Origin: Terriglobia bacterium
GTDB taxonomy: Bacteria > Acidobacteriota > Terriglobia > Bryobacterales > Bryobacteraceae
Reading direction: 5' to 3'
Assembly (NCBI GenBank): GCA_025358575.1
Contig: JANYJA010000173.1
Location: 1-40,831 of the forward strand
Length of the DNA stretch: 40,831 bases
The notes under the pieces are model-generated. The model worked only from the letters and a program-made list of their open reading frames with translations, had not been told where the DNA came from and did no database searches. Below are positions 1 through 40,831 of this stretch, in pieces. The position numbers and the translations under genes are program-made. Positions within the stretch are counted from its first letter, which is position 1. Each line of letters starts with the position of its first letter.

Positions 1-506
1 GCTTGGCAGTGGGGACAGACAACCCCGTTACTCCATCGGCTATCGGCTACTTCGCCAAGCGAATTATCGGCGTCGGTATAGTGCCGGATCGCCTCAAGAA
101 GAGTACGGGGATTCGATTCCATAACTCAATTATGAAGCAAAACGATGGGTGTGTCAACTATATTCTTACCCATCGTTTATATAAGGCTGGCGTAAACTTT
201 GCAAGGGTACTAGGAATATTTAGAACTGTTTTAAAAGCAAATGTTCCCGGCAGGGGAAGGACGCGGAAATGCCCGTTTCCCACCGCTAGTCTAATGCTAT
301 CTTTGTCGCTCTGGAAGTCCTCAACAGTGCGACCATTGACGATTCAATTTATAAGTTCAGTTAGGGTTAGCGGCGAGACACAGACATCGAAGCTCTTATT
401 TTTCTTTTTGCTGATTTTTTCGGTGTCGTACCCGCAGTCTCCATTCAACAACTTTCTGCACACGCACGTATCGAGAATGATCTTAGGTTCGCTCACCTTC
501 CGAGTG
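1..506. other. Gene-free stretch at the left edge
   Basis: I see no convincing gene here. One long open frame runs through it on the + strand, but its product has no recognisable domain, it has no ribosome binding site at a start, and it continues antisense into the gene at 507-1256. The DNA is visibly more AT-rich than the coding DNA to its right. The only clear structure is the inverted repeat at 140-178. The stretch probably holds the 3' flank of a gene outside the window plus decayed sequence. Confidence 0.6.
140..178. repeat. 11-bp perfect inverted repeat (hairpin)
   Basis: AAACGATGGGT at 140-150 is the exact reverse complement of ACCCATCGTTT at 168-178, with a 17-nt loop. The right arm ends in TTT followed by ATAT. 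On the minus strand the stem is followed by a short T run. This could be a bidirectional intrinsic terminator, although the T tracts are short, or the remnant of a small mobile element. Pairing is seen directly; function is inferred. Confidence 0.6.
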
Positions 507-1256
507 TCAACGCTTCCCCATGCGCCTTTTCACATGTTCCGGAAACACCGCATGCCCCGGCGGCGGCGGAAACAGCGCGTACAGAGCCTCGAGTCGCCTT
601 CGCAAATGCCGGCTCGGCATCTGCCGCGGTCCTGTTTCCACGTCGATGTCGCAACAAATCCCGTGCAGGTAAAGCGTCAACGTGTCTTCTAAAGCCTGCT
701 TCACGTAATCGCGGAAGACCTTAGTTTCCTTGCCTTGCGGGCGAGCAAGCCAAGTCTGTTTCAGCGCCCAGCTCTTCTGATCTACTTCGCCATGAACTTT
801 AGCCAGCAGCTCATCGCGCACAAGCTGCGAAAACGCGTCGCGAACTTCTTCCGTACTGTTCTCGGCGAGCAAGGCCGCGATCGCGTTATAGAAAGCGTAG
901 TGATATTCGGAAATGTCTTCTTCTTTGATAGCGAAGAATAACGTGACCTCGCGGCCCGAATCCACCCGGCGCGCAACTAGCATGTGAGCTGGCCGTTCGA
1001 AACTAATCTGATCGCCTTGCTGACCCTTCCCCCGCGAAAGATACGGGACCAGGACAATGTTCACGTGCGGAATCACACCGAGCAATCGCGGAGGCACCGC
1101 GGCGATGGTCTCATGCACATACTGGCGAAGATCCTCGTCCGGCATCGAGGGCGTGGCAAAGTAAGAGAACGCTTCGCCCAGGGGAATCATTTGACTCCGA
1201 AAACTATCGGCCAGTTCTTCTACGGACATCCGGGAGCGATCGATGGCTACGGTCAT
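507..1256 (-). CDS. Conserved-looking hypothetical protein
   Basis: I do not recognise this 249-residue protein. It has no signal peptide or membrane segment. The N-terminal half mixes hydrophobic beta-like stretches (around residues 58-75 and 95-110) with helices. The second half is helical and charged, and the C-terminus is strongly basic. An in-frame second ATG ten codons in (MSVEELADSF) is an alternative start. It is transcribed divergently from lpxB with only 23 bp between the start codons, so the promoters must overlap. Amino acid composition and codon use look like its neighbours, which argues that it is a real gene rather than a shadow. Confidence 0.7.
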   Translation of the reverse strand: MTVAIDRSRMSVEELADSFRSQMIPLGEAFSYFATPSMPDEDLRQYVHETIAAVPPRLLGVIPHVNIVLVPYLSRGKGQQGDQISFERPAHMLVARRVDSGREVTLFFAIKEEDISEYHYAFYNAIAALLAENSTEEVRDAFSQLVRDELLAKVHGEVDQKSWALKQTWLARPQGKETKVFRDYVKQALEDTLTLYLHGICCDIDVETGPRQMPSRHLRRRLEALYALFPPPPGHAVFPEHVKRRMGKR

Positions 1257-1279
1257 TCTTGGCTATGCGATTGTAACAG

Positions 1280-2443
1280 ATGATGCCTGTCGCGCCGCGT
1301 TCCATTCTTGTCTCCGCGGGGGAAGCTTCGGGCGACTTCTACGCTGCCCTTTTAGTGGCCGAACTGCGCCGCCGGTGGCCCCACACACAGTTCTTCGGAT
1401 GTGCCGGCTCGAACCTCCGCGAAGCCGGAATTCGCAACGTGATCGACGCGGAAAGCTTGGCGGTTGTAGGGCTAGTCGAAGTGGTGGGGCACCTGCCGCG
1501 AATCTACCGGCAGTACAGAAAACTGCTTGCCGCGATCCGTGCCGAAAGGCCGGACCTCGCGATCCTTACCGACTCGCCTGACTTCCACCTGCGAATTGCC
1601 CGGAAGCTTAAGAATTGGGGCATCCCCGTGGTCTATTTCGTCGCCCCGCAAGTGTGGGCGTGGCGCAAAGGGCGGCTCCCGGTCATGCGGCGCGTAATCA
1701 CTCGCCTTTTGTGCATCTTTCCTTTTGAGGAGCGGTTCTTTCGCGCAAACCAGGTCGACGCTACCTTCATCGGGCACCCATTGAGTAACCGCGTGCGCCC
1801 CTCGCTGACCAAGGCCGAATTTTTTCGGAAACACGATCTGCCGGAGCACCGTCCTTTAATTGCGGTGCTACCCGGAAGCCGGCGCGGCGAAGCGGCTCGC
1901 CATCTGCCCGAGTTGTGCGCCGCCGCCGCGCTTCTGGGCGAATCCGCTAGTTTTGTTTTGCCCGCCTCGGCCACCACCGGGGCGCAGTTTTTTCGAGATC
2001 GGATGGGCTCGTCGGCCATCCATGTGATTCAGGGGGAAGCATGGGACGCGCTGGCGCATGCCGACATCGCCCTGGCCGCGAGCGGTACTGTCACCGTCGA
2101 GGCCGCGTTATTAGGGACGCCCATGATCGCCTTCTATAAGGTCAACAAGCTCAGTTGGATACTGGGCAAGCTGCTAGTGCGCATTCCTTTTTATTCCATG
2201 GTGAATCTGATAGCCGAGCGTGAAGTGATTCCGGAGCTTATGCAGCATTTGATGACCGGCCCGAATCTGGCCGATGCGGCGCGCGGTCTGCTCCACGATG
2301 CGGCGCGCCGCGCGAAAATGAAAAAAGACTTACGGGAAGTGGCCGGCAAGCTTTGGGCGCACGGCGATGCGATTCAGAGCGCGGCGGACGAGGTGATGAA
2401 AGTGGCGGAGCAAGCGGCATTGAGGGAGGCTCAGGTTGTCTAA
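1280..2443 (+). CDS. lpxB: Lipid-A-disaccharide synthase
   Basis: LpxB is a family GT19 glycosyltransferase at the inner membrane. It joins UDP-2,3-diacylglucosamine and lipid X to give the disaccharide of lipid A. The 387-residue length is normal. Family hallmarks are visible: the N-terminal SAGEASGD loop, YFVAPQVWAWR near residue 125, FIGHPL near 163, the LPGSR loop near 195, and AASGTVTVEAALLGTPM near 270, followed by YK. Two ATGs lie in tandem at 1280 and 1283, with no clear Shine-Dalgarno sequence. The last 8 nt overlap the next gene, suggesting co-translation. No other lpx gene is in the window. Its presence argues for an LPS-bearing outer membrane. Confidence 0.95.
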   Translation: MMPVAPRSILVSAGEASGDFYAALLVAELRRRWPHTQFFGCAGSNLREAGIRNVIDAESLAVVGLVEVVGHLPRIYRQYRKLLAAIRAERPDLAILTDSPDFHLRIARKLKNWGIPVVYFVAPQVWAWRKGRLPVMRRVITRLLCIFPFEERFFRANQVDATFIGHPLSNRVRPSLTKAEFFRKHDLPEHRPLIAVLPGSRRGEAARHLPELCAAAALLGESASFVLPASATTGAQFFRDRMGSSAIHVIQGEAWDALAHADIALAASGTVTVEAALLGTPMIAFYKVNKLSWILGKLLVRIPFYSMVNLIAEREVIPELMQHLMTGPNLADAARGLLHDAARRAKMKKDLREVAGKLWAHGDAIQSAADEVMKVAEQAALREAQVV

Positions 2444-4406
2444 GTTAGTTGGGTTTTCGACGGGGATCATTCTCGCGCTAAGTGCGGCGGCGCTGGCTCA
2501 GGCGCAAGACAAGCGCACGCGCATCGACGTGGACCATTACACCATCGATGCCGAAGTCAACGGTCGCACGCAGTCGCTCACGGCGCGTGCCGCAGTTCGG
2601 TTTATCCCGTTGGACGACCGAATTTCGACGGCCACGTTCGAGCTAAACAATGCGTTAGCGGTGTCGAAGATTTTGGATGACAAGGGACATGCGTACCAGC
2701 CGACCCGCGGTCAAACCGACAACACCGTCGTGGTAACGTTTGACCCGCCTTTGACTAAAGGCACGCCCGTCACACTGATCTTCCAATACGATGGGCACCT
2801 TACGGGCAACGAAGATTCACCTGTGTATGGAATTAAGTTCGCGGCCATTCACGAGGATTCGGCGTATCTGCTCTATCCCGCGCGATGGTTTCCAGTAAGC
2901 GGATACAGCACCGACCGATTCACGGCGGATTTGAACATCACCGTGGCGACGGGCAATCGCGTGATTGCGAGCGGCACGGAAACGTCGAAGGTGGCGGGCG
3001 ACAAAACGGTCTATAGCTTCCAGTTTACACACGCGGCTTTCCCCGGGAGCATTGCGGTGGTGCACGGAACTCCGGTAAAGGTTACGACCGATGGCGTGAG
3101 CACTGCGGTTTACTTTCGCGCGGCGGGGCAGGACATGGCGCGGGCTTACGCGGACGAGACCGGCAAGATTGTGAGCTACTTCAGCGGACTCTTCGGAGTT
3201 CCGCCAGCGGCGAACCTTACCCTCGTCGAAACCGAAGCCGGTGCATCGAATGGGTATGCCGCGCCCGGCATCGTGTTTCTGAGCCCTCGCGGCATTGGAA
3301 TGGAGTTGAATCCCAAAATTCTATCCAACCAGGTAGCGCGGCAGTGGTGGGAAGAGATGGTGTCACCCTCCACGCGCAATCATCTGTGGCTCGAGAACGG
3401 CCTCGCCGCGTATTCCGAAGCGCTGTGGGCCGAACATACCCGCGGCGCGGGCGCGCTGGAAGCCCAAATGAAGGACGTTTCAGTTGAAGCGTTGACCGTG
3501 GACACGGTGCCCGTAATCCAGGCTGCACGCTTGGAAGACTACTCGCCGGAGCTTTGGGCATTGACCGGCAGCAAGGGCTCCGAAGTTTTAAACATGCTGC
3601 GGTACGTGATCGGCGATGAGAAATTCTATAAGACCCTGAAGACCTATGCGTCGCAGTTCGCATGGAAGTCTGCGACCACGGAGGATTTCCGCAAGGTAGC
3701 CGAGGCGGTTTCGGAACAGGATCTGAAATACTTTTTCATCCAGTGGATTGAATCCAGTGGCGCGCCGGAGTTCAAATTGGACTATACCGTTTTCCGCACC
3801 CAGAAAGGGTTCCGCGTCGTTGGCAAAATCGCGCAGGATCTCGACACTTTCCGTATGCCGGTCGATTTGAAAATCGAAACCGAAGGTAACCCCGAGGAAA
3901 AGCGCGTCGAAGTCGTCGGCACATCTTCCGAATTCTCAGTGGATACGTTCGGCAAGCCGAAGTCGGTCACCATCGACCCAAACTCGCGCCTGCTCCGGTA
4001 TAGCAATGCGATTCGCGTGTCGGTGGCGATCCGGCGCGGCGAGCAGTTTGCCGAGATCAGCGAATTTACTGAAGCCCTGAAGGAGTATCAGAAAGCGCTG
4101 GAAACTTCTCGCAACAGCTCGCTGGCGCATTACCGGATTGCGGAAGTTTTCTTCCTGCAGAATAACTATCAGTCGGCCGCGAATGAGTTTCGCGAATCGC
4201 TGAATGGTGACCTCGATCCGAAGTGGGTCGAGGTTTGGGCGCACATCAACCTCGGCAAGATCTTCGATATCACCGGGCAGCGCGATCGCGCCGTAAATGA
4301 GTACAAGCTCGCCGAGCGCACCCGCGATAATACGCAGGGCGCGCAAGACGAGGCTGGCAAGTATATCCGTAAAGGGTACGAGCGTAAGAAGAGCGAGGGC
4401 GTTTAG
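2436..4406 (+). CDS. Secreted M1-peptidase-like protein with dead zinc site and TPR tail
   Basis: The 656-residue product starts with a signal peptide (cleavage likely after AQA, residue ~23). A beta-rich M1 N-terminal domain follows, then a gluzincin-like catalytic domain and, from about residue 535, TPR-like helices. The TTG start at 2436 has a good GGGAGG 8 nt upstream and overlaps lpxB. At residues 297-305 the segment reads SNQVARQWW. In M1 peptidases this is A-H-E-x-x-H-Q-W-W, so both zinc histidines and the catalytic glutamate are replaced (N298, Q299, R302). The downstream WLNEGFA motif has become WLENGLA, and the GAMEN exopeptidase motif is only GASNG. The fold is retained but catalysis by the known mechanism is not possible. 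A binding, chaperone or scaffold role in the periplasm is inferred. Confidence 0.85.
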   Translation: MSKLVGFSTGIILALSAAALAQAQDKRTRIDVDHYTIDAEVNGRTQSLTARAAVRFIPLDDRISTATFELNNALAVSKILDDKGHAYQPTRGQTDNTVVVTFDPPLTKGTPVTLIFQYDGHLTGNEDSPVYGIKFAAIHEDSAYLLYPARWFPVSGYSTDRFTADLNITVATGNRVIASGTETSKVAGDKTVYSFQFTHAAFPGSIAVVHGTPVKVTTDGVSTAVYFRAAGQDMARAYADETGKIVSYFSGLFGVPPAANLTLVETEAGASNGYAAPGIVFLSPRGIGMELNPKILSNQVARQWWEEMVSPSTRNHLWLENGLAAYSEALWAEHTRGAGALEAQMKDVSVEALTVDTVPVIQAARLEDYSPELWALTGSKGSEVLNMLRYVIGDEKFYKTLKTYASQFAWKSATTEDFRKVAEAVSEQDLKYFFIQWIESSGAPEFKLDYTVFRTQKGFRVVGKIAQDLDTFRMPVDLKIETEGNPEEKRVEVVGTSSEFSVDTFGKPKSVTIDPNSRLLRYSNAIRVSVAIRRGEQFAEISEFTEALKEYQKALETSRNSSLAHYRIAEVFFLQNNYQSAANEFRESLNGDLDPKWVEVWAHINLGKIFDITGQRDRAVNEYKLAERTRDNTQGAQDEAGKYIRKGYERKKSEGV

Positions 4407-4408
4407 CG

Positions 4409-5869
4409 CTATTCGGGCTGCGGCTCGTCGTGCGTGTCTTCCTGCGGCTGCACGTCTTCCTGGCCCGATACGTCTTCGTGTGTCGGTCGCGCGGCGGTCT
4501 TGCGGGGCGCGCGGCGCGTGGGCGCGGCGCGCTTCGGTTTCTTTACCGAGGCGGGGTCGGCGATGTTCGAGTTTGACATCGCCGGCCCAGCGGTCTTACG
4601 CGGCGATCGCTTCGGACGCGCCTCCCGCGCCGTCGGCTGGCCCTTGACCACGGGCTGCTTTTCGTCCGGCATCTCTTCCATTGGCGGCATCGGCGGTGGC
4701 TCGGGGATAGCGGGCGGATGAAATTCGGCGCCGAGAAACACCAGCAGGCCCTTTTCTTCGTCGGGCTGTATCTTCACCACGCCCTTATCCTGCGCGAAGT
4801 TCAGCAGCTCGCTGAATTCCTGGAATCCAAAATTCTTCCAGTCGAAAGTCGGCTGTTCTTCCTTGACCCATCCCGCGAGATCGTCGGACAAGCAGCCTTC
4901 CTCCATTTCCAGGCGATGGCTTTCGAGCACATCGCGCAGCACCGGGAGTGCGGTCTCGGGTTTCACGGTCTTTTCCGCCGAACCGGTGCCCTTCCGCTGG
5001 ATCATGTAACGGCCTTCGCCGCCCGTGACCATCACGTGGTCGGCCTTGCGCAGCTTCTCCACGAAATCCGTAAACGAATTCGCCCCGTAGGATTTTTCGC
5101 TGAAGCTCGAATCAAGCTGCAGCATCGTGGATTTCAGTAAGCCAAGCTGCGGCCGGACTTCACGTCGTTCCAGAACTTGAAGAGCGCGCTCGACCAGCGG
5201 CATGGCTTGCGCCAAGTCGAGAACCGGCCGCCGCTGTCCCCCTCCGCCTCCGCCTTGACCGAAATTCTTCTGCCCCGAATACGGGCGCTTTTCGTGGTGG
5301 TGGGGCTTGCCGCCTTCGCGCGGCTGCTGCTGCGGCTGCGCTTGCTGCGGCTCGCTTGAAGACTGCAGCTGCGGCTGCGGCGCGGGCCGCGGTCCAGCGC
5401 TTTCATCGATCACGGATTCGTAACTAATGAACTCGTGGCAATTTTTCTGGAGTATCGTGCTGGTGAATGCGCGTCCGCCCACCACGAAAATCGTCTTGTC
5501 ATACTGCTTGAGCTTGTTCACCAGCGCGATGAAATCGCTGTCGCCGCTCACAATGCAGAACGCGTTGATATGATCGTGCGTGAACGCCATCTCCAGCGCA
5601 TCAAGCGCCAGGTTGATGTCGGCGCCGTTCTTATCGCCGCGCGGCGAAGGGTCGCGCTGCACCATCTGAATCGCGTGCTCCGACAACTGGCGCGTGAAAT
5701 TTTCCTGACGCCCCCAGTTGGCGTACGCGATCTTGGTCACAATCTCGCCGCGTTCCTTCAGAGCGTCCAGCACCGCCGAGACGTCGAACTCGCGTTGCAG
5801 CGTCGATTTGACGCCGATCTCGATATTATCGAAATCTATAAATACCGCTATCTTTAACTGCTTTTCCAT
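4409..5869 (-). CDS. NYN (PIN-like) domain protein with two LOTUS/OST-HTH-like domains
   Basis: The 486-residue protein begins with a NYN/LabA-type PIN-like nuclease domain (residues ~1-150). Its acidic motifs are intact: FIDFDN, GADINLALDALE and VSGDSDF. Such domains bind divalent metal and cleave RNA in characterised relatives. A Q/P/G-rich linker leads to a LOTUS-like helical domain (~215-290, with SYGANSFTDFVEKL) and a second similar one (~305-380, with FGFQEFSELLNFA), both expected to bind RNA. The last ~90 residues are a Pro-rich and then Lys/Arg-rich disordered tail. It lies 20 nt downstream of the acyl-CoA mutase small subunit and is probably co-transcribed. The target RNA cannot be told from sequence. 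Confidence 0.85.
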   Translation of the reverse strand: MEKQLKIAVFIDFDNIEIGVKSTLQREFDVSAVLDALKERGEIVTKIAYANWGRQENFTRQLSEHAIQMVQRDPSPRGDKNGADINLALDALEMAFTHDHINAFCIVSGDSDFIALVNKLKQYDKTIFVVGGRAFTSTILQKNCHEFISYESVIDESAGPRPAPQPQLQSSSEPQQAQPQQQPREGGKPHHHEKRPYSGQKNFGQGGGGGGQRRPVLDLAQAMPLVERALQVLERREVRPQLGLLKSTMLQLDSSFSEKSYGANSFTDFVEKLRKADHVMVTGGEGRYMIQRKGTGSAEKTVKPETALPVLRDVLESHRLEMEEGCLSDDLAGWVKEEQPTFDWKNFGFQEFSELLNFAQDKGVVKIQPDEEKGLLVFLGAEFHPPAIPEPPPMPPMEEMPDEKQPVVKGQPTAREARPKRSPRKTAGPAMSNSNIADPASVKKPKRAAPTRRAPRKTAARPTHEDVSGQEDVQPQEDTHDEPQPE

Positions 5870-5889
5870 TTACTTACCTTTTTTATCTT

Positions 5890-6306
5890 TCAATGATTTT
5901 GGCCAGTTGTAACTGGCTGGCTGGCACCGCGGATAAACTCCACGATAGTTTCCAGTGACGCGCCCGGTTGAAACACAGCCGCGACGCCTTGACGTTTCAA
6001 ATCTTCCGCATCATCGTCTGGGATGATGCCTCCCACAATGACTTTGACATCGGTCATCTCGTTTTGCCGGAGCAGTTCCATCAGGCGCGGCACAATGGCA
6101 TTGTGCGCGCCGGAAAGAATCGAAAGCCCAATCACCTGCACATCTTCTTGCAGTGCGGCGTTCACAATCATCTCCGGGGTCTGCCGCAAACCAGTATAAA
6201 TAACTTCCATGCCCGCATCGCGCAGCGCTCGCGCGATGATCTTGGCTCCTCGATCGTGTCCGTCTAAACCCGGCTTTGCCACCAGCACTCGGATGGGGCT
6301 GCTCAT
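5890..6306 (-). CDS. Cobalamin-binding small subunit of acyl-CoA mutase
   Basis: This 138-residue protein is a free-standing B12-binding domain of the methylmalonyl-CoA mutase family. The diagnostic DGHDRG motif near residue 16 supplies the histidine that replaces the dimethylbenzimidazole ligand of cobalamin. The LSILSGAH and IVGGIIP segments match the Rossmann-like fold that holds the nucleotide tail. It starts 3 nt after the stop of the large subunit, as expected for the split two-subunit form, and both should assemble into one adenosylcobalamin enzyme. The C-terminal ten or so residues are probably disordered. Confidence 0.93.
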
Positions 6307-6309
6307 TCT

Positions 6310-7869
6310 CTAAACGATGCTCGTTTCCTTATACGACCCGAACACATCGCGAAGGGCGTTGCAGATCTCGCCCAGCGTCGCGTACGCGCGTACAGCCTCC
6401 AGGATACACGGCATTGTGTTGGCTGTGTGAAGCGCCGTTTCTCGCAGGGCGTCAAGCGACGCGGCGACGCGGTTTGAGTCGCGCCTGGCGCGTAAAAATT
6501 CCAGTTTTCGAACCTGACGCGCTTCGGCCGTGCGATCGATTTCGAGGAGTTCAATCGGCTGCTGTTCGCTTTCCGTAAAACCATTCACCCCCACGATGAT
6601 CCTCTCGCGCGACTCCACCTCGCGCTGGTACTTGTAACTCGCATTCGCAATTTCACTCTGCGGAAATCCGCGCTCGATTGCCGCGATCATTCCCCCCATG
6701 CCATCAATCTGAGCGATGTAGTCTTGCGCCCCGGCTTCCATGTCGCGCGTAAGATGTTCCAGAAAATAGCCGCCGCCGAATGGATCGGGCTCCGCCGTCA
6801 CGCCGCTTTCAAACGCGATTACCTGTTGCGTGCGCAGCGCAATCGTGACCGCATGTTCGCCCGGGAGTGCGTAAGCTTCGTCCAGCGAATTCGTGTGCAG
6901 CGATTGCGCGCCACCCAGCACCGCGGCCATCGCCTGCAGGCTGGTGCGCACAATGTTGTTCTGCGGCTGCTGCCAGGTCAGCGAGCACCCGGCGGTCTGC
7001 GCGTGAAACCGCAGCTTCCAGCTCCGCTCGTCCTTCGCGCCATAACGATCCCGCATAAGCCTGGCCCACACCCCGCGCGCCGCCCGGTACTTGGCGATCT
7101 CCTCGAAAAAGTCGCTGTGAGCGTTGAAAAAAAAGCTCAGACGCGGCGCGAACGCGTCGATAGCCAGTCCGCGTTCAAGCGCCCAATCCACATATTCGAT
7201 GCCATCGCGCAAGGTGAACGCTAGCTCTTGCAAAGCCGTCGACCCAGCTTCGCGGATGTGATACCCGCTAATCGAAATTGGGTTGAAGCGCGGCGTATGC
7301 GATGCGCCGAACTCGATGGTATCGGTCACCAGCCGCATCGATGGCCGCGGCGGATAGATGTACTCCTTCTGCGCAATATATTCCTTGAGGATGTCGTTCT
7401 GCAGTGTTCCCGAGAGCCGCTCCCACCGCGCTCCCTGCTTTTCAGCCACCACCAGATACATCGCCCACAAAATCGAAGCGGGCGAGTTGATCGTCATCGA
7501 AACCGTAACGTCCGCCAGGGGAATACCCGCGAACAGAATCTCCATATCTTCCAGCGAACCAATCGAGACGCCGCACTTACCCACTTCACCATCCGACAGC
7601 GGGTCATCGGCGTCGTATCCCATGAGTGTCGGCAGATCGAACGCCACCGAAAGCCCGGTCTGTCCCTGCCTAAGAAGGTAAAGGTAACGCGCGTTGGTTT
7701 CTTCCGGCGTCCCGAACCCGGAGAACTGGCGCATCGTCCAGAGCCGGTCGCGATACATGTTCGGGTGAATTCCCCGCGTGTAAGGAAATTGCCCCGCCGG
7801 CGCCGGATCGGGAAACTCTTCGGGCCCGTATACAGCGTCCACCGGAACGCCGCTGATCGTGGTCCGCAT
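6310..7869 (-). CDS. Acyl-CoA mutase large subunit (methylmalonyl-CoA mutase family)
   Basis: The 519-residue protein is the TIM-barrel substrate subunit of a B12-dependent acyl-CoA mutase, without its own cobalamin domain. Motifs such as [51 protein letters not shown] and [18 protein letters not shown] are typical. The active-site entry segment reads [17 protein letters not shown]. It differs from the PYATMY form of classical methylmalonyl-CoA mutase, so the substrate could be methylmalonyl-, isobutyryl- or another branched acyl-CoA. No MeaB-type GTPase chaperone and no epimerase is in the window. It is the first gene of a leftward operon with its B12 subunit and a NYN protein. A TAGAAT box lies 9 nt before the ATG. 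Confidence 0.92.
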
Positions 7870-7878
7870 CCGAGCTTC

Positions 7879-7900
7879 ATTCTATCGCGCCCGCTATAAT
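7879..7900. promoter_or_regulatory. Back-to-back -10-like boxes in a 40-bp divergent gap
   Basis: On the + strand TATAAT (7895-7900) lies 9 nt before the ATG of the phosphohexomutase gene. On the - strand TAGAAT (7879-7884 reversed) lies 9 nt before the ATG of the mutase gene. If both are used, transcription starts at or within a few bases of each start codon, giving leaderless messages, and the two polymerases would compete for the same 40 bp. I see no good -35 hexamers and no Shine-Dalgarno sequence. Confidence 0.45.
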
Positions 7901-7909
7901 TTCTACTTC

Positions 7910-9289
7910 ATGTTGAAATCCACCATCTTTCGGGAATATGACATCCGCGGCGTTGCCGACGATGAGCTGCTGAGCGGCGGAATCGGGCAGCTCGGCCGCG
8001 CGCTCGGAACTCTTCTGCGCCGCACGCAAGGCAAGAATCTGATGCTCGCGCGCGATTGTCGCCTAAGCTCACCGCGCTTGCGTGATGCCCTGATTTCAGG
8101 ATTGAAAGCCAGCGGCTGCGACGTTACCGATATCGGCGTCGTGCCCACGCCTCTCCTCTATTACTCCGTCTTTCATTTCAAGGCAGCGGGCGGCGTGATG
8201 ATCACCGGCAGCCACAATCCCGCGGAGTACAACGGGTTCAAAGTAGTCGCCGGAAAATCCACCATCCACGGTGACGATATCCAGCATGTCCGCCGCCTGA
8301 TCGAGACCCAGGATTTCGAGACCGGCGAAGGCACGGAAACCACCGCCGATGCCGTCACTCCCTATGTCAACGAGATCGCGTCTAAGTTCAACTTCAATCG
8401 AAAAGTAAAAGTTGTCGTGGACGCGGGCAACGGAACTGGCGGCCCCGCCTTCTCGCGCATTCTGAAAAGGCTGAACGTGGATGCCACCGAAATGTTCTTC
8501 GAGATGGATGGCCGTTTCCCCAATCACCATCCCGACCCAACCGTCCCCAAAAATCTCGATCAGCTAGTCGCCAAGGTGCTCGAAACCGGCGCGGACTTGG
8601 GCATCGCATTTGACGGCGACGCCGACCGCATCGGCGCGGTGGACGACAAGGGAACTGTCATCTACGGCGACCAGTTGATGATCGTCTACTCGCGCGAAAT
8701 TCTGGCGCGCAAGCCCGGAGCCACGGTGATTGGCGAGGTGAAGTGTTCGCAATCGCTCTATGACGACATCAAACGCAACGGCGGCAACGGCATCATGTGG
8801 AAGACCGGCCATTCCCTCATCAAGGCCAAGATGAAGGAGACGCACGCCGAGCTGGCTGGCGAGATGAGCGGCCACATGTTCTTCGCCGACGGCTACTACG
8901 GCTTCGACGACGCCCTGTACGCCGCCTGCCGCCTGCTCGACATCGTCGCCAAATCCGGCCGCCCGCTCTCCGCGCAACTGGCCGATCTTCCGAAGACCAT
9001 GACGACCCCGGAAATCCGCGTCGACTGCGCCGATGAAGAAAAGTTCGCCGTCGTCAGCGCCGTGCTGGCGCACTTCAAAACCAAGTACGAAGTTCTCGAC
9101 GTAGACGGCGCCCGCATCAATTTCCCGCACGGCTGGGGCCTAGTCCGCGCCTCTAACACGCAGCCCGTCCTCGTCCTGCGTTTCGAAGCCACCAGCCAGG
9201 AATTGCTAACCCGCTACCGGACAGAGGTAGAGGTAGTGGTGGAGGATGTGAAAAATTCGCTTGTCGAAAATGCAAAATTAGATGGCTAG
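7910..9289 (+). CDS. manB: Phosphomannomutase/phosphoglucomutase
   Basis: This 459-residue alpha-D-phosphohexomutase interconverts hexose 6- and 1-phosphates, supplying GDP-mannose or UDP/ADP-glucose precursors. All four family loops are visible: the phosphoserine loop TGSHNPAEYNGFK (~residue 98), the magnesium loop FDGDADR (~237), the sugar-specificity loop GEMSGHMFF (~318), and the phosphate-binding RASNTQPVLVLRFEA near the C-terminus. The GEMSG form fits the dual-specificity PMM/PGM group. I chose the ATG at 7910 because the protein then starts MLKSTIFREYDIRG, the conserved start of the family. The 17 extra upstream codons overlap the divergent gene. The symbol is given by family; substrate preference is not proven. 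Confidence 0.93.
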   Translation: MLKSTIFREYDIRGVADDELLSGGIGQLGRALGTLLRRTQGKNLMLARDCRLSSPRLRDALISGLKASGCDVTDIGVVPTPLLYYSVFHFKAAGGVMITGSHNPAEYNGFKVVAGKSTIHGDDIQHVRRLIETQDFETGEGTETTADAVTPYVNEIASKFNFNRKVKVVVDAGNGTGGPAFSRILKRLNVDATEMFFEMDGRFPNHHPDPTVPKNLDQLVAKVLETGADLGIAFDGDADRIGAVDDKGTVIYGDQLMIVYSREILARKPGATVIGEVKCSQSLYDDIKRNGGNGIMWKTGHSLIKAKMKETHAELAGEMSGHMFFADGYYGFDDALYAACRLLDIVAKSGRPLSAQLADLPKTMTTPEIRVDCADEEKFAVVSAVLAHFKTKYEVLDVDGARINFPHGWGLVRASNTQPVLVLRFEATSQELLTRYRTEVEVVVEDVKNSLVENAKLDG

Positions 9290-9376
9290 ACGTGCTGCGT
9301 TTGCGATAATACGGCGCCCAAGGCACACGTCAACCGATCGCTGCATGAGAATCTAGCGGCTGAGAAGCGGCTTTCT

Positions 9377-9580
9377 CTAAGCTTTACCAGGACTTAGTTT
9401 CGCAGTCGTCTGTAGGTCTCGTTGGCGGCGCGTCACTACAACCCTTCGTTTACGCGGGTGGGCATCTCTCGTCTCGTCTGGACCAGAGCCAAGCCGAATC
9501 GCAGCACCGAAAAGCATCCCTACAATGACGGAGAGGGCGAGATAAATAAAAGCAATTATAACGATAGTTAAAGGGGCCAT
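9377..9580 (-). CDS. Small putative membrane protein
   Basis: This 67-residue ORF has one strong hydrophobic helix at residues ~3-28 followed by a basic, disordered tail. A GAGGAA ribosome binding site lies a few bases before the ATG, which is the main reason for keeping it. I recognise no family. It sits at the edge of a degenerate region, so it could be a chance ORF or a decaying gene. The positive-inside rule would put the tail in the cytoplasm. Confidence 0.4.
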   Translation of the reverse strand: MAPLTIVIIAFIYLALSVIVGMLFGAAIRLGSGPDETRDAHPRKRRVVVTRRQRDLQTTAKLSPGKA

Positions 9581-10084
9581 AGTTCCTCGATTTGTGGTCT
9601 CTGCTTGTCTTTCGGCTTGGATTCTAGAGCCCGCTCTACCAGTCGGCGGGTGAATTATAAATCCTATCCAAGCACTGTTATTGAGGAGCAGTCACCTATT
9701 GCGACTGTCTCCGAAGCCGCTTTAGTATCCGTAAAGGCGCGGTAATCGGAAAATTGATTGAGACAAACTGGCCCGTGGAATCCAGAAAAAAGTGTACAAG
9801 TTCGGCTTGGGAAGAAAGACCCACGGAGCTTTCAGGCAAAATAAAGGCGGGGTTTGCAGTATTGGCTGTGGGGTCCGTAGCGAATTGATTACTAGGAAGA
9901 CGACTAAGCCAAACGTAAGAAGCGAGTTAAAACGAGTAAAAATAAAGAGTCACGTTCCTCAAGCTCACATCCGAGGATCGACACGACGTTCCTATTATGG
10001 CGTCGATGAAATTACAGTTAAGCATGACGCCCTTTGGAATTAAGGCGGGTGTTTCCGAATTCTGGAGTGGCTGAAGAACGGACA
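9581..10084. other. About 500 bp without a supported gene
   Basis: Between the small membrane ORF and the transposase remnant I see no gene with recognisable domains. One open frame on the + strand (9792-10043) gives a basic, low-information peptide and is probably chance. The base composition is more AT-rich than in neighbouring genes. Around 9619-9650 the minus strand has a fragment that resembles the D-arm region of a tRNA but cannot be folded into one. The stretch looks like the flank of decayed mobile DNA. Confidence 0.5.
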
Positions 10085-10706
10085 AAAACGAAAGACGTAA
10101 AGTCGCTTTTGCAGCAGATCACGAAAGCGGTTCTGGAGCGAGCCTGAAGGCGAGTTCGGCGAAATCGAACTGGAGACGCCGCGGGATCGCAAGGGCGAGT
10201 TCGAGCCGCGGTTGATTAAGAAACACCACGCGCGTTTCACGGGATTCGATGACAAGGTAATGTCGCTGGTGCGTGGAACGACGACGCGCTAGGTCAGGGT
10301 CATCTGGAGGAAATATACGGCAGGTGCAGCTATGCATTGTTCACCCGATACGCAATAGCCTGAATTATGTGATGTGGAAAGACCTTCTCGGCGCGGCCGC
10401 GGACCTGAAGCCGATCTACTGGGCGGCGGATCAGGCCGAACTGGCGCTAGGTGAATTTGAGAAGAAATGGAAGAAGTACCCAGCCCTGGGAAAGCTGTGG
10501 CGCCAACCCTACTGCAACGCAGTCTGGGGAAGGCGATCAAGACGCGGGGCGCATTCCCCAGCGAAGAGGCTGCGCTGAAGCTGATTTACCTGGCAATCAC
10601 GAAGGTAGCCCAGCAGTGGCATAAGGTACAGAACTGGAAACCAGCTTTAAATTACCTCTGGAGACCGCTTGCGGGACGGATTCAAGAAGCTTTGACGGCC
10701 CCATAA
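10085..10706 (+). pseudogene. Degenerate IS256-family transposase
   Basis: Pieces of one IS256-type transposase appear in order but in different frames. They are KTKDVKSLLQQITKAVLERA from 10085; then, after a deletion and frame change, EFGEIELETPRDRKGEFEP and RFTGFDDKVMSL; then an internal stop before GQGHLEEIYG. Next comes CIVHPIRNSLNYVMWKDL (~10340-10400), and finally KAIKTRGAFPSEEAALKLIY with NWKPALNY (to ~10690). A normal transposase of this family has about 400 residues. Here the segments carrying the DDE catalytic residues are all missing, so it cannot be active. I could not identify terminal inverted repeats. It marks an old insertion followed by several deletions. Confidence 0.85.
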
Positions 10707-10846
10707 AGGCAAACCAATCAGCGCTCACCAGCAAGATGAGCTTAAGGGCGATTTTCTGCGAAGAACAACCCGAGCACTAGCGAGCTCGCGTGGCGGCGTC
10801 AATTATCAAAGCGCTGAGTCTAATTAAGTTCGCCGCATCATCCGGC

Positions 10847-11065
10847 TCAAGCCGTATAATCGACCTCAACCACTCCAGCAAAATTCGAAGGCGAGGGAAT
10901 AGCTAAGCCTTCCTCGCGCATTCCCTCAATGTGGAATTCGATCGCTTCCTGGATCAGGAGCTACGCTTCGTCTCGCGAGTCGCCCACAGAGATCACGCCG
11001 GGAAGGTCCGGAACATAGGCACCCCATGAATCGGGACCCTTCTCATAAATAACTGTGTATGTCAT
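10847..11065 (-). pseudogene. hicB: HicB-like antitoxin, broken by an in-frame stop
   Basis: From the ATG at 11065 the frame reads MTYTVIYEKGPDSWGAYVPD and continues with LPGVISVGDSRDEA. It then hits a TAG at 10961-10963 and continues in the same frame as LLIQEAIEFHIEGMREEGL to a TGA at 10847-10849. The whole 73-codon frame matches the HicB partial RNase-H-like fold (YxxxxxE...W.AYVPDLPG, then EAIEFHxEG). The single TAG falls where homologues have a coding codon, so one base change explains it. The short C-terminus lacks a DNA-binding extension. Its start overlaps the stop of the hicA remnant (ATGA), the normal arrangement of the pair. Confidence 0.82.
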
Positions 11066-11193
11066 CGGTCGTCCTTTTTTCTTTCCAGGCCGCAACTGCG
11101 CAGAATCGCTTTGAGCGTCCCAACCGGCTTCCCTTGGTCGCTTCAATCGCCAACCAGCAGTTTCCAGCAGGTGGATCAGATCCTGACCTTCAC
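11062..11193 (-). pseudogene. hicA: HicA-like toxin remnant with internal deletion
   Basis: HicA toxins are ~60-80-residue mRNA interferases with a dsRBD-like fold and a catalytic histidine. From a GTG at 11193 the sequence reads VKVR; after a one-base frameshift it continues DLIHLLETAGWRLKR. A deletion of roughly 20 codons removes the GSH region with the catalytic histidine. The C-terminal PVGTLKAILRSCGLERKKDD then follows in another frame and ends in a TGA that overlaps the hicB ATG. Both ends fit the HicA family well, so this is a decayed toxin rather than a chance ORF. Confidence 0.75.
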
Positions 11194-11358
11194 TCTCACA
11201 TAGTAACGCCCTCAGAATAAACCGTTCCGCCGATCACAGCCATCCCCCCTATTCCCCTCAACAACTTACCTCCTCCCCCGCATCCCCCTGGAGCTATAAA
11301 TCAATTAGCGGAAGCTTCCACCCTCCCGCAAATCCAACCTACCAGGAGCCATTCAAAA

Positions 11359-12096
11359 ATGTCCAGTTCCAACGCGACCAACCTGCTCAACGCGCAGCAC
11401 TCCACCGGTCCGCGCACCGAAGCCGGCAAGAAGAAATCCAGCCTGAACGCTCTCCGCCACGGCCTAACCTCTCAAGTCGTCGTCCTCCCCACCGAAGACC
11501 TCGCCGCTTACGTCGCCTTCACCGCGGAATTTCACAAGGATCTCGATCCCGTCAATGTCATCGAGAAGCAACTCGTCCAAACCCTCGCCGACACTCAGTG
11601 GCGTCTCAACCGCTGCGCCACTCTCGAATCCAATCTATATTCCGTCGCCTTTGCCGATGCCGCCGCGCTCGAAGCCAAAGCCCAGGCAGCAGAAGAATTC
11701 GAGGCACAAATGGACGCATCGTTCAACGTTCATCATGTCCAGACGCCCGAATTAGTGGACCCGAATCCCGAGCTAACCTGCGCTCTCAATACCGCCCGCG
11801 CCTTCCGCGACAACGCCGCCGCCATTCGCACACTCAGCATTCATGAGCAGCGCCTCCAGCGCACCTTCCATCAAACCTTCAAGCTCCTCCAGACCCTGCA
11901 AGCTCAGCGCAAAGCCGACGATCTCCAGAAGTTGAAGAACGCCGCCACGCTCCAGCAAGCCAGCAAACAAAAGGGCTTGCCCTACGATCCCGCCGCCGAT
12001 GGGTTTGTTTGTTCGAATGCGGAAATTGACCTCTATATCGCCTGCCAAACTCGCGTCAAAGAGGCTCAAAGCGCCGCATCCCAATTAAAGACATAG
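11359..12096 (+). CDS. Hypothetical protein with STGPRT...NALRHGL N-terminus
   Basis: The 245-residue protein opens with a motif (STGPRTEAGKKKSSLNALRH, then GLTS) that I know as the start of an uncharacterised family common in Acidobacteriota and Planctomycetes, often in many copies per genome. The rest is predicted alpha-helical, with coiled-coil-like segments around residues 60-120 and 150-200, no signal peptide and no membrane helix. An AGGAG lies about 12 nt before the ATG. It follows directly on the decayed mobile region, and the family's patchy multicopy distribution would fit a mobile association. I do not know its function. Confidence 0.8.
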   Translation: MSSSNATNLLNAQHSTGPRTEAGKKKSSLNALRHGLTSQVVVLPTEDLAAYVAFTAEFHKDLDPVNVIEKQLVQTLADTQWRLNRCATLESNLYSVAFADAAALEAKAQAAEEFEAQMDASFNVHHVQTPELVDPNPELTCALNTARAFRDNAAAIRTLSIHEQRLQRTFHQTFKLLQTLQAQRKADDLQKLKNAATLQQASKQKGLPYDPAADGFVCSNAEIDLYIACQTRVKEAQSAASQLKT

Positions 12097-12149
12097 CCTC
12101 CACTCAGCGTCTCAGCGCCTTCGCGTGCCACCCTTTAACCTGACCCTTC

Positions 12150-12155
12150 TATACT
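12150..12155 (+). promoter_or_regulatory. -10-like box upstream of the exonuclease gene
   Basis: TATACT ends 12 nt before the GTG at 12168. There is no Shine-Dalgarno sequence in between, so an almost leaderless transcript for the exonuclease-ligase operon is possible. No clear -35 box is seen. Confidence 0.35.
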
Positions 12156-12167
12156 AAAATCACCGTC

Positions 12168-13229
12168 GTGAGCGCTCTCCTCCAGGTCAACGCCAATGGT
12201 CTCTATTGCGCCGTCGGCGCCTTCTATATCGACCCTTGGCGCCCCGTCCCCCGCGCCATCGTCACCCACGCCCACTCCGACCACGCTCATTGGGGATGCG
12301 CCGCCTACCTCTGCTCCACCCCCTGCCAATCCGTGCTCCGCTCTCGCGTCGGTAGCGATAGCAATATCGAGCCGCGCCCCTACGGCGAATCGTTCGACAT
12401 CAATGGCGTCCGCATTTCCCTGCATCCCGCCGGACACATTCTCGGCTCCGCGCAAATCCGCGTCGAATCGCGCGGCGAAGTCTGGGTCGTCTCCGGCGAT
12501 TACAAACTCGAGCCCGACTCCACCTGCACGCCGTTCGAGCCGGTCCGGTGCCACACCTTCGTCACCGAATCAACCTTCGGCCTTCCCATTTATCGATGGG
12601 GCGCGCCCTCCGAAACCGCCGCCGATATGAACGCTTGGTGGAAGAGTAACCAGCAGTCTGGCAAAGCCAGCGTCCTGTTCGCCTACTCCCTCGGCAAAGC
12701 CCAGCGCGTGCTCGCCGCCATTGACCCCGCCATCGGCCCTATCTTCGGACACGGCGCCGTCGAGAAGCTTAACCGCATCTATCGCGAGACTGGAATCGCT
12801 CTTCCCGAAACGCATTACGCCGGAAGCGCCCCCGCCGCCACCGATTGGTCACGCGCCCTCATCCTCGCCCCGCCTAGCGCGCATGGCAGCACGTGGATCC
12901 GTCGCTTCGGCACCGTCTCCACCGCTTTCGCTTCGGGATGGATGCGCATCCGCGGCACGCGCCGCCGCCGTTCTATCGACCGCGGATTCGTCGTCTCCGA
13001 TCACGCCGATTGGCCCGGACTCATCACCGCCATCGACGCCACCGGAGCCGAGTGCGTGCTCGTCACGCATGGATATCGCGCGCCCCTGGTGCGCTGGCTA
13101 TGCGAGCACGGTCGCAACGCCAAAGCTCTCGAAACCCGCTACGATGGCGAGCGCGACGAAGGCACCGAGTCCGAAACTCCCGAGCCCGATTCGCCTGATC
13201 CCGACCCCATCCCCCAGGTGCCCGCTTGA
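12168..13229 (+). CDS. Ligase-associated DNA exonuclease (metallo-beta-lactamase fold)
   Basis: The 353-residue protein is a beta-CASP metallo-beta-lactamase enzyme of the bacterial ligase-associated exonuclease type. It shows the zinc motif THAHSDHAHWG near residue 30, then GHILGSAQI, VSGDYK and SDHADW near residue 285, and a C-terminal region typical of the family. The last ~35 residues are Glu/Pro/Asp-rich and probably disordered. It starts with GTG and its stop overlaps the TTG start of the DNA ligase (TTGA). In other bacteria this pair sits with an Lhr-type helicase and a PdeM-type phosphoesterase; neither is here. A role in end processing during DNA repair is known only by association. 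Confidence 0.9.
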   Translation: MSALLQVNANGLYCAVGAFYIDPWRPVPRAIVTHAHSDHAHWGCAAYLCSTPCQSVLRSRVGSDSNIEPRPYGESFDINGVRISLHPAGHILGSAQIRVESRGEVWVVSGDYKLEPDSTCTPFEPVRCHTFVTESTFGLPIYRWGAPSETAADMNAWWKSNQQSGKASVLFAYSLGKAQRVLAAIDPAIGPIFGHGAVEKLNRIYRETGIALPETHYAGSAPAATDWSRALILAPPSAHGSTWIRRFGTVSTAFASGWMRIRGTRRRRSIDRGFVVSDHADWPGLITAIDATGAECVLVTHGYRAPLVRWLCEHGRNAKALETRYDGERDEGTESETPEPDSPDPDPIPQVPA

Positions 13230-14818
13230 GAGCCTTCGCCCAACTCTTCACCGCGCTCGACGAGACCACCAAGACCAACGAGAAGATCGCCGCGCTCACC
13301 GCGTACTTCGCCTCCGTCCCGCCCGCCGACGCCGCCTGGGCCATTCACTTTCTCATCGGCCGCCGTCCCAAGCGCCTCATCGAAACGCGCAAGCTCGTCG
13401 AGTGGGCCGTCGCCGAAGCTGAAATTCCAGACTGGCTTTTCGGCGAATCCTACCAGGCCGTCGGCGACCTCGCTGAAACCATCTCGCTCCTGCTCCCCGC
13501 GCCCACCACGTCCAGCGAGCTCCCCCTGCACTATTGGGTCGAAGAGCGCCTTCTGCCTTTGAAAGAGTGGGATGACGCCAAGCGCCGTGAGTCGCTCGTT
13601 ACCGCCTGGCGCGCCATGAATGAGCGCCAGCGCTTCGTGTGGAATAAGCTCATCACCGGCGGATTTCGCGTCGGCGTTTCCCAAAGCCTCGTCGTCCGTG
13701 CCATGGCCGCCGTCAGCGGAGTCGACGCCGCCGTTCTCGCCCACCGCCTCATGGGCGATTGGATGCCGTCCGTCGAATTCTATGAACGCATCCTTGCCAA
13801 GGAATCCGCCGACGCCGACGTCAGCCGCCCCTATCCATTCTTCCTCGCCTATCCCATCGAAGGCCCCATCGATGCCCTCGGTGACATTCATCACTGGCAA
13901 GCCGAATGGAAGTGGGACGGCATCCGCGCGCAGTTGATTCGCCGCCAGTGGCGCACCTTCCTCTGGTCGCGCGGCGAAGAACTCATCACCGAACGCTTTC
14001 CCGAACTCGAAGCTCTCGGCGGCCTATTCCCCGAAGGCACCGCCGTCGATGGCGAAATTCTTCCCTGGAAGAACGGCATGCCGCTGCCCTTCGCCCAGAT
14101 GCAGCGCCGCATCGGCCGCAAAGTGCTTGGCCCCAAAATTCTTGCCGACGTGCCCGTGTCGCTGCTCGCTTACGACCTGCTCGAGTGGGGCGGGGAAGAC
14201 GTCCGCGAGCGCCCTCTCGAATGGCGGCGCGAAACGCTCGAACAGCTCGTCTCGGCAACTAAGTCCACCGGACGCATCGTCCTTTCCGAGCCTGTAAACA
14301 CCGCCTCGTGGGGAGACTTGACCACCCTTCGCCGCGAAGCTCGTGCACGCGGCGTTGAAGGTTTCATGCTTAAGCGCAAGGGCTCGTCCTACCGCGTCGG
14401 ACGCAAGCGCGGAGATTGGTGGAAGTGGAAGATCGAACCGTATTCCGTCGATGCCGTGCTCATCTACGCCCAGCCGGGAAACGGACGCCGCGCCAGCCTT
14501 TTCACCGACTACACCTTCGGAGTTTGGGATGGCGCAACACTCGTCCCCTTTGCCAAAGCCTACTCTGGACTAACCGACGAAGAAATCCGCAAAGTCGACG
14601 CCTTTATCCGCCGCAACACCATCGAGAAGTTCGGCCCCGTCCGTTCCGTGAGGCCCGAACTCGTCTTTGAGCTGGCGTTCGAAGGCATTCAGAAAAGTTC
14701 GCGCCATCGATCCGGCATCGCCGTGCGCTTCCCGCGCATGGCCCGCTGGCGCACCGATAAAAAGCCCGAAGACGCCGACACCCTCGAAACCATCCGCGCC
14801 CTTATTGCGGGCGCTTAA
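13226..14818 (+). CDS. ATP-dependent DNA ligase
   Basis: This 530-residue ligase joins nicked DNA using ATP, in addition to the NAD-dependent LigA that every bacterium needs. It has an N-terminal helical DNA-binding domain (~1-200), an adenylation domain with the nucleotidyl lysine K229 in EWKWDGIRAQ, and later motifs DGEILPW, GFMLKRKGSSY and WWKWKIEPYSVDAV. It ends in an OB-fold domain containing FELAFEGIQKSSRHRSGIAV. The start is a TTG overlapping the stop of the exonuclease gene; MRAFAQLF is the usual start of the family. The 3' end overlaps the convergent HEAT-repeat gene by 17 bp. Confidence 0.95.
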   Translation: MRAFAQLFTALDETTKTNEKIAALTAYFASVPPADAAWAIHFLIGRRPKRLIETRKLVEWAVAEAEIPDWLFGESYQAVGDLAETISLLLPAPTTSSELPLHYWVEERLLPLKEWDDAKRRESLVTAWRAMNERQRFVWNKLITGGFRVGVSQSLVVRAMAAVSGVDAAVLAHRLMGDWMPSVEFYERILAKESADADVSRPYPFFLAYPIEGPIDALGDIHHWQAEWKWDGIRAQLIRRQWRTFLWSRGEELITERFPELEALGGLFPEGTAVDGEILPWKNGMPLPFAQMQRRIGRKVLGPKILADVPVSLLAYDLLEWGGEDVRERPLEWRRETLEQLVSATKSTGRIVLSEPVNTASWGDLTTLRREARARGVEGFMLKRKGSSYRVGRKRGDWWKWKIEPYSVDAVLIYAQPGNGRRASLFTDYTFGVWDGATLVPFAKAYSGLTDEEIRKVDAFIRRNTIEKFGPVRSVRPELVFELAFEGIQKSSRHRSGIAVRFPRMARWRTDKKPEDADTLETIRALIAGA

Positions 14819-15656
14819 CAGCCGTGCGTGATCGGGCCTTCACTTTCGACACCGGAACATGTTCCAGTCTCACGCAAGCCGCCGCCGCCCGCAGACGCAC
14901 TGCCTCTTTTTTATCGTCCAGTAACTCCTCCAGCTCAGGCCGGAACGCCGGGTTGTTCTGCAGTGCCAATGAATGCACCGCCGCCGCTCGCACCGACCAG
15001 TCGTTGTCGGTAAGCGCCTCGTGTAGGGCCTTCAGTGTAGCCGCGTCATGCTCGTTTCCCAATAGCAGCGCCGCCGCCGCGCGCCCGGTCACCCCGGGGT
15101 CCGAAAGCAAACCCTGCATGGACGCCATGCCTTCCCCCGCGCCCGGAATCGGCGCGAAACCCACGCCTTCTTTCAGAGCGAACATCATCATCGTGCGCGG
15201 CGTGTGCATCATGCGCAGCGCCTCTCGCTTCTGCGTTGTGAAGAACCCTGACGACGTCTTTGTAGTCCCGCTGAGCACCGAAAGCAATGCCTGCTTCCCT
15301 TGTGCATTCTTCAGTCCCCAAAGAGCTTTTGCCGCCGTAAAACTTACTTCCGGCACCGGGTCTTTCATCGCCTTCTGCAAGTCGGCCACAGTGCGCTCGC
15401 CCTTCAGATCCACCAGGCTCGCGATGGTCGTCAACCGGACCGGCACATCCTTATCGTCCAGCATCCCTTCGAGCAAAGAGATGAACGGCTCCCGATCGGC
15501 CGCCAGACTCAGCGCCTCCACCCCTTCTTTGCGGGTATCCGGATTCTTGCTCTTCAGCGCCGTGTCCAGAATCTCGCGACTGCGCGCCCCCACATCGGGC
15601 GTCGGCGTCTGTGCAACGGCGATCACAGCGATAAAGACCAATGGCAGCGGTTTCAA
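14802..15656 (-). CDS. Secreted HEAT-repeat protein
   Basis: The 284-residue protein has a short signal peptide (MKPLPLVFIAVIAVAQT) followed by tandem HEAT-like helical repeats: residues ~30-130 (DTRKEGVEALSLA, VPVRLTTIASLVDLKG, PEVSFTAAKALWGLKN) and ~190-275 (VTGRAAAALLLGNE, WSVRAAAVHSLALQ, AVRLRAAAACVRLEH). Such repeats bind proteins; no catalytic motif is seen. I chose the TTG at 15656 because AGGAGTGAGG lies just upstream and it gives a clean signal peptide. A longer form from 15677 is possible. The gene is divergent from hpnH and convergent with the ligase. Export to the periplasm is inferred. Confidence 0.8.
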   Translation of the reverse strand: MKPLPLVFIAVIAVAQTPTPDVGARSREILDTALKSKNPDTRKEGVEALSLAADREPFISLLEGMLDDKDVPVRLTTIASLVDLKGERTVADLQKAMKDPVPEVSFTAAKALWGLKNAQGKQALLSVLSGTTKTSSGFFTTQKREALRMMHTPRTMMMFALKEGVGFAPIPGAGEGMASMQGLLSDPGVTGRAAAALLLGNEHDAATLKALHEALTDNDWSVRAAAVHSLALQNNPAFRPELEELLDDKKEAVRLRAAAACVRLEHVPVSKVKARSRTAVKRPQ

Positions 15657-15715
15657 AGGTATCCTCACTCCTGTCAAGCTTAGTACAATAAAAAGGTAAT
15701 CGGAGAGGTGTTTGA

Positions 15716-16813
15716 ATGGGTGTTCCCGTCTCGCAGATGTGGACCGTTGCGAGCTACGTATTGAAGCAGAAGATCGCTGGGCGCAAGCGCTACCCGCTTG
15801 TGCTCATGCTCGAGCCTTTGTTCCGGTGCAACCTTGCCTGCGCGGGCTGCGGCAAGATCCAGTATCCCGCTCACATCTTGAAAATGAACCTCACGCCCGA
15901 GCAGTGCTTCGCGGCGGTCGAAGAGTGCGGTGCCCCCATGGTTTCCATCCCGGGCGGCGAACCGCTAATGCATCCTCAAATTCAACAGATCGTCGAAGGT
16001 CTAATCGCGCGCAAGAAGTACATCTACCTCTGCACCAACGCGCTGCTGTTGAAAGAAAAGATCGGTCTCTTCGAGCCCAGCAAGTATCTGACTTTCTCCG
16101 TCCATATGGATGGCCAGAAAGAGCATCACGATCTCTCCGTCTGCAAAGAAGGCGGTTATGATGCTGCCGTTGAGGGTCTCAAAATCGCGGTGGAGCGCGG
16201 CTTCCGCGTCACCACCAACGCCACTCTGTTCGATGGTGCCGATCCCCAAAGCGTTCGTGATTTCTTCGACGAAATGATGGATCTCGGCGTCGAAGGCATG
16301 ATGCTTTCGCCCGGCTACTCCTACGACAAAGCGCCTGACCAGCAGCATTTCCTTGGCAAGGCTCGCACGCGCCGCCTGTTCAACACTATCCTCTCGAACC
16401 GCAAGCCCACTTGGCGCTTCAACCTGTCACCCCTCTTCCTCGAATACCTGATGGGCAAACGCGATTTCAAGTGCACCGCATGGGGCATGCCCACGTACAA
16501 CTTGTTCGGCTGGCAGAAGCCCTGCTACTTGCTGCAAGACGGCTACGCCGACACCTTCAAGGAATTGATGGAGGCCACCGAATGGAGTCGCTACGGCACC
16601 GAATCCGGCAACCCGAAATGCGCCAACTGCATGGTGCATAGCGGGTATGAAGCCTCCGCTGTGGATCACACCTTCAGCTCGCTCAAAGGCTTCATGGCCA
16701 CGGTTCGTGGAACTCTCTTCTCCAGCTACAAAGACCCCGCGGCTCTAGAAGAATTGAATCGCCCGTCTGCCGCCGGCCTCGTGCAAATTTCCAGGGAGGA
16801 AGTTGGAGTATGA
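15716..16813 (+). CDS. hpnH: Adenosylhopane synthase, radical SAM
   Basis: HpnH joins a 5'-deoxyadenosyl radical to diploptene, giving adenosylhopane, the first step towards extended hopanoids (bacteriohopanepolyols). The 365-residue protein has the radical-SAM cluster motif FRCNLACAGCGK (CxxxCxxC, ~residue 38) and the SAM-binding SIPGGEPLMHP. It also has family blocks YLCTNALLL, FSVHMDGQKEHHD, MLSPGYSYDKAPDQ and GWQKPCYLLQDGY, and a C-terminal NPKCANCMVHSGYE. GGAGAGG lies 8 nt before the ATG, with a possible TACAAT -10 at 15684-15689. No squalene-hopene cyclase or other hpn genes are in the window. Hopanoids order the outer membrane. Confidence 0.96.
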   Translation: MGVPVSQMWTVASYVLKQKIAGRKRYPLVLMLEPLFRCNLACAGCGKIQYPAHILKMNLTPEQCFAAVEECGAPMVSIPGGEPLMHPQIQQIVEGLIARKKYIYLCTNALLLKEKIGLFEPSKYLTFSVHMDGQKEHHDLSVCKEGGYDAAVEGLKIAVERGFRVTTNATLFDGADPQSVRDFFDEMMDLGVEGMMLSPGYSYDKAPDQQHFLGKARTRRLFNTILSNRKPTWRFNLSPLFLEYLMGKRDFKCTAWGMPTYNLFGWQKPCYLLQDGYADTFKELMEATEWSRYGTESGNPKCANCMVHSGYEASAVDHTFSSLKGFMATVRGTLFSSYKDPAALEELNRPSAAGLVQISREEVGV

Positions 16814-17196
16814 CGCCGGACGAGCTTGAACTGGCACCCGGCACCGTCCACGAAAACCTGCAAGGAGTCCTGTGGACCGAAGATCTTCGCATCGGTCTTG
16901 AGAAAGCCTTCGACTACCGTGGCGATGTCACCATCACCCGCAATGACGGCTCGCAAGTCGAAGGTTACATCTTCGATCGTCAAACCGGCAAGACGCTGGA
17001 TGATTCTGTAGTCCGTCTCTTTCCCAAAGATAACCCGCGGAAAGTCGCAATCCGTTATTCCGAGATCGCCGGTCTCGCGTTCACCGGCCGCGATACCGCC
17101 GCTGGCAAGAGCTGGGAAGCTTGGATGAGGAAGTACAAGGAAAAAAAGGCCAACGGCGAAACTCAAATTGAGTTAACACCCGAGCAACTCGACTAG
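16810..17196 (+). CDS. Small protein translationally coupled to hpnH
   Basis: The 128-residue protein starts with an ATG that overlaps the hpnH stop (ATGA), so it is almost surely co-translated with it. The core (~25-95) looks beta-rich: a FDYRGDVTITRNDGSQVEGY stretch recalls Sm-like or Rof-like small barrels, where a polar turn with DG is followed by a second strand. The C-terminus is charged and helical (SWEAWMRKYKEKK). I do not recognise the family with certainty. Coupling suggests a function in hopanoid synthesis or its regulation; this is inference from position alone. Confidence 0.8.
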   Translation: MTPDELELAPGTVHENLQGVLWTEDLRIGLEKAFDYRGDVTITRNDGSQVEGYIFDRQTGKTLDDSVVRLFPKDNPRKVAIRYSEIAGLAFTGRDTAAGKSWEAWMRKYKEKKANGETQIELTPEQLD

Positions 17197-17200
17197 TTTT

Positions 17201-18361
17201 TCACTGCACTCTTCCGGCTTTCCTCGCTCGCTTCCACTGATACATCTGTTGATCCGCTAGGTCGATGCTCTCGCGCAGTCGCCCGCCGCTGCACTCGGCG
17301 ATGCCCCAACTGAATGTAATCGGGAGGACGCCGTGTCCGCGAACCCGAAACGCGCGCAGTCGCTCCTCGATGGCTTCCATACGCGATCGCGCCACGTCCA
17401 TATTCTGATTTCGAAAAAGGACCACGAACTCGTCACCGCCCCATCGAAACGCTGCATCCTCGGCGCGAACTGAGGTCTTGAGCAGATTTCCCACGTTGCG
17501 TAAAATCTCGTCGCCTACCAGGTGCCCGTAGCGGTCGTTGATGGATTTGAAGTCGTCCATGTCGCATACTGCCGCCACTCCCGCAAAGCCCGCCGGATCG
17601 CCCATCGACCGCGCCAGCGCCGCTTGGTTCATCAGCCCTGTCAGATGATCCAGGTCCACATGAGCCGCCGACTCGCGCCGCGCGCTGTCGAGTTCGTTTG
17701 AAAGCCGCGTAATGTATCCGCTCTGGTCCTCAATCCATAGCGCCAGCGCCGAAAACGCCAGCAGCGTTTGCAAAGCAAAGTCGTAGAGATGAACGTAGTT
17801 CAGATACCCCATCCACCCGGGTACGAAGCCGTGCAGTTGCACATAAAAGAACGCTGCTGAATCGTGCAGAAATAGAATCGCTAACCCAAGAAGAGTGAAT
17901 TGAAAAAGACCGCGGCCCAGTCCAATGCCATCCTCGTGCCGTATCCGCAGCGTATGGAAACTATAGCCATAAATGCCGCTCAGCACCAGCGCGTGCAGAG
18001 GTTCAAAACGATACTGCTCGTTCCACCCAAGCAGCCATAGCGCGAGGAGAAATCCTGGGAACAGAATCAATACCCGCATCGACAAGAAGAAGTTAGACTT
18101 CTTGCGCTCCGATCCCAGCCGGGCGGCAGCTAAAAGCGAAAGTGCGAAGCCAAACTCGAGCAGCGCGTGCAGCGTCGACCAGAAGGTGGAATTATTGCGC
18201 CGTGCCAGATACAAGCACAGTAGCGCGGCCGATTCCACTCCCCATGCCAAGCTCCAGTAACCGAAGTAAACGATGGAAGACTGCCGCCACACAAACAGAA
18301 ACACCGCGCAGAAAAGCAGGTTGCCGAGGATCTGGACGTACAACGGGATCATCTGCAACAT
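17201..18361 (-). CDS. Membrane-bound diguanylate cyclase (GGDEF)
   Basis: The 386-residue protein has about seven predicted transmembrane helices (residues ~5-215), a short coiled linker, and a GGDEF domain. The active-site loop WGGDEF is intact, as are DLDHLTGLMNQAA and the metal-binding CDMDDFKSINDRYGH. An RAED exactly five residues before GGDEF forms a canonical inhibitory I-site (RxxD), so product inhibition by cyclic-di-GMP is expected. The membrane part resembles no sensor family I can name and probably senses an envelope or hydrophobic signal. It lies 4 nt from the convergent gene coupled to hpnH. Confidence 0.92.
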   Translation of the reverse strand: MLQMIPLYVQILGNLLFCAVFLFVWRQSSIVYFGYWSLAWGVESAALLCLYLARRNNSTFWSTLHALLEFGFALSLLAAARLGSERKKSNFFLSMRVLILFPGFLLALWLLGWNEQYRFEPLHALVLSGIYGYSFHTLRIRHEDGIGLGRGLFQFTLLGLAILFLHDSAAFFYVQLHGFVPGWMGYLNYVHLYDFALQTLLAFSALALWIEDQSGYITRLSNELDSARRESAAHVDLDHLTGLMNQAALARSMGDPAGFAGVAAVCDMDDFKSINDRYGHLVGDEILRNVGNLLKTSVRAEDAAFRWGGDEFVVLFRNQNMDVARSRMEAIEERLRAFRVRGHGVLPITFSWGIAECSGGRLRESIDLADQQMYQWKRARKAGRVQ

Positions 18362-18371
18362 GGGGTGCGGC

Positions 18372-19154
18372 TCAGTCTCCGCGAATCGTATGGCGCTTCA
18401 GCGAAATCGCCTTCCCTGATATTTCATCCACCTCAAGAATAACTGAGTGAAGCTCCACTAACCCCTTCGCCGGCTCCATCCTGACGGGCATGGCCGTGAG
18501 GAACCGGTGCAGAATGGTACTCTTCTCAACGCCGATTACCGAATCATACGGTCCCGTCATCCCCGCATCGGTCTGGTAAGCGGTTCCGCCCGGAAGGATG
18601 CGCGTATCGGCCGTCGGAACGTGTGTGTGCGTCCCGATCACCGCCGAGACGCGGCCATCCAGATACCATCCCATCGCCATCTTCTCGCTCGTAACCTCGG
18701 CGTGAAAGTCGACGAATCGGACCTTCACCTCAGCCGCGAGCGACTTTAGTAACTCGTCGGCCTTGCGGAAAGGGTCGTCAACCGCCGGCATGTAAGTGCG
18801 TCCCTGCAAACTCATCACCGCGCAACGGACACCATTGCGAGCTTCTATCTCGATGCACCCGTTCCCCGGCGCGCCCTCGGGATAATTCGCGGGTCTCAAC
18901 AGACGCGGATGCAGCGGCATATAGTCCAGAATTTCTTTCTTGTCGAAACTATGATTGCCGCCAGTTAACACGTCAATGCCGAGCCCGAACAACTCTTCGG
19001 CAATGCGCGGCGTAATGCCGAATCCGCCTGCCGAGTTTTCCGCGTTGGCGATCGCCAAGTCGATATTCTGGCTCTCCCGAATGTCGGCAAGATGGTCGAC
19101 GACAATCTTCCGCCCCGGCGAGGCGAAGATATCGCCGATGAACAGGATGTTCAC
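18372..19154 (-). CDS. YmdB-family metallophosphodiesterase
   Basis: The 260-residue protein belongs to the TIGR00282/YmdB family of calcineurin-like phosphoesterases. Bacillus and Deinococcus members hydrolyse 2',3'-cAMP and influence biofilm and RNA metabolism. Metal-ligand motifs are all present: GDIFASPGR, NAENSAGGFGI, TGGNHSFDKKE, FHAEVTSEK and GTHTHVPTAD. Length is normal. It sits 10 nt upstream of the diguanylate cyclase and 1 nt downstream of ilvD, in an apparent leftward operon glnB-ilvD-ymdB-cyclase. Two nucleotide-signalling enzymes side by side is notable, but a joint role is only inferred. Confidence 0.93.
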   Translation of the reverse strand: MNILFIGDIFASPGRKIVVDHLADIRESQNIDLAIANAENSAGGFGITPRIAEELFGLGIDVLTGGNHSFDKKEILDYMPLHPRLLRPANYPEGAPGNGCIEIEARNGVRCAVMSLQGRTYMPAVDDPFRKADELLKSLAAEVKVRFVDFHAEVTSEKMAMGWYLDGRVSAVIGTHTHVPTADTRILPGGTAYQTDAGMTGPYDSVIGVEKSTILHRFLTAMPVRMEPAKGLVELHSVILEVDEISGKAISLKRHTIRGD

Positions 19155-19155
19155 G

Positions 19156-20817
19156 TTAAGAGGTGACCGCGCCTTCCGATGCCGACCCCACTAGCGCCAC
19201 ATACTTCGCGAATACCCCGGTCTTGTAGCGCGCCGTCGGTGCCGTCCAACCTTCGAGGCGCTTGGCGATCACATCGGGTGCAACTTCCAGGTCCATCACG
19301 CCCGCATCCACGTCGATATTGATCGAATCGCCTTCCTGCACCGCCGCGATGGGCCCGCGATTCGCCGCTTCCGGAGCGACGTGTGCGATCATGAAGCCGC
19401 GAGTAGCTCCGCTGAAGCGGCCATCCGTCACCAGCGCCACCGAATCTGAAAGTCCCGCGCCCACAATCGCGCCCGTGACTCCCAACATCTCGCGCATACC
19501 TGGCCCGCCGCGCGGCCCTTCGTAGCGGATCACAACGACGTCGCCAGCCTGGATCTTGCCGCTCTGCACTGCCGCCATGGCATCCTCTTCGCGGTTGAAA
19601 ACGCGCGCCGGTCCACGATGCTGCTTCTTCGCGTGGCCCGCAAGCTTAATGACGCATCCTTCGGGAGAGAGCGATCCGCGTAGAATTGCCAAGCCTCCCG
19701 TGGGCTTCAAGGGGTTGCTTAGAGGCCGAATCACTTCCTGTCCCGGCGTCTCGACTGCATCCGCCGCTTCTTCCCGAAAGCTGCGACCGGTGCAAGTAAG
19801 CACGCTGCTATCGACGTAGTTGCCGTCCACCAGCCGCTGCGCAATCACGCCCATGCCGCCGGCTTTGTCGACATCGACCGCAACGAACTTCCCGCCCGGT
19901 TTCAGATCCACAAACAGCGGCGTGCGATTGCTGATGGTTTGAAAGTCGTCCATCTTCAATTCGACTCCGGCCTCTTTCGCCATGGCCAGAAGATGAAGCA
20001 CCGCGTTGGTGCTTCCGCCCGTCGCCGCCACGCCCGCGATGGCGTTCTCAAATGCCTTGCGGGTCGCGATATCGCGCGGCTTCCGCTCGTTGCGGACGCA
20101 ATCCAAAATAATCTCGCCGCAACGAAACGCCACGTCGTTTTTGCGCACATCCACTTGCGGAACCGCCGCCGTTCCCATCGGAGAAAGCCCAATCAACTCC
20201 ATCACCGTCGCCATGGTGTTAGCCGTAAACTGCCCGCCGCACGCGCCTGCCCCGGGGCATGCGGTGTTCTCGATCTCGAGCAGTTCCGCGTCGCTCATGC
20301 GCCCCGCGGCATTCGCTCCGACTGCTTCAAACACGTCCATCACGGTGATGTCTTTGCCGTTATGACGACCGGGCAGAATCGATCCGCCATAGAGCACGAT
20401 CCCCGGAATATTCAGACGCAACAACGCCATCCCCGCGCCCGGAATAGTCTTGTCGCAGGCCACCAGCGCCACGATGCCGTCGAACATATGCCCGCGCGCC
20501 ACAAGCTCGATAGAATCGGCGATGACTTCACGGCTAACAAGCGACGCCTTCATGCCCTCGGTGCCCATGGTGATCCCGTCGCTGATCGCGATCGTATTGA
20601 ACTCCATCGGTGTTCCGCCTGCCGCCCGAACGCCCTCCTTCACCTTCACCGCCAAGTCGCGCAGTTTGTAGTTGCAGTTCATGGTCTCGGTCCACGTGTT
20701 GGCGACGCCGATGATCGGTTTTTTTAGATCGGCATCCGTGAACCCGATAGCCTTCAAATAGCTGCGCGCGGGCGCGCGATCACGCCCCTGTGTGATGGTG
20801 TAACTGTTCAATTTCAT
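19156..20817 (-). CDS. ilvD: Dihydroxy-acid dehydratase
   Basis: IlvD converts 2,3-dihydroxy-isovalerate and -methylvalerate to the keto acids of valine and isoleucine synthesis. The 553-residue protein carries the Fe-S cysteines (TMNCNY near residue 48, ACDKTIPG near 120, [16 protein letters not shown] near 190) and the conserved [21 protein letters not shown] segment with the catalytic serine near residue 470. Length and order are canonical. The gene lies 23 nt downstream of glnB, linking amino-acid synthesis to nitrogen status. No other ilv genes are near. Confidence 0.97.
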
Positions 20818-20840
20818 TGGAGAAACTACTAGTGTACAAG

Positions 20841-21185
<345 letters not shown>

Positions 21186-21187
21186 TC

Positions 21188-21193
21188 ATTATA
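21188..21193 (-). promoter_or_regulatory. -10-like box directly before glnB
   Basis: On the minus strand GGGTATAATGAAGGG precedes the glnB ATG, with TATAAT ending 8 nt before the start codon. A transcript starting the usual 6-7 nt downstream would be leaderless. No -35 match is evident and I see no sigma-54 (GG-N10-GC) element in the 147-bp divergent gap. Confidence 0.4.
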
Positions 21194-21326
21194 CCCGCGA
21201 GAAATTTGCTATTAGAGTGATCCAAATTATCTATTGGATTAACCAATGTTCCACACCTTACAATCACTAATTCATCACAAGTTCTTCACGGGTTCCACAT
21301 CAAATCTGCATCGGGAGAGTGAAACA

Positions 21327-22520
21327 TTGAAACGGTCAAAGTTGATGTACTTAGGGATGACGTTCGCCCTCATGGCGACGGTTGCGGTGGCTCAGACGCC
21401 GCCTGCGTCTGACCAAAAACCCGTGGAACCTGCCGCCACGGATAAGACTCCAGCGGCTCCCGCTCCGGCGACACCCGCGGCCCCGCCCGCCCCGCCGACA
21501 TGGTCCGTGGGACCCATCGACTTTAGCGGGCTCGTCGACGCCTATTATGATGTCAACACGAACCACCCGACGACGGCCGCGAACTACCGTTTCAACCAGC
21601 TCCGAAACTTCGACGTTAAATCCGACCAGTTCAGCCTCAATATGGCGAAGTTCTCGCTCTCCCACACGGCGGACCCAGTCGGCTTTCAAGTAGACTTTGG
21701 ATTCGGAAGGGCGTTCGACATCATTCACGCCACCGAGAAGGCCCCCGAAATATTCCGCTATCTCGAACAGGCCTACATCACAGTGAAGCCGGCGTCCATG
21801 AAAGGCTTCCAGGCCGACTTCGGAGAATTCGTAACCTCGGCCGGAGCCGAAGTGATTGAGACTAGCAGTAACTGGAATTACTCTCGCTCGCTGCTCTTTG
21901 CATGGGCCATACCGTATTACCACTTCGGATTGCGAACCAGCATGCCCGTTACCAAATCGCTGACTGCCGGAGTGCAGGTTGTGAACGGCTGGAACAACGT
22001 TGAAGACAATAACAGCGGTAAGACTATCGGGCTGACCGCGGCTTACACCAAGCCGAAGGCCACCTTGAGCGCTAATTATTACACGGGTCCCGAGAAGAAC
22101 GATACCAACAAGGGCTTCCGGAACCTTTTCGATGCCACTTTGTTGCTAACTCCAAAGGACCAGTTCAACGCCTATATCAATTACGACTATGGCACCGAGA
22201 AGCGCGTCTTGGGAGGTTCAGACCATTGGACCGGAATTGCTTTTGCAGCCAAGATCGCCACCTCCAAGAAGACGGCGATTACACCGCGCATTGAGTATTA
22301 CGACGATGCCTCCGGATTCACCACCGGAACCACACAGAAGCTCAAAGAATTCACGCTCACCGGGGAGTACAAAATGGTCGAAGGGCTGCTAGCGCGCCTG
22401 GAGTACCGGCGCGACTGGTCTAACGTCGACTTCTTTGATAGCGGCACCAGGTCCGCGGCGACCAAGAGTCAGAATACGCTGCTTATCGGCGTGGTCGCCT
22501 TCTTCGGACCGAAGCGGTAG
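21327..22520 (+). CDS. Outer-membrane beta-barrel porin (OmpL/BBP2-like)
   Basis: From the TTG at 21327, preceded by GGGAGAG, the 397-residue product has a signal peptide (KRSKLMYLGMTFALMATV, cut after AVA) and a Pro/Ala-rich linker (~24-60). An array of alternating aromatic beta strands follows (FSGLVDAYYDVN, FQVDFGFGRAFD, YLEQAYITVKP) and it ends in LIGVVAFFGPKR. This is the layout of the putative porin-2 (BBP2) family found in many Acidobacteriota and Bacteroidetes. A longer frame starting at 21246 lacks a signal-like N-terminus. It is divergent from glnB, which hints at, but does not prove, a role in nitrogen compound uptake. Confidence 0.87.
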   Translation: MKRSKLMYLGMTFALMATVAVAQTPPASDQKPVEPAATDKTPAAPAPATPAAPPAPPTWSVGPIDFSGLVDAYYDVNTNHPTTAANYRFNQLRNFDVKSDQFSLNMAKFSLSHTADPVGFQVDFGFGRAFDIIHATEKAPEIFRYLEQAYITVKPASMKGFQADFGEFVTSAGAEVIETSSNWNYSRSLLFAWAIPYYHFGLRTSMPVTKSLTAGVQVVNGWNNVEDNNSGKTIGLTAAYTKPKATLSANYYTGPEKNDTNKGFRNLFDATLLLTPKDQFNAYINYDYGTEKRVLGGSDHWTGIAFAAKIATSKKTAITPRIEYYDDASGFTTGTTQKLKEFTLTGEYKMVEGLLARLEYRRDWSNVDFFDSGTRSAATKSQNTLLIGVVAFFGPKR

Positions 22521-22532
22521 CACAGCCCTACC

Positions 22533-22565
22533 GTATTCTCCGCGCGAGCGATTCTGCGAGAATAC
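22533..22565 (+). promoter_or_regulatory. Hairpin immediately before the sugar-phosphate operon
   Basis: GTATTCTC at 22533-22540 pairs perfectly with GAGAATAC at 22558-22565. Allowing one bulged C, a further CGC/GCG extends the stem. The hairpin ends 1 nt before the GTG start of the HAD gene and starts 12 nt after the porin stop. There is no following T tract, so it is not a standard terminator. It could hide the HAD gene's start region, protect the upstream mRNA, or bind a regulator as DNA. Confidence 0.55.
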
Positions 22566-22566
22566 A

Positions 22567-23379
22567 GTGGTGATTGAACAGCTTCAGCCCGGCGCTTCCG
22601 CGGCGCATACCCGTGTATGCTTATTTGATTTCGACGGAACCATTTCTACCATTCGTTCGGGTTGGATGGAAGTCATGATTCCGATGATGATGGAGATCCT
22701 GCTCGACCTGAAAACGGGCGAGAAGGAGGAGGTTCTCCGCGCCATCGTCGAGGAGTTCGTCGGCCGCCTCACGGGCAAACAGACCATGTACCAAATGATC
22801 GAGCTGGCGGAAAACGTGAAGAAGCGCGGCGGCACCCCGCTGGAGCCGCTGGCGTATAAGACGATGTACCTCGACCGTCTGCACGAGAAGATCGGCTACC
22901 GTCTGGAAGAGCTTCGAAACGGCACCGTGGAACCCGAGAAATATATGGTTCCCGGTGCGCGCGAGTGGCTTGAGCTGCTTAAAGAGCGCGGGATGAGGAT
23001 GTACCTTGCGAGCGGAACCGACCACGCCTACATGAGCGAAGAAGCGCGCTTGCTCGACGTGGTGAAGTATTTTGACGGCGGCGTTTTCGGAGCGCGTGAC
23101 GACTACCAGAGCTTCTCGAAGAAGATTTTGATTGCCCAGGTGATTGCTTCGGACGAATCCAAGGGCGAGCAATTTCTAGGCTTCGGCGACGGTTATGTGG
23201 AGATCGAGAACGTTAAAGAGGTCGGCGGGGTCGCCGTCGGTGTGGCGTCCGATGAACCGGACTGCATTGAGATCGACGCGTGGAAGCGAGAACGTCTCGC
23301 CAAGGTTGGGGCTGATTTCATCGTGCCCAATTATCTGGCTCGCGAACAGCTGGCAACCGCTCTATTTGGCGCGGCGTAG
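22567..23379 (+). CDS. HAD-family phosphatase
   Basis: The 270-residue HAD hydrolase has motif I FDFDGTIS (~residue 22), a large helical cap (~35-130), motif II YLASGTD (~150), a lysine in FSKKILIAQV (motif III) and motif IV GDGYVEIENVK. It should dephosphorylate a small phosphorylated metabolite. The start is one of two adjacent GTGs (22567 or 22570) directly after the hairpin; the longer upstream frame overlaps the porin and has no coding character. Its stop overlaps the next start by one base (TAGTG). As first gene of a cluster with a PfkB kinase and a GmhA-like isomerase, it may play the part of GmhB, although its cap differs from GmhB. Confidence 0.87.
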   Translation: MVIEQLQPGASAAHTRVCLFDFDGTISTIRSGWMEVMIPMMMEILLDLKTGEKEEVLRAIVEEFVGRLTGKQTMYQMIELAENVKKRGGTPLEPLAYKTMYLDRLHEKIGYRLEELRNGTVEPEKYMVPGAREWLELLKERGMRMYLASGTDHAYMSEEARLLDVVKYFDGGVFGARDDYQSFSKKILIAQVIASDESKGEQFLGFGDGYVEIENVKEVGGVAVGVASDEPDCIEIDAWKRERLAKVGADFIVPNYLAREQLATALFGAA

Positions 23380-24335
23380 TGCCCAGCAAGTATGAAGAGT
23401 TCGACCGTGCGCGGCTGGTTGTTCGTCCGCTGAGCGAACGGACTCATGACCTTCATCTGGACCACTGGTTGGAGCTTATCGATTCCACTCCTGCGTTTGA
23501 AGATCACAAGCTCGCCGGACTCGCACAACGTATCCGAAGCGCGCGTGAAACCAACGCGGCGCGTATATTAATGATGGGAGCGCATGTGCTGCGCAGCGGC
23601 GTGAGCCGTCATTTGATCCATCTGCTGGAGCGCGGCTGGTTCACGCACTTGGCCTTCAATGGAGCCGGCGCGATCCACGATTTCGAACTGGCCCGCATCG
23701 GCGCCACAACCGAGAGTGTAGCCCGTTATATACGAACTGGCGAGTTTGGGCTGTGGAAAGAAACTAGCGAATTGAACGAATGGATATCGGACGCGGCGCG
23801 CGATGGCGAAGGACTCGGTGAAGCGGTGGGACGCCGTATCGAGCAGAGCCAGTTTCCGCATCGCGATCTCAGCGTTTTTGCCGCGGCATGGCGTTGCCAT
23901 ACTCCAGCGACAGTTCACGTGGGAATCGGATACGACATTCTGCATGAGCATCCAAACTGCAACGGAGCTGCGACGGGAGAAGCGAGTTATCGCGATTTCC
24001 TCATTTTCGCTAGGACAGTTGAGAAACTGGAGGGCGGTGTCTTATTGAGCTTCGGGTCGGCGATCATGGCTCCTGAGGTTTATCTAAAAGCACTCGCGAT
24101 GGCCCGCAACGTGGCGCACCAAGAGCAGCGGGAGATTGGTAACTTCTATACTGCCGTTTTCGATCTTGTGCCGAAGAGCGATCTGGGCTACTATTTCCGT
24201 CCGCGGAAAACGATACTCGAGCGAACGGTTGCCGACGGCGGCGAGAGTGAATATTTTTGCGGCGAGCACCGGGCTACCATTCCGGCTTTGTGGAGGGCGC
24301 TGGGTGACGGACGCAGAGATTCTAGATCGCGCTAA
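23379..24335 (+). CDS. Unrecognised enzyme-like protein, possibly deoxyhypusine-synthase-like
   Basis: I do not know this 318-residue family. It has no signal peptide or membrane helix. A Rossmann-like core is suggested by ILMMGAHVLRSGVSRHLIHL (~66-86) and HLAFNGAGAIHDFELARIG (~91-110), a pattern that recalls deoxyhypusine synthase (a ligand-binding G-A-I-H-D after a hydrophobic strand). Later conserved-looking blocks are HVGIGYDILHEHPNCNGA (~185) and GGVLLSFGSAIMAPEVYLKA (~210), also typical of a nucleotide- or sugar-binding fold. The GTG start overlaps the HAD stop, and its end overlaps the PfkB start by 32 nt, so it belongs to the operon. A step on a sugar phosphate is inferred from neighbours only. 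Confidence 0.7.
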   Translation: MPSKYEEFDRARLVVRPLSERTHDLHLDHWLELIDSTPAFEDHKLAGLAQRIRSARETNAARILMMGAHVLRSGVSRHLIHLLERGWFTHLAFNGAGAIHDFELARIGATTESVARYIRTGEFGLWKETSELNEWISDAARDGEGLGEAVGRRIEQSQFPHRDLSVFAAAWRCHTPATVHVGIGYDILHEHPNCNGAATGEASYRDFLIFARTVEKLEGGVLLSFGSAIMAPEVYLKALAMARNVAHQEQREIGNFYTAVFDLVPKSDLGYYFRPRKTILERTVADGGESEYFCGEHRATIPALWRALGDGRRDSRSR

Positions 24336-25278
24336 AGGCCTCTCGGCGTTGGTGATTGGGGATATTTGCCTGGACCGCTGGTGTACTTACGACCCGGCGC
24401 TGGGTGAGGCGTCGCTTGAAACCGGCATTCCGCGAGTTGGCGTGGTCAAAACCGAAGTGACGCCCGGAGCGGGCGGAACGGTGGCGAACAATCTTGCGGC
24501 ACTCGGCGTGGGCCGCGTGGCTGTGCTGGGCGCGGTTGGAATGGACGGTTTTGGGCATGAATTGGCGGAAGCTTTAAAGGGACGCGGCATTTTATCGGAC
24601 TTCCTGATCCGTTCTTCGTCAATGCAGACATTTACGTACACCAAGCTGATCAATGTAACGACCGGCAAGGAAGACCTTCCGCGCATCGATTTCATTTCCA
24701 CCGTGGAGATCGAGAAAGAGACGGAGCGAAAGCTTCTGGACGCAATTTTGCCAGCGGTAGATGCGTTTGACATGATTGCGATCGCCGATCAGGCGGAGAC
24801 CGCGCGGGGCGGAGTGGTTACGGAAGCGGTGCGGAATCTGCTGGCGGACCTCGCACCGGCGTATCCCGATAAAGTTTTCCTGGCGGACTCGCGAGCGCGG
24901 CTCACGCAGTTTCGGAACGTGGCTGTGAAGCCGAACGAGCACGAGACGGCGGGCGCGTGCAATGAGCTGTTCGGTTGCGCGGATCTTGCGGCGTTGCGAA
25001 GGGCACTGCGGGCGCCGTGGATGATGGTGACGCACGGCGCGCGCGGCGCCGTCGTGGTCAGCGATAACGGTGAGCAATGGGTGCCGACTCGTCCGGTTGA
25101 ACATCCCGTAGATATTTGCGGGGCGGGGGATAGTTTTTGCGCGGGTGCGCTGGTGGCCTACGCATTGACGCGTTCGCCGGTGCGCGCCGCGGAATTCGGA
25201 AATCGCGTGGCTTCCATCACCATCATGAAACGGGGAACCGGCACCGCGAATGCCGCTGAAGTGTTGGGTATCCCATGA
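24304..25278 (+). CDS. PfkB-family sugar kinase, HldE-kinase-domain-like
   Basis: The 324-residue ribokinase-fold protein resembles the kinase half of HldE/RfaE: an early VIGDICLDRW, a PGAGGTVANNLAALG glycine loop (~60) and the PfkB signature DICGAGDSFCAGA with the catalytic aspartate (~275). It also has MMVTHGARGAVV before it. HldE kinase phosphorylates D-glycero-D-manno-heptose 7-phosphate at C1; here the cytidylyltransferase-like C-terminal domain of HldE is absent. I place the start at the GTG at 24304 because the recognisable domain begins there. The stop overlaps the ROK start (ATGA). Actual substrate unknown. Confidence 0.87.
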   Translation: MTDAEILDRAKGLSALVIGDICLDRWCTYDPALGEASLETGIPRVGVVKTEVTPGAGGTVANNLAALGVGRVAVLGAVGMDGFGHELAEALKGRGILSDFLIRSSSMQTFTYTKLINVTTGKEDLPRIDFISTVEIEKETERKLLDAILPAVDAFDMIAIADQAETARGGVVTEAVRNLLADLAPAYPDKVFLADSRARLTQFRNVAVKPNEHETAGACNELFGCADLAALRRALRAPWMMVTHGARGAVVVSDNGEQWVPTRPVEHPVDICGAGDSFCAGALVAYALTRSPVRAAEFGNRVASITIMKRGTGTANAAEVLGIP

Positions 25279-26123
25279 ACACGCTTGCGGTTGACATTGG
25301 CGGGACCAAATTTGCGATGGCGGTGTTCGAGGGCGCGGTGATGGTGCGGCGTGAATCGATGAAAACAGATGCAGCGGGCGGGCGCGACTGGATGCTTGGC
25401 CAATTGGAAGCGATCATCGCCGCATGGCATCGCGAGTTTCGATTCGACCGGTGCGGGATCGGATTTGGCGGTCCCGTCGACTTCCGAGAACAGCGCATTG
25501 CGCTTTCTACTCACGTGAGCGGCTGGCGCGATTTCCGGCTGACGGAACACATTCGGAGAGTGATCGACGCTCCAGTTGTCATGGACAATGACGCCAATGT
25601 CGGGGCCTTGGGGGAAGCACGGTTTGGCGCGGGCCGGAATTGCTCGCCGCTCTTTTACATGACTCTGTCGACCGGTGTCGGGGGCGGGATACTGATTGAC
25701 GGCGCGGTGCAGCGCGGCGCGAATTCCTGGGCGGGTGAAATTGGTCATATGAACGTGCTGCCGGAAGGGCCGGAGTGCCTTTGCGGCTCGTTTGGATGCC
25801 TGGAACGCATGTGCTGCGGGCTGTGGCTGCAGCGCGATTACGGGAAGAGCGGCGAAGAGTTGATGCAAGATCCCGATTTCGTGAGTGGTTACGTGGTGAA
25901 TCTCGCGCGCGGACTCAAGGCCTGTATCATGTTGTTGAACCCGTCTCGAATTGTGATCGGCGGGGGAATTAGCAAGGCTGGTCCAAATCTTTTCGGCCCG
26001 CTGCGAATAGAGCTGCGAAGGCAGATCACGTCGTGGTCGGGCGCGCGAATCGACGTGGTGCCCGCGGAGCTGGGAGACGATAGCGTGTTGTGGGGGGGCT
26101 TGGCCCTGGCGGAATCATTATGA
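25275..26123 (+). CDS. ROK-family sugar kinase
   Basis: The 282-residue protein has the ROK layout: ATP-binding LAVDIGGTKFAMAV at the N-terminus, catalytic aspartate in VVMDNDANVGALGEARFGAG, STGVGGGILIDG, and the zinc motif GHMNVLPEGPECLCGSFGCL with its His and three Cys. A DNA-binding helix-turn-helix is lacking, so it is a kinase-type and not a repressor-type ROK. Likely substrates are glucose, N-acetylhexosamines or fructose. It overlaps both neighbours by 4 nt, indicating tight co-translation. In a cluster with PfkB and SIS enzymes a second sugar kinase is odd and suggests either two phosphorylation steps or salvage of the free sugar. Confidence 0.92.
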   Translation: MNTLAVDIGGTKFAMAVFEGAVMVRRESMKTDAAGGRDWMLGQLEAIIAAWHREFRFDRCGIGFGGPVDFREQRIALSTHVSGWRDFRLTEHIRRVIDAPVVMDNDANVGALGEARFGAGRNCSPLFYMTLSTGVGGGILIDGAVQRGANSWAGEIGHMNVLPEGPECLCGSFGCLERMCCGLWLQRDYGKSGEELMQDPDFVSGYVVNLARGLKACIMLLNPSRIVIGGGISKAGPNLFGPLRIELRRQITSWSGARIDVVPAELGDDSVLWGGLALAESL

Positions 26124-26707
26124 CTTTTGCGGATGCATATCGAAGCGAGCTTCGCGGGGTGGTCGATTCCATCGACACGGGGCTGGTGCAGCAGGCGATC
26201 GGACTCTTCGAAGAGGCGCGCCGCGACGGTAACCATATCTTCGTGTGCGGGAATGGCGGGAGTGCTTCGACGGCGTCGCACTTTGCGTGCGATATGGTCA
26301 AGGGCGCGAGCTACCAGCGCGACCGTCGTTTCCGAATCATGGCGCTTACGGATCAGCTACCAACTCTGACGGCCTATGCCAACGATGTGAGTTACGACTG
26401 CGTGTTTGTGGAGCAACTGCGCAATTTCGCGCAGCCGGGCGACCTTTTCATGGGGATTAGCGGGTCGGGAAATTCCCCGAACGTGCTGCGCGCGATCGAG
26501 TACGCCAATGAAATTCGATGCAAGACCATCGCGTTGACGGGCCGCGACGGGGGCAAGCTTGCGCCCCTGGCGCAGCTCAATATTCACGTGGCGGCGCCGC
26601 ACATGGGACGGATTGAAGACGGTCATATGATTGTGTGTCATATGATTGCGTATTACTTCATGGAGCAGCCAGAGGGCGCGCCTCAGTCTCCTAGACAAAT
26701 AACGTAG
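26120..26707 (+). CDS. SIS-domain isomerase, GmhA-like
   Basis: The 195-residue protein is a single SIS domain close to phosphoheptose isomerase GmhA: CGNGGSASTASHFACDMVKG (~48-67), a SYDCVFVEQLRNFAQPGD block (~92), ISGSGNSPNVLRAIEYA (~115), and the C-terminal IEDGHMIVCHMI helix that in GmhA carries zinc-binding and catalytic residues. GmhA converts sedoheptulose 7-phosphate to D-glycero-D-manno-heptose 7-phosphate. The ATG at 26120 overlaps the ROK stop (ATGA). It is the last gene of the operon and overlaps the convergent glgC by 17 bp. Substrate is inferred. Confidence 0.9.
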   Translation: MTFADAYRSELRGVVDSIDTGLVQQAIGLFEEARRDGNHIFVCGNGGSASTASHFACDMVKGASYQRDRRFRIMALTDQLPTLTAYANDVSYDCVFVEQLRNFAQPGDLFMGISGSGNSPNVLRAIEYANEIRCKTIALTGRDGGKLAPLAQLNIHVAAPHMGRIEDGHMIVCHMIAYYFMEQPEGAPQSPRQIT

Positions 26708-27944
26708 CGACCTCTACCGAGGAGCGGTTACCCTCCACGACAACAATCCCGCTCTCCGTGACGTGATGGAACTTTTTGTCATGCTCCAAGTCGTAACCAA
26801 TCTGGCTGTCTTCAGGAATGCGGACGTTCTTATCGAGGATGGCGCGGCGAACCTTGGCACGGCGGCCGATATCGCAGTTGTCCAAAATGATTGAGTCTTC
26901 CACATGTGCTCCGCTGTGGACTTTCACGCCGCGCGCGAGAACTGAATTCTTCACGGTGCCGCCGGATAAAATGCAGCCACCCGAGACGATGGAATCGGTC
27001 GCGTGTCCGCGGCGGGTCTCTTCATCGAAGATGAATTTAGCGGGCGGGTCGGGGAATCCGGTGGTGCGTAGCGGCCACTGACGGTTATACAGATTCAGCG
27101 ACGGATGAACGGCGCGGAGATCCATATTGGCATCATAGTACGCGTCGATGGTTCCGACATCGCGCCAATACGATGGCTGCTCGGGCGGTTCTCCGGCGAT
27201 TTTGTTGGTTTGGAAATCGTAGGCGTAGACTTCGGACCGCTGCACCAGAGCCGGAAGAATATCGCGACCGAAATCGTGCGTGCTCTCCGGGTTCGCCGCG
27301 TCGTCGTGCAGTTCGCGCAGCAGGGTCCGGGTCGAGAAAACGTAATTTCCCATTGATGCGTAGACCTGACGAGGGTCGCCCGGTATACAGGGGGCATCGG
27401 GATTCTTTTCGTGAAATCCGACGATGCGGCCTCCAGGCTGCGTCTCGATGACGCCAAATTCACTGGCGAGTTTGCGTTCCACCGGAATGGCGGCGACGGT
27501 GCAGGCGGCGCTCTTGTGCTCGTGAAACTCCACCATGCTGGTGATGTTCATGCGATAGATATGATCGGCACCGAAGATAGCGACGACGTGCGGATCGGCC
27601 TGTTCAATCAGATTGATGTTTTGGTAAATGGCATCGGCGGTTCCCTGGTACCAGGTTTCGGTGGGGGAGCGCATCTGCGCCGGGACCGGAATAATGAACT
27701 GATTCTTGAGCAATCCGCCGAATTGCCAGCCCTCACTGAGGTGCTGGAGAAGCGATTGGCTGCGGAACTGCGTCAGCACATAGATGGAATAAATCCCGGA
27801 ATTGATGAAATTACTGAGAACGAAATCGATGATGCGATACTTGCCTCCGAAAGGAACTGCGGGCTTAGCGCGCTCCTTGGTTAGCGGATAGAGCCGGGTA
27901 CCCTTGCCCCCGGCGAGAACAATTCCAAGCACGCGCAATCGCAT
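26691..27944 (-). CDS. glgC: Glucose-1-phosphate adenylyltransferase
   Basis: GlgC makes ADP-glucose from glucose 1-phosphate and ATP for glycogen synthesis. The 417-residue protein has the N-terminal VLAGGKGTRLYPLT pyrophosphorylase loop, KPAVPFGGKYRIIDF, WYQGTADAI, FGADHIYRMN, SEFGVIE and YWRDVGTIDAYYDANMDL. A left-handed beta-helix follows (~295-390: GGTVKNSVLARGVKVHSGAHV, a hexapeptide-repeat region). Length is normal. It is last in a leftward group with rlmN and a DCC protein. It meets the GmhA-like operon tail to tail, overlapping by 17 bp. Confidence 0.96.
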   Translation of the reverse strand: MRLRVLGIVLAGGKGTRLYPLTKERAKPAVPFGGKYRIIDFVLSNFINSGIYSIYVLTQFRSQSLLQHLSEGWQFGGLLKNQFIIPVPAQMRSPTETWYQGTADAIYQNINLIEQADPHVVAIFGADHIYRMNITSMVEFHEHKSAACTVAAIPVERKLASEFGVIETQPGGRIVGFHEKNPDAPCIPGDPRQVYASMGNYVFSTRTLLRELHDDAANPESTHDFGRDILPALVQRSEVYAYDFQTNKIAGEPPEQPSYWRDVGTIDAYYDANMDLRAVHPSLNLYNRQWPLRTTGFPDPPAKFIFDEETRRGHATDSIVSGGCILSGGTVKNSVLARGVKVHSGAHVEDSIILDNCDIGRRAKVRRAILDKNVRIPEDSQIGYDLEHDKKFHHVTESGIVVVEGNRSSVEVATLFV

Positions 27945-27962
27945 AATGGCAAGGCCATTGTG

Positions 27963-28367
27963 CTACGCCCCGAAGCGGCTACGCAACTCTGGCTTGACCA
28001 TGGGGCAGAGCCCATCGGGTTTTGCGTAGAGGCGATGACGGATGGCGGCAATGCCCGCATACACAGTGTTTCGGACCCTCGCCGGCACCAGACGGCCTGC
28101 GCTGGCAAACACTTTCCAAGAGCCGCCGAGTTGTTCGAAGATGTGGAGGACCGCGTCGGAGCGGGTGAGCACTACGCCATCATTGCGGCGGACGACCACG
28201 CTTGGAGGAAGTGTGGCGCGGACCTCAGCGGGGACCATCTGGTGGAAGGTTTCGCCAACACGTGGGGCGAAATGAAAGCGCGCGTTGCGATCCACGGCAA
28301 GGACGAACTTGACCCAGCGGTGGCAGAATCCGCAGTCGCCATCGTAGAAGATCCATTCGGGCGGCAC
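27963..28367 (-). CDS. DCC-family thiol-disulfide oxidoreductase-like protein
   Basis: The 134-residue protein belongs to the DUF393/DCC family: IFYDGDCGFCHRWVKFVL near the N-terminus provides the name-giving D-C-x-x-C, followed by the middle helix LTRSDAVLHIFEQLGG and the C-terminal RNTVYAGIAAIRHRLYAK. The family has a thioredoxin-like fold; redox function is assumed. I placed the start at a GTG at 28367 because this lies 2 nt after the rlmN stop and the conserved domain begins at once. A longer ATG form at 28400 would overlap rlmN. Confidence 0.88.
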   Translation of the reverse strand: MPPEWIFYDGDCGFCHRWVKFVLAVDRNARFHFAPRVGETFHQMVPAEVRATLPPSVVVRRNDGVVLTRSDAVLHIFEQLGGSWKVFASAGRLVPARVRNTVYAGIAAIRHRLYAKPDGLCPMVKPELRSRFGA

Positions 28368-28369
28368 GA

Positions 28370-29398
28370 TTATCCTTCGTTGCGTTTCAACTGGCCGCAT
28401 GCGGCGAAGATGTCGAGGCCGCGGGGCTTACGCAGGAAGCAGGGCATGGCTCGGCGAATAATTTGTTGAAATGAGCCGACGCGCCCAGGCTCAGGTTTCT
28501 CGAAGGGAATTCCAGGGCCCGGGTTTAGAGCAATCAGATTCACTTTACAGTTGAGATTGGCGAGCAATCCAACTACACGACGCGCGTCTGCGTCGGTGTC
28601 ATTGATGTCTTTCAAGAGAACGTACTCAAAGGTCAGTGCTTCCCAGGCGCGAAGCGGGTACGCGCGGCACGCATCGATCAGATCCTTCAGGTGATACTTC
28701 CGGGTGATCGGCATTAGCTGCCGGCGCGATTCTTCCGTGGACGCGTTGAGAGAGATGGCAAGTTTAGGACGCACGGCGGCTTGACCCATCTCTTCGATTT
28801 TCGGAATGATGCCGGAGGTGGATAGCGTGATGCGGCGTTCGGAGATCGCGCAGCCTTTGGGATCGGTCAAGATGCGCGTCGCTTTCAGCACGTTGGGCAA
28901 ATTCAGAAGCGGTTCGCCCATGCCCATCATGACGATATTGAAGCGTGAGCGCTCTTCGAGCAGTCCGTTATCGCGGGCGACAAAGAGCACTTGGCCGACG
29001 ATCTCGCCGGCCGTCAGGGAACGCTCGAGACCCATCAGCGCGGTCATGCAGAATTTGCAATCGACCGGGCATCCGACTTGGCTTGAGATGCAGACCGTGT
29101 CACGGCCAGCTTCAGGCATGAGCACGGTCTCGACGGTGCGAGTGTCGGCGAGGCGAAGAAGATATCTGCGCGTGCCGTCGATGGAATCGAAACGCTTGTC
29201 GAGAGTGGGGAGGCCGACCTCATGGACACTTGCGAGCGATCCTCGAAGAGCTGCGGGGAGGGTAGAAATCTGAACGAGATCGGCGACCTTCTGATGGTAG
29301 AGCGCCTCGTAAACCTGCTTGGCGCGGAACTCAGGCTGACTGGGGCCGAGGGCCTCGCGGAGATCGCTAAGTTCCATCCCTAGAAGAGGTTGCGGCAC
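28370..29398 (-). CDS. rlmN: Dual-specificity 23S rRNA A2503 / tRNA A37 C2-methyltransferase
   Basis: RlmN is a radical-SAM enzyme that methylates C2 of A2503 in 23S rRNA and of A37 in some tRNAs. The 342-residue protein has the cluster motif [10 protein letters not shown] (~113), the preceding [34 protein letters not shown] and the C-terminal [13 protein letters not shown] with the methyl-carrying cysteine. The start is GTG at 29398 (an ATG seven codons in is the alternative). It is first gene of the leftward group rlmN-DCC-glgC and divergent from the M16 protease, sharing a 73-bp promoter gap. Confidence 0.95.
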
Positions 29399-29471
29399 CT
29401 TGCTTCAGTGTAACATGCCGCTCTGGGTAGCCAGGGCAGTTACGATAGTGGTACAAGGGGAGTAGGTTATT

Positions 29472-30770
29472 TTGTTGGCTACCACGCAAGCGGCACCTTC
29501 CATAGTTCGCGATATCGAGATCACCACGCTCAAGAACGGGATGAGGGTTATCACCGAACCCATGTCACACGTTCGTTCAGTTTCGGTTGGCGTGTGGATC
29601 GGAACGGGGTCGCGGCGCGAGACCTCCGAGCAAAATGGAATCTCGCATTTCATTGAGCATATGCTGTTCAAGGGAACGCCTTCGCGCTCCTCAGAAGACA
29701 TCGCGCGGTCGGTCGATTCCATCGGCGGGAACCTGGATGCGTTCACGGCGAAAGAACTGGTCTGCTTCAATACTAAAGTTCTGGATGAACATCTGGCGCA
29801 AGCTTTCGAGGTGGTCGCGGACGTGATACTGAACCCGCTTTTCCGGGACGAGGATATCGCGAAAGAGAAGAGTGTCATCCTCGAAGAAATCAAGATGGAT
29901 GTGGATAATCCAGATTATCTAGTACATGAGATATTCTCGGGTAACTTCTGGAAAGATCATGCGTTAGGCAGACCGATCCTCGGCACAAACGAGACTGTGA
30001 AGCGGTTTGATCGCAACATGATTTCGAGCTACTACACCGAAGTTTACACGCCTAGTAATCTCTTGATCACAGCGGCGGGGAATCTTTCGCATAAACGTCT
30101 AGTGGATTTAGCACGACAGTATTTTGAAGGTCTTTCCACGCGTAGCGAGGTGCCGCCGCAAACCGTGCCATCGACGCATGCGCGGATATCGCTGCGCAAC
30201 AAGAAGGAGTTGGAACAGGTGCACCTTTGCCTGGGCGTGCCTTGTTATCCCGTTTCGCATCAACAGCGTTTCGCTTCGTACGTTCTGAACACCATGCTTG
30301 GCGGCGGAATGAGCTCCCGCCTTTTCCAGAACATCCGCGAGCGGCAGGGGTTGGCTTATGCGGTGTTCTCGGATTTGAATCCGTATCGGGATACGGGTTG
30401 CATGTCCATTTACGCGGGAACTTCGATTGAGTCGGCGCGTAAGGTGGTGGACTCCATTCTGCGCGAGTTTACCCTCCTCAAACAGGATCGGATCGCGGCT
30501 GAGGAGTTGCGCCGCGCGAAAGATCATTTGAAAGGCTCGCTGATGCTGAGCCTGGAATCGACATCGAGCCGGATGTCGAATCTTGCGCGGCAGGAAATGT
30601 ATTTCCAGCAGTTCTATACTCTGGACGAACTGGGCGAAAAGATCGAGGCTGTGACGGCGGACGAAGTGCAGGCCATTGCCAGGACGTTCTTCGATCAAAA
30701 GCAAATTGCGCTGACAGTGCTGGGGAATCTGGAGGGATTCAAGATTACGCGCGACGATTTGCGCTGCTAA
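29472..30770 (+). CDS. M16-family zinc protease (processing-peptidase-like)
   Basis: The 432-residue protein has the inverted zinc motif HFIEHMLFKG (HxxEH, ~57) with the distal glutamate in VILEEIKMDVDNP (~135), GNLDAFTAKELVCF, and the C-terminal half motif MSSRLFQNIRERQGLAYAV (~282). This is the layout of bacterial processing-peptidase-like M16B enzymes. No signal peptide is seen, so a cytoplasmic location is likely. The start is TTG at 29472 with GGGGAG about 10 nt upstream; a second TTG follows directly. Confidence 0.93.
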   Translation: MLATTQAAPSIVRDIEITTLKNGMRVITEPMSHVRSVSVGVWIGTGSRRETSEQNGISHFIEHMLFKGTPSRSSEDIARSVDSIGGNLDAFTAKELVCFNTKVLDEHLAQAFEVVADVILNPLFRDEDIAKEKSVILEEIKMDVDNPDYLVHEIFSGNFWKDHALGRPILGTNETVKRFDRNMISSYYTEVYTPSNLLITAAGNLSHKRLVDLARQYFEGLSTRSEVPPQTVPSTHARISLRNKKELEQVHLCLGVPCYPVSHQQRFASYVLNTMLGGGMSSRLFQNIRERQGLAYAVFSDLNPYRDTGCMSIYAGTSIESARKVVDSILREFTLLKQDRIAAEELRRAKDHLKGSLMLSLESTSSRMSNLARQEMYFQQFYTLDELGEKIEAVTADEVQAIARTFFDQKQIALTVLGNLEGFKITRDDLRC

Positions 30771-30827
30771 TTCCTTAAGGCGTACCCTTTGTGCCGAAAT
30801 CAACCTGTGTACACTCAAAGACAACAC

Positions 30828-31604
30828 ATGCTGAGAGCGGCACTTTTACTCCTTATGTCCATGACGGCCGCGCGCGCCGTCGATTGGAAGGCGCTCAAGC
30901 CGCAGGGGTACGTCAGCGATTTCGCCAATGTTGTGGATGCTGGAAGCAAAGCGGATTTAGAAAAGTATTGCGATAGCGTCAAGCAGTCAACCGGGGCGGA
31001 GCTGGCGCTGGTGACAGTATCGTCTCTGGAAGGCGAGCCGATTGAGGATGTCGCAAACGACCTTTTTCGCAGCTTCGGGGTCGGGCAAAAAGGCAAAGAC
31101 GAAGGGGTGCTGCTGCTGCTGGTGATCAATGATCGCCGCAGCCGTTTGGAGGTTGGACACGGTCTTGAGGCGGTGCTTCCGGATGGCTTCGATGGCACCG
31201 TCCTGGTTGGAATGCGGCCCTCCCTGAAACAAGGAATGTACGGCGAAGCGCTCTCGGCGGCGGCTCAAACTATCGGGGCGGCGATCGCGCAAGCTAAGGG
31301 TGTTACGATCACTGCCGCGCCCCCAGTCCGGCGAGTTCCGGCTGAACGCGGCACCGGGATACCGTTTCCGCTGATTATTGGCGGCCTGGTTCTATTTTTT
31401 CTGCTTATGCGCGCGGGGCGGGGCGGCGGTGGTGGCGGGGGGCTCTTAACCGGCATGCTGCTAGGCAATCTAATGGGCGGCGGCTTCGGAGGGCGGGGCG
31501 GCGGAGGCTTCGGCGGCTTCGATTCTGGTGGCGGGGGCGGCGGCGGATTTGGCGGTTTCGGCGGCGGCGATTCTGGCGGCGGCGGTGCATCGAGCAGTTG
31601 GTGA
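30828..31604 (+). CDS. TPM-domain membrane protein with Gly-rich tail
   Basis: The 258-residue protein starts with a signal peptide (cut after residue ~17, ARA), then a TPM domain (~25-150: GYVSDFANVVDA, TGAELALVTVSSLEGE, NDLFRSFGVGQKGKDEGVLLLL). A single transmembrane helix (~182-200) and a long Gly-rich, Ser-ending tail (~205-258) follow. TPM proteins of the YgcG type sit in the envelope; plant relatives take part in photosystem II repair. The family often occurs with LemA, as here two genes downstream. The start at ATG 30828 is preferred to an upstream frame. Confidence 0.9.
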   Translation: MLRAALLLLMSMTAARAVDWKALKPQGYVSDFANVVDAGSKADLEKYCDSVKQSTGAELALVTVSSLEGEPIEDVANDLFRSFGVGQKGKDEGVLLLLVINDRRSRLEVGHGLEAVLPDGFDGTVLVGMRPSLKQGMYGEALSAAAQTIGAAIAQAKGVTITAAPPVRRVPAERGTGIPFPLIIGGLVLFFLLMRAGRGGGGGGGLLTGMLLGNLMGGGFGGRGGGGFGGFDSGGGGGGGFGGFGGGDSGGGGASSSW

Positions 31605-31638
31605 CGCTCCGAGTTGCTAGAATCTTGAAGGCGCCATC

Positions 31639-32376
31639 TTGAAAGCAAGCGTATTGAAACCGAATATGGAATCCGAGCTGAACGAACTGGTCACGCGCTT
31701 GAAGAAGGCGCATGGCGATTCGCTCGTCTCTGTCATTCTTTATGGATCGGCGGTGACCGGCGATCACCAAAAAGAATTCTCGGATCTAAATATTCTTTCC
31801 GTGCTCAACGAAGTGACCCCGCGCGAATTAGCGGATGCGCAGCCCGTCTTCACGTGGTGGAACGAACAGGGGAATCCGGCGCCGTTGCTTCTTAGCGAGC
31901 ATGAACTTGCCACGTCCACGGATTGCTTCGCGATTGAATTCCACGACATCCAGCACCGGCATGAATTGCTCTTTGGAAAAGACGTGATCACGCCGCTGGT
32001 GATCGACGATTCGTTTTACCGTGCCCAAGTGGAACACGAACTTCGCGCCAAACTGTTGCGGCTGCGTACCAAGGCGGCCGCGGTGCTCTCGGAAAAAGAC
32101 GCGCTGCGAAGGCTTCTGGTGGATTCGGTCTCGACGTTCTGCATTCTTTTCCGGCACGCGCTGCTGTTGCACGGCGTGAATGTTGAACCGAAAAACCGCG
32201 GTGCCATCGAGAGTGCTCGTATTAAGTTTGAAATTGATGCGCTGCCCTTCACCCAGCTTCTAGATGTGCGCGAACAAATCGCGAAACCGAAAGACATCGA
32301 TCCCGAGCCACTGTTAGGATCATATCTGCGGGAAATCTCAAGGGTCGTCGACCACGTCGATCGCCTCGCTAAATAG
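31639..32376 (+). CDS. Nucleotidyltransferase-fold protein with altered second metal residue
   Basis: The 245-residue protein has the pol-beta/MNT nucleotidyltransferase motif VILYGSAVTGDHQKEFSDLN near residue 35. Active members have G-S...D-x-D; here the second position is Asn (SDLNIL), a change that weakens metal binding. The rest (~90-240) is helical, with segments like LLRLRTKAAAVLSEKDALRR. It is sandwiched between the TPM and lemA genes on the same strand (34 and 8 nt gaps). The TTG start is uncertain; an ATG at codon 10 is the alternative. It could be an inactive or RNA-end-modifying enzyme; no function can be assigned. Confidence 0.8.
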   Translation: MKASVLKPNMESELNELVTRLKKAHGDSLVSVILYGSAVTGDHQKEFSDLNILSVLNEVTPRELADAQPVFTWWNEQGNPAPLLLSEHELATSTDCFAIEFHDIQHRHELLFGKDVITPLVIDDSFYRAQVEHELRAKLLRLRTKAAAVLSEKDALRRLLVDSVSTFCILFRHALLLHGVNVEPKNRGAIESARIKFEIDALPFTQLLDVREQIAKPKDIDPEPLLGSYLREISRVVDHVDRLAK

Positions 32377-32384
32377 GAGTTCCA

Positions 32385-32951
32385 TTGAAGCCTCTAATTA
32401 TCGTTTTAGTCATTCTGGTGCTATTCGGGTTCATCTTCGGCAGCAAGTTCGTTAGCATTCGCAACGATCTCACGACAAAGAAGGAAGCAATCGATGCAGC
32501 CTGGTCGCAAATTGATGCGGACCTTCAGCGGCGCGCGGATCTGATTCCGAATTTGGTCGAGACGGTGAAAGGCTTTGCCAAGGAAGAGACGGGAGTGATT
32601 ACGGCCATCTCCAATGCCCGCGCTGGTTTGCTTAACGCGCGCAACCCGCAGGAAAAAATCGAAGCTAACAACCAGTTGAACGGGGCGTTGGGCCGGCTTC
32701 TGGTGGTGGTGGAGAACTATCCGAATCTCAAGGCGAACGAAAATTTCATGAGCCTGCAGTTCCAGCTTGAGGGCACGGAAAATCGCATTCTGCAGTCACG
32801 CCGCCGATACAATGAAGCCGTGCAGAACTACAATACGACGCTGCAACTATTTCCCAACAACATTGTTGCCGGCATGTCGGGATTCACGCGCAACGACGCC
32901 TACTTCAAGACCGACGTGGGCGCGCGGTCGGTCCCGAAAGTAGCTTTCTAA
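32385..32951 (+). CDS. lemA: LemA family membrane protein
   Basis: The 188-residue protein has an N-terminal membrane helix (PLIIVLVILVLFGFIFGSKF) followed by the long LemA four-helix domain: WSQIDADLQRRADLIPNLVE, ITAISNARAGLL and FQLEGTENRILQSRRRYNEA, ending with FPNNIVAGMSGF. LemA proteins are exported or anchored with the domain outside the cytoplasm and are of unknown function. A TTG start follows AGGAGTTCCA. It is 8 nt after the nucleotidyltransferase-like gene, forming a TPM-NT-LemA group. Confidence 0.95.
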   Translation: MKPLIIVLVILVLFGFIFGSKFVSIRNDLTTKKEAIDAAWSQIDADLQRRADLIPNLVETVKGFAKEETGVITAISNARAGLLNARNPQEKIEANNQLNGALGRLLVVVENYPNLKANENFMSLQFQLEGTENRILQSRRRYNEAVQNYNTTLQLFPNNIVAGMSGFTRNDAYFKTDVGARSVPKVAF

Positions 32952-32974
32952 ACGCCGTCTCGAAATTTTTCTAA

Positions 32975-34423
32975 ATGAACACACCAACATTTTCCAATTA
33001 CATCAACGGCGAGTGGGTTGCCGTTTCGAAGACATTCGAGAACCGCAATCCGGCAAACACCGATGAGGTTGTCGGACTTTTCGCGAAAGGGACCGCCGCT
33101 GACATGACCTCCGCGGTGGAGGCGGCTGGCGCAGCTTTCCCGGCGTGGTCCGCGATGCCGGGGCCAGCGCGCGGTGCCATCTTATTCAAGGCCGCTGACA
33201 TTCTGGACAAGCAGTTCGATCAGCTCGGCACCGAGATGACGCGCGAAGAAGGCAAGACATTGCCCGAAGCCAAGGGCGAGGTGCGCCGCGCCATCAACAT
33301 TTTTCGATATTTTGGAAGCGAAGGGTCTCGGCTTCCGGGCTTGCTGGTGCCTTCCGAGCGCGAGCGTGTTCACATGTTCGCCATTCGCAAACCGATAGGC
33401 GTAGTGGGGCTAATCACTCCGTGGAATTTTCCCATCGCGATTCCGGCGTGGAAGCTTGCGCCCGCCTTGGTATGCGGGAACACAGTGGTCATCAAGCCGG
33501 CGTCGGCGGCTCCGTTGAGCGCATGGCGAATCGTTGAGGCATTACATCAGGCCGGTATTCCGAAGGGCGTAGTGAACTTTGTGGCCGGCTCCGGCAGCGA
33601 ACTGGGCCATGCGATGGTGCAAGCCCCGGCTCTGAAGGCGATCTCGTTCACGGGTTCGTGCGAAATCGGAAACTGGCTGCATGGGGAAGCTTCCAAGCGT
33701 CGGCTGCGCATTCAGCTTGAGATGGGCGGAAAGAATCCGACTATTGTTCTGGCGGATGCGGATTTCAATTCCGCGGTCGAAAACGTTGTGAACGCGTCGT
33801 TCTTCTCGACCGGGCAAAAATGCACGGCGACGAGCCGCGCGATTGTGGAAGACGCCATCTACGACAAGTTTGTAGACGCGGTTGTGGCGCGCACGAGCAA
33901 GCTTAAAATTGGCGATGGAATGAAGGCTGGGATCGAGATCGGGCCGGCTGTGGATGAGGCCGCGATGAACGGAATTCTGAAGTACATCGACATTGCGACG
34001 AAGGAGATTGGAGCACCCAAGTGCGGCGGCAAGAGACTCACGGGCGAGGGATTCGACAAGGGTTTCTTCGTCGAGCCGACGGTTTTCGCGGACGTGAAGG
34101 AATCGAATACCATTGCTCAAGAGGAAATTTTCGGTCCGGTGCTGGCCATTATGCGCGCGAAGGATTTCGAGGATGCGATGCGAATTGCCAACAACATTCC
34201 ATTCGGGCTGTCATCGTCGATTCAGACCACGAATCTTTCGCGGGCGTTTGAATATATTTACCGGTCGGAAGCGGGGCTGCTGACAGTGAATCTGCCGAGC
34301 GCGGGCGTAGAGTATCAGCTTCCGTTTGGAGGCACCAAAGAATCCAGCTTTGGGCCGAAAGAACAGGGACCCGCGGCGCTAGATTTTTATAGCGATTATA
34401 AGACGGTTTATTTGAAATATTAG
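32975..34423 (+). CDS. NAD(P)-dependent aldehyde dehydrogenase (semialdehyde type)
   Basis: The 482-residue ALDH has [18 protein letters not shown] for the cofactor, the general-base glutamate in [12 protein letters not shown] (~250), the catalytic cysteine in [15 protein letters not shown] (~285) and IFGPVLAIM. It resembles the succinate-/alpha-ketoglutarate-semialdehyde dehydrogenases. The next gene, 12 nt downstream, is a FAH-family enzyme similar to 2-keto-3-deoxy-pentonate dehydratase, whose product would be alpha-ketoglutarate semialdehyde, so the pair could complete an oxidative pentose route. No ribosome binding site is visible before the ATG. Confidence 0.9.
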
Positions 34424-34435
34424 TTAGTCAAAGCG

Positions 34436-35293
34436 ATGCGATTAGGACAAATCAAGAAGAACGGCGGAATTGTGGCCGCGGTGTTTGAAGGAAATCCGCA
34501 GACCACGGACACGGTGCGCGCTATACCCGGCCACACGCTAACTGATCTGATCCGCCGTTCCGATGCGGAGGGGATTCCGCTGGCTGAACTGGCCGACACT
34601 TTGGCTGCCCGATTGTCGGAAACCGCGGTGCCGCTGGTGCCGATTCATCCGACCGAGGTTTGGGGATGCGGCTGCACCTACGAAACCAGCGCGAGCTTTC
34701 GGGACGCGGAACACGGCTCGCGTGAGGGCATGTACGCGTATGTGTACCGTGAGGCGCGTCCGGAAACTTTCTTCAAGGGCACGGCGCGAGTGTGCGTGGG
34801 GCCAAACGGAAATATCGGTATTCGGGCCGATTCAAAGTTCACCGCGCCCGAGCCGGAACTGGCGCTGGTGCTGGGTAACAAAGGCAAGATTCTGGGCTAC
34901 ACTCTGGCGAACGACGTTTCGGCTTGGGATATTGAACGCGAGAACACGCTCTATTTGACGCAGTCGAAGATCTTCGATTGCTGCTGCGCGCTTGGGCCAG
35001 TGATTGTAACGGCGGATTCGATTACCGATCCTTATAACCTCCAGATGACCTGCACCATCACGCGCGGCGATGAGGGTCGCTTTTCGGGCGAGGTGAATAC
35101 CGCGAAGCTGCACCGCAAATTCGAAACCTTGATCGAGTATTTGTTTCGATCAAATCATGTTCCCACGGCAAGCGTGGTCTTGACCGGAACGGGCATCATT
35201 GTCACGGAAGAAGCGGCGCTCGCGGTGGGTGATCGGGTGAGCATCACGATCCCCGAGATTGGCACGTTGAACAACACGGCAATGCAACTTTAG
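34436..35293 (+). CDS. FAH-family enzyme, 2-keto-3-deoxy-pentonate dehydratase-like
   Basis: The 285-residue protein has an FAH C-terminal catalytic domain: WGCGCTYETSASFR (~80), EPELALVLGNKGKILGYTLANDVSAW with metal-binding acids (~140-165), LTGTGII and GDRVSITIPEIGTLNN at the end. The N-terminal ~70 residues form the usual small domain. The TYETSASFR form and the pairing with a semialdehyde dehydrogenase favour a 2-keto-3-deoxy-arabinonate/xylonate dehydratase over a fumarylacetoacetase. No sugar dehydrogenase or transporter is adjacent, so the upstream steps are elsewhere or absent. Substrate is inferred. Confidence 0.88.
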   Translation: MRLGQIKKNGGIVAAVFEGNPQTTDTVRAIPGHTLTDLIRRSDAEGIPLAELADTLAARLSETAVPLVPIHPTEVWGCGCTYETSASFRDAEHGSREGMYAYVYREARPETFFKGTARVCVGPNGNIGIRADSKFTAPEPELALVLGNKGKILGYTLANDVSAWDIERENTLYLTQSKIFDCCCALGPVIVTADSITDPYNLQMTCTITRGDEGRFSGEVNTAKLHRKFETLIEYLFRSNHVPTASVVLTGTGIIVTEEAALAVGDRVSITIPEIGTLNNTAMQL

Positions 35294-35299
35294 CAGTTC

Positions 35300-35857
35300 T
35301 TAGTCCGGGGGCGGGACGTCTTCAATCCCGTCGAGCAAGTCGGGGTTGCGCGCGAACCGCTTCAAGACGCGGACGATGTTTCCGGCTCCGAACCCGGCGC
35401 GACGCAGACGGCCGAAAGCGCGAGCCAGTTCTTTATCGTCGCCAAGGAAGCCATCGCGTTCAGCGGTCCGATATTTTTTCCGCACGTATCGTTCGATAAG
35501 TTCGAGCTCATCTGTCTCGCTGTAAACGCCGCCGACGGCGGTTTCAGCGAGCACCGGCGCAATGCGGCGTCCCCGGAGATCTTGAATTACGCGAGCGCGG
35601 CCGAAACCCTGGTCTTCGAGACGTGAGGCGGCGACAGTTTCGGCAAATCGCTTATCGTTCAAGAAACCGTACTCGCGAAGTCGTGCCAGAATGCCGTCGA
35701 CATCGGCCAAATTGTCCGCTTTGGAAACCAGCTTTTGGCGAACTTCTCCGGATGATTGGGCTCTGGCACCCAAGCTCTTGAGCGCGTACGCCCAAAGCTT
35801 TTCCGCGTCGAGCTTTTTTGCGTTTGGGCTCCGCATGTAACGAACTTTACTATTCAT
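35300..35857 (-). CDS. recX: Regulatory protein RecX
   Basis: RecX binds and restrains RecA filaments. The 185-residue protein has three tandem three-helix repeats: YALKSLGARAQSSGEVRQKL (~20), VDGILARLREYGFLNDKRFA (~50) with the conserved LNDxRFA, LEDQGFGRARVIQDLRGRRI, and a final FGRLRRAGFGAGNIVRVLKR. The frame is open to 35911, but the upstream 18 codons look like non-coding DNA. I prefer the ATG at 35857, with another at 35836 possible. recA is not in the window. Confidence 0.9.
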   Translation of the reverse strand: MNSKVRYMRSPNAKKLDAEKLWAYALKSLGARAQSSGEVRQKLVSKADNLADVDGILARLREYGFLNDKRFAETVAASRLEDQGFGRARVIQDLRGRRIAPVLAETAVGGVYSETDELELIERYVRKKYRTAERDGFLGDDKELARAFGRLRRAGFGAGNIVRVLKRFARNPDLLDGIEDVPPPD

Positions 35858-35895
35858 GATTGGCAGCAAAACTGCAAGCGCCACGAGGGGAAGTA

Positions 35896-35901
35896 TACTG
35901 T
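35896..35901 (+). promoter_or_regulatory. Possible promoter of the YtxH operon
   Basis: TATACT at 35896-35901 with CTGCAA 16 nt upstream is the best -10/-35 candidate before the gene at 35963. It would give a leader of about 55 nt ending in a good GAAGGAGA ribosome binding site. It lies within the 5' region of the divergent recX. Confidence 0.35.
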
Positions 35902-35962
35902 GATTGACCATAGTGACTTCGTCCCGGATTTGCGAAGCTGCTAAGGTTGAAGGAGAATCGAA

Positions 35963-36268
35963 ATGGACAAAGACGGAATGGCTAACTTTTTTCTAGGTCT
36001 GGGGATTGGCGTTGGGATCGGAATGTTGTTTGCCCCGAAATCCGGCGAGGAAACCCGCGGCCTGATCAAGAACAAGGCGGATGAAGGCAAAGAGTATTTG
36101 AAGAAGCAGTCGGCCACCTGGAAAGACTCGGCCGATGAGCTTGTCGAGCGCGGAAAAGAAGCGCTTGGGCGTCAGAAAGACAACTTGAATGAAGCCGTGG
36201 AAGCGGGTAAACAAGCGTATCGCGAAAAGGTCGAACCCAACGTTTCAACTCCAGGAATGGCAAGCTAA
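35963..36268 (+). CDS. YtxH-domain protein
   Basis: The 101-residue protein shows the YtxH layout: a Gly-rich membrane helix NFFLGLGIGVGIGMLFAP followed by KSGEETRGLI, then a long amphipathic, Lys/Glu-rich coiled-coil (~40-90). These small membrane proteins are linked to general stress in some bacteria, with no known mechanism. GAAGGAGA lies 8 nt before the ATG. It is first of three closely spaced genes. Confidence 0.92.
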   Translation: MDKDGMANFFLGLGIGVGIGMLFAPKSGEETRGLIKNKADEGKEYLKKQSATWKDSADELVERGKEALGRQKDNLNEAVEAGKQAYREKVEPNVSTPGMAS

Positions 36269-36283
36269 AGGTCCGAGTTCCTA

Positions 36284-36790
36284 ATGTCTGACGAAACTTT
36301 CAGGTGGGTGGTCGCGGGGGGAGTTGCCATCGCGACCGTATGCATTCTGGTCCAGGCCATCGTAATCCTGGTGCTGTTTAAAATTCTGAAAACGACTCAG
36401 GCTAAGGTCCTTGCGGTTATTGAGCGCGCGGAGCCGATTTTGGTCTCCGTGCGCCGCCTCATCGATGAGAATGGGCCGAAGTTCTCCGCTATTTCCACCG
36501 ATGCGGCGGAAGTGGTGAAGATGGTTAAAGGACAAGTGACGCGTCTTAGTGAATTAGTGAAAGATTTCAGCGACCGGGCTCAGGTCCAAGTCGCTCGGAT
36601 CGACGGTGCGGTCGACGACACAGTTGAAAAAGTTCAGCAGGCCGGCGGGGCAATGCGAAATGTCGTGATGAAACCCGTGCGCGAAGTGGACGGAATTCTC
36701 TCCGGGCTGAAGGCTGCGATATCGGTTTATACGCACAGCCGGCGCGCTTCTGTTGACCACGCTACACAAGACGAAGAGATGTTCATCTAG
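36284..36790 (+). CDS. Membrane-anchored coiled-coil protein (DUF948-like)
   Basis: The 168-residue protein has one N-terminal transmembrane helix (VVAGGVAIATVCILVQAIVI) and a long helical, coiled-coil-forming domain (~40-130: VLAVIERAEPILVSVRRLID, VTRLSELVKDFSDRAQVQVA, VDDTVEKVQQAGGAMRNVVM). This resembles the DUF948/YtxG-type partner that often accompanies YtxH. It is 15 nt downstream of the YtxH gene, and its stop overlaps the next start (TAGTG). Confidence 0.85.
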   Translation: MSDETFRWVVAGGVAIATVCILVQAIVILVLFKILKTTQAKVLAVIERAEPILVSVRRLIDENGPKFSAISTDAAEVVKMVKGQVTRLSELVKDFSDRAQVQVARIDGAVDDTVEKVQQAGGAMRNVVMKPVREVDGILSGLKAAISVYTHSRRASVDHATQDEEMFI

Positions 36791-36993
36791 TGGCGAACTT
36801 AGCGCTGATCTACGGATTGCGCCTCTTGCCATCCGAGGAACTGGAGTCCTACGGCGACGCGTTAGTAAAGCTTAAAAACGGAAAAAGCGCATCCGTGACG
36901 ATGCACCTGATTGAAGGGGCTAGCGAACAGCAAATCAGAAATCAGTTGATGCAATCGCTAGATGCATTTTTCGAGTTTTACCCCGAAATCTAA
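36790..36993 (+). CDS. Small hypothetical protein
   Basis: I do not recognise this 67-residue protein. It starts with GTG overlapping the stop of the previous gene by one base, so it is translationally coupled to the YtxH-DUF948 pair. The N-terminus is hydrophobic and could be a short strand-helix unit (LALIYGLRLLPSEELESYGD), the C-terminus is helical. Codon use is like its neighbours. Confidence 0.65.
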   Translation: MANLALIYGLRLLPSEELESYGDALVKLKNGKSASVTMHLIEGASEQQIRNQLMQSLDAFFEFYPEI

Positions 36994-37021
36994 ATCGAAG
37001 AGTTAGAGACGGCTGCGCGGC

Positions 37022-37213
37022 TTAGGCTGCTTTTTGTATTTTTCCGTCTCGAATACACGACGTGCAAACGCGCAGCCGTTTGGTTGCGCCGTTAATCACC
37101 GCCCGCACTCTCTGCAGGTTCAAATCCCATCGCCGTTTGGTCACATTGTGGGCGTGGCTAATCTTGTTGCCGAACTGGGGACCTCTCCCGCAAACTTCAC
37201 AAACACGTGCCAT
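37022..37213 (-). CDS. rpmB: 50S ribosomal protein L28
   Basis: The 63-residue protein begins [20 protein letters not shown] and ends with [14 protein letters not shown]. The CxxC pairs mark the zinc-binding (C+) form of L28. The [14 protein letters not shown] block is typical. L28 is a late-assembly protein of the large subunit. rpmB is alone here, without rpmG, and lies 39 nt downstream of glpK on the same strand. Confidence 0.96.
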
Positions 37214-37252
37214 TTCTTAAAAATCTCCTGACATGGTCAAACTGTAATTGTA

Positions 37253-38761
<1,509 letters not shown>

Positions 38762-38768
38762 GACCGCG

Positions 38769-38774
38769 ATTATA
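38769..38774 (-). promoter_or_regulatory. -10-like box directly before glpK
   Basis: On the minus strand TATAAT ends 7 nt before the glpK ATG. A TTGTCA lies 20 nt upstream, too far for an ideal -35. If used, the message would be leaderless. The box shares an ~80-bp divergent gap with the promoter of the toxin-antitoxin operon. Confidence 0.4.
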
Positions 38775-38793
38775 TGTGTATTGATGGGGTGTG

Positions 38794-38821
38794 TTGACAA
38801 TGTCCATATATGGAGTATATT
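38794..38821 (+). promoter_or_regulatory. Promoter of the RES-Xre operon with palindromic operator
   Basis: TTGACA (38794-38799) and TATATT (38816-38821) are separated by 16 nt and match the sigma-70 consensus closely. Inside the spacer lies the perfect 12-bp palindrome TCCATATATGGA (38803-38814). Its half ATATGGA recurs at 38828-38834, just downstream of the -10. A repressor bound here would block polymerase. The antitoxin encoded next is the natural candidate, as in other toxin-antitoxin operons. Confidence 0.72.
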
Positions 38822-38842
38822 ATTCAGATATGGATAACAAGC

Positions 38843-39283
38843 GTGGGTGAGGCGCTTCGGCATCACGGCATCGGCGAGACCATCGCCCCCGATCAGCGGC
38901 AGAGACCGGAGGTGCGAAAACGCCTTTCTGGACCGGCGCTGCGCACTTTTTTCAATATTGCCGATGCGTGGAATTTAAGCGTGCATGAGCAGCGGGCCCT
39001 GCTCGGATGGCCAGCGCCTTCCACCTTGCATAAGTACAAAAATGGTCTGGGCGGCACGGTTCCGTACGACATGCTGATTCGTGTCTCTCTGGTGCTGGGA
39101 ATCTACACGGCGCTGCATGTTCTATATCCCGAGCCGGATTTAGCCGACCGGTGGTTGCAGTTGCCCAACAGCAACACGTTATTCGGCGGGCGGCCCGCGA
39201 TGGCGTTTCTGGTGGACGGAGGGATGGACGCCTTGTATCAGGTGCGCAGGCTGCTAGACTGGCGGCGGGGCGCATGGAATTGA
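38843..39283 (+). CDS. Xre/MbcA/ParS-type antitoxin
   Basis: The 146-residue protein has an N-terminal Xre-like helix-turn-helix region (~25-75: FNIADAWNLSVHEQRALLGW) and the C-terminal MbcA/ParS/Xre toxin-binding domain, ending FGGRPAMAFLVDGGMDALYQ then VRRLLDWRRGAW. It should neutralise the RES toxin encoded next and repress the operon. An ATG at 38810 extends the frame, but it lies inside the promoter spacer, so I prefer the GTG at 38843. It overlaps the toxin gene by 10 nt. Confidence 0.9.
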   Translation: MGEALRHHGIGETIAPDQRQRPEVRKRLSGPALRTFFNIADAWNLSVHEQRALLGWPAPSTLHKYKNGLGGTVPYDMLIRVSLVLGIYTALHVLYPEPDLADRWLQLPNSNTLFGGRPAMAFLVDGGMDALYQVRRLLDWRRGAWN

Positions 39284-39954
39284 TGCCGCCGGTAATACCG
39301 CTGCGCGTGGTCAACACGCACCGTCTCATCGCGAGCCGCTATCCCACGGTCGGAATTCTGGATGCGGTCGCGAGCCCGGAGGATCTGGAAGCGATCTTCG
39401 AGCTGGAAGGGTGGACTAAGGACCGGGTTTCGGCTGAGCTAGGAATTCTGCCGATTATTCCGGCCACTGAGTGGGTGACGGGGCGGCCCATGTCGACCGT
39501 GATTATGGCGGCGTTCTGCCATCCGAGACAGGAGGGGAGCCGCTTCAACGGCCCAACGCGCGGGGCTTGGTACGCGGGGTTTTCGCTCGACACAGCGCAC
39601 GCGGAAACCATTTTCAATCGCACCAAAGAACTGGCGGAGATCGGGGTATTTGAAACGCGATTGCAGATGCGGCTCTATCTGGCGAACTTAAATTCGGCTT
39701 TCCACGATGTGCGGGCGGGGGTGCCGGAGAACGAGCGGTACCACGATCCGGATAGCTACGCGGCTTCGCAGGCGCTGGCGCGCGATTTGATGGAAGCTGG
39801 TTCGAATGGCGTGGTGTATCGCAGCGTGCGACATGAAGGAGGGGAGTGTATCGGGTGTTTTCGTCCGAAGCTGGTTCGGAATGTGCGGGCGTCGAAACAC
39901 TTCGAATATCGATGGTCGGGGGGGCGGGTTCCGACGGTACATGTGCTGCGGTGA
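39274..39954 (+). CDS. RES-domain toxin (NAD+-degrading type)
   Basis: The 226-residue protein is a RES-family toxin. Known members (MbcT, ParT and Photorhabdus RES) deplete NAD+ or ADP-ribosylate targets. Characteristic blocks are RFNGPTRGAWYAGFSLDTAH followed by AE (Arg and Glu of RES), and NGVVYRSVRHEGGECIGCFR (Ser of RES), so the active site looks intact. Together with the upstream Xre antitoxin it forms a type II toxin-antitoxin module. The ATG at 39274 overlaps the antitoxin stop; an ATG at 39283 is almost equally possible. Confidence 0.92.
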   Translation: MELMPPVIPLRVVNTHRLIASRYPTVGILDAVASPEDLEAIFELEGWTKDRVSAELGILPIIPATEWVTGRPMSTVIMAAFCHPRQEGSRFNGPTRGAWYAGFSLDTAHAETIFNRTKELAEIGVFETRLQMRLYLANLNSAFHDVRAGVPENERYHDPDSYAASQALARDLMEAGSNGVVYRSVRHEGGECIGCFRPKLVRNVRASKHFEYRWSGGRVPTVHVLR

Positions 39955-39962
39955 AGGTAGTG

Positions 39963-40022
39963 TTGCGAATCGTAGCTTTTCCATGGTATGTTCCGGTACC
40001 GAACTTATCCATTAATAAGTTC
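39963..40022 (+). promoter_or_regulatory. Promoter with two mutually exclusive inverted repeats
   Basis: A possible promoter is TTGCGA (39963-39968), an 18-nt spacer and TATGTT (39987-39992). GTTC-CGGTACC-GAAC spans 39990-40004, overlapping the -10 and probable start point. GAACTTAT (40001-40008) pairs perfectly with ATAAGTTC (40015-40022) around a 6-nt loop. Both structures use GAAC at 40001-40004, so only one can form at a time. The second ends just before the GGAGG ribosome binding site at 40024. A DNA operator or a 5' mRNA stem-loop is plausible. Confidence 0.5.
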
Positions 40023-40034
40023 TGGAGGGAATCT

Positions 40035-40831
40035 GTGATCCGAAACATCTGTTATATTCTGTGCGCTCTTCCTTTGAGCGGCGCGATCCAACTTACCGTA
40101 AAAACATCGCTGCCTTCACCGCAACCGTTAGGAACTCCCATCGTGTTTTCCGCGACTGCAACCGATCCCAACGCGGGATCGTTTAGCTACAGTTACGCTA
40201 TTCAGCTCGGGGGCAATCCGTACCAGTTAGTCCAGGACTTAACCCAGCAGAATACATTTACCTGGGCACCGTCACTGGTGGAGAGTCTTTACCACGTTCA
40301 GGTGACGGCTCGAAACAATACGACTCTGGCAACGGCTCAAGTTTCAATGGGATACGGCATTAGTTCGCGTGTAACGGGTAGCACCGCAGCGGTGAATAGT
40401 ACCACCAACCCTCTTGTCGCGCTTTACAGTGCTCCGACTTGTGCAACCACCAGCCAGATGCGCGTACGGTTTACAAAGCTCGGAGCGGCGACGTCGGATG
40501 TTACCGACCTGCGACCCTGCCACGCCGGCAGCATGAACTTCTATGTCGCCGGAATGTATCAGCAGAGCACGTATTTGATGCATCATGAAGTGGTAACCAA
40601 CGGGGTACCGGTTTCAGGGCCGGATTTGACCTTTGTAACGGGAACGCAATCGTCGTTGCTGCCATCCTATGTGGTTCAGGTGGCGCCAACAGCGGCCACG
40701 GATACAACCGACAAGATTATTTTGAACAGCCATATTGAACTTAGCCCGAAGCCGCCAATCTCAGCCACGGCTACGGATCTGGCTGGGAATATCCTCTGGT
40801 ATTTCTCACCGGAACTGTCCACATCGCAGGA
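40035..40831 (+). CDS. Arylsulfotransferase-like secreted protein (5' part, cut by window end)
   Basis: From a GTG at 40035, 6 nt after GGAGG, 265 codons run open to the window end. The protein starts with a short signal-like helix (IRNICYILCALPLSGA) and an Ig-like N-terminal domain (~20-105: LTVKTSLPSPQPLGTPIVFS, FTWAPSLVESLYHVQVTARN). It then enters a domain with the strand pattern ATDLAGNILWYFSPEL. That last block is characteristic of the beta-propeller start of arylsulfotransferase (ASST) proteins, which move sulfuryl groups between phenols in the periplasm. The catalytic histidine lies beyond the window. Identification is by this block and is therefore moderate. Confidence 0.75.
   Translation, partial: MIRNICYILCALPLSGAIQLTVKTSLPSPQPLGTPIVFSATATDPNAGSFSYSYAIQLGGNPYQLVQDLTQQNTFTWAPSLVESLYHVQVTARNNTTLATAQVSMGYGISSRVTGSTAAVNSTTNPLVALYSAPTCATTSQMRVRFTKLGAATSDVTDLRPCHAGSMNFYVAGMYQQSTYLMHHEVVTNGVPVSGPDLTFVTGTQSSLLPSYVVQVAPTAATDTTDKIILNSHIELSPKPPISATATDLAGNILWYFSPELSTSQ

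Follow-up and report, generated by a model that had tools for sequence, protein, structure and literature searches.

On balance, a five-gene operon from a Terriglobia bacterium (Acidobacteriota) appears to provide an alternative route to a nucleotide-activated envelope sugar, either a heptose or one close to it. The operon occupies positions 22567 to 26707 of the window, a 40,831-nucleotide stretch of DNA (contig JANYJA010000173.1), and encodes, in order, a HAD-superfamily phosphatase, a protein of the GSU2086 family (G2), a PfkB-family sugar kinase, a ROK-family hexokinase-like protein, and a SIS sugar-phosphate isomerase resembling GmhA. This reading draws on the observed gene order and its conservation, the family relations of the products, the fold predicted for G2, and the gene content of the draft genome. 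A preliminary description of the DNA had offered either a heptose-like sugar made by a variant route or a pathway that salvages or breaks down a free sugar; we prefer the variant route and retain salvage as a rival.

If this reading is correct, a whole branch of the Acidobacteria would make envelope heptose via enzymes missed by the curated family models used here, with a phosphatase of a different type and an extra enzyme in the synthesis. It would also supply a first function for the GSU2086 family and add a sugar reaction to the deoxyhypusine synthase fold, which to our knowledge has so far been associated with amine chemistry. No titles or abstracts on this five-gene operon were found in the literature searched, nor was any literature linking deoxyhypusine synthase with heptose.

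Organization and conservation of the operon

All five genes lie on the plus strand, and the overlaps of 1, 32, 4, and 4 nt described earlier were confirmed. The HAD gene (22567..23379), the start of which is ambiguous between GTG 22567 and GTG 22570, is followed by the gene for a type A G2 (23379..24335) and by those for the PfkB kinase (24304..25278), the ROK protein (25275..26123), and the SIS isomerase (26120..26707). The HAD, PfkB, ROK, and SIS assignments likewise held, with Pfam E values of 1e-10 (PF00702), 9e-33, 6e-55 (PF00480), and 3e-20 (SIS_2), respectively.

A profile search with gene 2 matched 473 stretches encoding a relative. Order was counted in the best 80 of these 473, which are near relatives, so that the counts are not representative of the whole G2 family: the full five-gene order occurs at 35 loci, the other 45 hold shorter subsets with order and strand unchanged, and the run ends close to a contig edge at 15 of the 80. 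Conservation of the arrangement excludes chance. The five-gene order is kept in Acidobacteria relatives, and a plasmid from another phylum, Chloroflexota, carries the four genes HAD-G2-PfkB-SIS in the same order (the genomes of other phyla were compared through plasmid records).

Relation to the classical ADP-heptose pathway

The nearest described kin of the operon isomerase and kinase are GmhA and HldE of the classical ADP-heptose pathway, although both enzymes score far under the family cut-offs. For the isomerase, described earlier as of GmhA type, the best PDB match is indeed GmhA (5i01, 2e-30), but it reaches 127.2 bits against a TIGR00441 cut-off of 209.45 and forms a distinct subfamily in which conserved positions differ. 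Of the GmhA His-Glu-Gln-His residues, which we take to be the catalytic/metal set, both His are kept, whereas Asp replaces the Glu and Glu replaces the Gln in at least 95% of 78 type-A rows. The kinase, likened earlier to the HldE kinase domain, has HldA as its best PDB match (4e84, 8e-13), but it scores 130 bits against a TIGR02198 cut-off of 345, and conserved positions again differ. The HldE kinase domain is the closest relative of type-A PfkB, which nevertheless forms a separate clade (100/99). The catalytic GAGD motif aligns in 11 of 11 kinases compared, PfkB included; PfkB-A lacks the EAPV motif of the classical HldE rows, where Acidobacteria type A reads S-x-E-T-G-I-P-R, lacks the classical T-x-x-K-x-R pattern, and carries an insertion. 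Because both enzymes fall under the cut-offs and their conserved positions have changed, they may act on something other than D-glycero-D-manno-heptose 7-phosphate.

The other enzymes also differ from the classical set, which has neither the ROK protein nor the extra protein with the deoxyhypusine synthase fold. GmhB is a capless HAD. The operon HAD, to which a GmhB-like activity had been ascribed, is instead capped: some 120 residues separate motif I (FDFDGT, starting at aa 20) from motif II (SGTD, starting at aa 149). Neither TIGR01656 nor a GmhB model matches it at E<=1e-3; its motifs are invariant in 14 of 14 aligned HADs. The ROK protein, best matched in the PDB by glucokinase (3vov, 4e-37), contains C-x-C-G-x-x-G-C, presumably the ROK zinc motif. 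A second sugar kinase is present, as had been noted, but it is an accessory, and none was seen in the f3-family operons that were read.

The draft genome of the source bacterium is 95.6% complete. Within it, no GmhA-like gene (E<=1e-15) or HldE-like gene (E<=1e-25) was found beyond the operon copies, nor was a GmhB-type HAD (TIGR01656, E<=1e-12) or HldD (TIGR02197, E<=1e-40). The operon had been said to lack a nucleotidyltransferase, and it contains none, but an HldC-like gene adjoins mfd elsewhere in the genome (177.5 bits, cut-off 181.5). Heptosyltransferase genes are also present, among them one for a heptosyltransferase II (TIGR02195, 209.5 bits, over the cut-off of 134.6).

Distribution was examined in 61 genomes, 46 with the module and 15 without, taking classical gmhA as TIGR00441 above 160 bits, classical hldE as TIGR02198 above 250 bits, and gmhB as any TIGR01656 hit. 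Classical gmhA is found in 3/46 genomes with the module versus 8/15 without, for which the raw Fisher p of 2.5e-4 ignores descent; on the tree, only four independent contrasts with support underlie this complementary pattern, which does not reach significance. The corresponding figures are 14/46 versus 11/15 for gmhB and 6/46 versus 8/15 for classical hldE, with no trend among the contrast pairs of the tree-aware test. One genome (G004) holds all three classical genes as well as the module and some others hold part, and the HldC-like gene is also present in all 15 genomes that lack the module. Type-A PfkB is accompanied by a type A or C G2 in 44 of the 45 genomes, among the 61, that encode it. 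Two genomes (G023 and G031) speak against the heptose route: they contain SIS-A, yet searches of them yielded no PfkB-A, no G2 of type A or C, and no classical gmhA.

Family, fold, and possible roles of G2

The product of gene 2 had been assigned to no known family. It is no orphan: at 379.4 bits against a cut-off of 250, G2 falls within NCBIfam NF052581, "GSU2086 family protein," a name without a function. This was its sole match in the family models at E<=1e-3, and no Pfam family matched at that threshold. A predicted structure of G2 (pLDDT 78.7, pTM 0.83) adopts the fold of deoxyhypusine synthase and ornithine cyclodeaminase (VIA Z 17-19). The comparison with deoxyhypusine synthase raised in the preliminary description bore out a shared fold (Foldseek E 7e-8; VIA Z about 17 over 235-250 residues), but identity is 10-15%, there is no Pfam match, PDB 8put is matched by profile at an E of 0.75 only, and the genes around G2 are for sugar-phosphate enzymes. 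The best fold match is to the TIGR00300 ornithine cyclodeaminase and AgrE/ArgZ C-terminal domain (Z 18.8), with weak sequence kinship over one 66-column stretch (hhalign probability 54%) and no TIGR00300 match for G2 itself at E<=1e-3. By its family scores, G2 is neither a genuine deoxyhypusine synthase nor a genuine ornithine cyclodeaminase.

Across 14 sequences chosen from types A, B, and C, eleven polar residues (H69, H100, D101, E103, E112, H180, D186, D206, K237, D262, and R274) never vary, as in an active site, and we propose that G2 may be a cofactor-dependent sugar-phosphate enzyme. That G2 is instead a regulator or chaperone retaining a dead enzyme fold seems very improbable. The operons of G002, G004, and G007 do lack G2, which would suit such a role, but each of these genomes encodes elsewhere a divergent G2 of class C, which forms its own clade, and the invariant residues argue for catalysis.

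A more specific and rather doubtful suggestion is that G2 represents a new class of sugar-phosphate enzyme on the deoxyhypusine synthase fold, an epimerase using NAD or even the nickel-pincer nucleotide and acting on a heptose phosphate, so that the operon would yield an undescribed heptose stereoisomer or would set C6 before nucleotide activation. According to NCBIfam, the TIGR00300 ornithine cyclodeaminase depends on the nickel-pincer nucleotide. LarC, taken as a marker of synthesis of this nucleotide, occurs in 60/61 genomes, LarA in 48/61, and TIGR00300 in 42/61, and LarC is explicable by LarA or TIGR00300 in all carriers except G060, so its near-universal presence neither favors nor disfavors a nickel-pincer cofactor for G2. 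Early setting of C6 by G2 would make HldD unnecessary. HldD exceeds its cut-off in 5/61 genomes and is rare both with the module (4/46) and without it (1/15); hence there is no link between G2 and the absence of HldD, and replacement of HldD by G2 was rejected. Type B paralogues of G2 were also rejected as pathway members: at three loci (L023, L025, and L031), with neighbours matched to families in part, the adjacent genes encode UvrA, a CPBP protease, and MtnA rather than heptose enzymes.

Proposed route and competing explanations

We infer a substrate, an order of steps, a reaction for G2, and a role for ROK as follows. The SIS isomerase would turn sedoheptulose 7-phosphate, or a related compound, into an aldose phosphate, PfkB would add a phosphate onto C1, and the HAD, standing in for GmhB, would remove the distal phosphate. 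G2 would contribute one further reaction, acting on a phosphorylated intermediate, for which its fold makes a redox-neutral, cofactor-bound hydride transfer, such as an epimerisation, the best guess. The stand-alone HldC-like enzyme would then attach the nucleotide and GT9 heptosyltransferases would consume the activated product, while ROK may feed a salvaged free sugar into the pool.

The same enzymes could, with lower probability, serve to salvage or break down a free sugar, which ROK would phosphorylate, G2 and SIS would rearrange, and PfkB would convert to a bisphosphate, the HAD clearing overflow or dead-end phosphate. The kinship of ROK to glucokinase favors this possibility, as does a BBP2 porin gene that ends 46 nt upstream of the operon. 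The Chloroflexota copy immediately follows a cluster with a ribose-type sugar ABC transporter, which also includes two Gfo/Idh dehydrogenases, deoC, a xylose-isomerase-like protein, and GntR, with a ROK gene at the far end; salvage stays a rival because this setting looks like one of transport and catabolism. However, no conserved aldolase or dehydrogenase was found beside the Acidobacteria operons, whose flanking genes vary among the relatives compared, and ROK was not seen in the f3-family operons that were read. A dedicated phosphatase would be odd in catabolism, and the complementary pattern with gmhA would not be expected.

We think it unlikely that the product is not a heptose but some other sugar phosphate or nucleotide sugar, such as a pentose, hexose, or octose derivative destined for glycans or serving in storage or signalling, with G2 setting the stereochemistry. 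The diverged motifs of SIS-A and PfkB-A and the coexistence of classical hldE with the module are consistent with such a product, but it would leave the heptosyltransferase and HldC-like genes of the source genome, as far as the draft shows, without a known substrate route. The transketolase and pseudaminic-acid-type genes of a Solidesulfovibrio cluster also point toward it. In that cluster, G2 and a GmhA-like SIS come after an HldE-like nucleotidyltransferase-kinase fusion, an arrangement that favors the heptose route. The fused kinase is not type A, as fused kinases form another branch (long branches make the tree unsure), so the fusion is no proof of nucleotide activation for the type-A product.

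The heptose route that we prefer has a parallel in Geobacter sulfurreducens. In a published Tn-seq study (PMC5585712), GSU2086 scores as needed for electrode growth; the locus numbers of hldE, GSU2086, and gmhA run consecutively, and their defects are alike at -3.1, -3.2, and -3.7, respectively. By locus number alone (GSU2085-2087), a GSU2086-family member there lies between hldE and gmhA, although the kinase is annotated in that source as bifunctional HldE, unlike the operon PfkB.

The five-gene operon and its conservation

Five genes on the + strand at 22567-26707 overlap successively by 1, 32, 4 and 4 nt, in agreement with the preliminary description. In order, their products are a HAD phosphatase, G2 (which has no Pfam family), a kinase of the PfkB family, one of the ROK family and a SIS isomerase. 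G2 had been described as belonging to an unknown family, but NCBIfam places it in NF052581, "GSU2086 family protein" (379 bits; cut-off 250). The assignment of the isomerase to the GmhA type and the likeness of the kinase to HldE held as top NCBIfam ranks, but both scores fall well below the cut-offs (SIS against GmhA, 127 bits, cut-off 209; PfkB against the HldE kinase domain, 130 bits, cut-off 345). A BBP2 porin gene ends 46 nt before the operon and glgC follows on the opposite strand; no conserved flanks were found among the loci compared.

A G2 profile search of genome contigs gave 473 stretches encoding relatives, and the analysis used the best 80; except for L072 and L107, these are by title from Acidobacteria or their subgroups, which include Bryobacter, Terriglobia and similar names. 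The full order HAD-G2-PfkB-ROK-SIS recurs in 35 of these best 80 of 473, and the others read HAD-G2-PfkB-ROK (19), HAD-G2-PfkB (15), G2-PfkB (4), HAD-G2 (3), G2-PfkB-ROK-SIS (3) and HAD-G2-PfkB-SIS (1), with a contig edge near the end of the run in 15/80. The order also extends beyond close relatives, since HAD-G2-PfkB-SIS follows a sugar ABC transporter cluster on a Chloroflexota plasmid, in what looks like an arrangement for uptake and catabolism. The module is real and widely conserved. In G008, G013, G014, G015, G018, G032 and G036 the operon lacks SIS, and a SIS of the same subfamily is encoded elsewhere; in G002, G004 and G007 it lacks G2, and a divergent class C G2 lies elsewhere. ROK was absent from the operons read in the f3 family of the order, and no HAD gene was seen adjoining G2 in the three g43 genomes or in G036. 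One operon-type kinase reading (G050:C88:79533-80477) has an internal TAG, perhaps a broken gene or an assembly error.

G2 of the operon kind (type A) is found on two plasmids, with 54% identity to the window's G2. Solidesulfovibrio carbinolicus pDCAR1 carries a nucleotidyltransferase-kinase fusion, G2 and SIS adjoining pseudaminic-acid-type genes. In Geobacter sulfurreducens, GSU2085 (hldE), GSU2086 and GSU2087 (gmhA) carry consecutive locus numbers and show similar Tn-seq defects (PMC5585712), for which polar effects are possible.

Predicted fold and classes of G2

An AlphaFold2 model of G2 from 13 sequences (pLDDT 78.7, pTM 0.83) bore out the suggested comparison with deoxyhypusine synthase (Foldseek E 7e-8, TM 0.55; VIA Z up to 17.2). 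It also resembles the AgrE/ArgZ ornithine-cyclodeaminase domain, with VIA Z 18.8 and an rmsd of 3.8 across 220 residues. Searched against PDB sequences at E up to 1, the G2 profile found only ArgZ/AgrE (E 0.003-0.03) and 8put (0.75). Weak genome-wide matches of the family coincide with ornithine cyclodeaminases of TIGR00300, a family that NCBIfam calls nickel-pincer nucleotide-dependent; that label fits the presence of LarA or TIGR00300 in 59 of the 60 genomes with LarC (61 examined). G060 has LarC without either, and only a type B G2. Deoxyhypusine synthases and ornithine cyclodeaminases catalyse reactions without net redox change, using a bound hydride carrier, and because both fold-related groups work in this way, our guess by analogy is that G2 might do the same.

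Polar residues invariant in 14 chosen G2 proteins of types A, B and C are H69, N94, H100, D101, E103, E112, H180, D186, D206, K237, N244, D262 and R274; the active site is ill-defined in the model because pLDDT is below 50 at 183-198. In a tree of 23 chosen proteins, classes B and C are clades (SH-aLRT 100) and type A groups with the two plasmid proteins (SH-aLRT 89). The family is known to databases, and no published function was found in the open-access literature searched. The type B paralogue tends to have uvrA and a gene for a CPBP intramembrane protease as neighbours (L023, on contig C104 of the window's genome, L024, L025, L031 and L037), with mtnA next at L023, L025 and L031; these neighbour families were checked in part and otherwise assigned by between-locus similarity. 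In G004 (C3, L034:7396-9546) a class C gene and an HldD gene converge tail to tail.

Heptose genes and the module

The window's genome is a draft, 95.6% complete in 261 contigs. Its sole GmhA-like gene found is the operon SIS (TIGR00441, E<=1e-15) and its sole HldE-like kinase the operon PfkB (TIGR02198, E<=1e-25); the draft yielded no GmhB-type HAD (TIGR01656, E<=1e-12) and no HldD (TIGR02197, E<=1e-40). The nucleotidyltransferase described as missing is indeed missing from the operon, and the genome has a candidate elsewhere, a stand-alone HldC-like gene adjoining mfd (177.5 bits, cut-off 181.5). The genome also has a heptosyltransferase II gene that scores above the cut-off and, at the end of a contig, a gene resembling heptosyltransferase I (173 bits against a cut-off of 185). 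Downstream enzymes therefore exist, and the upstream ones would be the operon's alone, unless the draft misses them. A stand-alone HldC-like gene directly precedes an mfd-like gene in eight loci (L133:1626-5586, L134, L135, L136, L137, L141, L146 and L147), the latter checked in L133 and assigned by similarity in the other seven.

The phmmer scores separate Acidobacteria type-A proteins from paralogues for G2 (at least 407 versus 149-183), SIS (234-309 versus 84-107, with 136 in G059) and PfkB (285-439 versus 43-72), split or cut genes scoring lower and plasmid proteins between. Type-A PfkB is present in 45 of 61 genomes, and a type A or C G2 accompanies it in 44; the sole exception, G039, is 64% complete. 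We set "classical" at TIGR00441 >160 bits for gmhA and TIGR02198 >250 bits for hldE, the curated cut-offs being reached in only 1/61 and 5/61 genomes, respectively. Classical gmhA occurs in 3 of the 46 genomes with the module versus 8 of the 15 without (Fisher p 2.5e-4), gmhB in 14/46 versus 11/15 (p 0.006), classical hldE in 6/46 versus 8/15 (p 0.003), HldC-like genes in 42/46 versus 15/15 and HldD in 4/46 versus 1/15. A quick-search LarC tree of 60 genomes (30/57 inner branches open; G058 a short, long-branched row; G054 without LarC) gave only four supported independent pairs, G005, G006, G016, G039 and G055 being left out of the paired tests. Over 200 pairings gmhA ran opposite to the module in 2.2 of the four and the same way in 0.1, significance being unreachable with this number, and no trend appeared for gmhB (opposite 0.5, same 0.4) or hldE (opposite 0.6, same 1.1). 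Replacement of GmhA by the type-A SIS is a lead, not proof.

A candidate route to a heptose-like sugar

The module most likely makes a nucleotide-activated heptose-like sugar by an alternative route, in which G2 would be an added enzyme and the HAD protein would take the place of GmhB. Several features speak against plain heptose synthesis. Type-A kinases form their own clade with the Chloroflexota protein (support 100/99) and lack both the EAPV and T-x-x-K-x-R patterns of classical HldE, with an insertion in addition. The Solidesulfovibrio fused kinase lies on another branch. Of the four catalytic or metal positions of GmhA, two are occupied by Asp and Glu in the type-A SIS. Because of this divergence of kinase and isomerase, the Solidesulfovibrio branch and the catabolic-looking Chloroflexota cluster, the exact sugar and the pathway direction are not fixed.

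No G2 was found in G058, in which a polysaccharide-type cluster (C50, L165) contains a transaldolase, a nucleotidyltransferase-kinase fusion and, judged by eye, transketolase-like halves, and possibly serves another heptose-like sugar.
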